Positions 1 through 64,000 of a stretch of DNA of 64,000 bases are shown here, in pieces. Positions within the stretch are counted from its first letter, which is position 1. Each line of letters begins with the position of its first letter. Position numbers and translations under genes: made by a program. Below the pieces are notes generated by a model. That model was not told the origin of the DNA. It saw only the letters and a list, made by a program, of their open reading frames with translations, and did not search any database. The stretch is from Desulfitibacter sp. BRH_c19 (lineage in GTDB: Bacteria; Bacillota; DSM-16504; Desulfitibacterales; Desulfitibacteraceae), in the NCBI GenBank assembly GCA_001515945.1, contig LOER01000004.1:1-64000 (forward strand), in the 5' to 3' direction.

Positions 1-558
1 GCCATGGTAAATGCTAGCCTTGCCCAAATGGCCCAGCACTACCAGCTTCCCATGTATGGAACAGGTGGAATGTCAGATTCCAAAACTAATGACTCACAAG
101 CAGGCTATGAAAGCGCCCTAACTGCTATGACAGTATCTTTAGCTGGCTGCAACTATATCCATGATGCAGTAGGGTTATTAGAAATGTGTCAGGTATTTTC
201 CTATGAAAAGATGGTTACTGACAATGAAATAATTGGTAACATCTTTAGAGTAATGAAGGGTGTAGAAGTCAATAAGGATACCCTAGCAGTAGATAGAATA
301 AAAGAAGTTGGACCAGCAGGACATTTCCTAGCAGATCCCCATACAGTAAAGCATGTTCGTAAAGAATTCTTCTTCCCCAAGGTTTCAGATAGAAGGACAA
401 GAATGGCTTGGGAAGAAGCTGGTTCTCCTGAGACAAAAGAACGCGCCCATATAATGGTCAGGGAAATACTGGCTACACATAAGCCTTCACTAGTTTCATC
501 TGAGTTAAAGGCTAGTATTCGCGAAGAGTTTCCTGAGATTTATGGGGTGGAAGCTTAA
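1..558 (+). CDS. MttB-family methyltransferase, C-terminal part (gene starts before the window)
   Basis: This open frame enters from the left edge and covers only the last ~185 residues of a protein that normally has about 480. It matches the C-terminal halves of four other MttB-family genes in the window (near 14750, 18232, 21752 and 23231). The match includes the TGG-MSDSK loop, the SQAGYE segment, and the late block around GPAGHFLADPHTVKHVR. At the position where trimethylamine methyltransferase carries pyrrolysine this copy has Met, so it belongs to the non-Pyl MtgB-like branch. Members of that branch demethylate quaternary amines such as glycine betaine or carnitine onto a corrinoid protein. 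The substrate here cannot be told. A symporter gene follows about 100 bases later, which suggests a transport-plus-demethylation unit. Confidence 0.9.
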   Translation, partial: AMVNASLAQMAQHYQLPMYGTGGMSDSKTNDSQAGYESALTAMTVSLAGCNYIHDAVGLLEMCQVFSYEKMVTDNEIIGNIFRVMKGVEVNKDTLAVDRIKEVGPAGHFLADPHTVKHVRKEFFFPKVSDRRTRMAWEEAGSPETKERAHIMVREILATHKPSLVSSELKASIREEFPEIYGVEA

Positions 559-661
559 AAGGTTTATTTAAGAGTATTAGAATGGCAAATAAAAGTTGAA
601 AGACTTCTTCTAAATGGCTTACAATATTAATGACGTCGGGTCGAAGAAAGAAGGAGCGGGA

Positions 662-2026
662 TTGCTATCAATAGGTTACATTATAAGTATAAGTGTCACA
701 TTAGTTTTTGTGGCATTTATTAGTATTTTAGCATCTAACAAGGTAAAGACATCTTCTGACTTTTGTGTTGGAGGAAGAAAGCTTGGGAGTGTACTAGTTA
801 GTGGTTCCATGGTAGGGGCATTTGTAGGAGGGACATCTACTGTAGGAACCGCACAAGTTGCGTACCTTTATGGAATAAGCGGAATTTGGTTTACACTTGG
901 GGCTGGATTAAGCTGTCTTTTCCTTGCTTTATTTTTAGCAAAACCTTTAAGGAAATCTGAAGTTGTGACAATACCGCAGCTATTTGAGTCTTTTTATGGT
1001 AAAAAAGCAGCCCTTTGGAGCGTGTTTTTTGTATCTATAGGAATTCTAGTTCAAGTAGCTGCTCAGGTACTTTCTGCTGTCCCAGTATTGACAAACATGT
1101 TTGCTTTAAGTCCTTTAGTGGCAGTTACCTTAATTATAACATTAATAGTTTGCTATTCTGTCTTTGGTGGAATATGGAGTACTGGATATGTAGGTATTAT
1201 AAAAACAATCTTGCTTAGTACAACACTAGTAGCAGGAGGGTTTATTGCCTATAGGCTGGCAGAAGGCATAACAGGTTTACAGCGTGGACTTGGTGAGGGA
1301 GTTTGGTTTTCCATTTTTCCTCATGGTATTGGTGTAGAATTAGGTGCTGGCATATCAGTAATAGTTGGTTTTATTTCCACCCAGACATATCTGCAAATAA
1401 TTTTTTCTGCTAAGTCAGTAAAAACTGCCCAAAGAGGTAGCCTTATTGCTGCAATACTAATACCATTAACGGGGTTGGCTAGTGTTTTAATTGGAATGTT
1501 TATGAGGGTTGCCTATCCTGATATTAATCCAGCATCTGCCCTGCCAATGTTTGTAATTCTGCATTTAGGACCTGGGCTCGGAGGTATAGTACTAGCAACA
1601 TTAATTCTTTCTCTTGTAATGACTGGTGCAGCCCTTACACTCGGGATCACTACGATTATTGGCAAAGATATTTATCAGAATATAAGGCCACAAGCTACAG
1701 ATAAGGAAATGGTATGGGTTTTTCGATTTTTAATTATACTTATCTCATCCATTGTATTTGTATTTGTAACATCCAATGTAAATTCTTTAATACTAGAATG
1801 GGCATTTTTATCTATGGCTTTAAGAGGGGCAACTGTATTTTTACCACTGCTAGGCATATTCTTTTTAAAAGACAGGATTAGTCCCAAAATCAGCAGATGG
1901 GCTATTTTAATAGCACCGGTTATTGTAATATTTTGGTCCATATTCGCACCAAAAGAAATAAACCCTTTATATCCTGGGGTGGTAGTAAGCTTTCTGCTAT
2001 TGGTATTAGGATATAGAAAATCATAG
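662..2026 (+). CDS. Sodium:solute symporter (SSS family)
   Basis: A very hydrophobic protein with about a dozen predicted membrane spans. The N-terminal half has features of the SSS/PutP family: the SDFCVGGRKLG segment after the first span and a Gly-rich second span with GAFVGGTSTVGTAQ. These symporters take up small organic solutes (amino acids, betaines, carboxylates) with Na+. I prefer the TTG start at 662, because AAGGAG lies at 651-656 with 5-base spacing and the protein then begins right before the first span. An ATG at 614 in the same frame has no good ribosome site and would add 16 polar residues. It lies just after an MttB-family gene, so it may import that enzyme's methylated amine; this is inference from position only. 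Confidence 0.85.
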   Translation: MLSIGYIISISVTLVFVAFISILASNKVKTSSDFCVGGRKLGSVLVSGSMVGAFVGGTSTVGTAQVAYLYGISGIWFTLGAGLSCLFLALFLAKPLRKSEVVTIPQLFESFYGKKAALWSVFFVSIGILVQVAAQVLSAVPVLTNMFALSPLVAVTLIITLIVCYSVFGGIWSTGYVGIIKTILLSTTLVAGGFIAYRLAEGITGLQRGLGEGVWFSIFPHGIGVELGAGISVIVGFISTQTYLQIIFSAKSVKTAQRGSLIAAILIPLTGLASVLIGMFMRVAYPDINPASALPMFVILHLGPGLGGIVLATLILSLVMTGAALTLGITTIIGKDIYQNIRPQATDKEMVWVFRFLIILISSIVFVFVTSNVNSLILEWAFLSMALRGATVFLPLLGIFFLKDRISPKISRWAILIAPVIVIFWSIFAPKEINPLYPGVVVSFLLLVLGYRKS

Positions 2027-2085
2027 CTAAGGCAAATCCATGTAAATCAAAAAGAAAATTCTCTATGAAAAAAAGGTGGTGTATT

Positions 2086-3150
2086 ATGACAAAATATGAA
2101 TATTATGTTTCTTCAAGGGTTATGTTTGGTGCAGGTAGAACAAGGGAAATTGGCTTGATTTTAAAACAGTATAATCAACATGGAAATATTATGCTGGTTA
2201 CAGACTCTGGTGGATGGGTGGAGCCATTGATAAAAGAATTGGAGATTAGCCTATATCAAGAGGGATTTAAAAGTATTGTAAAGTATAATGCTATTAGTCC
2301 AAACCCAAAGATGTCTGAATGTATAAGGGGAATAGAAATTGCTAAAGAAAATAAGTCCAGTATTTTTATAGCACTTGGTGGAGGATCGATTCTGGATGCA
2401 GCCAAAAAAATTGCTAAAGATTGTGAAGCAAAGTTTTTTATTACTATTCCTACTACCGCGGGAACAGGAAGCCATATTAATGAGTGGTCAGTATTAATTA
2501 AGGATGAAAATAGTGAGAAAATAAGCTTACAAAATATTCCTGCTAACATAGCACTACTGGATCCCATTGCAACAGTATCTATGCCTCCCGTTACTACATT
2601 GTTTACTGGTCTTGACTCTTTTTCCCATGGGATGGAGGCCTATTTTGGAACAGGTGCATCTATTTTAACTGATATGCAATCATTAAAAGGATGCCAAATG
2701 GTTGTGGAAAACATTCAATCAGCAATGGAAGATGGTAATAATATAGAAGTACGTTCCCGCATACTAGAAGCTGATTTGCTAACTGGTAATGCTATGCTCA
2801 ATGCTGGTCTGGGTATACTGCATTGTATTGCTAATATAGTACCTGGCTTTTATCCGGATTATTCTCATGGATATATTTGTGCTAGCCTATTAAAAGCTAC
2901 AGCAGAGTTTAACAAAGAGGCAATATCTCAGGAAAAAAGGCAACAAATGCTGCCTTTAGTTGAAAAGATCAGTAACATTTTTGAAAATGCAATTAAAAAA
3001 TATGATATTAAGCCTGTAACAATTGATAATGGACACTTACAAACTATTAAAAAGATTGGTGCAGCAAATGTTAATGGAAAGACAAATCCAAAAAAGGTTA
3101 CAGAAGATGCCGTGGAAAAGTTAATGAGGGATTCATTCCTAATTACTTAA
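2086..3150 (+). CDS. Iron-containing alcohol dehydrogenase family protein
   Basis: A group III (iron-type) alcohol dehydrogenase of 354 residues. Visible signatures are the NAD-binding GGGSILDAAKKIA near residues 98-110, the GTGSH segment after it, and a metal site built from Asp/His in GLDSFSHGMEAY, then His in ILHCIA and YSHGYI. Family members oxidise alcohols or reduce aldehydes with NAD(P)H. The start at 2086 is chosen because AGGTGGTG lies just upstream; an in-frame ATG at 2065 has no ribosome site. The gene sits close behind the symporter and is probably co-transcribed with it. Its last 12 bases overlap the convergent gene that ends at 3139. The substrate is unknown. Confidence 0.85.
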   Translation: MTKYEYYVSSRVMFGAGRTREIGLILKQYNQHGNIMLVTDSGGWVEPLIKELEISLYQEGFKSIVKYNAISPNPKMSECIRGIEIAKENKSSIFIALGGGSILDAAKKIAKDCEAKFFITIPTTAGTGSHINEWSVLIKDENSEKISLQNIPANIALLDPIATVSMPPVTTLFTGLDSFSHGMEAYFGTGASILTDMQSLKGCQMVVENIQSAMEDGNNIEVRSRILEADLLTGNAMLNAGLGILHCIANIVPGFYPDYSHGYICASLLKATAEFNKEAISQEKRQQMLPLVEKISNIFENAIKKYDIKPVTIDNGHLQTIKKIGAANVNGKTNPKKVTEDAVEKLMRDSFLIT

Positions 3151-3669
3151 TTGCTTTTCGGCAGCAAAAATCTCTTTCTTCCTTATTTCAGAGATGGCCA
3201 TTTCCCCTATACTACCTGTGATCAAACCGGTAATTACAGCTGATACTAAAAGAATAGGGAAATATAATAGAACTACGGCTTCACCTAATAACAAGTAGGC
3301 GACAGCAAGCTGTGTTGTATTATGAAGGATTGCTCCCACAACGCTAATTCCTTTTATGCTGAAAAAGCGGGAGAACTTCTTATAAAGCAACGCCATGACT
3401 AAGGCACTTATGATGCCTCCGCCTAGACTAAAGGCTACTGTCATTATTCCTCTAGTTAATAGTGCTACTACAAAAGACCGGATTATGACAATAAGAAGGA
3501 CATCGCTTAGGGGTAGAAAAACAATCCCAATTAAGATGATGATATTCGCTAACCCAAGCTTTACTCCCGGTACAGGAATAGGGATTGGAATCAATGATTC
3601 CAGTAAAGATATTATAATTGCATTGGAAACTAATATTATAATGACGGCATATCTTTTATTCTTATTCAT
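3139..3669 (-). CDS. Gx transporter family membrane protein (heptaprenyl diphosphate synthase component I-like)
   Basis: A 176-residue membrane protein with about five spans. It has the family hallmark PGVKLGLANI after a Pro-rich IPIPIPVPG loop and a Gly-rich FSLGGGIISAL span. The family (Pfam Hpre_diP_synt_I) resembles substrate-binding S components of ECF transporters. It is often found beside NusG-II and ApbE proteins in Clostridia, and the same neighbours are present here. It is last in a minus-strand row with the NusG-II protein, ApbE and an FMN-binding lipoprotein. A role in flavin or quinone-linked extracytosolic redox work is inferred from context. The 3' end overlaps the convergent dehydrogenase gene by 12 bases. 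Confidence 0.8.
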   Translation of the reverse strand: MNKNKRYAVIIILVSNAIIISLLESLIPIPIPVPGVKLGLANIIILIGIVFLPLSDVLLIVIIRSFVVALLTRGIMTVAFSLGGGIISALVMALLYKKFSRFFSIKGISVVGAILHNTTQLAVAYLLLGEAVVLLYFPILLVSAVITGLITGSIGEMAISEIRKKEIFAAEKQLSN

Positions 3670-3707
3670 ACGTAATACCCGCTTTCGAAAGATGTAATGG
3701 AGTATCT

Positions 3708-4097
3708 CTAGAAAGAAACATCATCTATATCCGTTTTTTCTGAACCCTCAATATAGATCACCACTTTATTAGGGAGACAAACGATGCTTTGGCTAGGCTT
3801 GGATATTTCACCTGTATTCACACATATTTTGTTTGGACAGGAAGATTCTTCTACCCAAATTTTATCTTTTTCAGTTACTATTATAGAATGTACATCATTA
3901 TCATCTGGAAGCGTGAGAGCTATTTCCTTTCGTTCATTACTGCTGTCTAAAGGGATTGTAGTGTGAATCTGACCATCAATTTTTATTACTGCTTGGTTAT
4001 TTGTGTCGTTAGGCCAGATGATATCTTTCATAAACCAACTTATAGAAGCAGCAATCAAAAGTATTATAATGACAAGGTCACCTTTTTTAAATCTCAT
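3708..4097 (-). CDS. NusG domain II-containing protein
   Basis: A small protein of about 129 residues with one N-terminal membrane segment (LVIIILLIAASISWF) and an extracytosolic domain. It ends with the motif SSCPNKICVNTGEISKPSQ followed by CLPNKVVI, typical of the NusG_II family (Pfam PF07009). Three Cys residues (SSCPNKIC and IVCLPN) are conserved in such proteins, but their job is not established. The gene follows ApbE directly. A GTG at 4109 is an alternative start; I prefer ATG 4097, with GGTGA upstream. These proteins commonly sit between Gx transporter and ApbE/FMN_bind genes, so it is probably part of the same membrane redox system. Confidence 0.8.
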   Translation of the reverse strand: MRFKKGDLVIIILLIAASISWFMKDIIWPNDTNNQAVIKIDGQIHTTIPLDSSNERKEIALTLPDDNDVHSIIVTEKDKIWVEESSCPNKICVNTGEISKPSQSIVCLPNKVVIYIEGSEKTDIDDVSF

Positions 4098-4109
4098 AGA
4101 GATCACCAC

Positions 4110-5186
4110 TTATCTTTGTAATTTGAACTTATCCTTACTAATCTCAAAATTCTTTTCATTGATTCCAGATGAAACATAAACCTTATTGTCAGAGGTGATA
4201 AAAATAGCTTCAGTACTAGGTAAATTTTCAATCATCTGCATTCCATTTTCAAGTCCTAATAAAAAAATGGTCGTTGATAATGCATCTGCATCAATAGAGT
4301 CTTTGGTAATGATTGAAACACTTAGTATTGGGTTTTCCTCAGGATAGCCTGTTTGTGGGTTTAGGATATGGTGATATCTCTTCCCATCTAATTCAAAATA
4401 CCTTTCATAGATTCCCGAAGATACAAGAGCTTGATCATTAAGGCTAACAATACCCATATAGTCACCCCGTGGTTCATATGGGTCTTGTAAACCAAGTTTC
4501 CAATTCGTGCCATCAGGTTTAGTATTAAGAGTGAGTATATTCCCGCCTAAATTGATGATGGCATGATTAATTCCAGCTTCCTTTAATATTTTAGCTGCTT
4601 CGTCAGCGGCATATCCTTTAGCAATAGCACCTAAATCAACGATCATGTCTGGAGCATTAAGTTTGGCACTATGGCTATCTCTGTCCAGTATTAAATTTTT
4701 ATGGTTTATTAAAGGTAGTGTATTGGCTATTTGTATTTTTTCTGGTAACGCTGCTTGTTCTGTACCAATTTTCCAAAGCTTAACCAGGGGGCCAATGGTG
4801 ATGTCAAATTTGCCATCGGAAAGCTCTGAGTAGTATTTCCCTTTCTCAAGAACATAAAAAGTCTCCGGGCTTAGATTCATATATTCTTTGCCGGCAAAAT
4901 TATTTAATTGGATGATTTCGCTTTTTTCATTGTCTTTAGCAATGGTCATTTTGTCTTCAATTTCAGAAATTCGGTCAAAGGCTTTTTGGAATATTTCCTT
5001 ATCTTTAACCTCATCGAAAATTGTTATTTTGGCTATAGTACCCATCAAGAAAGCAGTTTCTATAACCGGCTTGATTTCTTGAGGTTCATTATTGTTTTGT
5101 GATTGAGGAATACAGCCTGCTACAAAAGCTGTCAGAGTTAGAAAAACAATGAGATATGTGAAGGTTGATAATTTTCTTAAATGCAT
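4110..5186 (-). CDS. apbE: FAD:protein FMN transferase, lipoprotein
   Basis: ApbE attaches FMN from FAD onto a Ser/Thr of extracytosolic flavoproteins. The family core is clear: DLGAIAKGYAADEAA (FAD/Mg binding), INLGGNI, the HHILNPQTGYP signature and the DADALSTTIFLLG metal/FAD block near the C-terminus. The start at 5186 gives a lipoprotein signal peptide with lipobox FVAGC (Cys25), and GGAGGTG lies about 10 bases upstream. Earlier in-frame codons up to 5321 would spoil the signal and have no ribosome site. The likely client is the FMN_bind lipoprotein encoded just upstream in the same direction. Confidence 0.95.
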   Translation of the reverse strand: MHLRKLSTFTYLIVFLTLTAFVAGCIPQSQNNNEPQEIKPVIETAFLMGTIAKITIFDEVKDKEIFQKAFDRISEIEDKMTIAKDNEKSEIIQLNNFAGKEYMNLSPETFYVLEKGKYYSELSDGKFDITIGPLVKLWKIGTEQAALPEKIQIANTLPLINHKNLILDRDSHSAKLNAPDMIVDLGAIAKGYAADEAAKILKEAGINHAIINLGGNILTLNTKPDGTNWKLGLQDPYEPRGDYMGIVSLNDQALVSSGIYERYFELDGKRYHHILNPQTGYPEENPILSVSIITKDSIDADALSTTIFLLGLENGMQMIENLPSTEAIFITSDNKVYVSSGINEKNFEISKDKFKLQR

Positions 5187-5347
5187 AGTTTCACAAACAC
5201 CTCCATCTTTAGGCCTTGAATAATATTTTATCATAGAAAATATCAGAGGAATAGTTTCTTTAAAATCCAATTTTTTAAATAAATGGAGGAGCAGCAAGAA
5301 CCGCTCCTCCTTAATATTCACAAATTTTTATAGTATACAGGTTTAAA

Positions 5348-6199
5348 TTATTTGGCTTCTTCTAAAGCTTTCTCTGCAAGTTCAAAGAATTCAATAACGT
5401 GGATGGATACGCCTGCAATATCATCTGTGTGTCCTGCATCGTCACTATAAACAACTGCTGTTGGATCTTGAATTTCTAAGAGATAAGCTGCAGCCTTTTC
5501 AGCTTGCTCATGCCATGGAGCTTGGGCTCCACCGTTTTCAACCATAGGGTATTCACCTTCAATAGACATGGTATCTTTGTCACTACCATCAGTGTGTAGA
5601 CCGTCCCAGTCGGCTGCCACAATGTTACCATTGATAACGGTTAAGCTAGCTGAATACTTAAAGTCTTTAACAAAATCATCTTCTTCTGCAAAATAAGCAC
5701 CGTCTTTATATGGGCCTCTACCAACAGGTCCATTAGCTAAAGCTTTTTCTGCAAGTTCAAAGAATTCAATAACGTGGATGGATACACCTGCAATATCATC
5801 GGTGTGACCTGCATCGTCATTATAAGCAATCTGTGTTGGATCTTGGGTTTCTACGAGATAAGCTTCAGCTTTTTCAGCTTGCTCATGCCATGGAGCTTGT
5901 GCTCCACCGTTTTCAACCATAGGGTACCCACCTGATTTAGAGACTGTGTCTTTATCAGGTCCTGCGTTTATGTTAGCACCGTTCCAATCAGCTGATACAA
6001 TTTCACCATCTTTAACTTCAATAGTTACAAGATACTTCCAATCTTTAACGAATTCGTCCTCTTGTGCAAAATAGATACCGTCTTCATATTTGCCATCTGA
6101 TCCTTGAGGCTCTACTTCTGTCGGCTCATTAGATCCACAGCCTGAAAGTGAAAAGGCTAACATGAGAACTAGTGTTACAGCAAAAAATTTCTTAAGCAT
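5348..6199 (-). CDS. Lipoprotein with two FMN-binding (FMN_bind) domains
   Basis: A 283-residue surface lipoprotein: signal peptide with lipobox SLSGC (Cys21), a short acidic linker, then two tandem FMN_bind domains (about residues 35-150 and 160-283). Each ends with DDAGHTDDIAGVSIHVIEFF. The D-x-x-x-G-x-S pattern there fits the ApbE flavinylation site (usual form D-x-x-S/T-G-A-T/S), so Ser is the probable FMN attachment residue in both. The repeats are almost identical even as DNA, with a period near 375 bases. The layout resembles Listeria PplA, the lipoprotein of flavin-based extracellular electron transfer. The start at 6199 has GGGAGG at a 9-base distance. Confidence 0.88.
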   Translation of the reverse strand: MLKKFFAVTLVLMLAFSLSGCGSNEPTEVEPQGSDGKYEDGIYFAQEDEFVKDWKYLVTIEVKDGEIVSADWNGANINAGPDKDTVSKSGGYPMVENGGAQAPWHEQAEKAEAYLVETQDPTQIAYNDDAGHTDDIAGVSIHVIEFFELAEKALANGPVGRGPYKDGAYFAEEDDFVKDFKYSASLTVINGNIVAADWDGLHTDGSDKDTMSIEGEYPMVENGGAQAPWHEQAEKAAAYLLEIQDPTAVVYSDDAGHTDDIAGVSIHVIEFFELAEKALEEAK

Positions 6200-6354
6200 T
6201 GCATACATCCTCCCTTAAGGTTAATTAATTTTTCAAATAAGTACTATGTGATTATCTTATCAAGTACTTGCTTAGTTAATTTACCATAGAAAGAGGGGAT
6301 TTAATATCATGACTTTTGTCCCAAGACTAGGTACATATGTCCTTACATTTGTCC

Positions 6355-7002
6355 TTATAATAGGTTTTTGTTTCTGATCCAATAGCTAGCTGCTTCAGTT
6401 CTATTAGAAACGTTTAATTTCTTGAAAATACTACTAACGTAGTTCCGGACGGTTTTTTCAGAAATATCCAAGGCTTCAGCAATCTCTTTATTAGCCTTAC
6501 CTAGACTCACCATTTGTAATATATATGTTTCTCTTGAACTTAATTTATTGTCTTCTGCATTAAGTCTTTCATTTTGCACAATAATGTCATTAATAACACC
6601 CTCTGAAACAGAAGTATCTAATACAGAATGTCCTTCGTAGACCTTTTTAATGTTTTTAATTAATTCTTCACTATTGATATTTTTCAATAAATAACCATCT
6701 GCTCCTGCTCTAATAGTTTCTATTACGAATTGTTCTTTGGAGTATGCTGTTAAAATAATAATTTTGACTTTAGGGCTCAAATATTTAATATTAATACATC
6801 CGTTAACTCCATCACCATCAGGAAACTTGTAGTCAAGCAAAATAACATCAGGATTAGTTCTGTTAACAAGATCAAGGGCTTCTTTGAGGTCTTTGGCCTC
6901 TCCACATACTTCGATAGAGTCATCTAATTCTAAAATCAGCTTTAACCCATCTCTGACTATATTATGATCATCGACTATCAATACTTTAATCGTATTTTTC
7001 AC
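6355..7002 (-). CDS. NarL/LuxR-family response regulator
   Basis: A 215-residue two-domain regulator. The receiver domain has the acidic pair in VDDHN, the phospho-acceptor Asp in VILLDYKFPDGDG and Lys in LLKNI. The LuxR-type helix-turn-helix follows, with LSSRETYILQM and NKEIAEALDISEKTVRNYVSS near residues 150-200. The GTG start at 7002 has GGGAGGA upstream. No histidine kinase gene is present in the window, so its partner is unknown. It lies between the FMN_bind lipoprotein and an EcfT-like gene on the same strand, so it may control the flavin locus. It could also be an unrelated orphan regulator. Confidence 0.92.
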   Translation of the reverse strand: MKNTIKVLIVDDHNIVRDGLKLILELDDSIEVCGEAKDLKEALDLVNRTNPDVILLDYKFPDGDGVNGCINIKYLSPKVKIIILTAYSKEQFVIETIRAGADGYLLKNINSEELIKNIKKVYEGHSVLDTSVSEGVINDIIVQNERLNAEDNKLSSRETYILQMVSLGKANKEIAEALDISEKTVRNYVSSIFKKLNVSNRTEAASYWIRNKNLL

Positions 7003-7041
7003 TTTTTAATTCCTCCCATGGTATTTGGAGTTCAAATCGAA

Positions 7042-7833
7042 TCAATAGCCTCTTTCAACTAATAAAAGCACCCATGTTAACAAGATAAAGCTCATTACAG
7101 CAACTACATCTCTTTTAGAGACATTAAATTTGTAATGATATAAATCTTCAGGGCTCACTTTTTCAACAAAACTTTGTATTTTATCTAGTTTTTCGAAAGA
7201 ATTTACAAGCAAAGAAACAATAATTTGAGATACACCTTTCATTTTCATTTTAAAATTTTCGTTTTTTCCACCTATGGTTGAACGTGCACTATCTACAAAA
7301 TTCTTTTTTATTTCGGTTCCCATGCCTTTAAGCTCTAAAAAGATACACATCACTACTTTTAAGTAGTCCTTAACAGGAACACCTATTAATTTTAAAGGAA
7401 AAAAGAGCTTATCCACTAAGCCAATTATTGTTTTAATAGGGGTTGTGTGAAAATATAGGATGCTCACATACCAGATAATAAACAATCTAAACAGTCTTAA
7501 AACAATCTCATACGTTCCTTGATTATACGTGAATAATTCGTTATTCGTAAACGAATAAAGAAGTGAATTCATCAAGAATCCAAAAAGGTAAGGCATCAGA
7601 ACAATTATACAATATGAAGCAGCGCTTAATAATAGGGTTCGAAATTTAATTCTCAAAACCAAGGTCGCAATCAATAAGTAAACGGATAGTATACCAAAAC
7701 TCATCTGTTGCTCAAAAAGAAAAGGCATGCTAGCGAGCATTATAGCTAGGATAAACTTAATAAGACCATCCATATCGGTGGGTTCATTGTTTTTTTCCGT
7801 ATTAGTATTTGTTAAAGTAAAATTTTTTGACAT
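7042..7833 (-). CDS. EcfT-like transmembrane protein (energy-coupling factor transporter family)
   Basis: A membrane protein with four or five spans between about residues 20 and 130, then a charged helical region (LKGMGTEIKKNFVDSARST) like the ATPase-coupling helices of EcfT/CbiQ, and a final span. The usual Ala-Arg-Gly coupling motif is only loosely kept (SARST). The frame stays open upstream to a TTG at 8043, which would add 70 residues of unclear nature with no ribosome site. I therefore place the start at ATG 7833, though its ribosome site is also weak. In Listeria an EcfT homologue (FmnA) supplies flavin for ApbE outside the cell. The same role here is an inference from the ApbE/FMN_bind neighbours. 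Confidence 0.6.
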   Translation of the reverse strand: MSKNFTLTNTNTEKNNEPTDMDGLIKFILAIMLASMPFLFEQQMSFGILSVYLLIATLVLRIKFRTLLLSAASYCIIVLMPYLFGFLMNSLLYSFTNNELFTYNQGTYEIVLRLFRLFIIWYVSILYFHTTPIKTIIGLVDKLFFPLKLIGVPVKDYLKVVMCIFLELKGMGTEIKKNFVDSARSTIGGKNENFKMKMKGVSQIIVSLLVNSFEKLDKIQSFVEKVSPEDLYHYKFNVSKRDVVAVMSFILLTWVLLLVERGY

Positions 7834-8145
7834 AGCAATACCAACCATATTTTTATTATTGAGCAGTCCAACACATGAATCAAGTTTCAGACGATTTAAC
7901 GTCTCATATATTTTAATGGCTATTAAAGTATAACATAAATCGGTTAAATCCTCTAAAATTGGAGTCATCTTCATTATAGCTATTGGCATGGGAATATTTG
8001 TTACACAAACTCCTTCTTCAGTTTCTGCTGAATACAAACACAATTGACGCGTATTTCTCTAACTACTAGAGAGGAGAAAATGGATGGAAGAACTAGCAAG
8101 AATTTTTCTTCAATAGAAATTTTATTTGTAAATTTTATTAAAAGT

Positions 8146-8194
8146 CAAAAACACTCATTCTAAGTCATTCGGACTCAGTAATGGGTGTTTTTTA
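8146..8194. terminator. Hairpin terminator between divergent units
   Basis: AAACACTCATT pairs with AATGGGTGTTT, with an inner TAAGTC/GACT pairing. It is A-rich on the left and T-rich on the right, so it could end transcription in either direction. Confidence 0.6.
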
Positions 8195-8261
8195 TATATT
8201 CATTGTTGTTGTTTTTCTTGCTTTTCAAGGAAAAGCTGTCTTTTTTAAAGCATAAAAAAAT

Positions 8262-8277
8262 TGGCACAGTAATTGCT
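8262..8277 (+). promoter_or_regulatory. Sigma-54 promoter (-24/-12)
   Basis: TGGCACAGTAATTGCT matches the TGGCAC-N5-TTGCW consensus exactly, with GG and GC 10 bases apart. It lies about 85 bases before the phosphodiesterase gene at 8363. Confidence 0.8.
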
Positions 8278-8362
8278 ATTATTTAATAACAAGAAAAAAA
8301 GTTACATCTCACACACATTCAATATCCTAAGCAAAACCATTTAAGGAGTTGTTATTTAAATT

Positions 8363-10408
8363 ATGAAAAGAGAAGCATTAACCCAGAAATTATTGGTATT
8401 AGGGGTAGACGGGATGGATCCCAAAATAACCCAGAAGTTCTTAGCCGAAGGAATAATGCCAAACTTAAAAAAATTTATTGAAAAAGGTGCGGCAAGAGAA
8501 GATTTATCTCACTTAGGTGCCCTGCCAACGATTACACCTGCATGCTGGACGACTTTATCAACGGGTGCTTATCCAGGAACACACGGTATTACCTGCTTTT
8601 GGCGACAGTCACCAGAGAGCTTGGATGCTGTTGTATATAATATGGATTCCAGAAACTGTGAAGCTGAGCAATTATGGAATGTAACTACTGCAGCCGGCCT
8701 GAAAACATTAGTATGGCATTGGCCTGGTTCCGCTTGGCCTCCGACCAGTGACAACCCAAATTTAAACGTTATTGATGGAACACAGCCGGGTTCTGTTAAC
8801 ATGGGTGTGGCACAACTTGATTGGGAAAAAGTTATCGTTGCTAATGAGGAAATTACAGAATTAGAATATGCTCCTAAAGTAGAACGTCCTGCCGGTACTG
8901 GCTGCATGATTTCTGATCTGAGTGCTATTACTGAAGAAGAAGAACCAGCTACCGATATGATGGAATTATGGTATGGTGAAGCTGCCATGACAGGCAGTGA
9001 AATCCGTGAATATATCATGGGACCAGAAAATATGGAAATGGTCATTGAATCTATTCCTCATTATGATTTAGTCAATTCCCCGTTGAAAGATGCAGAAGGA
9101 TGGGCAGCTGCACCGGCAGACGCCAAAGAATTTACTATTTTAACATCGGATGGTATTGCAAGACGTCCCGCACTAATTTTAAAGAATGCTGATGGCATCT
9201 ATGACCACATAGCAATTTATAAAAACAAGAAGGCAGAGAAACCAATCGTAGTATTAGAAGTCGGGAAAATGGTTTCCGGTATTGTAGACGACATTAATAA
9301 AGATGGTGAATTAAAACCCGCATGTAGGTCCATGAAACTCCTGGAACTTTCTCCGGATGGTAGAAAACTGAAAATGTGGATCAGTAACGCACTAGATACT
9401 GGTCAGGATAAATTATTTCACCCCAAGGAATTGCTAAAAGATATTGTTGAACATGTTGGCCCAGTTCCGCCTGTTAGCTTGGTTGGGGGAGAAGATGCTT
9501 ACCTGGTTGAGAATGTTTATGAACCAGCCTGGGATTTGTACTGTCAATGGCAGGCAAAGGCTTTAAATCATTTAATTAAAAATCGTGAATACCAAGTAGT
9601 ATTCACTCATTTGCATAATGTTGACTGTGCAGGTCATATGTTTTGGCATTTAGCGAAAAATCTGGAGCGCTGGAGCTATACTGACCCTGAAGTTAATCAG
9701 AACTTTATCCGGAAGTTTTACATTCAGGCAGACAAATATCTGGGAGAATTCCTACATCTGTTAGATGAAGGATGGACCATCATGATTGTAGCTGACCATG
9801 GTTTACTGGTAGGGGAAGAATTCCCACCACAAATTGGTGAATATGGCGGCATGAATGTACAGGTAATGGAGGAACTCGGTTATACCGTTATGAAAAAGGA
9901 TGAAAACGGTAAGACTTTGAAAGAAGTAGATTGGGAAAAGACAACCGCTGTCCAGACCCGAAGTAACTATATTTATATTAACTTAAAGGGTCGTGATGCC
10001 CATGGCATTGTTGACCCGGCGGACAAATATGAACTGGAAAGAAAAATTATGTCTGACCTGTACTCTTATAGATATAAAGGACAGCGTGTTATCGGGCTTG
10101 CTATGCGGAATAAAGACGCTGTTGTATTAGGAACAAACGGTCCGCAGTGTGGTGATATCTTCTTTACTGTAGATGAGGGATATAACCGTTTACATGGTGA
10201 TGGGTTAGCTACTGTAGAGGGTGCTTTCGATACTTCTGTTTCCCCAATTTTTCTAGCAGCAGGGAGTGGAATTAAAGAAAACTTTACAACAGCTAGAACC
10301 ATTAGACAAGTTGATATTACACCAACTATTGCAACATTATTAGGTGTAAGAATGCCTGCCCACTGCGAAGGTGCACCAATCTATCAGATTTTAACCGAAG
10401 AATTCTAA
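8363..10408 (+). CDS. Alkaline phosphatase superfamily protein (type I phosphodiesterase/nucleotide pyrophosphatase-like)
   Basis: A 681-residue cytosolic hydrolase of the two-metal alkaline phosphatase superfamily. Visible metal-site and nucleophile motifs are GVDGMD (residues 14-19), PTITPACWTTLSTG (about 55-68, Thr nucleophile expected), FTHLHNVDCAGH, MIVADHG and a late LHGDG. It has no signal peptide. A long insert (about residues 130-360) separates the first motif group from the rest, making it longer than typical phosphodiesterases. The family cleaves phosphate mono- or diesters or phosphonates; the substrate is not evident. It has its own sigma-54 promoter, like the BCCT and MttB genes nearby. 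Release of an amine from a phospho-ester is therefore possible but speculative. Confidence 0.8.
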   Translation: MKREALTQKLLVLGVDGMDPKITQKFLAEGIMPNLKKFIEKGAAREDLSHLGALPTITPACWTTLSTGAYPGTHGITCFWRQSPESLDAVVYNMDSRNCEAEQLWNVTTAAGLKTLVWHWPGSAWPPTSDNPNLNVIDGTQPGSVNMGVAQLDWEKVIVANEEITELEYAPKVERPAGTGCMISDLSAITEEEEPATDMMELWYGEAAMTGSEIREYIMGPENMEMVIESIPHYDLVNSPLKDAEGWAAAPADAKEFTILTSDGIARRPALILKNADGIYDHIAIYKNKKAEKPIVVLEVGKMVSGIVDDINKDGELKPACRSMKLLELSPDGRKLKMWISNALDTGQDKLFHPKELLKDIVEHVGPVPPVSLVGGEDAYLVENVYEPAWDLYCQWQAKALNHLIKNREYQVVFTHLHNVDCAGHMFWHLAKNLERWSYTDPEVNQNFIRKFYIQADKYLGEFLHLLDEGWTIMIVADHGLLVGEEFPPQIGEYGGMNVQVMEELGYTVMKKDENGKTLKEVDWEKTTAVQTRSNYIYINLKGRDAHGIVDPADKYELERKIMSDLYSYRYKGQRVIGLAMRNKDAVVLGTNGPQCGDIFFTVDEGYNRLHGDGLATVEGAFDTSVSPIFLAAGSGIKENFTTARTIRQVDITPTIATLLGVRMPAHCEGAPIYQILTEEF

Positions 10409-10413
10409 TATAA

Positions 10414-10466
10414 AAAAGGCAGGCTTATTCACATAAAATTGACTTCATGAAATAGCCTGCCTTTAG
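10414..10466 (+). terminator. Terminator after the phosphodiesterase gene
   Basis: AAAGGCAGGCT pairs with AGCCTGCCTTT across a loop of about 27 bases, followed by a T-rich stretch. Confidence 0.75.
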
Positions 10467-10652
10467 CCTTTATTCTATTATTCATGAAACGGAAATTCTT
10501 TTAAGACATCTTGGAGAGATTGGACAAAACTTCTAATTATTCTGCAGATCCTTAATTGCTTGGAAAGACGTAATTTTATTTGGGCAAATACGACAGGGAG
10601 GAGAAATTTGAATGCTTGCTTCCTGTAATTCAATTTTAAAGGAGTGGAAAAT

Positions 10653-10979
10653 ATGCTCTTAGAACAATTAAATGCAAATAGTTTTGAAAAAATTATCTAT
10701 GATAATGAGGACTCCTGTCTTGTTATGTTCTCAAGAAAAGACTGTCACGTTTGTAAAGATGTCGTTCCTATTTTGGAGGAGCTTCAACCGCAATACCAAG
10801 ACAGGTTTGGATTCTATTACGTGGATGTAGAAGAAGAAAAAAACTTGTTCCAAAGATTCTCTTTAAAAGGAGTTCCTCAGATTCTTTTCTTTAAGGATGG
10901 CGAATATCGAGCAAAACTTGCAGGTGCTGTTGACGAAGACAAAGTTATGGATAAGATTGAGGAAGTTTTAGAATCGTAA
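10653..10979 (+). CDS. Thioredoxin-family protein
   Basis: A 108-residue thioredoxin fold protein with the redox motif CHVC in the MFSRKDCHVCKDV segment, the cis-proline loop GVPQILFF and the usual C-terminal helix. The motif differs from CGPC of classical thioredoxin, so the partner may be specialised. ATG 10653 has AAGGAG 8 bases upstream; an in-frame GTG at 10644 overlaps that site and is rejected. It is followed 39 bases later by a thioredoxin-reductase-like gene and the two are probably one operon. It may reduce a client connected with the amine pathway, but nothing in the sequence fixes this. Confidence 0.9.
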   Translation: MLLEQLNANSFEKIIYDNEDSCLVMFSRKDCHVCKDVVPILEELQPQYQDRFGFYYVDVEEEKNLFQRFSLKGVPQILFFKDGEYRAKLAGAVDEDKVMDKIEEVLES

Positions 10980-11018
10980 TGATTAAAACATTCTACAGAG
11001 AGGGAGTAATTTAGGAAA

Positions 11019-12233
11019 ATGGGAGATGTGACGTACGATTTAATCATAATCGGTGGGGGTCCCGCAGGACTCACGGCAGCTATTTATGGGGGAAGAGCGA
11101 AGCTGAGAACTTTGGTTATCAACAAAGGAACGGTTGGCGGTTTGGTCAATACTACACGAGAGATCGCCAATTATCCAGGCTATAGCCAAATTAGTGGACC
11201 CGATCTTATGAAAGACTTTAAAAAGCATGCCGAGTCTGTTGGCGTTGAATTTTTACGAGATGAAGTTGTGAGTGCTGATTTTGCTAAAGAAGACAAAATT
11301 ATCTCTACCAAAAAAAAGAAAGAATACACAGCCAAGGCGGTTATCATTGCTTGTGGTAGTGAGCCGAGACTATTAAATATTCCTGGTGAAAAGCGGCTTC
11401 AGGGAAGTGGGGTTGCGTATTGTGCAACCTGTGATGCCGAGTTTTTTGAAGGAGAAGATGTTGTTATCGTTGGCAGCGGGGATCAAGCCATCGAAGAAGG
11501 CATGTACATTACCAAGTTCGCTCGCAAAGTCACAGTGATTGTACTTCATGATGAAGGCGTTCTCGATTGCAATAAAGTGAGTGCGGAAAGGGCCTTCCAA
11601 AATGAAAAGATGGAGTTTATATGGAACTCCACGATTGAAGAAGTCCTGGGTGAGGATAATGTCGAGGGGGTTAAAATCAAGAACTTAAAAACGGGCCGTT
11701 CAAGCAGACTTGCTTGCCAGGGTGTTTTTTTCTTTGTTGGGATGATTCCTTCAACTCATTTCCTTAAGGAAAGTGGCATTGTGATGGACAGAGGCTATAT
11801 TCCCGTTAATGAATTGATGGAAACGAATCTCGAAGGGGTATATGCGGTCGGAGACAATCGGGTTAAATATTTACGGCAAGTGGTTTCAGCTGCTGGGGAT
11901 GGGGCAACAGCCGCAGTCGCTGCCGAGCGCTATATTGAGGAACTCAATGCATTTAGTACGAGTGTTCTGAAAAGCGATAAAAAAGTTCTCTTGCTTTTCT
12001 TTAATGCCTTAGATAATCAAAGCTTGGAGTTTAGCACTTTATTAGAAGAGGCAAATCAAGAACTAGCGGAACGCCGCAAAGTGGTTAAAATCGATATGGC
12101 TACTAAGAAAAAACTTGCCCAAAAGTATGATGTCAAAATCGTGCCATCAGTTGTTGTATTAGACAGAGGGCAAGAGATCAAGCGATTGGACTATTCGATG
12201 GATAAAGAAAAACTAAAAGCTCAATTAAGATAA
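11019..12233 (+). CDS. Thioredoxin reductase-like flavoprotein with C-terminal thioredoxin-like domain
   Basis: Residues 1-310 are a TrxB-type FAD enzyme: FAD-binding IIGGGPAGLTAA, the redox pair CATC (135-138), the nucleotide-binding GSGDQAIEEG and the late YAVGD. The NAD(P) loop GSGDQA departs from the usual GGGNSA, and the HRR-type NADPH residues are not evident (VTVIVLHDE instead). The electron donor may therefore not be NADPH. Residues ~325-404 are an extra thioredoxin-like domain (VLLLFFNALDN, then IVPSVVVLD) that lacks a CxxC pair. Base use is richer in G and C than in flanking genes, suggesting a different history. The start has GAGGGAGTAA upstream and pairs with the adjacent thioredoxin gene. 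Confidence 0.85.
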   Translation: MGDVTYDLIIIGGGPAGLTAAIYGGRAKLRTLVINKGTVGGLVNTTREIANYPGYSQISGPDLMKDFKKHAESVGVEFLRDEVVSADFAKEDKIISTKKKKEYTAKAVIIACGSEPRLLNIPGEKRLQGSGVAYCATCDAEFFEGEDVVIVGSGDQAIEEGMYITKFARKVTVIVLHDEGVLDCNKVSAERAFQNEKMEFIWNSTIEEVLGEDNVEGVKIKNLKTGRSSRLACQGVFFFVGMIPSTHFLKESGIVMDRGYIPVNELMETNLEGVYAVGDNRVKYLRQVVSAAGDGATAAVAAERYIEELNAFSTSVLKSDKKVLLLFFNALDNQSLEFSTLLEEANQELAERRKVVKIDMATKKKLAQKYDVKIVPSVVVLDRGQEIKRLDYSMDKEKLKAQLR

Positions 12234-12253
12234 GACAAATCAGTAAAGTAAAG

Positions 12254-12383
12254 AGAGGAGGGGCGCTTTAGACTCAGAGGGATACCACAATTGTTGATGT
12301 TTAATAATGGTGAGGTTAAAGGACGTATTGGTGGACTTCGTTCAAAGGAAGAGGTAGCAGAATTAATTGATGGGTTATTATAA
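12254..12383 (+). pseudogene. Thioredoxin C-terminal remnant
   Basis: Directly after the reductase gene one frame reads LRGIPQLLMFNNGEVKGRIG, then a SKEEVAELIDG helix and a stop at 12381-12383. This is the last third of a thioredoxin (cis-Pro loop, central strand, final helix). No start codon or CxxC part precedes it in frame; a stop lies just upstream. It appears to be the stump of a second thioredoxin gene. Confidence 0.6.
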
Positions 12384-12508
12384 AAACAGCTGCAGGTCAC
12401 TAAGCTATTCATAGCAATAATGTGGCCTACAGCATATACCTAAAAAAGAGATGAGTCTATTTGACTGGTTTTTCTAAAAACAAATGACAATCTTATAAAG
12501 ATTTTCGG

Positions 12509-12553
12509 TTTCTGAATACTTATTTCCATTGGAAACATTAGTGTATTCAGAAA
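12509..12553. promoter_or_regulatory. Perfect inverted repeat upstream of the BCCT promoter (possible activator site)
   Basis: TTTCTGAATAC (12509-12519) and GTATTCAGAAA (12543-12553) are exact reverse complements, and a smaller TTCC-ATT-GGAA palindrome sits between them. The element lies just upstream of the -24 box at 12565, so it is a good candidate binding site for one of the sigma-54 activators. Confidence 0.5.
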
Positions 12554-12564
12554 ATATTAATAAC

Positions 12565-12580
12565 TGGCACAATGTTTGCA
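12565..12580 (+). promoter_or_regulatory. Sigma-54 promoter (-24/-12)
   Basis: TGGCACAATGTTTGCA is an exact match to TGGCAC-N5-TTGCW. It lies about 90 bases before the BCCT transporter start. Confidence 0.85.
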
Positions 12581-12669
12581 ATACTTGAAATTATTACTAA
12601 AGGTAGAGGGTGGTGATGCCATGATATAATGAAAAAGTATTATATATACTGTATTATTAAATAAGGGAA

Positions 12670-14379
12670 ATGAAGGGAAATGAACATGCAGAAGGGGTTT
12701 TTAATAGAGCTTTCATACTATACAAACCTGGGAGCTCAAATTACAAGAGAGGTTGGGAAAAAACGGTGGATAAATCTAAGCTGAGTCAATATGCAAAAAT
12801 TAATCCTATAGTTTTTTATGGTGGCGTAATCTTTTGTGTTATTTTCTATGGACCTATGTTGGTTCTTCGTGAGCAGTTGCAACCACTTGGGGCACAAGTT
12901 CTAAGAGCAGTAACGTATAGTTTCGATTGGTTATGGTTATTGTTAGCTTTTGGGTGTTTTATATTCTTAGTATGGCTAGCCTTTGGCCGATATGGCAATG
13001 TAAAGTTGGGTGGGCCAGATGATAGTCCGGAATTTTCAAGATTTAGTTGGTTATCAATGCTTTTTACAGGTGGGGTCGGAGCAGGCCTTGTTTACTGGTC
13101 CATGGCTGAACCGATTTTCTATCTTAAGTGGCCTCCATTTTGGGGCGAAGCTTTTTCGGCTCAAGCTGCTCAATTTGCTATTGCCTATGGAGTATTTCAT
13201 TGGGGTGTTTTAGCTTGGGGTCTATTTACTCCTGGAGCAATTGCATTTGCTTATATGATATATGTGAGGAAGAAGCCATATTTCTATCCCAGTTACGCAT
13301 GTAGGGGAGTATTAGGGAATGTAGTTGACGGTTGGGTTGGAACTGCAATTAATTTGTTTGTTATTGTTGGACTAGTTGGTGGTTTGGGAACAACCATGGG
13401 CGTAGTTATTCCTATGATTTCAGAGGTAATTGCTCATATGATAGGTGTTGAAAATACCTTGATGGTTAAAAGTGGCACAGCAGTTTTATTGTCTGTAATC
13501 TTTGGATATAGTGCATATTCAGGTTTGCGTGGTGGAATTAAGAAATTATCAGAGCTAAATAGTTGGCTGTGCTTTGGATTGTTGGGCTTTGTATTAATAG
13601 CAGGCCCCACACTTTGGATGTTGTCATTTTATGTTGATAGCATAGGAGTTTTACTGGATAATTTCTTGCGTATGAGTTTATATACTGACCCAATAACCAA
13701 GTCTGGATTTCCTCAAGACTGGACAGTATTTTATTGGGCGTGGTGGGTTGCATGGGCAATATACTTTGGATTATTCATTGCTAGGATTTCAAAGGGACGT
13801 ACAATTAAAGATGTTATCTTGAATATGGCTTTTACAACAACTTTGGGATGTTCTATATTCTTCTTGGTGTTTGGAGGGTACGCAGTAGATCTTCAACTTA
13901 ACCAAGGGTTAGAACTTGATGCAGTTTTGGCTGCATCAGGTGGTGGAGCTATGATAGTGGCTGTATTGGAAAGCTTACCGTTTAGTGGTATAGTAATACC
14001 ATTTTTCGTCTTAGTAATGCTAATCTTCCAAGCGACTACCATAGACTCAAATGCATATACCATTGCAATGATTTCCTGTAATGAGATTAAATACAACCAG
14101 GAGCCTCCACGTTGGGCAAGACTATTCTGGTGCTTCCTGCTTTGTGTTATTGGAATTGCTATAATGTCGGTTGGCGGACTTCAGATTGTACAACTCTCTT
14201 CAGTGGCAACTAGTGTACCTATTGTGTTTATTATAGTTATCCTAATGCTATCCGTAATGAAATGGCTTAAGGAAGATTTTGGAGATGCTGTTGGACCTAA
14301 GATACTTACAATAGATTATACTGAAAGTAAAAATGCTCCAAAGACAGTTATCGATGATAAAATTACTAAAAATATATAA
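12670..14379 (+). CDS. BCCT-family betaine/carnitine/choline transporter
   Basis: A 569-residue membrane protein with about 12 spans. It has the BCCT core TGGVGAGLVYWSMAEP in the glycine-rich third/fourth-span region and the aromatic signature YWAWWVAWAIYFGLFIARIS later. The family takes up trimethylammonium compounds such as glycine betaine, choline and carnitine by Na+ or H+ symport, or by exchange. The ATG at 12670 has only a close AAGGGA; a downstream GTG within the first 40 codons cannot be excluded. It has its own sigma-54 promoter, and the Pyl-containing MttB gene follows. It is the probable entry route for the amine or its precursor. Confidence 0.93.
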   Translation: MKGNEHAEGVFNRAFILYKPGSSNYKRGWEKTVDKSKLSQYAKINPIVFYGGVIFCVIFYGPMLVLREQLQPLGAQVLRAVTYSFDWLWLLLAFGCFIFLVWLAFGRYGNVKLGGPDDSPEFSRFSWLSMLFTGGVGAGLVYWSMAEPIFYLKWPPFWGEAFSAQAAQFAIAYGVFHWGVLAWGLFTPGAIAFAYMIYVRKKPYFYPSYACRGVLGNVVDGWVGTAINLFVIVGLVGGLGTTMGVVIPMISEVIAHMIGVENTLMVKSGTAVLLSVIFGYSAYSGLRGGIKKLSELNSWLCFGLLGFVLIAGPTLWMLSFYVDSIGVLLDNFLRMSLYTDPITKSGFPQDWTVFYWAWWVAWAIYFGLFIARISKGRTIKDVILNMAFTTTLGCSIFFLVFGGYAVDLQLNQGLELDAVLAASGGGAMIVAVLESLPFSGIVIPFFVLVMLIFQATTIDSNAYTIAMISCNEIKYNQEPPRWARLFWCFLLCVIGIAIMSVGGLQIVQLSSVATSVPIVFIIVILMLSVMKWLKEDFGDAVGPKILTIDYTESKNAPKTVIDDKITKNI

Positions 14380-14401
14380 AATACAATAATTTGGGCATGT
14401 T

Positions 14402-14448
14402 AAGCAGGCATTGGAAAAGAAGGAATTTACTCCTATGCCTGCTTTTTA
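14402..14448 (+). terminator. Terminator after the BCCT gene
   Basis: AAGCAGGCAT pairs with ATGCCTGCTT and is followed by a T run. Confidence 0.75.
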
Positions 14449-14519
14449 TATTGGTAAGTTCAAACCTTGGCTTAAGTCACATATACTCAAAAACAAGTTA
14501 AAAAAACTTATTTCCATGA

Positions 14520-14657
14520 TTAATAAAGGGCTTTTCCAAGCTTAAAGAACCTTATGAGTATCAAAAAACGATTAAAACTATTGTAAATAAAGAAATCCAT
14601 GAAAATCTACAACAAACTGGTATGGAATTTGCAAAATACAATTACCATGAAGTATGA
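14520..14657 (+). other. Short open frame without a start, possible gene remnant
   Basis: In the 370-base gap before the Pyl-type MttB gene, 45 codons stay open after a TGA, reading KLKEPYEYQKTIKTIVNKEI and on to a TGA at 14655. No start codon or ribosome site was found, and I do not recognise the protein. It may be the tail of a lost gene or chance. The candidate sigma-54 site at 14618 lies inside it. Confidence 0.25.
14618..14633 (+). promoter_or_regulatory. Candidate sigma-54 promoter (-24/-12)
   Basis: TGGTATGGAATTTGCA keeps GG and GC at the right 10-base spacing, with TTTGCA at -12, but has TAT instead of CAC at -24. It lies about 115 bases before the TTG start of the MttB gene at 14750. 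Weaker than the other sites. Confidence 0.55.
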
Positions 14658-14749
14658 TAAGGATTTCAATGAAGGAGGCAGAAAGGATAAGCTAAATTAA
14701 TACTAACCGTTATGTAATATCCAAATCTAAAGATAAGGAGGAGATTTAT

Positions 14750-16228
14750 TTGGCTAGAAAGTTTTACGCTGCTTCAGATTTTATTAGTGGTTTTGGATTA
14801 AAAATGTTTTCAGAGGATGAACTCTATTCCATCCACTTAGCGACTCTTGAAGTTTTACAGAAATCAGGTATAAAAGTTGAAAGCGAGGAAGCATTAGAAA
14901 TATTTCAAGCTGGAGGAGCATTCGTTGATAAGAATACTCGTATAGTGCAGTTTCCCCCGTACCTTGTGGAGGATGCTATTCATTCAGCACCTAGCAAGAT
15001 AGTTTTAGCTGGAAGAAACCCCAAGCATGATGTGGTAATTGAAGATAAGAGAGTTCATTTCACCAATTTCGGTGAAGGAATTATGGTAATTGACCCATTT
15101 ACCGGGGAATACCGAAAATCAATTAAACAAGATACGGCAAATGCTGCTTTAATGTGTGATGCTCTTGATGAGGTGGACATTTGCTTAAGAGCAGTAGCGG
15201 CCCATGATGTTTCCGCAAAGGTTCATCCATTACATGAGTTAGAGGCTTGCTTTAAAAATACAACAAAACACATTTTCACAGGCGGCATTAGTGGTAGACA
15301 AGCTGAAATACTATTTGATATGGCAGCAACAGTTGTTGGAGGAAAAGATAAACTAAGAGAACGCCCTATCCTTTCAATTAATGTTTGCCCTACTAGCCCA
15401 TTACAGCTTACTAGCCATTGTACTGAAGCAATAATCAAATGTGCAGAATATGGAATTGCCTGTAATATTCTTTCGATGGCAATGGCAGGTGGATCCGCGC
15501 CTGTAACTCTAGGTGGTACTTTGGTTATGCATAATGCAGAAGTCTTAGCTGGTGTAGTTTTAAGTCAGTTAACACGTAAAGGGTCACCTGTTATTTATGG
15601 AAGCTCCACTACAATAATGGATCTCAGGACCACAACAGCACCTGTTGGTGCCCCTGAATTAGGCATGATAAATGCAGCTGTAGCAAGGTTGGCTCAATAC
15701 TATCTATTGCCAAGTTGGGTAGCTGGCGGATAGGCTGATAGTAAAGTTCCTGATGCTCAATCTGCTCATGAAAAAACTATGTCTACTCTGTTAACTGCAT
15801 TGGCAGGTGCCAATATTATCTACGGAGTTGGAATGCTAGAACTCGGAATTACCTTTAGCTTTGAGCAGTTTGTAATGGATAACGATATAATTAAAATGGT
15901 AAATAAGGTTGTGCAGGGTATAGATATCAATGATGAAACTCTAGCTGTAGATGTCATTAAGCAGGTAGGTGCCGGCGGAGACTTCTTAATGCAAGAGCAT
16001 ACCATGAAGCATATGAGAACTGCACAGTCTAGTCCGAAATTAATGAATCGCAAAATGAAGCATTCTTGGGTAGAAACTGGTTCTAAGAATCTAACTGAGG
16101 TAGCCCGTGAAGAAGCTATTAATATTCTGGAAAATCATAAACCAGAGCCACTTATGGCAGATATAGCCTCAAAATTAGCAGATATTATTGAAGCAGCCGA
16201 AGAAGAATTTGGCGTTAATAAAAAATAG
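14750..16228 (+). CDS. mttB: Trimethylamine methyltransferase MttB, pyrrolysine-containing (in-frame amber codon)
   Basis: MttB moves a methyl group from trimethylamine to its cognate corrinoid protein, using pyrrolysine encoded by UAG. This frame starts at TTG 14750 after a strong AAGGAGGAG and runs to a TAG at 15731-15733 (codon 328). It then continues in the same frame without gap to TAA at 16228, giving 492 residues, the normal MttB length. Around the TAG the protein reads WVAGG-[TAG]-ADSKVPDAQ. In four paralogues in the window the same column holds Met, Val, Thr or Val inside (T/S)G(G)x-(S/T)(D/E)(S/A)K. Sequence is well conserved on both sides and no frame shift is needed, so UAG is read through rather than being a mutation. 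The reading needs tRNA-Pyl and PylS, which are not in the window. No corrinoid protein gene is adjacent. Confidence 0.93.
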
Positions 16229-16245
16229 TTTAGCTTTAACGTTGT

Positions 16246-16280
16246 AATAAGCTCTCCGTATGTGGGAGCTTATTATTTTA
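16246..16280 (+). terminator. Terminator after the Pyl-type mttB
   Basis: AATAAGCTC pairs exactly with GAGCTTATT and is followed by TTTTA. Confidence 0.65.
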
Positions 16281-16292
16281 TATAGACTTGTT

Positions 16293-16338
16293 GTTCAATA
16301 AATTAACAATATATTGAACGTTATAAATCTGATATAAT
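16293..16338 (+). promoter_or_regulatory. Inverted repeat and -10 box before the sigma-54 activator gene
   Basis: GTTCAATA (16293-16300) and TATTGAAC (16312-16319) form an exact inverted repeat with an 11-base spacer. TATAAT (16333-16338) follows as a likely -10 box of a housekeeping promoter. The repeat may be an autoregulatory operator. Confidence 0.4.
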
Positions 16339-16374
16339 AAAGATATTATTAAGAAGATGGTATGGTGATCTGAC

Positions 16375-17988
16375 ATGGTTGAAAAGATAAGCTCTCCGAA
16401 TGGTATTATTTTAGTTGATGAAAAAGGGCAAGTTATTTTCTGTGATGAAAATGCGCAAGGCCTATTACCCGATCAACAACTCTTGGGTAAGCAGATTGAT
16501 ATTGTTATTGAAAATATGGATAATAAAAATATTACTTTTCAAATGACAAATCTAATTCGGAATGCTAATTTCAAGAATGATTTGAAATGTTACCTGTTCT
16601 ATTGTAGCGAGCCAATCCCTGAGTCAGATGAGATGAATCTGGAAAAGCTTCAGGAAATATTAAATAATTCATACGATGAAATTTTTGTGGTCAATAGTAA
16701 AGGTATTGTAACCTATGTTAACAATGCTAGTGAAAGAAATTATGGTCTAAAGCCATCTGAAATCATTGGAAAAACAGTTTATCATCTTGTGGAAGAGGGC
16801 TACTACAGCCCATCAATAGCTCCTGTGGTTTTTAAAGAAAAAAAGAGGGTTACCCTTACACAGGAAACAATGATCGGTAAGAAACTAGTTGTTACTGCTA
16901 CTCCAATCCTAGATGGAGAAGGTAATATAGACTTGGTTGTAATGAATACTCGAGATATAACTGAAATAGAAAAGCTTAAATGCAATTTAGAAGATACTGA
17001 AAAATTAGTACAAAAGTATAAGCAAGAGGTTGAGGAACTAAGAAAAAAGGAATACAAATACGAACATTTAGTAGTTCGTAGCAAAAGCATGAAGGAATGT
17101 GTTGTATTGGCACAAAAGGTTTCTTCTACGGATTCTACTGTTCTAATATTAGGTGATTCTGGAACTGGTAAGAATGTAATGGCTAAGTATATTCATCATA
17201 TAAGCAATAGAAAAAATGGACCTTTTAAAACAATTAACTGTGCAGCTATACCTGACCAATTGCTCGAATCTGAACTATTTGGCTATCATCGTGGTGCTTT
17301 TACAGGGGCTAATACCGCGGGAAAAGTTGGACTTCTGGAATTATCTGATGGTGGTACATTATTTTTAGATGAAATAGCTGAGATACCACTAAGACTGCAA
17401 GCAAAACTTCTAGAGGTAATCCAAGAGAATAGATTTGTACCAGTTGGTGGTACAGAGTATAAAAATATTGACATAAGAATAATTGCAGCTACCAATAGGG
17501 ATTTAGAAAAAATGGTTAGAGATGGATTATTTAGAGAAGATTTATACTATAGAATAAATGTAATTGAACTAGAAATACCACCCTTACGGGACAGACTTGA
17601 GGATATAGTCTTCCTAGCGCATTATTTTCTAAACATATATGATAAAAAATATGGCATGTCCCATTATTTTTCCCAAGATAGTCTAGATACATTAATTACT
17701 CATTCATGGTCAGGAAATGTACGTGAATTACAACACGTTGTTGAGAGGTTAGTGATAACTGTTAAGGAATCAAAGATACTACCAGAGCATTTCCCCAAAA
17801 GCTTCAGTAAAAGCGATAAAGCTAAAGCTAATTTAGCATTGCCTAATCTTGTTCCATTAGATGTGCTAGAGGAAGAATTAATTATCAAGGCTTATAAACA
17901 ATTGGGAAGCTCATATAAGGTTGCAAAAGCGCTAAATATTAGTCAAAGTAAAGCAAATAGGCGCATCCGCCGATATCTAAATAAATAA
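16375..17988 (+). CDS. Sigma-54-dependent activator with PAS domains
   Basis: A 537-residue enhancer-binding protein. It has an N-terminal PAS-like segment (1-85), a clear PAS domain (about 90-200) with a coiled linker (200-228), and an AAA+ domain. The AAA+ domain carries Walker A GDSGTGKN (260-267), the sigma-54 loop GAFTGA (307-312) and Walker B GGTLFLDE (326-333). A Fis-type helix-turn-helix follows (about 505-535). Such proteins open sigma-54 promoters when their sensor domain binds a signal. It follows the Pyl-type mttB and precedes another MttB gene, both preceded by sigma-54-like sites. A methylated amine, or the redox/corrinoid state, is a plausible cue, by inference. Confidence 0.92.
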   Translation: MVEKISSPNGIILVDEKGQVIFCDENAQGLLPDQQLLGKQIDIVIENMDNKNITFQMTNLIRNANFKNDLKCYLFYCSEPIPESDEMNLEKLQEILNNSYDEIFVVNSKGIVTYVNNASERNYGLKPSEIIGKTVYHLVEEGYYSPSIAPVVFKEKKRVTLTQETMIGKKLVVTATPILDGEGNIDLVVMNTRDITEIEKLKCNLEDTEKLVQKYKQEVEELRKKEYKYEHLVVRSKSMKECVVLAQKVSSTDSTVLILGDSGTGKNVMAKYIHHISNRKNGPFKTINCAAIPDQLLESELFGYHRGAFTGANTAGKVGLLELSDGGTLFLDEIAEIPLRLQAKLLEVIQENRFVPVGGTEYKNIDIRIIAATNRDLEKMVRDGLFREDLYYRINVIELEIPPLRDRLEDIVFLAHYFLNIYDKKYGMSHYFSQDSLDTLITHSWSGNVRELQHVVERLVITVKESKILPEHFPKSFSKSDKAKANLALPNLVPLDVLEEELIIKAYKQLGSSYKVAKALNISQSKANRRIRRYLNK

Positions 17989-18000
17989 TCTAAAAATATG

Positions 18001-18032
18001 GGGGAACACTAAGTGTTCTCCTATTTATTTTG
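18001..18032 (+). terminator. Terminator after the PAS/sigma-54 activator gene
   Basis: GGGGAACACT pairs with AGTGTTCTCC, followed by a T-rich stretch. Confidence 0.65.
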
Positions 18033-18154
18033 TTCTAGATGCTAAACTATATTTCGCTATCAATTTAAATCTAAATGACTTACAATAACCCGTATGGACT
18101 TAGAATTAGCTTTGCAAAGACAGCTATATAGGCTTTTATATAGATATTATTAAA

Positions 18155-18170
18155 TGGCATAGTCCTTGCA
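18155..18170 (+). promoter_or_regulatory. Sigma-54 promoter (-24/-12)
   Basis: TGGCATAGTCCTTGCA matches the consensus except T for C at one position. It lies about 60 bases before the MttB-family gene at 18232. A perfect CTTTGCAAAG palindrome sits just upstream at about 18110. Confidence 0.8.
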
Positions 18171-18231
18171 TCAGATTAAAGATAATGTTCGAAGTTACAA
18201 AATTATTTAGTTCAACGCTATGGAGGGGATT

Positions 18232-19647
18232 ATGATGTTAAAGACCAAATTAGAGGTTATTTCTAAAGAGGATTTTCAAATGATACATGATGCATCAATA
18301 AAGATACTAGAAGAGACTGGTGTGGCTTTTCATTGCGAGGAAGCATTGGAAATATGCAGGTCTCATGGTGCAAAGATTTTAGGTAATACTGTGTATTTTA
18401 CTAGGAAGATGGTAGAGGAAGCTATAGAGAATTGTCCAGAGACTTTTACTTGGACAGCGAGAAACATGGACAAGTCAGTAACAGTGGGTGAGGGCTTTCT
18501 TATTCAACCAAACTTGGGACCAGTATATATTCAAGATTTGGACAAGGGTAGGCGTGTAGGTACATTAGAGGATTTTGGCAACATTCAGAAGCTTTGCCAG
18601 CATAGTGATGTGGTTCATCTTGTGGGATCTATACCTGTAAATCCAAGTGATATCTCACAGGATGAAAAGCACCTACACATGATATATGAAACTGTACGAA
18701 ACTCAGATAAACCAATTATTGGACATACTGGATATAGGCATGAAGCCCAGCAAACATTGGATATGATTGAAATTGCTTTAGGAACGAAATTAAATAATGG
18801 GCATTATGCAGCGGTGGCTATTAATCCACTTAGTCCATTGGGCTATTCCCAGGATGCTTTGGAAACCATCATAGAATATGCAAAACGTAATCAAATAGTA
18901 TTTTTGGCTCCATGTATAATGGCAGGTGTGTCTGGGCCTATAACTCTATTAGGAACAGCTGTATTACAAAATGTTGAGATATTAGCTGGTCTAACCTTAA
19001 TACAATTAATAAATCCAGGTAATCCAGTTTTGTACTCAATTGCATCAAATACTGCTTATATGAAAACAGGTAGCTTTATCGGAGGTAACCCTGAAGGTTT
19101 GTTGATGGATATAATTAACTTGCAAATGGGTATGGACTATTATAAGGTTCCCACTAGAATATTATCAGGTGTAACTGACTCAAAGGTTGTAGATTGTCAA
19201 GCTGGATATGAAACCATGCAAAATCTTATGATGGGTGTATTGGGCGGTGGTCATATTGTTGTACAGTGCATGGGTGTTCTAGATGCTATTATGACTACTT
19301 CTTATGAGAAATTTATAATTGATGAAGAATTGATTCAAAGAATGGTGCGTATTAAACAAGGTGTGGAGATATCAGAAGAGGCATTAGCGATAGAAGCAAT
19401 TCAAGAAATTGGACATTCTGGATCCTATTTAACTCACCAAAGTACTTTTGAGAAATTTCGTAGTAGATGGATGCCAACAGTTTCCGGTTGCGAGTCCTAT
19501 ATGGATTGGGTAGCAGCGGGATCAGAGGATGTGGTAATCAGGGCAAATCGGAAATATAAAGAAATACTAAGCAATGCCCCTGAAACTTTATTAGATTCAG
19601 AAATAGACAAGGAAATACGAAGATACATGGAAACAGCTAAAGGATAG
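18232..19647 (+). CDS. MttB-family methyltransferase (non-Pyl)
   Basis: A full-length MttB-superfamily protein of 471 residues. At the pyrrolysine column it has Val (LSGV-TDSKVVDCQAGYE), so it belongs to the non-Pyl MtgB-like group whose members demethylate quaternary amines. It is the most divergent of the five copies in the window: the loop reads RILSGV instead of the MY(S/A/G)TGG of its relatives, and the C-terminal block is GHSGSYLTHQSTFEKFR. The start at 18232 follows GGAGGGG; an ATG at 18220 overlaps that ribosome site. The gene stands alone between a sigma-54 promoter and a strong terminator, and is flanked by two sigma-54 activator genes. The substrate is unknown. Confidence 0.9.
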   Translation: MMLKTKLEVISKEDFQMIHDASIKILEETGVAFHCEEALEICRSHGAKILGNTVYFTRKMVEEAIENCPETFTWTARNMDKSVTVGEGFLIQPNLGPVYIQDLDKGRRVGTLEDFGNIQKLCQHSDVVHLVGSIPVNPSDISQDEKHLHMIYETVRNSDKPIIGHTGYRHEAQQTLDMIEIALGTKLNNGHYAAVAINPLSPLGYSQDALETIIEYAKRNQIVFLAPCIMAGVSGPITLLGTAVLQNVEILAGLTLIQLINPGNPVLYSIASNTAYMKTGSFIGGNPEGLLMDIINLQMGMDYYKVPTRILSGVTDSKVVDCQAGYETMQNLMMGVLGGGHIVVQCMGVLDAIMTTSYEKFIIDEELIQRMVRIKQGVEISEEALAIEAIQEIGHSGSYLTHQSTFEKFRSRWMPTVSGCESYMDWVAAGSEDVVIRANRKYKEILSNAPETLLDSEIDKEIRRYMETAKG

Positions 19648-19650
19648 CAT

Positions 19651-19680
19651 AAAAAAAAGCCCACCGGGCTTTTTTTTTAT
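19651..19680 (+). terminator. Strong rho-independent terminator
   Basis: AAAAAGCCC/GGGCTTTTT hairpin with a 3-base loop and a run of nine T, right after the MttB stop. Confidence 0.9.
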
Positions 19681-19790
19681 GCACACAACTCGAGACAAAG
19701 ATTTACTATTTTGTATAAAGTGCAGGAGATTGGTGGTAAATTATAGAATATTATATCAATTTAGCAAGTTCTTGAAAGCGGGTGTGACAG

Positions 19791-21584
19791 TTGTCTGAAT
19801 TGAGAGGTATTCAAGATTTTGTTCAAGACATAGCTGAGGCAATTAGTGCGGCCCTTGATATGGGTGTGGAAATAATAGACTCCCATTTATTAAGAATTGC
19901 AGGTACTGGGGAATCCAAGGAAAAGATTGGTACAAAAATGGCTATGGGACATATCTGCAGACATGCACTATTATGCAAAAAACCCTTTATCCTTGTGGAA
20001 CCAGGAAAAGATCAGATCTGTGAAATATGTCACCTGTATAGTAATTGTGATATTATAAAAGCTGGTTTTTTTATGCCAATCCAATTGGAGGGTATGCCAG
20101 TAGGATTAATTAATCTTGTGGCTTTTACAGATGAGCAAAAAATCCGACTGTTAAATCAAGAACAAACACTATTGCAATATGTTGCAAAAATGTCTGAATT
20201 ATTGTCCAGTAAAATAGCGGAAAATCGCAGTACAAAACAGTTAAGAATAACTGCAGAATTTCTGAAAACAATAATTAATTCTATAGACATAGGAGTAATT
20301 GGGGTGAATGCGGAGGGATACATAGCACAAATAAATCAATCCGCAGGAGATATTCTTGGTTTGCCGTGGCAAGAATTAAGGGGTAGCAGTATTAATACTG
20401 TTTTATCTAAATCTCCCCTTTGTAAAATTATTTTAAAACAGGAGATAGACCAAGAGCAGGTGATTACCTATCAAATTGGGGAAAAACGGGTGAGAGTTTT
20501 AAGTTACTTTTATCCTGTATATAGTGATGGAATTTTAACTGGAGCCTTTGAAGCATTTTACCGTCTGTCTGATGTTCAAAGAAAGGCAGAAAGATGGGCA
20601 GGTACTGAATATCAATCTACCCTTTCAGAAATCATCGGGGATAGTGAAATTATTAAAGATGTAAAAGAAAGAGTACTACAGGTTGCCCAAGGTAGCTCTA
20701 CAGTTTTGATACAGGGAGAAAGTGGTACTGGTAAAGAGCTCTTTGCTCGAGCAATTCATGCTGCTAGTCCGAGGGCAAATAAACCCCTTAAAATTATTAA
20801 TTGTAGCGCCATACCTGATAACCTTCTGGAAAGTGAACTCTTTGGTTATGATGAAGGTGCTTTTACAGGGGCAAAGCATGGTGGTAAAATTGGTAAATTT
20901 GAATTAGCTGATGGAGGTACGGTTTTTCTAGATGAGCTTGGGGAGTTGCCTCTCTATTTACAAGCAAAACTATTACGAGTTTTACAAAACCGAACCATCG
21001 AAAGGGTGGGAGGTAATAGCGAAATAAAAATTGATGTGAGAATTGTTGCAGCAACTAATAGGGATATTGAGAAAATGGTTGCTGATGGACAATTTAGAGA
21101 GGATTTATATTATAGGCTTAATGTTATACCTTTATATATCCCCCCTCTTCGTGCAAGAAGAGATGATATATCTCTTTTGGTCGACTATTTTATCTATAAA
21201 TATAATGAATTTCTTAAGAAAACAATTAAGACAATTCACCCTGAAGCTTTGGAAATTTTGAAGCTGTATAACTGGCCTGGAAATGTACGGGAATTGGAAA
21301 ACGCAATTGAATATGCTTGTAATTTCGAGCAAAGCAATCTAATTATGCCAGCAAGTTTACCACTACGCATACTTAGAAGCGTTAAAGGAGAAGAAATTGT
21401 CCAAGAAAAATTAGATTTGAAATGCCATGTGCGAGAAGTAGAGAAAAAGATCATTATGAAAGCCATTTTACTGCATGGTGGTTCGTTAAAAGAGAAGGAG
21501 CTTATTGCTAATGAATTAGGTATAAGTGTACCAAGCTTATATAGAAAACTCAAAGACTATAATATTAAACTTAATAATAGTTAA
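19791..21584 (+). CDS. Sigma-54-dependent activator with Cys-rich sensory domain
   Basis: A 597-residue enhancer-binding protein. The N-terminal domain (about 1-140) carries a cysteine cluster, C56, C62, C77, C80 and C86, in HICRHALLC and CEICHLYSNC. This resembles PocR/GAF-like sensors, which may bind a metal, a cofactor or a small ligand. A PAS domain (about 155-265) and the AAA+ domain follow: Walker A GESGTGKE (309-316), GAFTGA (356-361) and Walker B GGTVFLDE (375-382). The protein ends with a Fis-type helix-turn-helix (SVPSLYRKLKD). The start is TTG 19791 with a modest GGGTG site. It probably drives the MttB operon starting at 21752 and perhaps other sigma-54 genes here. Confidence 0.92.
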   Translation: MSELRGIQDFVQDIAEAISAALDMGVEIIDSHLLRIAGTGESKEKIGTKMAMGHICRHALLCKKPFILVEPGKDQICEICHLYSNCDIIKAGFFMPIQLEGMPVGLINLVAFTDEQKIRLLNQEQTLLQYVAKMSELLSSKIAENRSTKQLRITAEFLKTIINSIDIGVIGVNAEGYIAQINQSAGDILGLPWQELRGSSINTVLSKSPLCKIILKQEIDQEQVITYQIGEKRVRVLSYFYPVYSDGILTGAFEAFYRLSDVQRKAERWAGTEYQSTLSEIIGDSEIIKDVKERVLQVAQGSSTVLIQGESGTGKELFARAIHAASPRANKPLKIINCSAIPDNLLESELFGYDEGAFTGAKHGGKIGKFELADGGTVFLDELGELPLYLQAKLLRVLQNRTIERVGGNSEIKIDVRIVAATNRDIEKMVADGQFREDLYYRLNVIPLYIPPLRARRDDISLLVDYFIYKYNEFLKKTIKTIHPEALEILKLYNWPGNVRELENAIEYACNFEQSNLIMPASLPLRILRSVKGEEIVQEKLDLKCHVREVEKKIIMKAILLHGGSLKEKELIANELGISVPSLYRKLKDYNIKLNNS

Positions 21585-21626
21585 GTAATTATTATTACAA
21601 TTAATAATAAAAATCTGGATATTACA

Positions 21627-21667
21627 AGCTCTATTAGCTTAAATACAAGCTAATTAGGGCTTTTTTG
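21627..21667 (+). terminator. Terminator after the Cys-rich activator gene
   Basis: AGCTCTATTAGCTT pairs with AAGCTAATTAGGGCT, followed by TTTTTT. Confidence 0.85.
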
Positions 21668-21679
21668 GTATGTTTATTT

Positions 21680-21695
21680 TGGCACTAAAATTGCT
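21680..21695 (+). promoter_or_regulatory. Sigma-54 promoter (-24/-12)
   Basis: TGGCACTAAAATTGCT is an exact TGGCAC-N5-TTGCW match, about 55 bases before the first of two MttB-family genes. Confidence 0.85.
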
Positions 21696-21751
21696 TATTA
21701 CTTATTAATAGAAGTAAATAGTGTGACTTCAAGATGAAAAGGAGAAGTGTG

Positions 21752-23203
21752 ATGACATTTTACGGCTATCCAAGTGGATTCTATAAACCTTTATCACTCA
21801 AGGAAGTTGAGAAGATACATAACACGTCACTTAGAATACTAGAAGAAGTAGGCTTTATGGTGGATAACAAAAGGGCTCTAGTTGTTCTTGAAAAAATAGG
21901 TTGTAAAGTGGACTATCTAAATAAAATTGTAAGAGTTGAACCAGATGTGCTTATGAGAACAATAAAAAAGGCTCCCGCTCGAATCACCCTATATGGTAGG
22001 GATGAAAAAAATAATCTTGTAATTGAAGCAAATAGAACCTATTACAGTAATGGTGGAACAGCTATTAAGACAATTGATGTAGAAACAGGAGAACGTAGAG
22101 ATTCCACTCTTGAAGATATATCCCAAATTTGCAAATTAATAGATTATTTAAATAATATACATATGATAATGCTTCCTGTATATCCGGGAGGAATAGAAAC
22201 CAATGAAGTAGATGTTAATCGTTTTTTTAATGCATTGAATAACTCCACTAAACATGTTATGGGAGGTATTTATCATGAAGATGGTGCCAAGGATGTAATT
22301 AAAATGGCACAAATATTAGCTGGTGGAGAAGAAGAATTTCGAAAAAGACCAATTCTAACCTTTATAACCTGTCTCTTAAGTCCCTTAAAGATGGAACATA
22401 ATTATGTCAACTTTATGTTCGATGCAGCAGATGCTGGTGTTCCAGTAGTTACGTCAGTATGTCCTATTTCAGGGTTAACTGCTCCCATGACGCTCGCAGG
22501 ACAGTTGGCGCAATTAAATGCAGAGGCATTGAGTGGAATTCTTTTGCTTCAGGCAATTAACAATGGCACCCCTGTATTTTATAGTGTAGTACCAACTATT
22601 GCTGATATGCGCTCCATGGGATTTTTATTTGGAGCAGTAGAAAGTGGTATTATGAACGCAGCTTGTGCACAACTTGCATCCTATTATAATATTCCCATGT
22701 ATTCAACAGGAGGTGTATCTGAATCCAAGGTTGGTGATGCTCAATCAGGCTATGAAAAGGCTATGGGTAGCTTAATGCCAGCATTGGCAGGTGCTCAATT
22801 AATCCATGATGCAGCAGGACTTCTAGAGGGTAGCATCTGTTTTAGTTTAGAACAGTTAGTTATAGATGATGAAATAAATGGTATGGCACTAAGGGCTACA
22901 AGGGGTATAGAAGTAAATGATGATACATTAGCCTATGAAACCATTAAAAGTGTAGGTCCAGGTGGTAATTACCTTGCACAAGGGCATACGGTTAAACACA
23001 TGAGAACTGAAACCTTTTTTCCAAAGGTTGCTAATAGAAATATATACACAGATTGGGTTAAAGATGGAAGTAAAAATTCATGGCAGAGAGCAAATGAAAT
23101 TGCACGAGAAGCTTTAGCTAATCATCAAGTGCAACCTTTTGAATCAGAGAAGATTTTACATGTTAAAAGTGAGTTTCCCTATCTAAGAGAAATAAAAGCC
23201 TAA
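21752..23203 (+). CDS. MttB-family methyltransferase (non-Pyl)
   Basis: A 483-residue MttB-superfamily protein with Val at the pyrrolysine column (YSTGGV-SESKVGDAQSGYEK). Other conserved blocks are APARITLYGRDEKN, TKHVMGGI and GPGGNYLAQGHTVKHMR. The start at 21752 has AGGAG with 7-base spacing; the ATG at 21734 lies upstream of that ribosome site. It is the first gene of a two-gene operon with the closely similar gene at 23231. The paralogue pair may act on two related betaines or form a mixed complex. Members of this branch include MtgB (glycine betaine), MtcB (carnitine) and MtpB (proline betaine); which applies cannot be decided by eye. Confidence 0.92.
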   Translation: MTFYGYPSGFYKPLSLKEVEKIHNTSLRILEEVGFMVDNKRALVVLEKIGCKVDYLNKIVRVEPDVLMRTIKKAPARITLYGRDEKNNLVIEANRTYYSNGGTAIKTIDVETGERRDSTLEDISQICKLIDYLNNIHMIMLPVYPGGIETNEVDVNRFFNALNNSTKHVMGGIYHEDGAKDVIKMAQILAGGEEEFRKRPILTFITCLLSPLKMEHNYVNFMFDAADAGVPVVTSVCPISGLTAPMTLAGQLAQLNAEALSGILLLQAINNGTPVFYSVVPTIADMRSMGFLFGAVESGIMNAACAQLASYYNIPMYSTGGVSESKVGDAQSGYEKAMGSLMPALAGAQLIHDAAGLLEGSICFSLEQLVIDDEINGMALRATRGIEVNDDTLAYETIKSVGPGGNYLAQGHTVKHMRTETFFPKVANRNIYTDWVKDGSKNSWQRANEIAREALANHQVQPFESEKILHVKSEFPYLREIKA

Positions 23204-23230
23204 TCCTGCGGTTAGGAGAAGGAGCACTTC

Positions 23231-24664
23231 ATGTACTTTGGTACAGCAAGTGGATACTACCAACCTGTATCTATCAAAGAAATTGAAATAATTCACAACG
23301 CTGCAATGCATGTATTTGAAAAAGTAGGAATTGAAGTTGATCATGAAAGGGCTCTGAAACTATTTGCAGAAAATGGAGCTCAGGTAGATTTTATCAACAA
23401 AAGGGTAAGGGCTTCAGAAAAGTGGATAATTGAAAAGATTAAAATGGCTCCAGCAAGAGTAATTTTATATGGTCGAGAGGATAAACATCATCTTGTAGTA
23501 GAGCCTGGGAGAACCTTTCTTGGAAGTGGTGGAAGTGCTGTGGGTATCCTAGACTATGAAAGTGGGGTTCGTAGGCCTACTACTTTAGATGATTTAAAAA
23601 CAATTGCTAAGCTTTGTCATAGCTTGGACAATATACATTGGTTTGTACTGCCAGTATATCCTAATGATGTTTCTAATGAGGATGTTGATGTTAATAGGTT
23701 CTTTGCAGGGCTTAATAATACTACTAAGCATATCATGGGTGGTGTATTTGGGCCTGAAGGTGCGAAAAAAGTTGTGCAAATGGCACAGCTTCTAGCAGGA
23801 GGAGCAAAGGAACTAAAAGCTAAACCTAACATATCAATTACTTGCTCCATAATGAGTCCCCTTAAGATGGAGAAGAATTATGTGGAGCATATGTTTGAAG
23901 TAGTTCAGGCTGGTGTACCTTTAGTCACATCATGTGCGCCTATAAGTGGTGCTACTGCACCCATGACTCTTGCTGGAACATTAGTACAATTAAATGTTGA
24001 AGCATTAAGTGGCATTCTTTTAGCCCAGTTAATCAATCCGGCTTCTCCTGTTCTTTATAGTGTAGTTCCTACTACAGCAGATATGAGAACCATGAACTTT
24101 TTATTTGGTGCAGTAGAAAACGGTATTATGAATAGCGTTTGTGCCCAACTTGCATCCTTCTATAATCTTCCTATGTATGCTACTGGAGGTACAACAGAAG
24201 CAAAGGTCCCTGATGCTCAAGCGGGTTATGAAAAGGCAACCACAATTTTAATGCCAGCCTTAGCTGGTGCGCAACTGATACATGAATCGGCTGGCCTTAT
24301 TGATAGTGGAATGACAGTATCTCTTGAGCAATATGTTATTGATAATGAAATCAATGGGATGGTCATGCGGGCCGTGAGAGGCTTAGATATTAATGAAGAT
24401 AGATTAGCATTAGAAGTTATTGAAGCAATTGGGCCTGGTGGTAATTACCTCACACACCCACATACTTTAAAATATATGCGAAGTGAAACTTTTATGCCTG
24501 ATGTTGCTGCAAGAATGAGCTATAACATTTGGAAGGAAAATGGCTGTAAAGATGTTGGGCAAGTTGCTAGAGAACGAGTAGGCAAATATTTTAAGGAAAG
24601 CACAGATGTAGCATATAATGAAGAAATTATTAAAGAAATAAAAAAGGAGTATCCACATATTTAA
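23231..24664 (+). CDS. MttB-family methyltransferase (non-Pyl)
   Basis: A 477-residue MttB-superfamily protein, closely related to the gene just upstream (27-base gap) and without its own promoter. Thr occupies the pyrrolysine column (YATGGT-TEAKVPDAQAGYEK). Shared blocks are APARVILYGREDKH, TKHIMGGV and GPGGNYLTHPHTLKYMR. The ribosome site is AAGGAG, 8 bases before the ATG. With its partner it probably encodes quaternary-amine demethylation. The corrinoid protein that would accept the methyl group is not encoded nearby. Confidence 0.92.
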   Translation: MYFGTASGYYQPVSIKEIEIIHNAAMHVFEKVGIEVDHERALKLFAENGAQVDFINKRVRASEKWIIEKIKMAPARVILYGREDKHHLVVEPGRTFLGSGGSAVGILDYESGVRRPTTLDDLKTIAKLCHSLDNIHWFVLPVYPNDVSNEDVDVNRFFAGLNNTTKHIMGGVFGPEGAKKVVQMAQLLAGGAKELKAKPNISITCSIMSPLKMEKNYVEHMFEVVQAGVPLVTSCAPISGATAPMTLAGTLVQLNVEALSGILLAQLINPASPVLYSVVPTTADMRTMNFLFGAVENGIMNSVCAQLASFYNLPMYATGGTTEAKVPDAQAGYEKATTILMPALAGAQLIHESAGLIDSGMTVSLEQYVIDNEINGMVMRAVRGLDINEDRLALEVIEAIGPGGNYLTHPHTLKYMRSETFMPDVAARMSYNIWKENGCKDVGQVARERVGKYFKESTDVAYNEEIIKEIKKEYPHI

Positions 24665-24700
24665 AACTAATTGGATTTTAGGGACATAACCTCCTCTTAT

Positions 24701-24741
24701 AAAAAGTCAGCAAGCCCAAGGGTTGACTGACTTTTTGTTTT
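24701..24741 (+). terminator. Terminator between the MttB operon and pgi
   Basis: AAAAAGTCAG pairs with CTGACTTTTT, T-rich in both directions. It may serve both convergent units. Confidence 0.8.
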
Positions 24742-24765
24742 TAGTGCAAATTTCAAGGTGTTCAC

Positions 24766-26136
24766 TTACTGTGTTTTTGACAGGTGGTGAAGCTTTTCTT
24801 CAATTTCCAATTTTATCTTTTCTGTTCCTTGCTTACCTAATAAAGCAAACATATTTTTCTTATATGTCTCCACACCTGGCTGATCAAATGGATTGACGCC
24901 TAGTAGATAGCCGCTTATTGCACATGCCTTTTCAAAGAAATACACAAGCTGCCCGTATGTGTAAGGAGTTAAATCTGTTATGTTCACCTTTAAGTTTGGA
25001 ACTCCTCCTTCAGTATGGGCAAGTATGGTTGCCCGGCAGGCCTGTTCATTAACGTGTTGAATTGTTTTGCCTGCAAGAAAATTAAGTCCATCCATATCCT
25101 CGTCAATTGCCTTTATTTCAAAGTTGTAAGGTGGGTTTTCAACCCATATGGTTGTGGCGAATAGGTTTCGCCTCCCATCTTGAATATACTGGCCAAGGGA
25201 GTGAAGATCCGTGGAAAAGTTTACACTTGCAGGAAAAATACCTTTGCCTTCCTTGCCTTCACTTTCCCCAAAGAGCTGTTTCCACCAATCTGAGAAAGAA
25301 GCAAGATCCGGTTCATAATTTACGAGGAGCTCAATGTTTTTTCCTTTACCATAAAGTATATTTCTAATTGCAGCATATTGGTAACACTCATTTATCTTAA
25401 GATCTTTGTTTAGATAGTTATCATGAGCAGTATTAGCTCCTGACATTACTTCATCTATGTCTATGCCAGCAACTGCAAGTGGGAGAAGTCCTACTGAAGT
25501 TAGAACAGAGTAGCGTCCTCCTACATTATCGGGGACAACAAAGGATTCGTAGCCCTGTTCATCTGCCAACTTTTTTAGAGCACCCTCTGATTTGTCAGTA
25601 GTTGCAATGATTCTTTCTTTTGCCCGTGCAGTTCCATATTTCTTCTCAATTATTTCTCTAAATATCCGAAAAGCAATAGCAGGTTCCAGCGTTGTACCAG
25701 ACTTAGACACAACATTGATGGCAAAATCTCTATCCTTAACTAGTTCTAGCAGTCTAGAAAGGTAAGTTGAACTAATATTATTGCCAGCAAAATAGATTTC
25801 TGGAGACTGCCTAATATCCCTTGAAAGCTGGTTGTAAAAAGAATTCTTTAGAAGATCTATTGCAGATTTAGCACCAAGATAGGAACCACCGATTCCTATG
25901 ACAATAAATACGTCTACCTTGTTCCTAATCTTTGCAGCGACTTCCTTAATTCTATTATACTCAGTCTTATCATATTCCTTTGGCCAATTAAGCCATCCAG
26001 TATATTCATTACCTGGGCCCTTTCCACTATGAAGTAGTTGGTGTGCGACCTCTACTGCCTCTTGTACATATTCTATTTCATTACTTTTGATAAAGTCTTT
26101 TGTAGTACTATAGTCAAATCTAATATTTGAAGCCAT
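24766..26136 (-). CDS. pgi: Glucose-6-phosphate isomerase
   Basis: A 456-residue phosphoglucose isomerase of the shorter bacterial type, which interconverts glucose-6-phosphate and fructose-6-phosphate in glycolysis. Recognisable pieces are [14 protein letters not shown] (sugar-phosphate loop), [17 protein letters not shown], the [19 protein letters not shown] signature and the C-terminal [16 protein letters not shown] with the catalytic Lys. AAGGAG lies before the ATG. It is alone on the minus strand and convergent with the MttB operon, so it is probably housekeeping and unrelated to the amine genes. Confidence 0.97.
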
Positions 26137-26260
26137 AAAGTGCTCCTTTCCTTTAATTTGAAATGGCTAATAATTCCTATTTAAGCAATATTAGTTTATC
26201 ACTTTTAGTATGCCATGTGAACACTTTGTTAGTCTACATAAAATAAAACCTTTGTAAATC

Positions 26261-26290
26261 TTGCGGTTTTCAAACAAAGTGCATTATAAT
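26261..26290 (+). promoter_or_regulatory. Housekeeping promoter
   Basis: TTGCGG (26261-26266), an 18-base spacer and TATAAT (26285-26290), about 40 bases before the queuosine-precursor transporter gene. CACTTTGTT and AACAAAGTG flank the region as an inverted repeat (26222-26230 and 26273-26281), role unknown. Confidence 0.5.
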
Positions 26291-26328
26291 GAAGTTGCGC
26301 AAAACTATTACTAGAAAGAAGGAATCAG

Positions 26329-26991
26329 ATGGAAGCGTTCAAAAGAGAAGAAAAAATATTTTTGTTACTAGCTATTACATTTGTTTCACTACTAATTGTT
26401 AGTAATGTAATTGCTGCTAAGCTTATTACTATTGGAGGCTTGACAGTTTCTGCGGCAGCCATTTGCTATGCACTTACATTTTTTCTAACAGATACAATTG
26501 CGGAAATATGGGGAAAGAAACGGACATTATATGTAATAAAACTTGGTTTTTTTGGTTCTGTACTTTCAGCCATTTTTATTAAACTCGCAATTTATATGCC
26601 TGCTGCATCCTTCTGGACTGAACAGGCAGAATACCAGCTAATTCTAGGAGCGAATATTCGTATTGTATTTGCAAGTATGGTTGCTTATTTAATTAGCCAG
26701 TATCATGATGTTTGGGCTTTTCATTTTTGGAAAGAAAAAACTAAGGGGAAGCATCTTTGGTTAAGAAATAATTTTTCAACTGGTGCATCTCAGCTTATTG
26801 ATACTATTATATTCGTAACTATTGCATTCTCTGGTACAGGAACACCATTATTAGCAATTATTGTTGGTGAATATATTATTAAACTTATAATTTCTATACT
26901 TGATACTCCACTTATTTACATGTTTGTTAACTTAATAAAAAGAAATGTACCATTTATTGATACTGCAAAAAACCTTAATTCCACCATTTAA
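26329..26991 (+). CDS. Queuosine precursor transporter (YhhQ/VUT family)
   Basis: A 220-residue membrane protein with six or seven spans. The family signs are VSNVIAAKLITIGG near the N-terminus, the ALTFFLTDTIAEIWGKK block and a late FSTGASQLIDTIIFV span. The family imports queuosine precursors (preQ0/preQ1, sometimes queuine) for tRNA modification. I looked for a preQ1 riboswitch in the leader and saw none. Two amidohydrolase genes follow on the same strand almost without gap, so they may be co-transcribed. A functional tie to them is not obvious. Confidence 0.88.
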   Translation: MEAFKREEKIFLLLAITFVSLLIVSNVIAAKLITIGGLTVSAAAICYALTFFLTDTIAEIWGKKRTLYVIKLGFFGSVLSAIFIKLAIYMPAASFWTEQAEYQLILGANIRIVFASMVAYLISQYHDVWAFHFWKEKTKGKHLWLRNNFSTGASQLIDTIIFVTIAFSGTGTPLLAIIVGEYIIKLIISILDTPLIYMFVNLIKRNVPFIDTAKNLNSTI

Positions 26992-27011
26992 ATGAAAGGA
27001 TGGTGAAAACA

Positions 27012-27944
27012 ATGATTGTTGATTTTCATACACATATTCTCCCTGAACAAATTACTAGTGATCCTGCTAGCTTTGCTTTAAGGGATGACTACTTTGGGTT
27101 TCTTTCCACATCAACCCCAGCCAACCATACTAAACAGTTCTTCGCAACCTATAAGCAGGCCATTAAGCAAATGGATAAAGATGGTGTTGATAAAATTGTA
27201 ATCCAAGGATGGCCATTTTTGTCCCATGAATATTGTGTTATGCAAAATGACTATATAATGGAGGCAATGAAAGCTTACCCAGATAGGATTATAGGGTTTT
27301 GTGTAGTAAATCCTAACGATGGGTTAAATGCACAAAGGGAGGTAAAAAGATGCCTTCAAGCAGGAATGGCAGGAGTAGGTGAGCTTGATCCATATGGTCA
27401 AAGATTTTCTTTAAAAGATGAGAACTTCCTAATAATAAGTGATTTATGTATAGATGCTGATATACCACTAAGTATTCATATTAGTGAACCAGTAGGAGAC
27501 TTTTACTTTGGAAAATCAGATGTCTCTTTAAATGACTATGTGTATTTAATCATGGCAAAGCCCTTGCTAAAAGTGATTCTTCCACATTGGGGTGGTGGAT
27601 TACCATTCTATGAATTGATGCCTGAGATAAGTAAGGCCTTTACCAATGTATATTACGATACAGCAGCTAGTCCATTAATCTGTTCCCCAGCGGTTTATAT
27701 GTCAACGATAAATCTTGTTGGTCATAGGAGAATTCTTTTTGGAACAGATTATCCATTACATCTATATCCTCAAAAGGAAAAGCAACCCAACTTTCTTTCT
27801 ATGGTTAATGAAGTAAAGGACGAAATAAAGGATAAAGAAGCTTTAGACAACGTTCTTGGAAAAAATGCTTTAAGATTGCTAGGATTGGCAGGAGAAGGGA
27901 GTGAAAATACGTGCATTTATCCAAGCATGTTTCAAAGGGAATAA
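27012..27944 (+). CDS. Amidohydrolase family protein (TIM-barrel, amidohydro_2)
   Basis: A 310-residue metal-dependent hydrolase or decarboxylase of the amidohydrolase_2 family (related to ACMSD). The N-terminal metal motif is DFHTHILP. A central His lies in LPLSIHISEP, another in VILPHWGGGLPFYE, and the late catalytic Asp in RILFGTDYPLH. The start at 27012 is preferred because AAAGGATGG lies upstream; an ATG at 27000 sits on top of that site. The gene after it is a paralogue (same order of motifs) that overlaps it by 34 bases. The substrate is unknown. Confidence 0.85.
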   Translation: MIVDFHTHILPEQITSDPASFALRDDYFGFLSTSTPANHTKQFFATYKQAIKQMDKDGVDKIVIQGWPFLSHEYCVMQNDYIMEAMKAYPDRIIGFCVVNPNDGLNAQREVKRCLQAGMAGVGELDPYGQRFSLKDENFLIISDLCIDADIPLSIHISEPVGDFYFGKSDVSLNDYVYLIMAKPLLKVILPHWGGGLPFYELMPEISKAFTNVYYDTAASPLICSPAVYMSTINLVGHRRILFGTDYPLHLYPQKEKQPNFLSMVNEVKDEIKDKEALDNVLGKNALRLLGLAGEGSENTCIYPSMFQRE

Positions 27945-28825
27945 TAGATATACATACCCATATGTTTCCTCCCGATGTTATTAGAAACCAAGAGAAGTAT
28001 TGCAGACTGGACACCTATTTTGGAGTAGTCGCAGACCCTAAGTGTACAATACAACGTTATGCTACTGCCGAGGAAGCGTTAGCTCTGGCTGATGAGGCTG
28101 GTGTAGAAAAGATAGTAATGCAGGGTTGGTATTGGCGAGATCATGGCTTATGCAAGTATCATAATGATTACATGCAAGAAGTAATAAGTAAATATCCTGA
28201 CCGTTTTATAGCCTTTGCAAGTATAAATCCCAGGGCTGGGTGGCGTGCAATTTGGGAAATGGAAAGATGTTATGAAATGGGTTTTGCAGGAATAGGTGAA
28301 ATGGGACCAGGAGGCCAGGGTTGGGAGTTAAATGACAGGGATTTCCTTAACTTAATGGAAGCTGCAGCAAAATGTAATATGTTAGTAAATATCCATGCTG
28401 GGGAGCCTGTAGGTAAAATATATTCTGGTAAAGATCCTACTCCAATTCAAGGTTTTTACGAACTTGCCAAAAGGTTACCAAACCTAAAGCTAATTTTAGC
28501 TCATTGGGGTGGAGGTTTGCCATATTTCGAACTTTGGCCAGAAGTAAAACAGGCAATGAAAAATGTTTACTATGAGTCTGCGGGAAGTCCCCTCTTATAT
28601 AAAATGGGAGTGTTTAGGGCTGTAGCAGATCTTGTGGGGGTTGAAAAAATTCTATATGGTTCAGACTTTCCATTATTGATATACCCAAGAAAGCAAAGGC
28701 AAGCTGAATTTTCTATGTTTATTAAAGATATTAAACAAAGGGGAGGACTATCAGAAAAGGAGCTAAGCTTAGTCTTTAGAGTCAATTCTCTTAAACTACT
28801 AGACAATGCTGGCAAGATCAATTAA
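27911..28825 (+). CDS. Amidohydrolase family protein, paralogue of the preceding gene
   Basis: A 304-residue amidohydrolase_2 protein with the metal motif DIHTHMFP, His in MLVNIHAGEP, the LILAHWGGGLPYFE block and late Asp in KILYGSDFPLL. It begins at GTG 27911 inside the end of the previous gene (GGGAG upstream), suggesting coupled translation. The two proteins look like products of tandem duplication and may form a heteromer or act on related compounds. A terminator closes the unit. Confidence 0.83.
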   Translation: MHLSKHVSKGIIDIHTHMFPPDVIRNQEKYCRLDTYFGVVADPKCTIQRYATAEEALALADEAGVEKIVMQGWYWRDHGLCKYHNDYMQEVISKYPDRFIAFASINPRAGWRAIWEMERCYEMGFAGIGEMGPGGQGWELNDRDFLNLMEAAAKCNMLVNIHAGEPVGKIYSGKDPTPIQGFYELAKRLPNLKLILAHWGGGLPYFELWPEVKQAMKNVYYESAGSPLLYKMGVFRAVADLVGVEKILYGSDFPLLIYPRKQRQAEFSMFIKDIKQRGGLSEKELSLVFRVNSLKLLDNAGKIN

Positions 28826-28837
28826 ATATATATACAA

Positions 28838-28880
28838 AATATCGCCTCTCCTATTCATGATTGAGAGGCGATATTTTTTT
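28838..28880 (+). terminator. Strong terminator after the amidohydrolase pair
   Basis: AATATCGCCTCTC pairs exactly with GAGAGGCGATATT, followed by a T run. Confidence 0.9.
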
Positions 28881-28985
28881 GCAGGAAACTTTTTATAAGC
28901 GTTTTGAAATGGCTTAACGAAAACCATGTATTGTTCTACATTTAATTATTAAAATTGGATAGAATAATTCTGAGGTGACAATGAA

Positions 28986-29813
28986 ATGGGTAAAAATCAA
29001 CTATATGTATTTTTGAGTTTGCTGGTCATCGGCATCTTTTTAGTATGGGCTTTTATTATTCCAGTAAATATGCCCCAAAAGCCTGTTCCACCAGAAGAAT
29101 TTGATTTAGCTGGAGGGCCGGAAAGACTTGAAAGAGGTTTTCCACAAAGAGAAATTATAGATTTAGCCTCAGAGTTTCCAGGGCTTTTCTACCGCTACGG
29201 ACCAGATGAATCAAAAAGGATTGCACTTACATTTGATGATGGACCTGATGATAATTTTACTCCACAAATCTTGGATGTATTAAAAGATCATAATGTACCT
29301 GCAACATTTTTTGTTATGGGAAAAAGGTGCAAACTATTTCCTGAGGTTGTAAAAAGGATAGACAAGGAGGGACATATTGTTGCTAACCATACTTGGTCCC
29401 ATCCCAATATTATTAAGTTGTCTAATGATAAGGTGACTCAAGAATTAAGGGAGACAGAAGTGATTATCAAGAAACTAGTTGGATATACTCCCACATTATT
29501 TAGATCACCTTATGGATCAATGGATATAGAAAAGCTAAAGGTAGTTGCCAATCGTGAATATAGAATAATTGCATGGAACGTAGATTCATTGGATTGGAAG
29601 GGGCTTTCTGCGGATGAGATTAAAACTAACATCCTAGAAGATGTTACAGATGGTTCCATTATATTACAGCATTCCGCTGGCGGAATTGATGAGGATTTAA
29701 GTGGAACTGTAGAAGCACTAGGCGAAATTATTGAGGTTTTGAAAAAGGACGGTTTTGAATTTATATTAGTACATGAGCTTCTGGAAGTACCTTTCAAAAG
29801 AGAAATGGAATAA
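28986..29813 (+). CDS. Polysaccharide deacetylase family protein
   Basis: A 275-residue protein with one N-terminal membrane anchor (VFLSLLVIGIFLVWAFIIPV) and an extracytosolic NodB domain. The motifs are clear: ALTFDDGPDD (catalytic and metal Asp), NHTWSHPN (metal His pair), RSPYGS and a late ILQHS. It probably removes N-acetyl groups from peptidoglycan or another polysaccharide, as PgdA- or PdaA-type enzymes do. It stands alone after a terminator and convergent with the radical SAM gene, from which it is separated by one base. Confidence 0.92.
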   Translation: MGKNQLYVFLSLLVIGIFLVWAFIIPVNMPQKPVPPEEFDLAGGPERLERGFPQREIIDLASEFPGLFYRYGPDESKRIALTFDDGPDDNFTPQILDVLKDHNVPATFFVMGKRCKLFPEVVKRIDKEGHIVANHTWSHPNIIKLSNDKVTQELRETEVIIKKLVGYTPTLFRSPYGSMDIEKLKVVANREYRIIAWNVDSLDWKGLSADEIKTNILEDVTDGSIILQHSAGGIDEDLSGTVEALGEIIEVLKKDGFEFILVHELLEVPFKREME

Positions 29814-29814
29814 A

Positions 29815-30942
29815 TTAGATTCCATAGGCCTTAGGACAGCTTTGACATTCAATAGGTAGGGGATTTTTTTCTAATGCCTCTGAGTATCTTTTTTCGGCTT
29901 GTTTAAGTATTATTAGACTTGGCTCATAATCGGCATAGGTATTCATTAGTAGTTTGTATTCCTCTAAACGGACGGTAAACTTACTACGAAATTCCATGTA
30001 GTCAGCGCTATTCCAAATTTCTTCAAAGCTATTATCTTTAATATTACCAAAGGTTTTTCTGGGTAAGTTGATTAGCTTATCTTGGAAAACTCTTGGATTT
30101 ATTGTTCTGCCTAAATAGGTACATGGAGTAATATCACCATCATCTGTAACAAATACAAATCTATTAGGGTCAAGCTCACAAACAGGTTCTTGCTCCTCCA
30201 TACTTAATAGATATGATCTGAAAGAAAATTTTCTTTCAGCAGCAATTTTTTTAGATTCCGCCATAATATTTGCATAATCCTGCCTAGGTTTTTCGCCCCA
30301 GGTAAATATTTTACTCTCATTAGTTTCATAGCTAAAAACATAGTCTAAGTTTATGGCATATAAATCATCAGCACCAATATCATGAGCAAGTTTAACTGTA
30401 TCTGGAAGGTGTAGGATACTTTCTTTTGTAAGCATATAAGACAGGCTAATTTTAGGAGTAGGTGAGTTATATCTATTCTTCATAGAAACTAGTGCCTTAA
30501 TATTCTTAATAATTGTTGTAAATTCAGAACCCTTCCTTAGCTTATTATGTGAAGCAGAGGCATCTCCAGCTATGGATACAGAAATTATATCTATATTATT
30601 TTTGACAAGATTTTCTGAAACCTCAGTACCCATTAAAGTTCCATTTGTTGTGAAACCTACCTTGGCATCAGATGCTTTTACAAGAGAAGCCATTTCCCAA
30701 ATGTTTTTGTTTAAGAGTGGTTCACCCCAACCCTGAAGGTAAATCCAATTAGCCCATGAGAAATAAGGTTTTAGTAAAGAAAAATCTTCAATATTCATTA
30801 TTCTTGCATTTTTTTCATGAATAAAAGTTGTAGGACAAAAAGTACACTTTAAATTGCAACAAGGGGATATACCTACCTGAATAGCCTCTAGAGGTCTTAC
30901 TTGCTTCTTTTTTCTAATAAACAAATCACGCATTTTTTTCAT
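29815..30942 (-). CDS. Radical SAM protein with SPASM domain
   Basis: A 375-residue radical SAM enzyme. The [4Fe-4S]-SAM motif CNLKCTFC (CxxxCxxC) lies near residue 30, and a GWGEPLLN block and a TTNGT strand follow. The C-terminal SPASM part carries Cys in PVCELDP, TPCTYLG and CQSCPKAYGI, for one or two extra iron-sulfur clusters. SPASM enzymes modify peptides or act as sulfatase-maturing or tungsten-cofactor enzymes. No small peptide substrate gene was found beside it, so the target is unknown. ATG 30942 is used; a TTG directly before it is in frame. Confidence 0.88.
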   Translation of the reverse strand: MKKMRDLFIRKKKQVRPLEAIQVGISPCCNLKCTFCPTTFIHEKNARIMNIEDFSLLKPYFSWANWIYLQGWGEPLLNKNIWEMASLVKASDAKVGFTTNGTLMGTEVSENLVKNNIDIISVSIAGDASASHNKLRKGSEFTTIIKNIKALVSMKNRYNSPTPKISLSYMLTKESILHLPDTVKLAHDIGADDLYAINLDYVFSYETNESKIFTWGEKPRQDYANIMAESKKIAAERKFSFRSYLLSMEEQEPVCELDPNRFVFVTDDGDITPCTYLGRTINPRVFQDKLINLPRKTFGNIKDNSFEEIWNSADYMEFRSKFTVRLEEYKLLMNTYADYEPSLIILKQAEKRYSEALEKNPLPIECQSCPKAYGI

Positions 30943-31134
30943 CAAAGAGTAACCCCTTTAAAAAGAAATAGGTTTTATCACCTAGTACTTTCTATAAATA
31001 TTATGAAAATCCTACTTAAAAAATCCCGTTGGGAAAAAATATTAAATTGTGCCTAGGAGACATGCACCCATTACTCTATTTGCAAATATCATACAATAGA
31101 GAATGAAAATCATTATCAAAGAAGGTGTTAGAAA

Positions 31135-32985
31135 ATGTGTGGAATAGCAGGTTGGGTAGACTGGGAAATTGACTTAAGGGTAGAAGAGAGAAAACAGCAA
31201 GCTAGCAGAATGATGGGAAAATTGACAAACAGGGGACCTGATGCAAAGGGTATGTGGGTAACTAAAAAAGCATCCTTGGTTCATAGAAGACTTATAGTGG
31301 TAGACCCTGAAGGTGGTTTGCAGCCCATGGTGCGACAAAGGGGAAATAGAAATTTTGTTATTGTTTATAATGGCGAATTATACAATACAGATGAAGTGAG
31401 TCAGGATTTACAGGCAAGGGGTCATACCTTTCACACCAGGTCTGATACTGAGGTAGTTTTGGTGGGATATATTGAATGGGGCCCAGCTTGTGTAGAACAC
31501 TATAACGGAATTTTTGCCTTTGCTATCTGGAATGATGTTGATGAAACGCTTTATTTGGCTAGAGATAGAATTGGTGTAAAACCCTTGTTTTATAGCTTTC
31601 AAGGCAATCGATTTGTTTTTGGTTCAGAGCATAAGGCCTTATTAGCTAACCCTTTTATAGAACCAAAAGTAAATCTAGACGGTCTTGCAGAAATTTTTGC
31701 TATTGGTCCTGCTAGAACTCCTGGGCAGGGAGTATTTACTCAAATTTCAGAAGTTATCCCTGGTGAATTTATGATATTTGATCACAATGGCCTTAAAAGA
31801 CATAAATACTGGTTATTAACAAGTAAAGCTCATGAAGATGACTTAAAGAAAACTATAGAAAAGGTAAGACACCTATTTAGTGATGCTGTAAATAGACAGC
31901 TCGTAGCAGATGTTCCAGTCTGCACTTTACTATCAGGAGGAGTGGACTCAAGTGCAATAACAGCTGTAGCAGCTGAAGCATTACAAAAAGCAGGAAATGG
32001 TCCAATCCACACCTACTCTGTAGATTTTGAAGATAATGACAAATACTTTAAAGCCAGTAATTATCAACCCAATTCAGATAAACCGTGGATAAAAATAGTT
32101 TCCGAATATCTAGAAACTGACCATCACTATACGACTCTAGATACCCATGGACAGATATCTGCTTTAGATAAAGCTGTATATGCAAGGGATTTGCCAGGAA
32201 TGACCGATGTTGATGCATCTCTCTATCTTTTCTGTGAAGCAATAAAAAATGGAGCTACAGTTGCATTATCTGGAGAATGTGCAGATGAAATTTTTGGTGG
32301 GTACCCTTGGTTTCATAGGGAAGAACTAGTAAAGGCTAAAACTTTCCCCTGGTCATCAAATCTAGACATAAGAGAACAGTTAATGTCACATGAATTAAGA
32401 AGCATTGTTCACCCCAAAGAATATGTTCAAGATCGGTATTATGAAGCCTTATTTGAGGTTCCTAGATTGCCTGGAGAAAGTGAGAAGGAAGCTCGCTTAA
32501 GAGAAATATTCTATTTAACCCTTACCCGTTGGATGCCTACATTACTTGATAGGAAGGATAGAATGAGTATGGCGGTTGGCCTTGAAGTGCGAGTTCCATT
32601 CTGCGACCATAGACTTGTGGAATATGCATGGAACATTCCTTGGGACTTAAAGCAGCTTAAAGGTAGAGAAAAGGGCATACTTAGAGAAGCACTTGTAGGA
32701 TTATTGCCCCACGATGTTTTATGGAGGAAAAAAAGTCCTTACCCGAAAACACATAATCCAGAATATTTACAAGCAACCAAAAACCTGGTGCTGGATATTA
32801 TTAATAATCATAATTCACCCATACTTCCATTAATTAATGTGGATTTTATCAATAAAATGCTAGGAAGCAATCCTCATAATGCTGGAGTACCCTGGTTTGG
32901 GCAGCTAATGGGTGAAGCACAGTTTTATGCCTACATCTATCAAGTAAATCTATGGCTCAAACACTATCAAATACAAATTGCTTAA
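31135..32985 (+). CDS. asnB: Asparagine synthase (glutamine-hydrolysing)
   Basis: A 616-residue two-domain enzyme that makes asparagine from aspartate, ATP and glutamine. The N-terminal glutaminase begins MCGIAGW, with Cys2 as nucleophile, and has NRGPDAKG and YNGELYN. The synthetase domain has the ATP/PPi loop LSGGVDSS near residue 265, SGECADEIFGGY, and MAVGLEVRVPFCDH. Length and motif order match AsnB of Bacillus and Clostridium. It stands alone, and an inverted-repeat hairpin follows its stop. Confidence 0.95.
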   Translation: MCGIAGWVDWEIDLRVEERKQQASRMMGKLTNRGPDAKGMWVTKKASLVHRRLIVVDPEGGLQPMVRQRGNRNFVIVYNGELYNTDEVSQDLQARGHTFHTRSDTEVVLVGYIEWGPACVEHYNGIFAFAIWNDVDETLYLARDRIGVKPLFYSFQGNRFVFGSEHKALLANPFIEPKVNLDGLAEIFAIGPARTPGQGVFTQISEVIPGEFMIFDHNGLKRHKYWLLTSKAHEDDLKKTIEKVRHLFSDAVNRQLVADVPVCTLLSGGVDSSAITAVAAEALQKAGNGPIHTYSVDFEDNDKYFKASNYQPNSDKPWIKIVSEYLETDHHYTTLDTHGQISALDKAVYARDLPGMTDVDASLYLFCEAIKNGATVALSGECADEIFGGYPWFHREELVKAKTFPWSSNLDIREQLMSHELRSIVHPKEYVQDRYYEALFEVPRLPGESEKEARLREIFYLTLTRWMPTLLDRKDRMSMAVGLEVRVPFCDHRLVEYAWNIPWDLKQLKGREKGILREALVGLLPHDVLWRKKSPYPKTHNPEYLQATKNLVLDIINNHNSPILPLINVDFINKMLGSNPHNAGVPWFGQLMGEAQFYAYIYQVNLWLKHYQIQIA

Positions 32986-33001
32986 TAAAAGCAGGATGCT
33001 G

Positions 33002-33036
33002 ACGGTTCAGATGGAGATATACTTCATCTGAACCGT
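33002..33036. terminator. Hairpin between convergent asnB and permease genes
   Basis: ACGGTTCAGATG pairs exactly with CATCTGAACCGT across an 11-base loop. There is no clear T run. The TTCAGATGGAG...CATCTGAA core resembles the outer stem of the structured region at 36746-36834. Confidence 0.55.
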
Positions 33037-33563
33037 TACAGTTGATGAGAGGCTTGATAAATTGCTGCTTGTTCTTTATGAACTATTTTATGAGTTAGAT
33101 AGGCAATTATAATAATTACAGGGATATTTAATAATAATCTTGATATGGAAAAACCAGCTCCAAGAGCACTAGTTTCAAATAGAATTAGTGGAATTTTGGT
33201 GGTAGACCAAGCTCCAATAAATATAAAGACATTAATTAGTGATGTCTCCTTTTTTAGTAGCATTTGGGCTACGGGAAAGGCTGCATATAGGGGGCCAGCC
33301 GCTACAGAACCTAGACTAAAAGCGATTATACCACCCCTAATCCCTGAGCCTGCACCCACATATTTTATCATAGTTTCCTTAGGAACCCAGATATCAAGGA
33401 TTCCTAGTAATAAGAATATGGGAGGCAAAATTTTTAGCATAAAAACTAGATTAAGCCAGGTTATGCTTGCAGCTTCTAAGCCAAAATCAGGACTGAATAC
33501 TACAGCTAGCAATAACATCAAACCCAACAACAATACCCATTTATATCTTTTTACAACACCCAT
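33036..33563 (-). CDS. Permease half, YraQ/ArsP-like
   Basis: A 175-residue membrane protein with about five spans, resembling one half of the permease family PF03773 (YraQ/ArsP type). It has the Gly-rich segment GAGSGIRGGIIAFSLGSVAAGPLY and a second half-conserved GAWSTTKIPL loop. It overlaps the next upstream gene (33551-34036), which looks like the other half, by 13 bases. The two probably assemble into one transporter. Some members export organoarsenicals; the substrate here is not known. Confidence 0.7.
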   Translation of the reverse strand: MGVVKRYKWVLLLGLMLLLAVVFSPDFGLEAASITWLNLVFMLKILPPIFLLLGILDIWVPKETMIKYVGAGSGIRGGIIAFSLGSVAAGPLYAAFPVAQMLLKKETSLINVFIFIGAWSTTKIPLILFETSALGAGFSISRLLLNIPVIIIIAYLTHKIVHKEQAAIYQASHQL

Positions 33564-34036
33564 GGCATTACCCCCAATAATAGTGCAATAACTATTGAAA
33601 ATATAAAAGCTAAACCATTTCGTACATATGCCGCTTTTTTACCAAAATATTTTATTTCTAGCGGAAGCGTAACTACACCTACCATCATTAAGCTTGATAC
33701 AAAAGCAGCAATTGGTACAATTCCTGCGCCATTTTCTAGAAGTGCTTTTGCAAGTGGAAAAGCAATAAACCCTGGAACTAGAGTTACAGCACCCAACCCA
33801 CTAGAAATTAGAAGTCCTGTAATTCCAGATGTGTCACCTATAACTTTTGAGATGCTCTCAGGTTTTAGTACAGCAAGTGCAAATCCAATAATTATTATAA
33901 TTGTTAAGAATTCTGGGAGGATGTTTGTAAAAGCTTTGTAAGCCTTTTTTAATGCCTGTTTTGTTTTTCCTTTGTCCTTGTAGTAGGAAATAATTAGAGC
34001 AGCTATTGCAGATGTATAAAGAGCAACGGTAAACAT
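33551..34036 (-). CDS. Permease half, YraQ/ArsP-like
   Basis: A 161-residue membrane protein with four or five spans. It shows the repeat logic of the permease family: GDTSGITGLLISSGLGAVTLVPGFIAFPLA matches in layout the Gly-rich segment of its downstream partner. Its ATG overlaps the stop of the PadR-type regulator gene, and its end overlaps the partner gene, so all three genes are translationally coupled. The family normally occurs as a single two-part protein; here it is split. An ion or metalloid exporter is plausible, not shown. Confidence 0.7.
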   Translation of the reverse strand: MFTVALYTSAIAALIISYYKDKGKTKQALKKAYKAFTNILPEFLTIIIIIGFALAVLKPESISKVIGDTSGITGLLISSGLGAVTLVPGFIAFPLAKALLENGAGIVPIAAFVSSLMMVGVVTLPLEIKYFGKKAAYVRNGLAFIFSIVIALLLGVMPWVL

Positions 34037-34416
34037 TAATTATCACTCCCTATTTCATTAAACTCACTTATAAATTTATCAAGAGTCCTTTTGGTCTTTT
34101 TAAAGTTGGCAATCCAATTTTTTAGCAATGTCTCACCAGATAGGGTTATTTCATACATTCTTTTTGCTGGTCCTGCACCATGAGTTTCCCAAGCTGAAAT
34201 AACCATTTTCTCATCCTCAAGCCTTCTTAGAGTACGATATAGTGCACCAGAATCGCTATTGATTTCATATTCACTTAATTTATCAAGAAGCTCGTATCCA
34301 TGTGCAGGGTGGTTCTTCTTTAATAATAGAAGTATACATGGTTCAATAAAGCGTTCAATTTTTCCACCCCTGCAGTTACATGTCCCAGGGCTGCATTCTC
34401 CATTGCTGTGGCACAT
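34036..34416 (-). CDS. PadR-family regulator with Cys-rich N-terminus
   Basis: A 126-residue winged-helix regulator of the PadR family: HGYELLDKLSEYEI (helix before the recognition helix), SGALYRTLRRLEDEKMV, the wing ending KRMYEIT, and a C-terminal dimerisation helix. In front lies a short Cys-rich tail (C2, C8, C13, C15, then C27) around CSPGTCNCRGG that ordinary PadR proteins lack. It could bind a metal or metalloid. The start at 34416 has AAGGAG 9 bases upstream; an ATG at 34425 abuts that site. It is the first gene of a three-gene unit with a split permease and is probably its repressor, acting at the palindrome just upstream. Confidence 0.85.
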   Translation of the reverse strand: MCHSNGECSPGTCNCRGGKIERFIEPCILLLLKKNHPAHGYELLDKLSEYEINSDSGALYRTLRRLEDEKMVISAWETHGAGPAKRMYEITLSGETLLKNWIANFKKTKRTLDKFISEFNEIGSDN

Positions 34417-34432
34417 AAATGTCATCTCCTTA

Positions 34433-34451
34433 TATATGTATTACACATATA
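34433..34451. promoter_or_regulatory. Likely PadR operator (palindrome)
   Basis: TATATGT-N5-ACATATA is a perfect inverted repeat directly upstream of the regulator's ribosome site. It is similar in kind to the ATGT...ACAT boxes bound by PadR proteins. Confidence 0.6.
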
Positions 34452-34624
34452 GTATGTGACTTTATTTTATTCTTATTGGATGTTTATGTCAATACTATTG
34501 GTATAGAGATTATACAGGTGATAATACATTGATCTAATTAGATTACTTTTATAAGAGTGGAAAAAAATATGTCTTGGTGTATAATAAAATACAAATATAA
34601 TAGTAAACTTTGGAGGGTTAAGTT

Positions 34625-36007
34625 ATGAAACTTTGGGGAGGACGTTTTTCAAAGGAGACAGATAAGCTTGTGGAAGACTTTCATTCATCTATTTTCTTTG
34701 ACAAAAGATTATATAAACAAGATATTGAAGGAAGTAAAGCCCATGCCAGAATGTTAGGGAAATGCGGAATTATAACCCTAGAAGAGTCACAACAGATCAT
34801 AGATGGATTGAGTGAAATCTTAATGGAACTAGAGGAGGGAAAGGTTGACTTATCCCAGGACGCAGAAGACATACATATGAACGTGGAGACACTTCTAATC
34901 CAAAAAATTGGGGATGTTGGTAAGAAACTTCATACTGGGCGGAGCAGAAATGACCAAGTTGCACTCGATATAAGACTATATTTAAAAGAGGAAATAGTTT
35001 ACATAACGCAGATGTTAATTGATTTAGAGAAAACTTTATTGAAACAAGCAGATAAGCATCTGAATACTATTATGCCAGGCTATACTCATTTGCAGAAAGC
35101 TCAACCTGTGACCTTTGCCCACCATTGTATGGCCTATTGGGAAATGTTTTATAGAGATATTGATAGGCTCAAGGATGTCTATAAAAGAACCGACATGATG
35201 CCTCTTGGTTCTGGTGCCCTTGCAGGTACTACATTTCCACTAGATAGACATATGGTTAAAGAAGAACTAGGCTTTAAAGAAATAACCCGTAATAGTATGG
35301 ATGCAGTAAGCGACCGAGATTTTATTATAGAGTTTAACAGTACTGCAGCTATTATAATGATGCATTTAAGTAGGTTTTGCGAAGAACTTATCATCTGGTC
35401 AAGTGATGAGTATAGATTTATTGAAATGGATGATTCCTTTAGTACAGGGAGCAGTATAATGCCTCAAAAGAAAAACCCTGATGTAGCTGAACTTGTTCGG
35501 GGAAAAACTGGCAGAGTCTATGGAAATCTAATGGCAATACTTACTGTAATGAAAGGGCTGCCCCTGGCGTATAACAAGGATATGCAAGAGGACAAGGAAA
35601 GTCTTTTCAATAGTATTGATACTGTAAAAGGATGCTTGATTACATTTACGCCAATGCTTGCAAGCATTACTGTCAAAGACAAAGTAATGAAAGAAGGCGC
35701 AAGGGGAGGATTTGGAGGAGCAACTGATGTGGCTGATTACCTGGTAACAAAGGGAATACCCTTTAGAGAAGCACATAAAATTGTTGGTGAGCTGGTTGCA
35801 TATTGCATCAGTAAGGGAGTAGACCTAGAAGGGTTAAAGCTAAGTGAGTATAAGGAGTTCTCTAATGTAATTGAAAATGATATTTTTGAGGAAGTAAGAA
35901 TAGAAAATGTTGTGGCAAAAAGAAATATTCCAGGTGGACCAGCTCCTGCACAAGTGACAAATCACATTGATGCTGCAAGAAAATTGCTAGATATTATTAA
36001 TATATAG
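34625..36007 (+). CDS. argH: Argininosuccinate lyase
   Basis: A 460-residue enzyme that splits argininosuccinate into arginine and fumarate, the last step of arginine synthesis. It starts [13 protein letters not shown]. Typical segments are [26 protein letters not shown] and the fumarase/lyase signature [12 protein letters not shown] with the catalytic Ser loop. Length is normal. argG is not beside it. The upstream ribosome site is GGAGG. It stands alone before a terminator. Confidence 0.97.
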
Positions 36008-36035
36008 GCACACAATTTAAAAGAGGATTACATAA

Positions 36036-36066
36036 AATACAGTCCGATTATTGTGACTGTATTTTT
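36036..36066 (+). terminator. Terminator after argH
   Basis: AATACAGTC pairs with GACTGTATT, followed by TTTTGATTCTTT. Confidence 0.8.
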
Positions 36067-36106
36067 GATTCTTTAAAAAAAATTCAGAAAATTTACCGAA
36101 GAACTA

Positions 36107-36135
36107 TTGACAAAATACTTCCAGAAGCATAAAAT
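36107..36135 (+). promoter_or_regulatory. Housekeeping promoter
   Basis: TTGACA (36107-36112), a 17-base spacer and TAAAAT (36130-36135): a near-consensus sigma-A promoter for the unknown gene at 36255. A CTGTAT...ATACAG hairpin lies in the leader. Confidence 0.7.
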
Positions 36136-36254
36136 ATGATTATAGAATAACTGTATGCAGAAATACAGGGATATGTAAACTCAAAAATGCAAATGTGCAG
36201 CAAGGTAGACTTGTTGAGATATTATGACCATAAAATCGGAAGGAGGAATTAATA

Positions 36255-36656
36255 ATGGTGAATTTGGACCATGTTAAAAGACTAGTTCAAGAGGTGGAGG
36301 GTAATCAAACTGCTATTAAGAAGAAAGCGGTCCAAAATGTAGAGGAGTTAAAAAGGGTTTTAACCAATGAAGATATAAAAATGAAGTATGACTGGGCTGG
36401 AAACAGAGAGCATACAAAAAAAGTAATCGGCATTGCATCAACTAGACCTGAATCCATTACATTGGGTAAAATTACTCAATTCGAACAGTTAGTTTATAAC
36501 AAATCCACTTACTCTGATAGAAAAGAGATTCCTCCCAATTTTGATCCAGAAGCAAAATATGCTATTCTAGTTCATGAGGTTGATGAAATAAATTATAGAC
36601 AAGACTATCAGCATGAAGAAACATATACGTTATATACTTATAATGATGTAATCTAA
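36255..36656 (+). CDS. Hypothetical protein
   Basis: A 133-residue soluble, charged protein that I do not recognise. The first ~45 residues look helical and Lys/Glu-rich. The second half is polar with many Tyr and Asp (DFDPEAKY-like, then HEVDEINYRQDYQHEE and YTLYTYNDVI). There is no signal peptide, membrane span or Cys. Expression should be good: AGGAGGAATT precedes the ATG, a near-consensus promoter lies at 36107, and a terminator follows. It forms a single-gene unit between argH and the structured region at 36743. Confidence 0.7.
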   Translation: MVNLDHVKRLVQEVEGNQTAIKKKAVQNVEELKRVLTNEDIKMKYDWAGNREHTKKVIGIASTRPESITLGKITQFEQLVYNKSTYSDRKEIPPNFDPEAKYAILVHEVDEINYRQDYQHEETYTLYTYNDVI

Positions 36657-36672
36657 TAGTTGAACATAATCT

Positions 36673-36710
36673 AAGACCTAGCTGAAGGTAGCTTTAGCTG
36701 GGTCTTTTTG
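36673..36710 (+). terminator. Terminator after the hypothetical gene
   Basis: AAGACCTAGCT pairs with AGCTGGGTCTT, followed by TTT. Confidence 0.8.
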
Positions 36711-36742
36711 ATTCTACTGCCAATACTAATAAACAGGATTCT

Positions 36743-37085
36743 TGACTTCAGGTGGAGTTTCCCACAGGATTAGTTCAACTACAGTTCAGAAAAAAGCATC
36801 TGAACTAAGTTTCACTGAATTACTCCATCTGAAGGTTATAGAGCGAAACTTCATTTAATCAGCAGATTAAATGTTTAGCTGAGCTAATCCTTTAGGGGAA
36901 ACCGTTATCCAGGGACATAGCACCGCTTATCTCCCACTTACGACCGTAGTTCTAGCATTGTGTTTTAGCAATGCGTAGAAATACTAGTGCAAGGCTAGAA
37001 GATGGGAGTCTTGGAGTGAAACTTGTCAACTTGTTGACATAGCTGAACCCATGCAAGGCTAGCGGTGATAGTCATCGGATAAAGT
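36743..37085 (+). ncRNA. Candidate structured noncoding RNA (family not recognised)
   Basis: A ~345-base stretch with no coding frame and dense base-pairing potential, lying between a terminator and the decarboxylase gene at 37193. Pairings seen: CTTCAGGTGGAGT (36746) with ACTCCATCTGAAG (36822); AGTTCAG (36783) with CTGAACT (36800); GTTTCCC-aca-GGATTAG (36757) with CTAATCC-ttta-GGGGAAAC (36884); CATTTAAT with ATTAAATG (36852); TTATCC (36905) with GGATAA (37077); ACCGC (36922) with GCGGT (37072); CTCCCA (36931) with TGGGAG; TTCTAGC with GCTAGAA; GCATTG with CAATGC; GTCAAC with GTTGAC. The first and third are mutually exclusive or form a pseudoknot. It could be a leader of the decarboxylase mRNA or a free RNA. 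No riboswitch, 6S, tmRNA, RNase P or SRP signature was recognised. Confidence 0.55.
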
Positions 37086-37192
37086 ATCTGTATTTTACTT
37101 GAAAAGTTGTGAATTTAATATTGAACTTTATTAAAAATTGTGGTCTAATTATTCTTGGTAGATATTGTTTTGTAAGAAAGGCGGTGAGCTAG

Positions 37193-38680
37193 ATGTTAAA
37201 TCATCAATCTAAAACTCCAGTTTTCGATGCAGTAAAAAAATATATGACAGACGATACAATACCCTTTCACGTACCAGGTCACAAACAAGGCAGAGGAATA
37301 CCAGAGTTTTGTGAATTTGTTGGTAAAAATACGTTGGGTATTGATTTAACATGCTTGCCAGATACCGACAATATTTGTAACCCAATAGGAGTTATTGCTG
37401 AAGCAGAAGACTTGGCCGCTAAAGCCTTTGGAGCTGATAAAGCTTTTTTCCTTGTAAATGGAACTACAAATGGTATTCAGGCTATGATTATGTCTGTTTG
37501 TAAACCAGGTGATAAGGTTATTTTGCCAAGGAATGCTCACAAATCTGCATTTGGCGGTTTGATTATCAGCGGTGCTATTCCTATTTATGTAAGACCTGAA
37601 ATGGATTTAGAGTATGGGATATCCACAGGAGTCTCAGTAGAAACTATAAAAGCTGCCCTTGACGAGCATCCAGAGGCAAAGGCTATCTTTATGATAAATC
37701 CCAACTACTATGGTACATCTTCTAAATTAGAGGAAATAGTAAAATTAGCTCATAGGTATGAAGTTCCAGTTTTAGTAGATGAAGCCCATGGTGCCCATCT
37801 CCATCTTTCAGATGACCTTCCATTATCAGCTATGCAAGCTGGTGCGGATATAGCTGCTAGTTCAACCCATAAGCTTCTGGGATCTATGACCCAAAGCTCT
37901 ATGTTGCTTATTAAGAGTAAATTAATAAGTTCACAGAGGGTTAAAGCAGTTTTAAATATAACTCAAACAACAAGTCCATCGTACGTGTTAATGTCATCAT
38001 TAGATGTTGCTAGGAAACAAATCGCACTAAATGGGAGAGAAATAGCAACAAAAACCCTTGAATTAGCAAGATGGGCAAGGGAAGAAATGAGAAAAATACC
38101 AGGAATTAAACTATTTGAACCTGAAGAACAAACTTCTGGATGTCAAAAATATGATATAACAAAAGTGACTATCAATTTAAAAAGCCTTGGTTTATCTGGA
38201 TATGATATGGAAAGAATATTAAGGCGAGATTACAAAATCCAAGTAGAACTAGCCGACTTATACAATGTAATATTTTTACTAACCCTTGCTGATGATGAGC
38301 ATACTATCCAATATCTCATTAATTCCTGCAGGGAAATTGCAGAGGGAAGACAGCTTGAGAAACTTCTTAAATATGTACCTCCATGGCCTGCAATACCTAC
38401 AGTATCTGTATCACCCAGGGATGCCATGTATGGTGAAACAAGAAGGATACTACTTATAGAAGCTGTCGGGGAAATTAGTGCAGAAATGATTATGGCATAT
38501 CCACCTGGAATTCCTTTAGTCTGTCCTGGAGAGTATATTAGTCAAGAAACCATTGATTATGTTCAGGTTTTAAAAAATGAACAGGCAGACTTACAAGGAA
38601 CAGAAGATCCAAAGATAGATTATATTAAGGTTCTAAAACCTGTTTTGACACTAGCTAAGACAGAGGATCAGATAAGCTAA
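37193..38680 (+). CDS. Orn/Lys/Arg decarboxylase family PLP enzyme
   Basis: A 495-residue fold-type I PLP enzyme of the Orn_Lys_Arg_deC group (short SpeA/YaaO type). It has the N-terminal PFHVPGHKQGRG, NGTTNGIQAM (PLP phosphate), VDEAHGAHL (PLP ring Asp/His) and SSTHKLLGSMTQS with the Schiff-base Lys. The C-terminal domain ends AYPPGIPLVCPGE. The family decarboxylates arginine, lysine or ornithine for polyamine synthesis or acid stress; the exact amino acid cannot be told. AAGGCGGTGA precedes the ATG. A long structured leader lies upstream and a small membrane-protein gene follows. Confidence 0.9.
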   Translation: MLNHQSKTPVFDAVKKYMTDDTIPFHVPGHKQGRGIPEFCEFVGKNTLGIDLTCLPDTDNICNPIGVIAEAEDLAAKAFGADKAFFLVNGTTNGIQAMIMSVCKPGDKVILPRNAHKSAFGGLIISGAIPIYVRPEMDLEYGISTGVSVETIKAALDEHPEAKAIFMINPNYYGTSSKLEEIVKLAHRYEVPVLVDEAHGAHLHLSDDLPLSAMQAGADIAASSTHKLLGSMTQSSMLLIKSKLISSQRVKAVLNITQTTSPSYVLMSSLDVARKQIALNGREIATKTLELARWAREEMRKIPGIKLFEPEEQTSGCQKYDITKVTINLKSLGLSGYDMERILRRDYKIQVELADLYNVIFLLTLADDEHTIQYLINSCREIAEGRQLEKLLKYVPPWPAIPTVSVSPRDAMYGETRRILLIEAVGEISAEMIMAYPPGIPLVCPGEYISQETIDYVQVLKNEQADLQGTEDPKIDYIKVLKPVLTLAKTEDQIS

Positions 38681-38708
38681 ACAAGTTGATACTAACGGAG
38701 GGGTCATG

Positions 38709-38876
38709 ATGAGTACTTGGGGTGTAGTTTTTGGGATAGGTGTAATCGTAGCGGTTTTTTATTATGTACTAAGACAAAGTAAGGATCTAGGTGTTAATAT
38801 ATTTCCTCATAATGTAATTGAAACAGCAGATACTGGAACCATAGAAAAAGAACAATTAATAGAAAAAGAACAATAA
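38709..38876 (+). CDS. Small membrane protein (55 residues)
   Basis: Just after the decarboxylase, GGAGGGG precedes two adjacent ATG codons (38706 and 38709). The frame encodes one N-terminal membrane span (VVFGIGVIVAVFYYVL), then a polar tail ending in the repeat EKEQLIEKEQ. It is followed at once by a terminator, so it probably ends the decarboxylase operon. I do not recognise the family. The good ribosome site, span and position support a real gene. Confidence 0.6.
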   Translation: MSTWGVVFGIGVIVAVFYYVLRQSKDLGVNIFPHNVIETADTGTIEKEQLIEKEQ

Positions 38877-38881
38877 AGCAT

Positions 38882-38920
38882 AAAAGCAGTTCATGGGGTT
38901 ACCATGTAACTGCTTTTTTT
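38882..38920. terminator. Bidirectional terminator
   Basis: AAAAGCAGTT pairs with AACTGCTTTT, ending in seven T. It lies between the small membrane-protein gene and the convergent lepB. Confidence 0.85.
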
Positions 38921-39447
38921 CATTGAACTGTGCCTATTCTGCTAATCGGCCAATACCTATAAAAAACTTTTCCTTTCACATCGCCTATAGGTAACCAGTC
39001 AACCCAAAGGTGGCTGTCAAAACTATAATTTCTGTTATCACCCATAACAAACAGACTATTGTCTGGTACTTGTGTGGCTGGAAATTCATAATTCGGAATT
39101 TCATTTATATAGTCCTCTTCCTGGGGCTCTCCATTAACATATAGAATACCACTTTTTACTTCCACTATATCACCTGGCATTGCGATTAGCCTTTTAACAT
39201 AATCGTACTCGGATTCTACACTTGGAGGTGGCTGAAAGATTATTATGTCACCTCTTTGCATCTCACCGAATTTGTAACTGAGTTTGTTTACAAGTAATCT
39301 ATCGTTAACTTGCAAGGTAGGGTGCATTGAAGAACTAGGTACATAACGGCTGTCCATTATGTATGCCTTTAATAGTAGTGCAAATATTATTGCAAGTACA
39401 ATTTCATTTAAAAGTATCTTTTTCGCAATTGTTCTAAAAGTTCCCAT
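38920..39447 (-). CDS. lepB: Signal peptidase I
   Basis: A 175-residue membrane-bound type I signal peptidase that removes signal peptides from exported proteins. It has one N-terminal span, then SSSMHPTL with the catalytic Ser, RGDIIIF, and YVKRLIAMPGD with the catalytic Lys. The late GDNRNYSFDSH box also matches the family. The size fits the short Gram-positive SipS type. AAAGGAGG lies upstream of the ATG at a slightly long spacing. Confidence 0.95.
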   Translation of the reverse strand: MGTFRTIAKKILLNEIVLAIIFALLLKAYIMDSRYVPSSSMHPTLQVNDRLLVNKLSYKFGEMQRGDIIIFQPPPSVESEYDYVKRLIAMPGDIVEVKSGILYVNGEPQEEDYINEIPNYEFPATQVPDNSLFVMGDNRNYSFDSHLWVDWLPIGDVKGKVFYRYWPISRIGTVQ

Positions 39448-39656
39448 TTACTAAGTTGCCTCCTTTGTATACGCAACATTATACTATTCTATTTATGTTA
39501 TGGAAAGTCCTTTATATAACCTTGACTTTCGCAAAAACTTGCCATATTTTCAAGTTTGCCCTAAAATGATTAAAACAACTAAACAGCACAAAATTTTTGG
39601 AGATTAAGCTGCATTATGGCTACTGACTCCTGAATTCTATACCATAGGAGGTTTTT

Positions 39657-40277
39657 ATGATGGATTTTAAGAAAGTTGCAGAAGAGAGAAGAAGCACTCG
39701 TAAATTTAAATCAAATAGTATTCCCAAGGAAGACATAAAAGAGATAATTAGAATTGGGACATTAGCACCTAGTGCCCATAATACACAAAAGTGGTTTTTC
39801 AAAGTAGTTTATAATAAAGAAATTAACACTAGGGCTTCGAAAACTGTTTTAGCTAAGATAAATTCCTTGGTTGAAAGATATGAAGTCAAGGAATCGGTTA
39901 AGGGGTGGAGATTTTACAGTTCGTTTTTTAATAATGCTCCTGTTGTGATTTATGCCTTTCATAGTCCTGCAAAGGGTTTCTTAGAAGATTTAGTCGGGGA
40001 TAAAATGGGCCCCCATGAAATAGCTAAGGTAAGTGCTAATCCAGGAATTCAAAGCATAGCCGGTGCGATTCAAAATATACTCCTTGCTGCCACTTCTATG
40101 GGTTATGGTGGTTGTTGGATGACAGCGCCAAATGTAGCTGCAAGAGAAATTGAGAAGGTTTTGGGGGTTGTAGGAGAATGGAAGCTAGCAGCAGTTATTC
40201 CTGTAGGGGTTCCTTTAGAAGTTCCCCAGGCACGTCCTAGAAAGCCTTTGAATGAAGTAATGGAAATAGTAGAGTAA
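39657..40277 (+). CDS. Nitroreductase family protein
   Basis: A 206-residue FMN-dependent nitroreductase-fold protein. N-terminal ERRSTRKFKSNSIPKEDI and LAPSAHNTQKW are the FMN-binding blocks. Later come IQNILLAATSMGYGGCWM and the LAAVIPVGVP strand. These enzymes reduce nitro, quinone or enone compounds with NAD(P)H, or have other flavin roles; the substrate is unknown. AGGAGG is well spaced before the ATG. The stop overlaps the start of the next gene by one base (TAATG), so the two are translationally coupled. Confidence 0.9.
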   Translation: MMDFKKVAEERRSTRKFKSNSIPKEDIKEIIRIGTLAPSAHNTQKWFFKVVYNKEINTRASKTVLAKINSLVERYEVKESVKGWRFYSSFFNNAPVVIYAFHSPAKGFLEDLVGDKMGPHEIAKVSANPGIQSIAGAIQNILLAATSMGYGGCWMTAPNVAAREIEKVLGVVGEWKLAAVIPVGVPLEVPQARPRKPLNEVMEIVE

Positions 40278-41188
40278 TGGTAAGGTTAAATTCTAAAGAT
40301 TTGCTTGAGATTGGTTTACATATTGCAGAGGAAGTTTCCTTTTATGTAAAAAAACTTTTAAGTGATAAAGTGCAATTACATACCCATTTTGATAGGGTTA
40401 ATTCATGTGGGGACAAGATTACCCTGTTTGATGAAAAGGTAAATCAGAGAATTATTGATATATTCAAGAGCACTACCAAAATCCACCCACTTCTAATAAT
40501 AAGTGAAGAGACTGGAGTTGAATTCATGGGTTCTGGGTGCCCTGAATATTTTCTTATTCTAGACCCAGTAGATGGCTCCAATAATATAAGATCATTTTTT
40601 ACCCCTGCTCCGAATATAACCATGTCCTTAGCAATTGGCTATGTAAGTGACTTGTATGAAAAACTTATGGCAGATGCAATAACTATCAGTCTCCATAAGG
40701 AGATTTTTAGAAAATGGGTATTTTATGGAATAAGTGGTGAGGGTGCTTATTTTAGTGATGGGTATTCTACAATTCCTATTAAGGTATCTCCAGTAAGAAC
40801 TCTAGAAGAAAAATGTATTATTGGAATTGATTTAGATAATATAAGTGAAATCTCTCAACCCTTATACAGTTTGATTTCTTCACATATTATCCAACGTAGA
40901 TTGGGAAGCTCACACTTAGATTTATGTCAGGTTGCTTGTGGTCAATATGATGCTTATATTTCTGATTCGGGGAGATTAAAAGTAACAGATGTCTGTCAAT
41001 CCTATCATCTGGTTAAGGAAGCAGGAGGTATTTATGCTTTTCAGATATTAAATAAAGGAAAAGCAGCTCCTGAGTATTCCGCTGACTTTTTGACCAGGAT
41101 AGTAAATGATCACAGTCTTTTAAAGGATTTGAGATTTAAAGTTATTGCTGCAGGAACCCATGAATTGTTTGAAAAAATAAGTGTCTAA
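40277..41188 (+). CDS. Inositol monophosphatase/fructose-bisphosphatase family protein
   Basis: A 303-residue Mg2+-dependent, Li+-type phosphatase. Metal motifs are ISEETG and DPVDGSNNIRSFF (the DPxDGT box with Ser in place of Thr). The late SDSGRLKVTDVCQSY replaces the usual WDxAAG block. The C-terminal end is longer than in SuhB-type enzymes. Candidate substrates are inositol phosphates, PAP or sugar bisphosphates. It is coupled to the upstream nitroreductase gene by a one-base overlap. Low match in the third motif makes the precise activity uncertain. Confidence 0.75.
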   Translation: MVRLNSKDLLEIGLHIAEEVSFYVKKLLSDKVQLHTHFDRVNSCGDKITLFDEKVNQRIIDIFKSTTKIHPLLIISEETGVEFMGSGCPEYFLILDPVDGSNNIRSFFTPAPNITMSLAIGYVSDLYEKLMADAITISLHKEIFRKWVFYGISGEGAYFSDGYSTIPIKVSPVRTLEEKCIIGIDLDNISEISQPLYSLISSHIIQRRLGSSHLDLCQVACGQYDAYISDSGRLKVTDVCQSYHLVKEAGGIYAFQILNKGKAAPEYSADFLTRIVNDHSLLKDLRFKVIAAGTHELFEKISV

Positions 41189-41210
41189 CACCCCCAGGTG
41201 GGGGTGTTAG
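41185..41210. terminator. Hairpin between convergent genes
   Basis: CTAACACCCCC pairs exactly with GGGGGTGTTAG around a 4-base loop. It lies between the phosphatase gene and the LysM gene and has no T run. Confidence 0.6.
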
Positions 41211-41216
41211 ACTGCT

Positions 41217-41894
41217 CTAAACTGGCGGGATAATAATAATCAAGCCTGGAAAAATGAGATTTGGGTCACTTACTTGAGGGTTTGCTTCAATTAATTCATT
41301 AAGACTTACTCCAAAACGTTGGGCTATGAAGAAAAGGGTATCACCGGGCTGCGCAATATAGACAGAGCCGCCGGATGGAGGTGGAGGAAGCAGATCATCT
41401 GTAGGAATTCTAATAAACTGACCTGGGAATATAAAGTTAGGATCTGCAATTTCAGGGTTAGCAGCAATTAGAGCATTAAGGCTAACTCCAAAAAGTCCGG
41501 CAATGACAAATAATGTGTCACCAGGTTGAACAACATAAGTGAAACTTGGTGGTGGTATGGGTGGTGGTGTGGGGCCTGTGGGAATTGTTATTACCTGACC
41601 TGGAAAGATAGCGTTAGGGTCTTCAATTTGTGGATTGGCAGCCATCAGGTCATCAACGCTTACTCCAAAACTGAGGCCAATGGAAAATAATGTATCTCCT
41701 TGTTGTATAATATAGGTGATGCCGGGAACCGAAGGTGGTGTAGGACCGGGTAGCGGGATACCTATTATTTGACCAGGAAATATCAAGTTAGGGTCAGTAA
41801 TTTGCGGGTTATCTGCTAGTAAGGCTTCGATACTGACGTTGAAACGTTGTGCAATGACAAACAGGCTATCTCCAGGTTGAACTACATAAATCAT
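41217..41894 (-). CDS. Protein with four LysM domains
   Basis: A 225-residue protein made almost only of four LysM repeats of about 50 residues, each running from Y(V/I)xQPGD(S/T)LFxI to NPxIxDPNxIFPGQ. Pro-rich linkers (PGPTPPSVPG, PTPPPIPPPS, DDLLPPPPSGG) separate them. LysM binds peptidoglycan or chitin-like glycans. There is no signal peptide and no catalytic domain, so it may be a spore-coat or cell-wall protein delivered in another way. The start at 41894 has GAGAGGAG 8 bases upstream; an earlier in-frame ATG at 41951 has none. Confidence 0.9.
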   Translation of the reverse strand: MIYVVQPGDSLFVIAQRFNVSIEALLADNPQITDPNLIFPGQIIGIPLPGPTPPSVPGITYIIQQGDTLFSIGLSFGVSVDDLMAANPQIEDPNAIFPGQVITIPTGPTPPPIPPPSFTYVVQPGDTLFVIAGLFGVSLNALIAANPEIADPNFIFPGQFIRIPTDDLLPPPPSGGSVYIAQPGDTLFFIAQRFGVSLNELIEANPQVSDPNLIFPGLIIIIPPV

Positions 41895-42055
41895 ATTATT
41901 CACTCCTCTCTTTTTAACTCTATAGACCACATTATTCCAATTATGTATCAATGGTTCCTCTGGTTGTCTTTACCAGGGGAATTTCTGCTGAATTTTGATT
42001 TTAAAACCTTTATATAAAAGAAGGATTTTAAACAAAAAAAGAGAAGTTAACTCAG

Positions 42056-42088
42056 AGAAAAAAATGAACCGCCGTTCATTTTTTTAAA
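42056..42088. terminator. Hairpin with flanking A and T runs
   Basis: AAAAAATGAAC pairs with GTTCATTTTTT around CGCC. It lies upstream of the ABC transporter operon and of the divergent LysM gene, so it may be an attenuator or the end of a small transcript. Confidence 0.5.
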
Positions 42089-42126
42089 AAGCAGTTTCAC
42101 TTTAGGTTAAAGGAGTAGTGATTAGA

Positions 42127-43092
42127 ATGAAAAAGAAAATAATTATAACAATTTTAACGGTTTTATTGTTGCCCATTCTACTTGCTGGCTGTGGTAATTC
42201 ACAGTCGAGCGGGCAAAATGGGGAAAATACTATCAAAATAGGTGTCTTCCCAATTGGGGATATGCTTCCCCTTGTGGTTGGAATAGAGGAAGGTTACTTT
42301 AAGGAAATAGGTGTAGAAATAGAATTGGTCACCTTCCAAAGTGCTGTAGAAAAGGAAAGCGCCTTTCAGTCAGGCAACCTTGATGGTATAATTACTGATG
42401 TAATTGTGGCATATTCATTAGAGGGTGCAGGAGTACCGGTGAAGATTGGATCTCTTTCACTAGGTGTTACACCAGAGGAAGGACCCTTTGGTATAGTAGC
42501 AGCCCCTGGGTCAGAAATTAAGAATCTACATGACTTACAAGGAAAAAAAGTTGGCATGTCGTATCATACAATTATAGAATATGTTTTAGACGGACTATTG
42601 GAGCAAGAAGGTATAGATGATGAAAACTTTGTTGAAAAGGTTTCAGTTCCCAAAATACCTGTAAGGTTAGAAATGCTAATGAGTGGACAGCTCGATGCAG
42701 CTATTTTACCAGAGCCACTATTATCATTTGCCCAAATCCAGGGGGCAACATTAATTGCAGATGATACAGAAGGCAATAATCTGTCCCAAGTTGTACTCTT
42801 ATTCCAATCAGGATTTGTGGAAGAGAAAAGAGATGTTTTAAAAAGTTTTTATAAGGGATATTCAAAATCAGTAGAGGCAATTAATTCCAATCCAGAAAAA
42901 TATCATGAGCTTTTTATAACAGAGACTGGGGTTCCTGAAGCAATAAAGGATACTTATTCTGTTCCTGTATTTCCCGAGCCTAAAGTACCTGAGCAAAATG
43001 ATCTGGACAAGGTGTACGATTGGCTTGTAAAAAAAGAATTGCTGGATACTCCCATCAAATATGAGGATTTGATAAGTAATGGACTTTACTAA
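42127..43092 (+). CDS. ABC transporter substrate-binding lipoprotein (NMT1/SsuA-like)
   Basis: A 321-residue lipoprotein with signal peptide and lipobox LLAGC (Cys22). The fold is of the NMT1/THI5/SsuA group (VGIEEGYFKEIGVEIELVTF, DGIITDVIVAY, KKVGMSYHTI). Members bind sulfonates, thiamine-pyrimidine precursors, nitrate or bicarbonate-like ligands. It overlaps the ATPase gene by 14 bases. ATG 42127 is preferred over the GTG at 42118, which sits on the ribosome site. The operon leads on to larB and larC, so a link to nickel-pincer cofactor enzymes or their substrate is possible. Confidence 0.88.
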   Translation: MKKKIIITILTVLLLPILLAGCGNSQSSGQNGENTIKIGVFPIGDMLPLVVGIEEGYFKEIGVEIELVTFQSAVEKESAFQSGNLDGIITDVIVAYSLEGAGVPVKIGSLSLGVTPEEGPFGIVAAPGSEIKNLHDLQGKKVGMSYHTIIEYVLDGLLEQEGIDDENFVEKVSVPKIPVRLEMLMSGQLDAAILPEPLLSFAQIQGATLIADDTEGNNLSQVVLLFQSGFVEEKRDVLKSFYKGYSKSVEAINSNPEKYHELFITETGVPEAIKDTYSVPVFPEPKVPEQNDLDKVYDWLVKKELLDTPIKYEDLISNGLY

Positions 43093-43852
43093 AAATAAAA
43101 ACAACAACAGCTCGTTTGTACACGTGAAGTCATTAAATGTGGTCTATCAACAAAAGGATGAACAAGTAGAAGCTGTAATGGATGTAAACTTAGACATTAA
43201 TCCCGGAGAATTTTCCGTAATAATTGGGCCTTCAGGATGTGGAAAAAGTACACTATTGTATGTTTTGTCTGGACTATTAAAGCCACAGGAAGGGGAAGTC
43301 TATATTGATGGTCAACTCCTTCTGTCAAGAAGAAATGACACAACGTTAATCCTTCAGGATTATGGTTTACTACCATGGAAAACTGTCGAACAGAATGTGG
43401 TACTAGGCCTTTTAATTAGGGGTGTATCCAAAAATGATGCACGACAAAGGGTTAATTCCATATTAACTGATTTAGCTATTGATAACCTTGCTAAACGTTT
43501 TCCTGCCCAACTTAGTGGTGGTCAAAGACAAAGGGTTGCTATAGCAAGGAGCCTGGCTCTGCAGCCAAGGCTTCTTCTTATGGATGAACCTTTTTCCTCT
43601 CTGGATGCGTTGACAAGAGAGAGCCTGCAAGGTTTATTGCTAAGCATATGGGAAAAAGCAAAAATTAGTATTGTACTTGTGACTCATAATATTGAAGAGG
43701 CTGTTTTAATGGGGCAAAAGATATTTGTCATGTCCAAAAATCCAGGGACTATCATAAACGTAGTAGATAATCCGCTGGCAGGAGATATTTCTTATAGAGG
43801 AAAAAAGGAATTTTATGATGGGTGTGCTTTTTTAAGATCTCTGCTTCAGTAA
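43079..43852 (+). CDS. ABC transporter ATP-binding protein
   Basis: A 257-residue ATPase of the SsuB/TauB group. It has Walker A GPSGCGKST, the Q-loop LQDYGLLPWKTVEQN, the signature LSGGQRQRVAIARSLA, Walker B LLLMDEPFSSLD, and the switch His in VTHNIEEA. It powers import together with the lipoprotein (overlapping start) and the permease that follows. The operon has three parts in the standard order: binding protein, ATPase, permease. Confidence 0.95.
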   Translation: MDFTKNKNNNSSFVHVKSLNVVYQQKDEQVEAVMDVNLDINPGEFSVIIGPSGCGKSTLLYVLSGLLKPQEGEVYIDGQLLLSRRNDTTLILQDYGLLPWKTVEQNVVLGLLIRGVSKNDARQRVNSILTDLAIDNLAKRFPAQLSGGQRQRVAIARSLALQPRLLLMDEPFSSLDALTRESLQGLLLSIWEKAKISIVLVTHNIEEAVLMGQKIFVMSKNPGTIINVVDNPLAGDISYRGKKEFYDGCAFLRSLLQ

Positions 43853-43873
43853 TTTAATAAATGCAGAATACGG

Positions 43874-44659
43874 GTGAGAAATTTGCAAAAACTTTTACAA
43901 AAAAGCATTAATAAAATATTTGCCTGGCAACCTTATTATATAGCAGTAGCAGTACTGCTTATATTATGGTGGCTTGTTTCTGGATTAGTCGATAAGCCAG
44001 TATTACCACCTCCAGGAGCAGCATTACTGGAGTTTGTCGCCCAAATTCAAATGGGACTGGCAACACATGCCTGGGTAAGTTTTTATAGGATTGGTGTGAG
44101 TTTACTTTTTGCACTACTGGTTGGAATACCCTTAGGTATATTATTTGGAACTCATAAAAAGCTAGATTCCTATATTGCACCTATGATCTACCTAACCTAC
44201 CCAATACCCAAGATTGTCTTTTTACCAGTACTTTTAATTTTGCTTGGTTATGGTGATAGCTCAAAAATATTTCTAATCTCACTTATTGTATTTTATCAAA
44301 TACTTGTTACCACCAGAGATGCAGCAAGGGGTATAGATCCAGGTCTTATTATGTCTGTTAAGTCCCTAGGCGCAGGAAACTGGCACTTGTATTTTCATGT
44401 ATATTTTTTGGGGTGCCTTCCTGAAATATTAACTGCTCTAAGAGTTGCCCTGGGCACTTCCATTGCCGTACTTTTTATAGCAGAAGCCTATGCTACCCAG
44501 GAAGGGCTTGGATACTATATAATGGATTCCATGGGTAGGTTTAATTATTCTAGGATGTTTGCAGGAATTATAGGAATGGGAATGTTAGGATTTTTCATGT
44601 ATATTATGATAGACTTATTTGAGAAGATGTTCTGTAGATGGAAACACCTAGAAAAATAA
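43874..44659 (+). CDS. ABC transporter permease
   Basis: A 261-residue inner-membrane permease of the SsuC/TauC family with about six spans. The cytoplasmic coupling (EAA) loop is DAARGIDPGLIMSVKSLGAG. GTG 43874 is a possible start; the TTG at 43883 is also possible (GGGTGAG upstream). It completes the three-part transporter with the preceding lipoprotein and ATPase. Confidence 0.9.
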   Translation: MRNLQKLLQKSINKIFAWQPYYIAVAVLLILWWLVSGLVDKPVLPPPGAALLEFVAQIQMGLATHAWVSFYRIGVSLLFALLVGIPLGILFGTHKKLDSYIAPMIYLTYPIPKIVFLPVLLILLGYGDSSKIFLISLIVFYQILVTTRDAARGIDPGLIMSVKSLGAGNWHLYFHVYFLGCLPEILTALRVALGTSIAVLFIAEAYATQEGLGYYIMDSMGRFNYSRMFAGIIGMGMLGFFMYIMIDLFEKMFCRWKHLEK

Positions 44660-44695
44660 TATTTTGTATGATAATCTTTGAATGGAGTATTAAAT

Positions 44696-45871
44696 ATGAC
44701 TAAAACTAATCTTCGTAACATGGTTTTCTTATTTCTAATAACATTTAGTTTTTTCGTAAGCCTTGACATATTACAGCTTCCACTACCTCTTTATATTGAA
44801 GGCTTAGGGGGAAGCCCAAGTACAATTGGTTGGTTGATAGGTATAACTGGAATTGTTACAGTTATAGTTCGACCAATAATGGGTACGTGGAGTGATGTGA
44901 ACGGCAAAAGGGGAATACTTATTATAGGAATGCTTGCCTCCTTCTTATCTCCAGTATTTTTGCTTATGGGAGATAGTTTTCTGTGGATAGCCCTGGTTAG
45001 GATATTTCAGAGTATAGGTATGGCAGGTGTAGTGCTTGCCACACAGGCCCTTATGGCGGAACAAGTTGACCAACAAAACAGGGGGCAGGCGTTAGCTCTC
45101 CAAGGAATAGGAGATGCATCTGCCATTATTATAGGACCTCTTATTGGCTTTTGGCTAATGGACTTCTATGGCTTTAATTGGGTTTTTGCTGTGTCCGCCT
45201 TAATTGCAGCAGTTGGTCTACTAATAATCTCCTTTGTAAAAGAAGAAAAGACATCTACTAGCTTCTCGAACAAGGATGTTCCAAAAAGCTCTTGGCAAGA
45301 CCTTGTGCAAGATCCCATTTTATTTGTACCAACTATGATTGGTTTGGGGTTAGCTTTTTCCTTTGGGAGCATTCTAATTTTCATGGCGGTTTTTGCTAAT
45401 CAGCTTGGAGTAGGCAATATTGGATACTTATTTGCTTTCTTAGGAATCTTCTTGGTGGTAGGTAGGTATATTGTTGGCAGGGTTTCAGACAAGATAGGGC
45501 GAGAAATAGTTATACTACCAACTATCCTGGCAACTGCTGCTGGCATGTATATTATTGCTTTTTTTACAGGTGACATGTACTTTTATATTGCCTGTGCTCT
45601 AATAGGTTTAGGATTTGGAGGAGGACACACCGGGCTTTTAGCATTTACAATAGATAAATGCTCACCTAGAAACAGAGGATTTACTATTTCTTTTTTTGGA
45701 AATGCATTTGACCTTGGCATCTCTTTGGCTGGCTTTATACTGGGCGTGGTAGCAAGCATTATGTCATATAATATGGCATTTTTTGTTGGGGGAACAGTTA
45801 CACTGCTTTTAGGATGTTTGACATGGATTTACTATTGGTCCTACAAAAGTAAAGTATTACAAACTAAGTAA
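44696..45871 (+). CDS. MFS transporter
   Basis: A 391-residue major facilitator protein with 12 predicted spans. It has the family loop [16 protein letters not shown] between spans 2 and 3, and its counterpart [15 protein letters not shown] in the second half. The likely ATG at 44696 has GGAG 8 bases upstream. It lies between the ABC transporter and larB and is close enough to share their transcript. Its substrate is unknown: import of a hydroxy acid or export of a product would both fit. Confidence 0.88.
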
Positions 45872-45896
45872 ATTGATAAATAATGGGGTGGTAATC

Positions 45897-46652
45897 ATGG
45901 ATGAAAATATGATAAGGCAGTTACTTTTATCTGTAAAGTCAGGAGATACTGATATTGAAAAGGCTATTTGTGAGTTTAAGGATTTACCCTTTGAGGATTT
46001 GGGTTATGCCAAAATTGACCACCATAGACAGCTAAGAAAAGGGTTTCCAGAGGTGATTTATGGTGAAGGAAAGACTCCTGAACAAATAGTAAACATAATG
46101 CTCAAGCTAAAGGGCAAAAGCTGTAGCAACGTACTAGCAACTAGAGTTAAAAAGGAAGTATATGAATTAATTAAGGATCGGCTTCCAGATGCCATATATT
46201 ATCCACAATCTAATATACTCATAATAGAACAAGGTGAGAAAAAAAATAAGGGGTGTATTGTCATACTAAGTGCGGGTACAGCAGATTTACCAGTTGCGGA
46301 AGAAGCTGCCATTACAGCTGAAGCAATGGGGAATAATGTTGTTCGTATCTATGATACAGGAGTTGCAGGAATACATAGACTACTAGCACAACGAGAAAAG
46401 CTTAACCACGCAAAAGTCATTATTGTTGTAGCAGGCATGGAAGGGGCGCTAGCAAGTGTTGTTGGTGGCTTAGTAGATAAGCCTATCATAGCTGTGCCTA
46501 CTAGTGTTGGCTATGGCACAAGCTTCAACGGTATATCAGCTTTACTTACAATGTTAAATAGCTGTGCTAGTGGAGTTAGTGTTGTAAATATTGATAATGG
46601 CTTTGGGGCGGCGTATTCAGCATCCTTGATTAATGCCCTTGGTGAAGAATAG
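45897..46652 (+). CDS. larB: Nickel-pincer cofactor biosynthesis protein LarB
   Basis: A 251-residue protein related to AIR carboxylase (PurE). LarB carboxylates nicotinate adenine dinucleotide and hydrolyses its phosphoanhydride, the first step to the nickel-pincer nucleotide. Visible are [47 protein letters not shown] and PTSVGYG, as in LarB. ATG 45897 has GGGGTGG 5 bases upstream. larC follows 27 bases later; larE is not in the window. Confidence 0.93.
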
Positions 46653-46679
46653 GTAAAAGATTAACGAGGAGGAGCTTTA

Positions 46680-47882
46680 TTGAAAAAGATATTATTTTTT
46701 GACTGCTCAGCAGGTGCAAGTGGAGATATGACATTAGGTGCGCTTTTAAGTCTAGGAATAAGTGTAGAAGAACTAAATTCTGAGCTCTATAAACTTCCAT
46801 TAAAGGGTTTTGAAGTTGCAGTGAAAAAGGTAAATAAAAGGGGAATAGAAGCCACAAAAGCTGATGTAGTAATAACGGAAGAGGATTCTCCCCATAGGGG
46901 ACTTACAACAATAAAAAATATCATAAATGAAAGCTCTCTTAATCAAAAAGTGAAAGATACTGCAGTTAAAATTTTCACTAGACTAGGGGAAGCTGAAGCA
47001 AAAATACATGGAACAACAGTAGATAAAATACACTTTCATGAAGTAGGTGCCATTGATGCAATAGTAGATATAGTAGGTACTGCAATTCTATTGGACAAGC
47101 TTCAAGTGGATGAAATATATATTTCATCAATACATACAGGTAGTGGTTTTGTTGCCTGTCAACATGGGATGATGCCTATACCTGCACCAGCCACTCTAGA
47201 ACTTTTAAAAGGAGCATCTATATATTCTACTGAAATTAAAGGTGAACTTATAACTCCTACAGGAGCAGCCATCCTTAGTACATTAGCAAATGGATTTGGT
47301 AAAATGCCACTAATGAAGGTAGATAGAATTGGATATGGAGCAGGCACAAAAGACCTGTCAATACCCAATGTCCTTAGGGTATCTCTTGGGTATTTACAAG
47401 CGGGAGAGCGGAGTAAAGTAAATAATGTCTTAAATGAAGAGAAACAGTGGGTTCTTGAGTGCAACATAGATGATATGAATCATGAATTTATGGAATTTGT
47501 CATGGAAAAACTGTTTCAATCAGGAGCAAAGGATGTTTACATAACACCCATTCAAATGAAGAAGAACCGCCCTGCATTAAAACTGAGTGTATTATATGCA
47601 AAGGATATAGAGCCTGCTATTCTTTCGGTTATTTTTAAAGAAACAACTAGTATAGGTGTAAGGATATATCCTGTTGAAAAGATAATGCTTAAACGAGAAT
47701 CCCAAAAAGTAGAGACTCCATGGGGTGAGGTGAATATAAAGCTAGCTTTTTACCAAGATGAATCAGTAAATATTTCACCAGAGTATGAGGACTGTAAAAA
47801 AATAGCCCAAGAAAAAGGAATTCCACTTAAAGTTATTTACCAAAAAGCAATTGTCATATACGAAAATAATAAGGATATATAA
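46680..47882 (+). CDS. larC: Nickel-pincer cofactor biosynthesis protein LarC (nickel insertase)
   Basis: LarC inserts nickel into the pyridinium bis-thiocarboxylate nucleotide made by LarB and LarE. The 400-residue protein starts MKKILFFDCSAGASGDM, the typical LarC start. It has KIHFHEVGAIDAIVDIVG, PTGAAIL and the C-terminal half starting near LECNIDDMNHE. In Lactiplantibacillus the two halves are joined by a programmed frame shift; here they are one continuous frame. It begins with TTG after AGGAGGAG. A terminator follows. Confidence 0.95.
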   Translation: MKKILFFDCSAGASGDMTLGALLSLGISVEELNSELYKLPLKGFEVAVKKVNKRGIEATKADVVITEEDSPHRGLTTIKNIINESSLNQKVKDTAVKIFTRLGEAEAKIHGTTVDKIHFHEVGAIDAIVDIVGTAILLDKLQVDEIYISSIHTGSGFVACQHGMMPIPAPATLELLKGASIYSTEIKGELITPTGAAILSTLANGFGKMPLMKVDRIGYGAGTKDLSIPNVLRVSLGYLQAGERSKVNNVLNEEKQWVLECNIDDMNHEFMEFVMEKLFQSGAKDVYITPIQMKKNRPALKLSVLYAKDIEPAILSVIFKETTSIGVRIYPVEKIMLKRESQKVETPWGEVNIKLAFYQDESVNISPEYEDCKKIAQEKGIPLKVIYQKAIVIYENNKDI

Positions 47883-47917
47883 AAGACAGGCATCTAGAAG
47901 GATGCCTGTCTTTTATA
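47881..47917 (+). terminator. Terminator after larC
   Basis: AAAAGACAGGCAT pairs exactly with ATGCCTGTCTTTT, followed by ATAT. Confidence 0.85.
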
Positions 47918-47973
47918 TATTATATATTTGAGTGAGGAGGAGGCGTATTAGAATAAATAACACCCATATTTTG

Positions 47974-48170
47974 TTTCATAATGCGAAATCGAATTTCTTA
48001 TATGGTAACTTTATTGTAGCATGGGTACTTTGCTTTGCCAACATTTATTTTTCTTAACCATTAGTAAGAAAATTAAAAAGAATATAATTTTTTTTGTTTT
48101 TGGGAAGGAATTTTAAAAGATTCAGAGAATATTATTGTTCAACATGATGAATTATAGTTTCGTATTATGC
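47974..48170. promoter_or_regulatory. Candidate operator pair before the corrinoid-type methyltransferase gene
   Basis: TTTCATAATGCGAAA (47974-47988) is an imperfect palindrome, and a related TTTCGTATTATG (48158-48169) lies just before the gene. The gap of about 300 bases is otherwise AT-rich with no coding frame. The IclR protein at 63108 is a candidate binder. Confidence 0.3.
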
Positions 48171-48190
48171 AACAATGGAGGCGTTGTGAC

Positions 48191-49255
48191 TTGTTTGAAT
48201 TAACTTCCCGTGAAAGAGTATCTAAGGCAATTAAATTGGAAAAGCCTGATGTAGTTCCTGTTGCACCATACATGGGCAACTATGGGGCTAGATTAGCTGG
48301 TGTACCAATCTCAAAATATTGTACTGATGGAGAGAAGATGGCTGAAGCGCAATATACAGCCTGGACAATATTAGGACAGGATATGTTGGTTGTCCAAAGT
48401 GACAATTATTACATTGCTGAAGGTTTTGGAATTACGATAGATTTAGAATATGATTCTACACCGACATTAAAAAAACCTGTTATAAATGAACTAGAAGATA
48501 TAAATAAATTGAAAGTACCAAATCCTTTATCTGATGGAAGAATGCCTGTATATTTAAAGGCAATCAGCATCTTAGCAAAAAAAATGCAGGATAAGGTGAC
48601 CATTCGTGGTACGGGTACTGGCCCATTTTCATTGGCTTCCCATCTAATGGGCACAGAAAGATTTTTGATGGAATTGGCAATGACTAAACATGACCCTGAT
48701 GGCAAAAGTGCTAAGCTTCTTAGAAAACTAATGCAATTAACAACAGAAGCTTTGACTGAGTTTGCAAAGGCAGAAATTGATGCTGGTGCACATATAGTAC
48801 AGGCAGGAGATTCTCTAGCATCTATTGATGTTATTTCTCCGAAAATGTATGAAGAATGGGCATTTCCCTACGAAAAACAATTCTTTCAGGAGATAAATCA
48901 GTACTCCAAAAAGTACGAGGCTTCTGCCGTATTACATATTTGCGGTAACACTACAAAGGTTTTGGGTCTGATGGCTGATACAGGGGCTCCAATTATAGAA
49001 ATTGATTATAAGGTGGATTTAAAAGCTGCAAAGGAGGCTGTTGGACATAGGGCGTGTTTATTAGGAAATCTTCACCCTACACAAGTCTTACTGCAGGGAA
49101 GTCCAGAGCTTGTCAAGCAAGAGGCCGAAAGATGCATTGAAAACGCAGGAGACAATGGTGGTTTTATACTAGGCTCCGGCTGTGAAGTAGCCGTTGATAG
49201 TCCGCTGGATAACCTAAAAGCAATGATTACAACAGCTAGAAACCACAAGTACTAA
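48191..49255 (+). CDS. Uroporphyrinogen decarboxylase-fold methyltransferase (MtaA/MtbA-like)
   Basis: A 354-residue protein of the UroD/MtaA group, whose non-heme members move methyl groups between corrinoid proteins and thiols or other acceptors. The zinc-site pattern is complete: His and Cys in VLHICGNT, then Cys in LGSGCEVAVDSP. The N-terminal part ERVSKAIKLEKPDVVPVAP also fits. TTG 48191 has GGAGG 9 bases upstream; an ATG at 48167 precedes that site. It is the only gene in the window with a complete corrinoid-type thiol/zinc methyltransferase motif. Whether it serves the MttB enzymes or the sugar-acid cluster cannot be told. Confidence 0.82.
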   Translation: MFELTSRERVSKAIKLEKPDVVPVAPYMGNYGARLAGVPISKYCTDGEKMAEAQYTAWTILGQDMLVVQSDNYYIAEGFGITIDLEYDSTPTLKKPVINELEDINKLKVPNPLSDGRMPVYLKAISILAKKMQDKVTIRGTGTGPFSLASHLMGTERFLMELAMTKHDPDGKSAKLLRKLMQLTTEALTEFAKAEIDAGAHIVQAGDSLASIDVISPKMYEEWAFPYEKQFFQEINQYSKKYEASAVLHICGNTTKVLGLMADTGAPIIEIDYKVDLKAAKEAVGHRACLLGNLHPTQVLLQGSPELVKQEAERCIENAGDNGGFILGSGCEVAVDSPLDNLKAMITTARNHKY

Positions 49256-49264
49256 GTATTTAAC

Positions 49265-49377
49265 CACCAAGTTGGGGACATTCCTGTCCATGGAAGTGCG
49301 AAGTGGGATGTTAGATGTGAGAATTCAAGAGCTGCTTCGTAGCAATACTCCCCGTACACCAAGTTGGGGACATTCCT
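49265..49377 (+). repeat. Intergenic repeat pair (REP-like)
   Basis: ACCAAGTTGGGGACATTCCT occurs twice (49266-49285 and 49358-49377), 92 bases apart in the same direction. The first copy can fold as GGACA-ttcc-TGTCC. The sequence between them is purine-rich and noncoding. No transposase gene is nearby. Confidence 0.65.
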
Positions 49378-49410
49378 CAGCTGCAGAGTACATTATAAGG
49401 AGGAAAAAAT

Positions 49411-51138
49411 ATGGAGCTAAAGTCTCAAGAACTTAGGAAAAAAGGGTGGGAAATTGATCCGCTAAGATTAGCTATGGATTGGACTGAGGATGATTTAGAT
49501 AAGCCACAGATTCTCATAGAATCAACCTTTGGGCATAGTCATCCAGGTAGTTTTCACCTGGATAAGTTGGTTGATTATGCTTCAACAGGTATATTAGAAA
49601 GCGGAGGTAAGCCATCTGTTTTTTATGTTACAGATATCTGCGATGGAATAGCTCAAGGCCATGATGGTATGAACTATTCTCTGTTATCAAGGGAATTAAT
49701 TGCTGGAATGGTGGAAGTTCATGTCAAATCAAATGTTGTTGATGCATGCATTTTCATTTCGTCCTGTGACAAGTCAGTACCTGCCCATCTAATGGCTGCT
49801 GCTAGATTAGATAGGTCCATCATCCATATTCCTGGTGGCACTATGACAGCTGGTCCTGACAATTTAACTTTAGAACAGACAGCAACCTATGGTGCTTTAA
49901 AGGAACAAAATAAGATATCAGAAAAGGAATACAAGTATTATCAAAAGGAGGCGTGCCCTACATGTGGTGCTTGTCAGTTTATGGGAACTGCTAGTACCAT
50001 GCAGGTAATGTCTGAAGCATTAGGGCTAGCTTTACCGGGTACAGCTTTAATGCCAGTTGCTTTAAATGCACAAAAGTATGCTGTTAGACAGGCTGCTCGC
50101 CAAATTATGAGTCTCCTAGAAGGTAAGATAACTACAAGAATGATACTAACTGAAAAGGCTTTTTATAATGCATTAATGATACATGCCGCAATAGGTGGGT
50201 CAACTAATGCATTATTACACATGCCAGCAATAGCAAAGGAAGCAGGCATTTCAATTAAGCCCGAAACATTTAATGAAATCAATCAGAAAATACCATATAT
50301 AGTTAATGTTCGGCCTTCAGGTCAACATGCTACCGAATACTTTTGGTATGCAGGAGGTGTCCCGGCAGTAATGCTTGCACTACGGGATTATCTTTACTTG
50401 GATGTTCTCACCGTGACAGGCAAGACAGTGGGAGAGAATCTGGAAATGATTGAGGAAACAGGCTTTATTGAGAAGAACAATGCTTATTTAAGAAAATATT
50501 GTTTAAAACCGGAAGATATTATTAGACCAATAGAAAACCCAATAAATGCAAAGGGATCAGTTGCAATTCTTACTGGAAACCTGGCACCAGAAGGTTCTGT
50601 AGTAAAACATATTGCCATTGCAGCAGAAATGAAAAAACATAGGGGACCAGCAAGACCTTTTGACTCTGAAGAGGCAGCCCAAGAGGCTATCAGAACTGGA
50701 AGCATCAAACCAGGGGATGTGTTGATTATCAGATATGAAGGTCCCCAGGGTGCAGGTATGCCAGAGATGTTTTATACAACTGAAGCACTAGCTTCGGATG
50801 AAAAACTGGTTTCTACTACTGCCTTAATTACCGACGGACGTTTTTCGGGGGCAACTAGGGGTCCGGCTATAGGGCATGTGTCACCAGAAGCTCTTGCTGG
50901 TGGACCAATAGCTTTGGTTGAGGAAAACGATATTATAGAAATAGATATTGAAAATAATTCATTAAATATAGTAGGTGTTTCTGGTCAAATTAAGACATTA
51001 AAAGAAATTGAAGTTATTCTTAGTGATCGCAAGGCTAAGTGGCAGCCTCCTGATATAAAACACACCGGTATCCTAGATGTCTTTAGGAAATTAGCTGCAT
51101 CTCCCATGAACGGCGCATATTTCGATACGAATAAATAG
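49411..51138 (+). CDS. IlvD/Edd-family dehydratase (sugar-acid type)
   Basis: A 575-residue [Fe-S] dehydratase of the dihydroxyacid/phosphogluconate/aldonate group. Cluster Cys residues are in TDICDGIAQGHDG, FISSCDKSVPAHLMAA and CPTCGACQFMGTAST. The ending TDGRFSGATRGPAIGHVSPEA is the family C-terminal signature. It differs from true IlvD by an extended N-terminus, and a second dehydratase lies at 59499. With KDG kinase and KDPG aldolase further on, it probably turns an aldonic acid into a 2-keto-3-deoxy acid. It begins the sugar-acid region; AAGGAGG precedes the ATG. Confidence 0.88.
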   Translation: MELKSQELRKKGWEIDPLRLAMDWTEDDLDKPQILIESTFGHSHPGSFHLDKLVDYASTGILESGGKPSVFYVTDICDGIAQGHDGMNYSLLSRELIAGMVEVHVKSNVVDACIFISSCDKSVPAHLMAAARLDRSIIHIPGGTMTAGPDNLTLEQTATYGALKEQNKISEKEYKYYQKEACPTCGACQFMGTASTMQVMSEALGLALPGTALMPVALNAQKYAVRQAARQIMSLLEGKITTRMILTEKAFYNALMIHAAIGGSTNALLHMPAIAKEAGISIKPETFNEINQKIPYIVNVRPSGQHATEYFWYAGGVPAVMLALRDYLYLDVLTVTGKTVGENLEMIEETGFIEKNNAYLRKYCLKPEDIIRPIENPINAKGSVAILTGNLAPEGSVVKHIAIAAEMKKHRGPARPFDSEEAAQEAIRTGSIKPGDVLIIRYEGPQGAGMPEMFYTTEALASDEKLVSTTALITDGRFSGATRGPAIGHVSPEALAGGPIALVEENDIIEIDIENNSLNIVGVSGQIKTLKEIEVILSDRKAKWQPPDIKHTGILDVFRKLAASPMNGAYFDTNK

Positions 51139-51168
51139 GACACGAATGTATTCAGGGAGGAAATTATA

Positions 51169-52467
51169 ATGATTAATAATGTCGACGTGAAAATTGAAGG
51201 TGGCTATGATATAGAGCTACCTAAGTTAGTTCCAATACAACAAAAATTTAAAGCACATAAATTAGAAAATATTCCTATGGCCGTTGATCTAGAGTTTTCT
51301 AAAGAGGCAGTAAAAAAATCTATAAAACCAGGTAGTAGAATAGCAATAGCTGTGGGAAGTCGTGGAATTGTAAATTTGGAAGAGATAGTTAAGCAAACGG
51401 TACTAAACCTGAAAAAACTTGGCGCAAAGCCCATAATTATTCCTGCGATGGGAAGTCATGGGGGTGCTACAGCTGAGGGCCAGATTAAGGTGATTAAAGA
51501 GTATGGCATTACTGAAGAAAGGATTGGTGCTCCAATAGTATCCTCAATGGAAACGGTAAAAATAGCTGAAACTGAGCATGGAGTTCCTGTTTATTTTGAC
51601 AAAAATGCCTATCAAAGTGATGGAATTATTGTAATAAATCGCATAAAGCCCCATACAGACTTTAAGGGATCTTTTGAAAGTGGACTTATGAAAATGTTGG
51701 TAATTGGTCTAGGTAAACACAAGGGCGCTTCCTATATTCATAACATGGGATTTAAGCAATTCAACACTATAATACCTGAAGTGGGGAAACAGATTTTAAA
51801 AAAGACAAATATATTATTTGGAATGGCAATCTTAGAGAATGCTTGTGATGAAACTGCTAGGCTTGAGGCAGTTCCTGCAGATACTTTGTTTATAAGAGAG
51901 CCTGAGTTGTTGAAAGAAGCAAAGTCTTACATGGGTTATTTAATACCTAGAAACTTTGATGTTCTTTTAATTGAACAAATAGGCAAGGACATTAGCGGAG
52001 CAGGTATGGATCCAAACATAGTAGGAAGGCCAGGTTCTGGTTTGCCAGGTTTTGATGGACCTTCCTTCCAAAAGCTAGTTGTATTGGACTTGACAGAGAA
52101 AACAAAAGGTAATGCATGTGGCATAGGCATGGCTGATATTACTACAAAGAGTCTAGTTGAAAAAATAGATTTTACTTATCTCTATACAAATTCAATAACA
52201 TCTACAGTTCTAGACCCTGCAAAGTTGCCAATAGCCATGAATACTGAGAAGGAAGCTTTGGTTATTGCACTATGGACCAGTAACATGGTAAAAATACCTG
52301 ATGCCAAGGTTGTATTCATTAAAAATACATTAGAACTAAGTAAAATCTTAGTCTCTGAGCCACTTTTAAATGACATTAAGGATAAGGATATTGAAGTTCT
52401 TGGGAAGGAACAAGCAATTCTCTTTGATGCTAATGGACGATTGCAATTAAGACCTTCACAGCTATAA
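51169..52467 (+). CDS. LarA-like protein (nickel-dependent racemase/epimerase family)
   Basis: A 432-residue protein of the LarA/DUF2088 family. Family signs are AVGSRGI, PAMGSHGGATAEGQ (His equivalent to LarA His108) and NRIKPHTDFKGSFESGLMK (second His, followed by the Lys region that anchors the nickel-pincer nucleotide). The spacing after the second His differs from the classical H-x9-K, so I am not sure the covalent Lys is kept. Known relatives include lactate and malate racemases and a D-gluconate 2-epimerase. It lies directly between a sugar-acid dehydratase and a TRAP transporter, with larB and larC 4.5 kb upstream. A sugar-acid epimerase is the best guess. Confidence 0.78.
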   Translation: MINNVDVKIEGGYDIELPKLVPIQQKFKAHKLENIPMAVDLEFSKEAVKKSIKPGSRIAIAVGSRGIVNLEEIVKQTVLNLKKLGAKPIIIPAMGSHGGATAEGQIKVIKEYGITEERIGAPIVSSMETVKIAETEHGVPVYFDKNAYQSDGIIVINRIKPHTDFKGSFESGLMKMLVIGLGKHKGASYIHNMGFKQFNTIIPEVGKQILKKTNILFGMAILENACDETARLEAVPADTLFIREPELLKEAKSYMGYLIPRNFDVLLIEQIGKDISGAGMDPNIVGRPGSGLPGFDGPSFQKLVVLDLTEKTKGNACGIGMADITTKSLVEKIDFTYLYTNSITSTVLDPAKLPIAMNTEKEALVIALWTSNMVKIPDAKVVFIKNTLELSKILVSEPLLNDIKDKDIEVLGKEQAILFDANGRLQLRPSQL

Positions 52468-52602
52468 TAATTTATTCTTTAAATTTTTATCTAGTTTTTG
52501 AAGGGGGTGGTAGGAATAGATTAAAATGCTATACAAAGTTCTAAGATTTATGAAAGACAGGCATTACAATTTGAAGAGAAATAAGAGGAGGTAGTTTAAT
52601 TA

Positions 52603-53667
52603 ATGAAATCTTTTAAATTAAGAGGGTTGCTATTACTGGTAGTTATGTTGATTATGGCAGTTGCTTTAGTTGGATGTGGAGGAGCAGCAAACGATAATGA
52701 AGGAAATGCTGAACCAAATGAGGAGCCTCAAGCTAAAGAAGTTAAAACTATCAGAATTAGTAATGGTATCAATGATGCACACCCAACGTACTTATCGGGT
52801 CTTGAATTTGAAAAATTTGTAGAATCAAAAACAGATGCTTTTGATGTTGAAGTATATCATAGTGGGCAACTAGGTGATGACAGAATAGCTATGGAAGCTT
52901 TACAATTAGGAACATTGGAAATGGTTATTACATCAACTTCACCGTTAGCAAACTTTATACCAGAATATATGATTTTTGACTTTCCATTTATCTTTGCTGA
53001 TGGTCAGGTTGCAGACTTTGTTTTAGACGGTCCATTTGGTGACACCATGTTAGATATGCTTCCAGCCCAAGGTTTAATTGGTTTGGGATTCCAGGAAAAT
53101 GGGTTCCGTAACTTGACGAACAGCAGACACGCAGTAGCTGGTGTAGAAGACCTTGATGGTTTAAAAATCAGAACTATGGAAAACAAAGTTCACTTAGATG
53201 CATGGAGAGCCTTAGGTGCAAACCCAACTCCAATGGCATTTACTGAATTATTCACAGCTATGCAGCAGGGAACTGTTGATGGTCAGGAAAATCCACTAAT
53301 CACTATTGAACTTTCAAAGTTCTATGAAGTACAAGATCACGTTTCACTTACTAACCATGTCTATACACCATTTGTAATGCTAATTAGTAAGATTTTCTGG
53401 GATGATTTAAGTGCTGAAGAGCAGCAAATTCTTCAAGAAGCGGCAGATCATGCCAATGCTTGGCAAAGAGACGAAATTAGAAGACAAGAGCAAAATAGCG
53501 TAGAGGTTCTAAAAGAAAATGGTATGACTGTAACTACTTTGTCTGATGAAGCTAGAGCTGAGTTTCAAGCTGCTGTACTTCCAACTATAGAAAAATATAG
53601 TGAAGAAGTTGGAGAAGAGTTAGTTGCACAAATGTTTGAACAGATTGAATTAGCTGGTCAGCAGTAA
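52603..53667 (+). CDS. dctP: TRAP transporter substrate-binding lipoprotein (DctP family)
   Basis: A 354-residue extracytosolic binding protein with lipobox ALVGC (Cys25) and an acidic linker. The DctP fold is seen in DAHPTYLSGLEFEKFVE, SGQLGDDRIAMEALQLGTLEM, the carboxylate-binding Arg in GLKIRTME, and the QQGTVDGQENPL block. It delivers a carboxylate, probably a sugar acid here, to the two membrane subunits that follow. A strong terminator after it probably keeps this subunit more abundant than DctQ and DctM. Confidence 0.92.
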   Translation: MKSFKLRGLLLLVVMLIMAVALVGCGGAANDNEGNAEPNEEPQAKEVKTIRISNGINDAHPTYLSGLEFEKFVESKTDAFDVEVYHSGQLGDDRIAMEALQLGTLEMVITSTSPLANFIPEYMIFDFPFIFADGQVADFVLDGPFGDTMLDMLPAQGLIGLGFQENGFRNLTNSRHAVAGVEDLDGLKIRTMENKVHLDAWRALGANPTPMAFTELFTAMQQGTVDGQENPLITIELSKFYEVQDHVSLTNHVYTPFVMLISKIFWDDLSAEEQQILQEAADHANAWQRDEIRRQEQNSVEVLKENGMTVTTLSDEARAEFQAAVLPTIEKYSEEVGEELVAQMFEQIELAGQQ

Positions 53668-53687
53668 GCAATTTTATGGATAATTTA

Positions 53688-53717
53688 AGAGGGGTCTTAC
53701 TAAGACCCCTCTTTTTA
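53688..53717 (+). terminator. Partial terminator between dctP and dctQ
   Basis: AGAGGGGTCTTA pairs with TAAGACCCCTCT around a very short loop, followed by TTT. It probably lowers transcription of the downstream membrane subunits. Confidence 0.8.
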
Positions 53718-53756
53718 AAAAAATGTGATTAGTTATTTATGAATTGAGGTGATTTT

Positions 53757-54266
53757 ATGAACGTACTTAAATTACTAGATAAGTATTTAGAGGAAGCATC
53801 ATGTGTCGTGATTTTTGCAACAATGACTACGTTGACTTTTTTTCAAGTACTATCGCGGTTTCTATTGAATTACTCCCTATCTTGGAGTGAGGAATTGGCA
53901 AGATTTTGTTTCGTATGGCTGGTTTACCTGGCGGCTAGCATGGCAATCAAGCATAGGAGACATATTCGGGTACAGATAGCAGAGATATTTCTACCTGTAA
54001 AAGCAGCAGCTTGGTTAGGGCTGGTATCAGATTGTATATGGCTATTTTTAACATCTGTTATGACTGTGCAGGGTAAAAACGTTGCAATGATGATTCTAGG
54101 TCACGGGCAGACATCTCCAGCAGTAGGGCTAACCATGGGATATGTTTATGCGGCCATTCCTATTGGATTTGCATTAATGTCAGTCCGGTTAGTGCAGCAA
54201 GTAATTATTCGTGCAAAAGAGATTAAAGGTGGAGAGTTTGAAGAAAGACAAATTGTTATAGATTAA
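53757..54266 (+). CDS. dctQ: TRAP transporter small permease (DctQ family)
   Basis: A 169-residue membrane protein with four spans. The DctQ mark SWSEELARFCFVWLVYLAA lies in the loop to span 2, with AIKHRRHIRV next. It forms the transmembrane unit with DctM. GAGGTGATTTT precedes the ATG. The gene ends 13 bases before dctM. Confidence 0.92.
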   Translation: MNVLKLLDKYLEEASCVVIFATMTTLTFFQVLSRFLLNYSLSWSEELARFCFVWLVYLAASMAIKHRRHIRVQIAEIFLPVKAAAWLGLVSDCIWLFLTSVMTVQGKNVAMMILGHGQTSPAVGLTMGYVYAAIPIGFALMSVRLVQQVIIRAKEIKGGEFEERQIVID

Positions 54267-54279
54267 AGGGGGTAAGAGA

Positions 54280-55560
54280 GTGTCTGCACCAGTAGTTTTA
54301 GCGTTAACCTTCGTTATATGTTTAATTATGGGAGTTCCCATTGCATTTACCATTGGGGTTTCAACTATGGCAGCATTGTGGGTTGGGGGAATACCCTTTG
54401 CTTTTTTAGCACAAAACCTTTTTTCTGCTACAGATTCATTTGCAATTATGGCGGTTCCATTTTTTATTTTGGCAGGCGCTTTAATGGAAACGGGAGGCTT
54501 GTCTAGGCGATTAATTGATGTGGCAAATGCTGTTGTTGGAAGATTTACGGGTGGCCTTGGTATGGTAACAATATTAGCATGTGCTTTTTTTGCAGCCATT
54601 TCTGGATCTAGTCCTGCCACAGTTGCTGCAATTGGAACTATGATGATACCGGCTATGGTTAAAAGGGGTTATCATAAAACATTTGCTTCAAGTGTTGCGG
54701 CATCAGGTGGTGGTTTAGGAATTCTGATTCCTCCATCTATTCCTATGATTATTTATGGTGTAGTTGGAAATGTTTCAATAGGACAGATGTTTTTAGCTGG
54801 ATTTCTTCCTGGACTATTTATTTCCAGTATTTTATTAGGAACTGTATATTTCATCGCTAAAAAGAAGGGTTATAAAGGTTCGGGAGAGCCTTTTATAATG
54901 AAAAATTTCATGAAAGTTGCAAGAGAGGGTTTTTGGGCACTATTAGCACCTGTCATTATCCTCGGTGGTATTTATAGTGGTATTTTTACCCCTACTGAAT
55001 CAGCGGTAGTAGCAGTTGTATACGGTCTTATTATAGGTATTTTTGTCTACAAAGAGCTTAAATGGAAGGATCTTCCTAGAGTATTTGTTAACTCAGCAAT
55101 GGTTACAGGAAGCGTTATGATTATTGTAGGAATGGCGGCAGCTTTTAGCAAATTAATTACCATGTACCAGATTCCTAATATGTTAGGCCAAATGCTTCTA
55201 GGGGTTTCAGAACACAAATTGGTTGTTTTGGCTTTGATAAATTTAGTTATTTTGTTTGCCGGAATGTGGATGGAAACCTTGTCTTTGATAATTATCTTTA
55301 CTCCTCTATTCTTACCAATTGTATTGAATTTGGGTGTAGATCCTATTCACTTCGGAATTATGTTAGTTATTGCCGCGGAGATTGGTCTAATGACGCCTCC
55401 AGTTGGTGTGAATTTATTCGTTGCTTCCGGAATATCAGGAGTTCCCTTGGAAAAATTGTCAAAGGGTATTTTGCCTTTTATTATTGTGATGATTATAGGG
55501 TTGTTTGTAATTACCTATATTCCACAGATATCATTATTCCTTCCTCAACTTTTTAGATAG
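54280..55560 (+). CDS. dctM: TRAP transporter large permease (DctM family)
   Basis: A 426-residue membrane protein with about 12 spans and the DctM features GVPIAFTIGVS, FFILAGALMETGGLSRRLI, AAISGSSPATVAAIG (Na+ and substrate loop) and GGGLGILIPPSIPMIIYG. The second repeat carries AAEIGLMTPPVGVNLFVASG. GTG 54280 is the start, with a GGGGGT site. It completes a TRAP carrier with dctP and dctQ and is followed 21 bases later by a Zn-dependent dehydrogenase gene. Confidence 0.93.
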   Translation: MSAPVVLALTFVICLIMGVPIAFTIGVSTMAALWVGGIPFAFLAQNLFSATDSFAIMAVPFFILAGALMETGGLSRRLIDVANAVVGRFTGGLGMVTILACAFFAAISGSSPATVAAIGTMMIPAMVKRGYHKTFASSVAASGGGLGILIPPSIPMIIYGVVGNVSIGQMFLAGFLPGLFISSILLGTVYFIAKKKGYKGSGEPFIMKNFMKVAREGFWALLAPVIILGGIYSGIFTPTESAVVAVVYGLIIGIFVYKELKWKDLPRVFVNSAMVTGSVMIIVGMAAAFSKLITMYQIPNMLGQMLLGVSEHKLVVLALINLVILFAGMWMETLSLIIIFTPLFLPIVLNLGVDPIHFGIMLVIAAEIGLMTPPVGVNLFVASGISGVPLEKLSKGILPFIIVMIIGLFVITYIPQISLFLPQLFR

Positions 55561-55581
55561 TAGATAATAGGAGGTTTATAC

Positions 55582-56619
55582 ATGTACGGTTTAGTTAAGT
55601 ATGGAAATGATGCAGATCAAGTGAAGCTTATGGAAGTTCCAATTCCAACTAGTCCATCAGCCGGATTTGTAAAGATAAAAATAATGGCTGCTGGAATATG
55701 TGGAACAGATATTCACTTATATCATGGAATGGTTGAACCAATAAAAGCCGTTCCTCCTGTTGTTTTAGGTCATGAGTTCTCAGGTGAAATAGTTGAAGTC
55801 GGCGAAGGAGTTAATAGAGTTAAGGTAGGGCAAAGGGTCACAAGTGAAACTCAGAGTTATATCTGTAACAAATGCATTTATTGTAAAGATGGATTTTATA
55901 ATTTATGTGCTGACAGAAAAAACATAGGAGTAAAATTAGATGGAGCTTTTACGAATTATATTGTTGTACCTGAGAAAAACGTACATGTCTTACCAGATAA
56001 TATTTCTTATGAAGAAGGTGCTTTAATTGAGCCCCTTGCATGTGTTGTTCATGGAATTATTGAAAACACCGGAATATCTGCAGGAGATTTTGTTGTAATT
56101 TCAGGTCCAGGCCCGATTGGTTTATTAGCACTTCAGGTTGCTAAAGCTGAAGGAGCTTTTGTTATTGTCTTAGGAACAACTTCAAGTGCACAACGTCTTG
56201 TGCTGGCAAAGAAGCTTGGTGCAGACGTAGTATTAGATATTTATAAAGATGATTACAAGGAAAAGATTTCTAAAGTTACCCATGGCTATGGTGCCGATGT
56301 GGTATTAGAATGTGCAGGAAAAGGCCAATCTGCGAATCAGTGCTTAGAAGTAGTAGCTAAGAGGGGTAAATATTGTCAACTAGGCCTTTTTTGGAGTGCA
56401 GTTTCAATCAACTTTGACCTGATAGCTTTTAAGGAACTCAAAGTAACTGGAGAAATCGCTCATAAGCCATCTGCATGGGAAAGAAGTATCAGACTCATCA
56501 GAAATAATCAGGTTGATCTAAAACCTCTTGTAACACATTCACTACCGCTTATTAAGTGGGAAGAAGGGTTTAGGCTGTTCCAGTCAAGAGAGGCATGTAA
56601 GGTTATGCTAATTCCTTAG
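55582..56619 (+). CDS. Zinc-dependent medium-chain dehydrogenase
   Basis: A 345-residue MDR-family dehydrogenase (sorbitol/threonine dehydrogenase group). Catalytic zinc residues are in CGTDIHLYHG and GHEFSGEIVEVGEG. The structural zinc site is CNKCIYCKDGFYNLC. The NAD-binding fold shows SGPGPIGLLALQVAK and a later GADVVLECAGK. It probably oxidises a polyol or hydroxy-acid hydroxyl group, or interconverts aldonate and keto forms. AGGAGG precedes the ATG. It belongs to the closely packed sugar-acid operon. Confidence 0.9.
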   Translation: MYGLVKYGNDADQVKLMEVPIPTSPSAGFVKIKIMAAGICGTDIHLYHGMVEPIKAVPPVVLGHEFSGEIVEVGEGVNRVKVGQRVTSETQSYICNKCIYCKDGFYNLCADRKNIGVKLDGAFTNYIVVPEKNVHVLPDNISYEEGALIEPLACVVHGIIENTGISAGDFVVISGPGPIGLLALQVAKAEGAFVIVLGTTSSAQRLVLAKKLGADVVLDIYKDDYKEKISKVTHGYGADVVLECAGKGQSANQCLEVVAKRGKYCQLGLFWSAVSINFDLIAFKELKVTGEIAHKPSAWERSIRLIRNNQVDLKPLVTHSLPLIKWEEGFRLFQSREACKVMLIP

Positions 56620-56677
56620 AAATATTAAAGGGGAAGGTTAGCTTTGGCAAAAAAGATTTATTGAAAGGAGTATGCTA

Positions 56678-57763
56678 ATGGATACTACATTTGTTCCACC
56701 TAAATATTTTAGAGGAAGAAATGTTATAGCAAAAATGGGAGAGGTATGTAAACCCATTGGGAATAAAGTGGTAATAATCGCTGGCAAGAAATCACTTGAG
56801 GCTGTAAAGGATAATTTAATTAAGTCTCTTGAGAAATCAGGTATTGAGATCATAGATACGTTTTGGTATGGAGGAGAGTGCTCCTGGGATAACATTAATA
56901 AACTAGTTGAAAAGGTGTCTGCAACTGATGCTGACTTAGTAGTAGGCATTGGGGGAGGAAAATCTATTGATACTGGTAAAGCAACTGCTTATAAAGCAGG
57001 ACTGCCTATGGTAACAGTTCCCACCATTGCAGCAACATGTGCTCCTTTTACACCTTTGTCAATAATCCATACACCAGAAGGTTTTTATTTAGAAAATTGT
57101 CTAGAATCAGCTATTCCGCAGGCGATTTTCGCTGATACAGATATTATTTCTGCTGGTCCTGATAGGCTGCTGTTTGCTGGAATGGGAGATACACTAGCAA
57201 AATGGTATGAACTACGAGCAACTACAAGTAGAATACCAAAAACTAGTTGGACAATCGCAGCAGTTGCTCTTGCAAAGGCTTGTTATGATGTAATAGTTGA
57301 GTTTGGTCCTGATGCCAAGATATCAGTTGAGAAAAATGAACCATCAAATTCTCTAGAGCAAGCAGTTGATGCTATTATCTGGCATGCAGGAATGTCTAGT
57401 GTATTAGGTGGCGATAAGTGCAGGGGAGCTGCAGCCCATGCGATATACTTTGGTTTTACTAATATTGATGAAGCCCATAAAAAATACCATGGTGAGCTTG
57501 TAGGGTATGGTAACTTGTGCTTATTAGAATTAGAAGGAAGACCAGAACAAGAAATAATGGATGCCATTAAATTAGCAAAATCAATTGGTGTTCCAATTAC
57601 ATTAGATGAAATTTGCCAGTTAACAGATAAGGATATTCAGTTGGTAGCTAAGGTTGGTGTCGCATCAAATGAAATGGGTTATATGCCTGTGAAGGTAGAT
57701 GTGGCACAAGCTAGCAAAGCTATCTATGCAATAAATGAAAAAGCAAAACATCTAGGTCAATAA
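56678..57763 (+). CDS. Glycerol dehydrogenase-like iron/zinc alcohol dehydrogenase
   Basis: A 361-residue GldA-type dehydrogenase. The NAD site is VVGIGGGKSIDTGKA. Metal ligands fit Asp in GMGDTLAKWYE, His in CRGAAAHAIYFG, and His in KKYHGELVGYG. Members oxidise glycerol or other polyols, or hydroxy acids, to ketones. ATG 56678 has AAAGGAG 7-8 bases upstream. Within this operon it probably acts on a polyol or sugar-acid intermediate. The C-terminal domain is complete. Confidence 0.88.
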   Translation: MDTTFVPPKYFRGRNVIAKMGEVCKPIGNKVVIIAGKKSLEAVKDNLIKSLEKSGIEIIDTFWYGGECSWDNINKLVEKVSATDADLVVGIGGGKSIDTGKATAYKAGLPMVTVPTIAATCAPFTPLSIIHTPEGFYLENCLESAIPQAIFADTDIISAGPDRLLFAGMGDTLAKWYELRATTSRIPKTSWTIAAVALAKACYDVIVEFGPDAKISVEKNEPSNSLEQAVDAIIWHAGMSSVLGGDKCRGAAAHAIYFGFTNIDEAHKKYHGELVGYGNLCLLELEGRPEQEIMDAIKLAKSIGVPITLDEICQLTDKDIQLVAKVGVASNEMGYMPVKVDVAQASKAIYAINEKAKHLGQ

Positions 57764-57778
57764 TGGGGGGTGTCCACA

Positions 57779-58426
57779 ATGATGCCAGAAAAAATAACAG
57801 TTCTACAAAGAATTATTTCAAATGGTGTGATTGCAGTAGTAAGAGCAGAAAATAGCCAAAAAGCGTTATTAATTGCAGATGCTGTGAAAAAAGGCGGCAT
57901 AAATACCATTGAAATAACCATGACAGTTCCTGGTGCAATTGATGTAATTAAAGAATTGACCAATCACTATTCTAAGGATGAACTACTGATTGGAGCAGGT
58001 ACTGTTTTAGATGGGGAAACAGCTAGATTGACGATACTTGCAGGAGCCCAGTTTATAGTTAGTCCATGTCTAAACTTAAACGTGATACGTACAGCTAACA
58101 GATACCAAAAAGTTGTAATGCCAGGAGCTATGACTGTAAGAGATGTGGTTGAAGGTTTAGAAGCTGGGGCAGATGTAATTAAAATTTTTCCTGGAGAGAT
58201 ATTAGGGCCTGGGATTATTAAGGCAATAAGAGGACCAATACCATATGCCCCTTTGATTCCTACTGGGGGAGTATCAATTGATAATGTAGATAAATGGATA
58301 AGTGCAGGAGCTTTAGCCGTAGGAGTTGGAGGCGCTTTAACAAAGAGTGCTGAAATAGGGGATTATGAAACCATTACTGCCTTGGCAAAAGAGTTTGTCA
58401 AGAAAGTTCAAAAGGCGAGAGCTTAG
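57779..58426 (+). CDS. eda: KDPG/KHG aldolase
   Basis: A 215-residue class I aldolase. The Schiff-base Lys is in DVIKIFPGE, the catalytic Glu in TIEITMTVPG, and the phosphate-binding loops are GAGTVLDGETA and PTGGVSIDN. It splits 2-keto-3-deoxy-6-phosphogluconate to pyruvate and glyceraldehyde-3-phosphate. The upstream site is GGGGGG, and ATG 57779 or 57782 may be used. It is followed by a 2-keto-3-deoxygluconate kinase gene, giving the standard lower Entner-Doudoroff pair. Confidence 0.93.
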   Translation: MMPEKITVLQRIISNGVIAVVRAENSQKALLIADAVKKGGINTIEITMTVPGAIDVIKELTNHYSKDELLIGAGTVLDGETARLTILAGAQFIVSPCLNLNVIRTANRYQKVVMPGAMTVRDVVEGLEAGADVIKIFPGEILGPGIIKAIRGPIPYAPLIPTGGVSIDNVDKWISAGALAVGVGGALTKSAEIGDYETITALAKEFVKKVQKARA

Positions 58427-58442
58427 CTTAAGGAGGAGAAAG

Positions 58443-59465
58443 ATGAAAAGGGTAGTCACATTTGGAGAAATAATGCTTCGTTTAGCTCCACCTAACTTTC
58501 AAAGGTTTATACAGACCGATTCCTACCAAGCAATCTATGGTGGTGGAGAAGCGAATGTAGCAGTAAGCTTATCAAATTATGGACTAGATTCTTATTTTGT
58601 AACAAAGGTACCCGATAACGACTTGGGCCAGAGTGCCATAAACCAATTAAGGCGTTATGGTGTTAATACTAGTTATATTAAACTTGCTAAAGAGAGATTA
58701 GGTATCTACTTCCTGGAATATGGTGCTTCCCAGAGAGCATCCAAGGTTATTTATGACAGAGACAATACAGCTATTAGTAACATCAAACCTGGTGATATTA
58801 TTTGGCAAGAGGTATTAAAGGATGTTGATTTATTCCACTTTACAGGAATCACACCGGCTCTAGGCGAGGGTGCTGCTGCAGCAACTCTAGAGGCTTTGAA
58901 AACAGCAAAAAAGATGGGTGTTACAGTTTCTGTTGATTTAAACTACCGTAAGAAGCTATGGACTCCTGAAAAAGCAGGAGAAGTTATGGGAGAATTATTG
59001 CAGTATGTTGATATTGTAATTGGCAATGAGGAAGATGCAGAAAAGGTATTTGGAATTAAGGCAGCAGGAAGTGAAATATCTGCCGGTCATTTGAGTGATG
59101 ATGGCTACAAGCATGTAGCGAGTGAATTAGCAAAAAGATTTAATCTGAAACATGTAGCCATAACTTTAAGGGAAAGCTATTCAGCCTCTGATAATGGCTG
59201 GAGAGCCATGCTTTATAATGGTGAAGATTATTTCTTTTCTAAAAAATACGATGTCCATATAGTAGATAGAGTGGGTGGCGGAGATGCGTTTGCAGGTGGA
59301 CTTTTATATTCATTGTTAGAAGAATACTCCCCACAGTATGCAATCGAGTTTGCTACAGCCGCTTCATGTCTGAAGCATACAATTCATGGAGATTTTAATC
59401 ATGTTTCTTTGGAAGAGGTTAAAACATTAGTCAATGGAGATGGATCCGGAAGGGTGCAACGCTAA
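58443..59465 (+). CDS. kdgK: 2-keto-3-deoxygluconate kinase (PfkB family)
   Basis: A 340-residue sugar kinase of the PfkB/ribokinase group. The N-terminal signature is YGGGEANVAVSLSNYG. The C-terminal ATP/catalytic signature is DRVGGGDAFAGGLL, with the general base Asp. It phosphorylates 2-keto-3-deoxy sugar acids. AAGGAGGAGAAAG precedes ATG 58443. The neighbours (eda upstream, IlvD-family dehydratase downstream) support the KDG kinase reading over other PfkB sugars, but the exact sugar acid is not proven. Confidence 0.88.
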   Translation: MKRVVTFGEIMLRLAPPNFQRFIQTDSYQAIYGGGEANVAVSLSNYGLDSYFVTKVPDNDLGQSAINQLRRYGVNTSYIKLAKERLGIYFLEYGASQRASKVIYDRDNTAISNIKPGDIIWQEVLKDVDLFHFTGITPALGEGAAAATLEALKTAKKMGVTVSVDLNYRKKLWTPEKAGEVMGELLQYVDIVIGNEEDAEKVFGIKAAGSEISAGHLSDDGYKHVASELAKRFNLKHVAITLRESYSASDNGWRAMLYNGEDYFFSKKYDVHIVDRVGGGDAFAGGLLYSLLEEYSPQYAIEFATAASCLKHTIHGDFNHVSLEEVKTLVNGDGSGRVQR

Positions 59466-59498
59466 TCTAGAGACCAAGAGCAAATGGGGGATTATACT

Positions 59499-61172
59499 AT
59501 GGAATGGAGAAGTAAAGAATTTAGAAACAGCTCAGCTGGTGCACTTACAAGAGCACTATATAAAGGAATGGGCTATTCAGATAATGATCTGCGAAAGCCA
59601 ATTATAGCAGTTGTAAATTCTTGGAATACAGTTTGTCCTGGACAATTTAACTTAAATCAAGTAGCTGCTGCGGTAAAAGAGGGTATTCAAGAAGCGGGTG
59701 GTATGCCTGTTGAATTTGGAACTATAGGTCCTTGTGACGGAATAGCTCAGGGGCATAAGGGTATGAAATATATTTTACCGTGTAGAGATGTAATTGCAAA
59801 TAGTGTAGAATTAATGATTGAAGCACACCAAATTGATGGCATGGTTCTTTTAGGTTCATGTGACAAAATAGTTCCGGGTATGTTAATGGTGGCTGCAAGA
59901 CTAAATCTACCAACCATTGTTGTTACCGGTGGGCCAATGGAAACAGGTAGATATAAAGGCGAAAATGTGGATGTAAATACTATAGAAGTAGCAACAGGGG
60001 CATTCAAGGCTGGTAAAATTAGTGATCAAGAATTCAAAGAAATTGAAAATAGTGTCTGTCCTGGTCCAGGTTCCTGTCAAATGATTGGTACAGCAAATAC
60101 TATGTGTTGTTTAACAGAAGCATTAGGATTATCTCTTCCTGGTAGTGCAGCAATACCTGCAGTATCTGCTAAACGCATGGTAATAGCAAGGGAATCAGGC
60201 AGACAAATAATAGATTTAGTAAACAAAGCTATTACAGCAGGAAAAATTATTACGCCAGAATCCATTGAGAATGCAATAAGAGTAGGGCTTGCCATTGGTG
60301 GTTCAACAAATCTTGTACTTCATATACTGGCACTAGCCCATGAAGCCGAGATTGAACTTGCGATAGAGGAATTTGACAGACTCAGTATGGTTACTCCATA
60401 TATTGCATCCTTGGTTACTGCCAGTAAATACGACATGGTTGATTTTTATAGGGTGGGTGGAATACCCACGGTAATTAAGGAGCTATTGCCTATCTTAAAC
60501 GGAGATTGCTTGACAGTTACTGGTGACTCAGTAAAAGACAATTTAGATAAACTTACTCCTCCAGATGCTGATGGGGAAGTTATAAAAGGACTAAAAGATC
60601 CATTTAAACCTACTGGTGGATTAGCAGTATTAAAGGGCAATCTGGCTCCTGAAACGGCTATAGCAAAACCTGCAGCTATTCCAGAAGACAGACTGGTATG
60701 CTCAGGACCAGCAAAGGTTTTTGACGCAGAAGAGGAATTAATTGCTGCTATATATGATAATGCAATTCAAGAGGGAGATATGATAGTGGTTCGCTATGAA
60801 GGACCAAAGGGCGGTCCAGGGATGAGAGAAATGTATACACCATTAAAATTACTAGATGGATACGGGCTAGCTGAAAGCGTATATTTAATTACTGATGGTA
60901 GATTTAGTGGATCTAACAAAGGCGGATTTATTGGACATATTTGTCCAGAAGCAGCAGATGGAGGTCCCATAGCTTTAGTGAAAAATGGAGATACCATATC
61001 AGTAAATATTAATGAGCGGAAATTGAACTTAGAGATTTCTTCAGTAGAATTTGAAACTCGCAAAAAACAATGGCATCCAAAAGAACCTAAGATTAAAAAA
61101 GGATATATGGCTTTATACGCAAAAATGGTTAAAGCAGCAAACAAGGGTGCGATTTTGGAATTAGAAGACTAA
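59499..61172 (+). CDS. IlvD/Edd-family dehydratase (dihydroxyacid dehydratase-like)
   Basis: A 557-residue [Fe-S] dehydratase close to true IlvD: RSKEFRNSSAGALTRALYKGMGY at the start, then PCDGIAQGH, LLGSCDKIVPGM and CPGPGSCQMIGTANTM with cluster Cys residues, and TDGRFSGSNKGGFIGH at the end. IlvD itself makes 2-keto acids in branched-chain amino acid synthesis, but no other ilv gene is near. Sitting after kdgK and before an HpaI-type aldolase, this copy probably dehydrates a sugar acid. ATG 59499 has GGGGGA upstream; an ATG at 59484 overlaps it. Confidence 0.88.
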   Translation: MEWRSKEFRNSSAGALTRALYKGMGYSDNDLRKPIIAVVNSWNTVCPGQFNLNQVAAAVKEGIQEAGGMPVEFGTIGPCDGIAQGHKGMKYILPCRDVIANSVELMIEAHQIDGMVLLGSCDKIVPGMLMVAARLNLPTIVVTGGPMETGRYKGENVDVNTIEVATGAFKAGKISDQEFKEIENSVCPGPGSCQMIGTANTMCCLTEALGLSLPGSAAIPAVSAKRMVIARESGRQIIDLVNKAITAGKIITPESIENAIRVGLAIGGSTNLVLHILALAHEAEIELAIEEFDRLSMVTPYIASLVTASKYDMVDFYRVGGIPTVIKELLPILNGDCLTVTGDSVKDNLDKLTPPDADGEVIKGLKDPFKPTGGLAVLKGNLAPETAIAKPAAIPEDRLVCSGPAKVFDAEEELIAAIYDNAIQEGDMIVVRYEGPKGGPGMREMYTPLKLLDGYGLAESVYLITDGRFSGSNKGGFIGHICPEAADGGPIALVKNGDTISVNINERKLNLEISSVEFETRKKQWHPKEPKIKKGYMALYAKMVKAANKGAILELED

Positions 61173-61189
61173 ACCAAAGTGGTGATAAA

Positions 61190-61972
61190 ATGCTTTTTGA
61201 AGAGATTAAAAAATTCAAAGAAAAATTAACAAATGAAGCAGTATATGGACCTTTTTCTAAAACTAGTGATCCCGGTATTATTGAGGCTGCTGGTTATGGA
61301 GGTTTTGATTTTATAATATTAGATTTGGAACATGGTCCAAATAATGTGCAAACTCTACAGAATCTCATTAGGGCTGCACAAAATTCTAATATTTTACCAA
61401 TAGTTAGGGTAAAGGAGAACTGTGATTCACTTATTGGTGAAGTGCTTGATGTTGGAGCAGCAGGAATTCAAGTACCACAAATCTCAAATGCAGAAGATGC
61501 CAGTAGAATCATTAGACTGGCAAAATTTGCGCCCCAAGGAATGAGGGGTGTGTGCAGATTTGTTAGAGCGGCAAACTACTCTTCGATGGACAGATATGAA
61601 TACTTCAAAAAATCCAATGATGCATTAATTATTATGCACTTGGAAGGTCAAGAATCCATAAACAACTTGGATGAGATAATGGATGTAAGTGGTATCGATG
61701 TTTTGTTTATTGGACCATATGATTTGTCACAATCTCTAGGTGTGCCAGGGCAAATTGATCATCCAATAGTTGAAGAGAAAATGAAGCAGATAATTCAAAA
61801 ATGTAAGGAAAAGGGCATCTATGTGGGGACATTTGTTGATACCCTAGAAAATGCAAAGAAGTGGGAAAATGCAGGGGTAAAGTACATTTCTTATTCAGTA
61901 GATATTGGTATCTTTTACGAGCAATGTAAAAATATAATGCAGAACTTAAAAGGAGATTCCCATGAAAACTAA
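61190..61972 (+). CDS. HpcH/HpaI-family aldolase
   Basis: A 260-residue class II, metal-dependent aldolase. It has GFDFIILDLEHGPNN (Asp/Glu/His), the catalytic Arg in ILPIVRV, GAAGIQVPQISNAEDA, FAPQGMRGV, and IMHLEGQE with GIDVLFIGPYDLSQSLG. The group includes 2-keto-3-deoxy-L-rhamnonate, KDGlucarate and hydroxy-ketoacid aldolases, all giving pyruvate plus an aldehyde. This offers a non-phosphorylated route in parallel with eda. It overlaps the next gene by 11 bases, so translation is coupled. Confidence 0.9.
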   Translation: MLFEEIKKFKEKLTNEAVYGPFSKTSDPGIIEAAGYGGFDFIILDLEHGPNNVQTLQNLIRAAQNSNILPIVRVKENCDSLIGEVLDVGAAGIQVPQISNAEDASRIIRLAKFAPQGMRGVCRFVRAANYSSMDRYEYFKKSNDALIIMHLEGQESINNLDEIMDVSGIDVLFIGPYDLSQSLGVPGQIDHPIVEEKMKQIIQKCKEKGIYVGTFVDTLENAKKWENAGVKYISYSVDIGIFYEQCKNIMQNLKGDSHEN

Positions 61973-63029
61973 TCAACGCCAAATGCACAACGCTTTCTGG
62001 GCAGGAGAAGAAATGAGTAGACCCCTATTTGGATTTAGCCTAGGACCTTATTTTCCTGCAAAAAGATATTCAGGTGCTGAAAATCTTTTGGTTGATGGTT
62101 TACGTATTACTCCGGAAATGATAGTAGTTGAAGATTTTTTCAATGACTATGAAAGAATGTATCAAGAAACTATGGAAGTTCAGCAGGATCTGACCTTGGT
62201 TGCAAGTCCATTTACTGGCATTCCATGGATGGAGGCAATGCTAGGATGTGAAATCTTTGGCGGAAACAGTTCTTTTATAGCTGAGGCCAGGGATTTAGAT
62301 TGGGCTGATATTGGGGAAATTGCTTTTAATTCAGCTAACCCATGGGTTCTGAAATATATGGAGTTTATAGAAAAACTGATTAACTTATCTCAGGGGAGAT
62401 TTCCAATAGGACAGCCCATATTAAGAGGCCCTTCAGATATGATGTCCTGTTTAAGGGGACATCAGCAGTTTGCTATTGACTATATTTTGTATCCTGAAGA
62501 AGCCCTGGAACTACAGGATAAAGTAACAAAACTCTTTGTTGAGTTTATAAGACTTCAGCAAAAAAGGATTGAGTGTTTTGCTGGAGGTACAGGTTTTGGT
62601 TTTTACAGCTTGTGGAGTCCAGGTAAAGCGATTTGGTTTCAGGAAGATGCCTGTGCGCTACTTTCTCCCAAGTTATATTCCCAATATCTAAAGAAAGCAA
62701 ATAAAGAAATATCAGCTATATATCCAAATAGTTTAATTCATTTACATCCAGCATCACTATTTGCTCTAGATGAAATACTATCGATTGAATTACTTAAGGT
62801 GATTCAGATAAATAAAGATGTAGGTGGCCCTACAATAACAGAACTGATACCTTATTTTAAGAAAGTTGTTGATAGGGGAAAAAAGTTGGTAGTGTGGGGG
62901 GACTTATCTTTAGAAGAAGTTCACGAAATATGTACACAAGTACCAATCAGGGGAGTTTGTTTGCATATCGTAGCAGAAGATAAAAATATGGCTATTGATA
63001 TTAGTGAATTTATTCGATCTAGAGAATAG
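61962..63029 (+). CDS. Uroporphyrinogen decarboxylase-fold protein without the zinc Cys motif
   Basis: A 355-residue protein of the UroD/MtaA fold. The family elements GQPILRGPSDMMSCLRG, ECFAGGTGFG and the late KLVVWGDLSLEE barrel strand are visible. Where MtaA-like enzymes have His-x-Cys (HICG) it reads LIHLHPASLFAL, and the second Cys block is missing. Thiol/zinc methyl transfer is therefore not expected. Its job is unknown; a decarboxylase or lyase of a sugar-acid product is one guess from context. It overlaps the aldolase gene by 11 bases. Confidence 0.65.
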   Translation: MKTNQRQMHNAFWAGEEMSRPLFGFSLGPYFPAKRYSGAENLLVDGLRITPEMIVVEDFFNDYERMYQETMEVQQDLTLVASPFTGIPWMEAMLGCEIFGGNSSFIAEARDLDWADIGEIAFNSANPWVLKYMEFIEKLINLSQGRFPIGQPILRGPSDMMSCLRGHQQFAIDYILYPEEALELQDKVTKLFVEFIRLQQKRIECFAGGTGFGFYSLWSPGKAIWFQEDACALLSPKLYSQYLKKANKEISAIYPNSLIHLHPASLFALDEILSIELLKVIQINKDVGGPTITELIPYFKKVVDRGKKLVVWGDLSLEEVHEICTQVPIRGVCLHIVAEDKNMAIDISEFIRSRE

Positions 63030-63107
63030 TATGGTAAAATATTCTATAAATAGCAACAAAATTGTCAGTATTATTCTATGAGGATCTATCAAAGGGGAGA
63101 AGTAACA

Positions 63108-63893
63108 ATGGAGCAAATGGAGCAAAAGAATCAGATTAATTCTGTAGCTAAAGCATTATCAGTATTGGAGATTGTAGGTATATCTGAAAAAGAACTCACA
63201 CTAACAGAGATAGCAAAGAACCTTGATATGCATAAGAGTACTGCTTTTCGACTCCTTTCAACTTTGGAGAGTAGAGGTTTCATATCTAAAGAAACCTCTA
63301 CTGGGAAATATACATTGGGGCTAAAAATACTTCGGCTCGCAGGTGAATTGTTGGATAATATTGATATCCGTAAAATTGCCAGGCCAATACTAGAAAAATT
63401 AGTAGAAGACTGCAATGAAACTGTTCATTTGGTTGTTATGGAAAGTAACAATATTATCTATATTGATAAGGTTGAAGGCTGTAATACAATAAGGCTATAT
63501 TCCCGTATTGGCATGCATGGCTTTGCCCATTCCACTTCAGCAGGTAAAGTTTTATTAGCATTTTTGCCAGAGAGAAAGATTAAAAATCTGATTCTAGAGA
63601 CAGAATTACCCAAGAAAACCCCTAAAACAATAGTGGACTATGAAACCTTAATGGAACATTTGGAAGTGGTTAGAAAACAAGGTTATGCTATTGATGATAT
63701 AGAAAATGAAGACGGCGTTAGATGTGTTGCAGCCCCAGTTCGAAATCATCTTGGCCAAGTTGTTGCAGCAGTTAGTATTGCTGGCCCATGTGATAGAATA
63801 AGTATAGAAAGAATAGAAAATTCTTTAGCTAATAAAGCCATAGTGTCTGCCGAAACAATTTCCAGATTACTAGGTTACAGGTCTTCCTATTGA
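63108..63893 (+). CDS. IclR-family transcriptional regulator
   Basis: A 261-residue regulator with an N-terminal winged helix (SVAKALSVLEIVGI, then EIAKNLDMHKSTAFRLLSTLESRGFI) and a C-terminal IclR ligand domain (GFAHSTSAGKVLLAFLP, IDDIENEDGVRCVAAPV). The start at 63108 has GGGGAG 8 bases upstream; the ATG at 63078 is earlier and weak. Several IclR proteins, such as KdgR, sense KDG-type sugar acids. Its place at the end of the sugar-acid operon suggests it controls that operon; its operator was not identified with certainty. Confidence 0.92.
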   Translation: MEQMEQKNQINSVAKALSVLEIVGISEKELTLTEIAKNLDMHKSTAFRLLSTLESRGFISKETSTGKYTLGLKILRLAGELLDNIDIRKIARPILEKLVEDCNETVHLVVMESNNIIYIDKVEGCNTIRLYSRIGMHGFAHSTSAGKVLLAFLPERKIKNLILETELPKKTPKTIVDYETLMEHLEVVRKQGYAIDDIENEDGVRCVAAPVRNHLGQVVAAVSIAGPCDRISIERIENSLANKAIVSAETISRLLGYRSSY

Positions 63894-63941
63894 TCAAAAC
63901 CGAAGTTTCACTTTGTTGGAGTAAGAGTTGGAGGTGATGTT

Positions 63942-64000
63942 TTGTTAAAGTTTAAAAAGGATAAATGTGTTGGCTGCAGCATTTGTGAGATTATATGTTC
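63942..64000 (+). CDS. Ferredoxin-like [4Fe-4S] protein, start only (gene runs past the window)
   Basis: After GGAGGTGA a TTG at 63942 opens a frame reading MLKFKKDKCVGCSICEIIC. The CxxCxxCxxxC pattern marks a [4Fe-4S] ferredoxin-type domain. The product could be a plain ferredoxin or the small iron-sulfur subunit of an oxidoreductase such as an aldehyde ferredoxin oxidoreductase; the window ends too early to decide. An ATG at 63938 opens only three codons before TAA. Confidence 0.7.
   Translation, partial: MLKFKKDKCVGCSICEIIC

Follow-up and report, generated by a model that had tools for sequence, protein, structure and literature searches.

The mttB gene of the window (the whole stretch of 64,000 nucleotides analysed here, from Desulfitibacter sp. 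BRH_c19, with a G+C content of 36.9%) carries an in-frame TAG, which raises the question of whether this codon specifies pyrrolysine (Pyl), the rare 22nd amino acid, is read as an ordinary amino acid or is a nonsense mutation, and of which substrate the product would act on. A sequence-only reading had placed the TAG at codon 328 of 492. Translation of 14750-16228 on the forward strand gave 327 codons, the TAG, 164 open codons and a terminal TAG in a single frame, so that this placement proved exact to the base and the frame continues past the TAG without a shift, as had been claimed. The prediction that automated annotation would split the gene was also borne out, since the list of open reading frames under translation table 11 gives 14750-15733 and 15779-16228 separately. 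The TTG start codon is credible because the Shine-Dalgarno sequence AAGGAGGAG lies just upstream and the syntenic orthologue in a congeneric genome (G002) has an ATG at the equivalent residue (MARKFYAAS). The G+C content of the window lies below the 43.2% reported for the D. formicoaceticum genome (PMC6778437), a difference that argues against that species as the source. The features of the locus are collected in Table 1.

Table 1. Features of the Pyl-type mttB gene and its surroundings in the window (all on the forward strand, as marked)
Feature	Position	Strand	Basis
Non-Pyl MttB-superfamily protein, C-terminal part, Met at the site, truncated at the contig end	4..558	+	PF06253; translation
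BCCT-family transporter; separate sigma-54-type site 12565-12580	12670..14379	+	TIGR00842, 430 bits, above cut-off
Sigma-54-type (-24/-12) promoter site TGGTATGGAATTTGCA, 132 bases 5' of the Pyl-mttB start codon	14618..14633	+	Motif match; sites in orthologues
Shine-Dalgarno sequence AAGGAGGAG before Pyl-mttB	14736..14744	+	Sequence
mttB (Pyl type), TTG start, TAG end, 492 codons including the read-through codon 328	14750..16228	+	TIGR02369 match; 48% identity to M. barkeri MttB
Pyrrolysine codon 328, in-frame TAG, matching Pyl334 in M. barkeri MttB	15731..15733	+	Translation; alignment
Terminal TAG of Pyl-mttB, acting as stop	16226..16228	+	Translation; orthologues end alike
Stem-loop followed by T-rich sequence	16243..16283	+	Fold z-score -3.66 for 16226-16290
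PrdR-like sigma-54-dependent activator	16375..17988	+	NF041552, 420 bits, below cut-off of 795
Non-Pyl MttB-superfamily protein, MtgB-like, Val at the site; sigma-54-type site 18155-18170	18220..19647	+	318 bits against chains 2qne/9yce (glycine betaine methyltransferase)
Second PrdR-like sigma-54-dependent activator	19791..21584	+	NF041552, 415 bits, below cut-off
Non-Pyl MttB-superfamily protein, Val at the site	21734..23203	+	Family match; alignment
Non-Pyl MttB-superfamily protein, Thr at the site	23231..24664	+	Family match; alignment

The readthrough protein scored 762 bits for TIGR02369, the family of Pyl-containing trimethylamine methyltransferases, whose cut-off is 525; the match is full-length and spans residues 15-484 of the protein and positions 1-469 of the model. 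Its nearest solved relative is the MttB of M. barkeri (452 bits, with 259 bits for MtgB). In the alignment, codon 328 corresponds to residue 334 of the M. barkeri MttB chain, which is pyrrolysine in the crystal structure (PMC9842639), and the earlier assertion that the TAG occupies the known pyrrolysine position of MttB thus holds. Gly110 and Tyr364 have been reported to be fully conserved across Pyl-MttBs (PMC9842639); both are kept in the window protein, as are M249 and G372. Residue 111 is Glu, compared with Thr in M. barkeri MttB, and Glu is also found in many bacterial Pyl-MttBs. Membership among the MtgB or other non-Pyl MttB proteins was ruled out by the TAG at the site, by the greater closeness to 7xcm than to 2qne and by a position inside the clade of TAG-bearing sequences. 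In the four paralogues of the window, the column of the TAG holds Met (4-558, partial), Val (18220), Val (21734) and Thr (23231). These are the residues given in the sequence-only reading, which had also placed them all in a GG context; that detail needs a small correction, since the paralogue at 18220 has SG ahead of the site.

Were the TAG a nonsense mutation, the gene would be a pseudogene whose product is only the 327-residue fragment, a view for which the splitting of the gene by standard gene calling, the intact release factor 1 (RF1) and the ordinary use of TAG as a stop in this genome can be cited. The distribution of the codon argues against it. Among the 40 MttB-family matches in the genome, seven full-length genes have an internal TAG, every one at the same column, and the TAG is kept in the orthologues of the congener (91% identity), of a Clostridia MAG (89%) and of 'Candidatus Formimonas warabiya' DCMF (75%); because seven MttB TAGs share one column and the codon persists in orthologues of 75-91% identity, its presence at codon 328 is not due to chance. 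The segment past the TAG, with its 164 codons open, has a dN/dS of 0.12 against the orthologue of the congener, the ratio being applied to the downstream part of close pairs only, as dS reaches saturation upstream and between distant pairs. Judged by this substitution pattern, the part of the gene beyond the TAG is under purifying selection. Together with the complete pyl gene set described below, these observations make a pseudogene highly improbable.

The association of the TAG with this branch of the family extends beyond the genome. A tree built from 69 proteins places every true TAG sequence, also the archaeal MttB, on one side of a branch with a support of 100/96. A survey of 61 genomes found a TAG-bearing TIGR02369 gene in six, five of which have PylSc above the cut-off; the sixth genome is 80% complete, and its PylB lies 340 bases from mttB, at a contig end. 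The genome of strain BRH_c19 also has five MtbB genes with one TAG each, all in the motif GL*xG. A TAA noted as an internal stop in the MttB gene of L018 was rejected, as its position is upstream of the start of that gene. Many contigs end within MttB or MtmB genes (C4, C6, C13, C14, C28, C30, C39, and C43); the assembly probably broke at near-identical copies, which would make the count of MttB and MtmB genes approximate. Four MtmB-family matches, two of them partial, have no in-frame TAG (G000 C42:37254-38603, C34:154191-155525, C42:55183-56094, and C13:17-847), and TIGR02370 corrinoid genes are close to several MtmB-family matches (C42:38772, C34:155636, and C13:1014). An MtmB homologue that lacks Pyl now goes by the name MtqB (PMC13044021).

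The sequence-only reading had made the presence of pyl genes the test of its claim, and the genome (3.85 Mb in 48 contigs) contains pylT, B, C, D, Sn and Sc, the full set, on a single contig (C22, locus L032). PylS is usually split into PylSn and PylSc in bacteria. The genes occupy L032 8069-12573 as two converging blocks, with pylT-B-C-Sn on one strand and pylSc-D on the other, and pylB, C, D and Sc have the same layout in the congener (L103). In a profile search, each of the five proteins scored above its curated NCBIfam cut-off: PylB with 498 bits, PylC with 445 bits, PylD with 262 bits, PylSn with 131 bits (TIGR03912, cut-off 51) and PylSc with 352 bits (TIGR02367, cut-off 178). The tRNA-Pyl with its CUA anticodon is located at L032 8069-8141 and is predicted to fold into a cloverleaf-like structure with CUA within the anticodon loop. 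Reading of UAG-328 by a near-cognate tRNA or another suppressor, with insertion of an ordinary amino acid, would likewise keep the 3' part of the gene under selection, as any readthrough would, and nothing specific points to it. Against it stand a dedicated tRNA-Pyl(CUA), a synthetase for this tRNA and the complete biosynthetic route in the genome, as well as a residue that falls at the known Pyl position together with its partner residues, and we regard this explanation as having a negligible probability. The gene almost certainly encodes a trimethylamine:corrinoid methyltransferase, MttB, for which pyrrolysine at residue 328 and trimethylamine as the substrate are predicted from sequence.

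The decoding of this TAG has to be reconciled with its ordinary use. In a sample made up of the window and 13 further stretches of the genome, 54 of 200 open reading frames ended in TAG; after subtraction of 10 Pyl codons, 44 of 190 (23%) are ordinary stops. The Pyl-mttB gene itself ends in TAG, as do its orthologues in the congener, the Clostridia MAG and DCMF, where the gene end reads TAG TAA in the first two and TAG in DCMF. RF1 is intact, with one open frame of 356 residues; a TAA suspected inside it was rejected, since its position is outside the gene. Because TAG is a frequent stop and RF1 is intact, both readings of TAG must coexist, and part of the product will end at residue 327. Conditional expression of the pyl genes may be the simplest explanation of this dual use; work on Acetohalobium reportedly found such conditional pyl expression, as described for other bacteria. 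The mRNA downstream of codon 328 contained no convincing structure that could serve as a decoding signal (fold z-score -1.12). In-frame TAG junctions at 49411-52467 of the window, at L034 15879 and at L061 856-1725 were considered as further readthrough sites and rejected, as translation gave separate complete genes.

We propose that, when the pyl genes are expressed, PylSn and PylSc would load tRNA-Pyl(CUA) with the pyrrolysine that PylB, C and D synthesise, and that the charged tRNA would compete with RF1 at UAG-328 to give a protein of 492 residues. If the enzyme works like its solved archaeal counterpart, trimethylamine may bind to the pyrrolysine imine, and one of its methyl groups would be passed to a corrinoid protein whose gene lies elsewhere in the genome and presumably on to tetrahydrofolate. 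Transcription of Pyl-mttB probably starts from a sigma-54 promoter, which may be controlled by a PrdR-like activator. Exact matches to the sigma-54-type motif TGGYAYRNNNNYTGCW number five in the window, compared with 0.32 expected, and lie at 8262, 12565, 14618 and 18155 on the forward strand and at 52962 on the reverse strand. Three of them are directly 5' of the BCCT carrier, Pyl-mttB and the MtgB-like gene, and all three are also present in the congener; the site before Pyl-mttB has an equivalent in the DCMF orthologue as well. The stem-loop behind the gene is probably an intrinsic transcription terminator.

This arrangement recurs. The BCCT and Pyl-mttB genes adjoin each other at six loci, namely in the window, on contigs C33, C34 and C27, in G002 and in DCMF, and an MtgB-like gene is also present at five of the six, all but C27 (the loci are L037, L038, L039, L051, L102 and window 12670-19647, with the MtgB-like partner in all but L039); outside the window, the BCCT and MtgB-like assignments are based on the resemblance of open reading frames rather than on a profile search. 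The module may be read as uptake followed by stepwise demethylation of methylated amines. There is no nearby mttC, and no corrinoid protein of the family TIGR02370 was found within the window, so the corrinoid partner must be encoded elsewhere; at the C33 locus, mttB, a corrinoid gene and mtbB are side by side. Because the window has no TIGR02370 protein and a quaternary-amine-type carrier adjoins the gene, trimethylamine as the substrate is not certain. The Pyl protein might instead act on a methylated amine imported by the BCCT carrier, or the module might supply trimethylamine from a quaternary amine, and the recurrence of the BCCT gene and its MtgB-like partner, the missing corrinoid gene nearby and the detection of Pyl-MttBs in DCMF cultures, with the suggestion of a possible new role (PMC9768040), are in favour of such a reading. 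However, the match to TIGR02369 is at the equivalog level, the pocket of Pyl334, Y364, G110 and M249 is intact, and for Bilophila, whose genomes contain BCCT carriers, a conversion of choline and glycine betaine to trimethylamine has been proposed (PMC7593587). Overall, we consider a substrate role of this kind unlikely, and trimethylamine remains the preferred assignment. Substrate differences may perhaps exist among other Pyl-MttBs of the same genome, in which the one at C34:214157-215551 (L019) has Leu in place of Tyr364 and the one at C36:138537-139946 (L011) has Ser-Lys at Gly110-Thr111, both changes falling on residues reported as invariant; these two perhaps use other substrates.

Two other genomes have a different residue at the Pyl position. 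TIGR02369 proteins above the cut-off with His (CAT) at the Pyl site are present in two genomes of one other family, at L071 (G031:C72:34886-36301) and L130/L137 (G072:C1:461025-462440). They share 75% identity with each other, keep G110, M249, Y364 and G372, and lie on the same side of the 100/96 branch as the TAG sequences, nested in the TAG clade on well-supported branches, though a grouping of the TAG genes that excludes them is only marginally disfavoured (p-AU 0.058). A search of the G031 genome for PylSc and PylB gave neither above the cut-off. The His variant of G031 adjoins apparent BCCT and corrinoid genes. It is conceivable, although we consider it quite doubtful, that the module forms a separate pathway under sigma-54 control, with a Pyl enzyme whose substrate is not free trimethylamine, and that some lineages have swapped Pyl for His and left the other pocket residues unchanged, which would give a Pyl-type methyltransferase that functions without Pyl.

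Strain BRH_c19 is a well-supported Pyl user with an unusually large set of seven MttB and five MtbB genes, and since TAG is still a common stop in its genome, it is well suited to studying how two meanings of a single codon are maintained. Standard gene calling will break up at least 12 of its catabolic genes and so conceal the methylamine metabolism, and the Pyl-to-His copies of other genomes make the dispensability of pyrrolysine in the MttB fold testable.

Compared with the M. barkeri MttB (PDB 7xcl, 7xcm, and 7xcn), the window protein shows 48% full-length identity, the same column of the Pyl codon and the residues G110, M249, Y364 and G372, and differs in having Glu111 instead of Thr, a bacterial host, no adjacent mttC and a BCCT neighbour. 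The glycine betaine methyltransferase MtgB (PDB 2qne and 9yce) belongs to the same superfamily and has the same fold, but it contains no Pyl. Bilophila, a member of a different phylum, is similar in its TAG-truncated annotation, in an mttB located apart from the pyl genes and in the multiple BCCT carriers of its genome, a likeness taken from the published description and not from a sequence comparison (PMC7593587). Another close system is that of DCMF, a different species with a larger genome (6.44 Mb vs 3.85 Mb) and 82 mttB genes vs about 40 here, in which Pyl occurs in 23 of 96 methylamine methyltransferase genes, split by annotation (PMC6778437), and seven Pyl-MttBs were detected in the proteome (PMC9768040). 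The window gene adds to this already known type of Pyl-MttB, and its novelty is low: the DCMF orthologue (75% identity) has the TAG at the same codon, BCCT upstream, an MtgB-like gene downstream, a sigma-54-type site and many paralogues.
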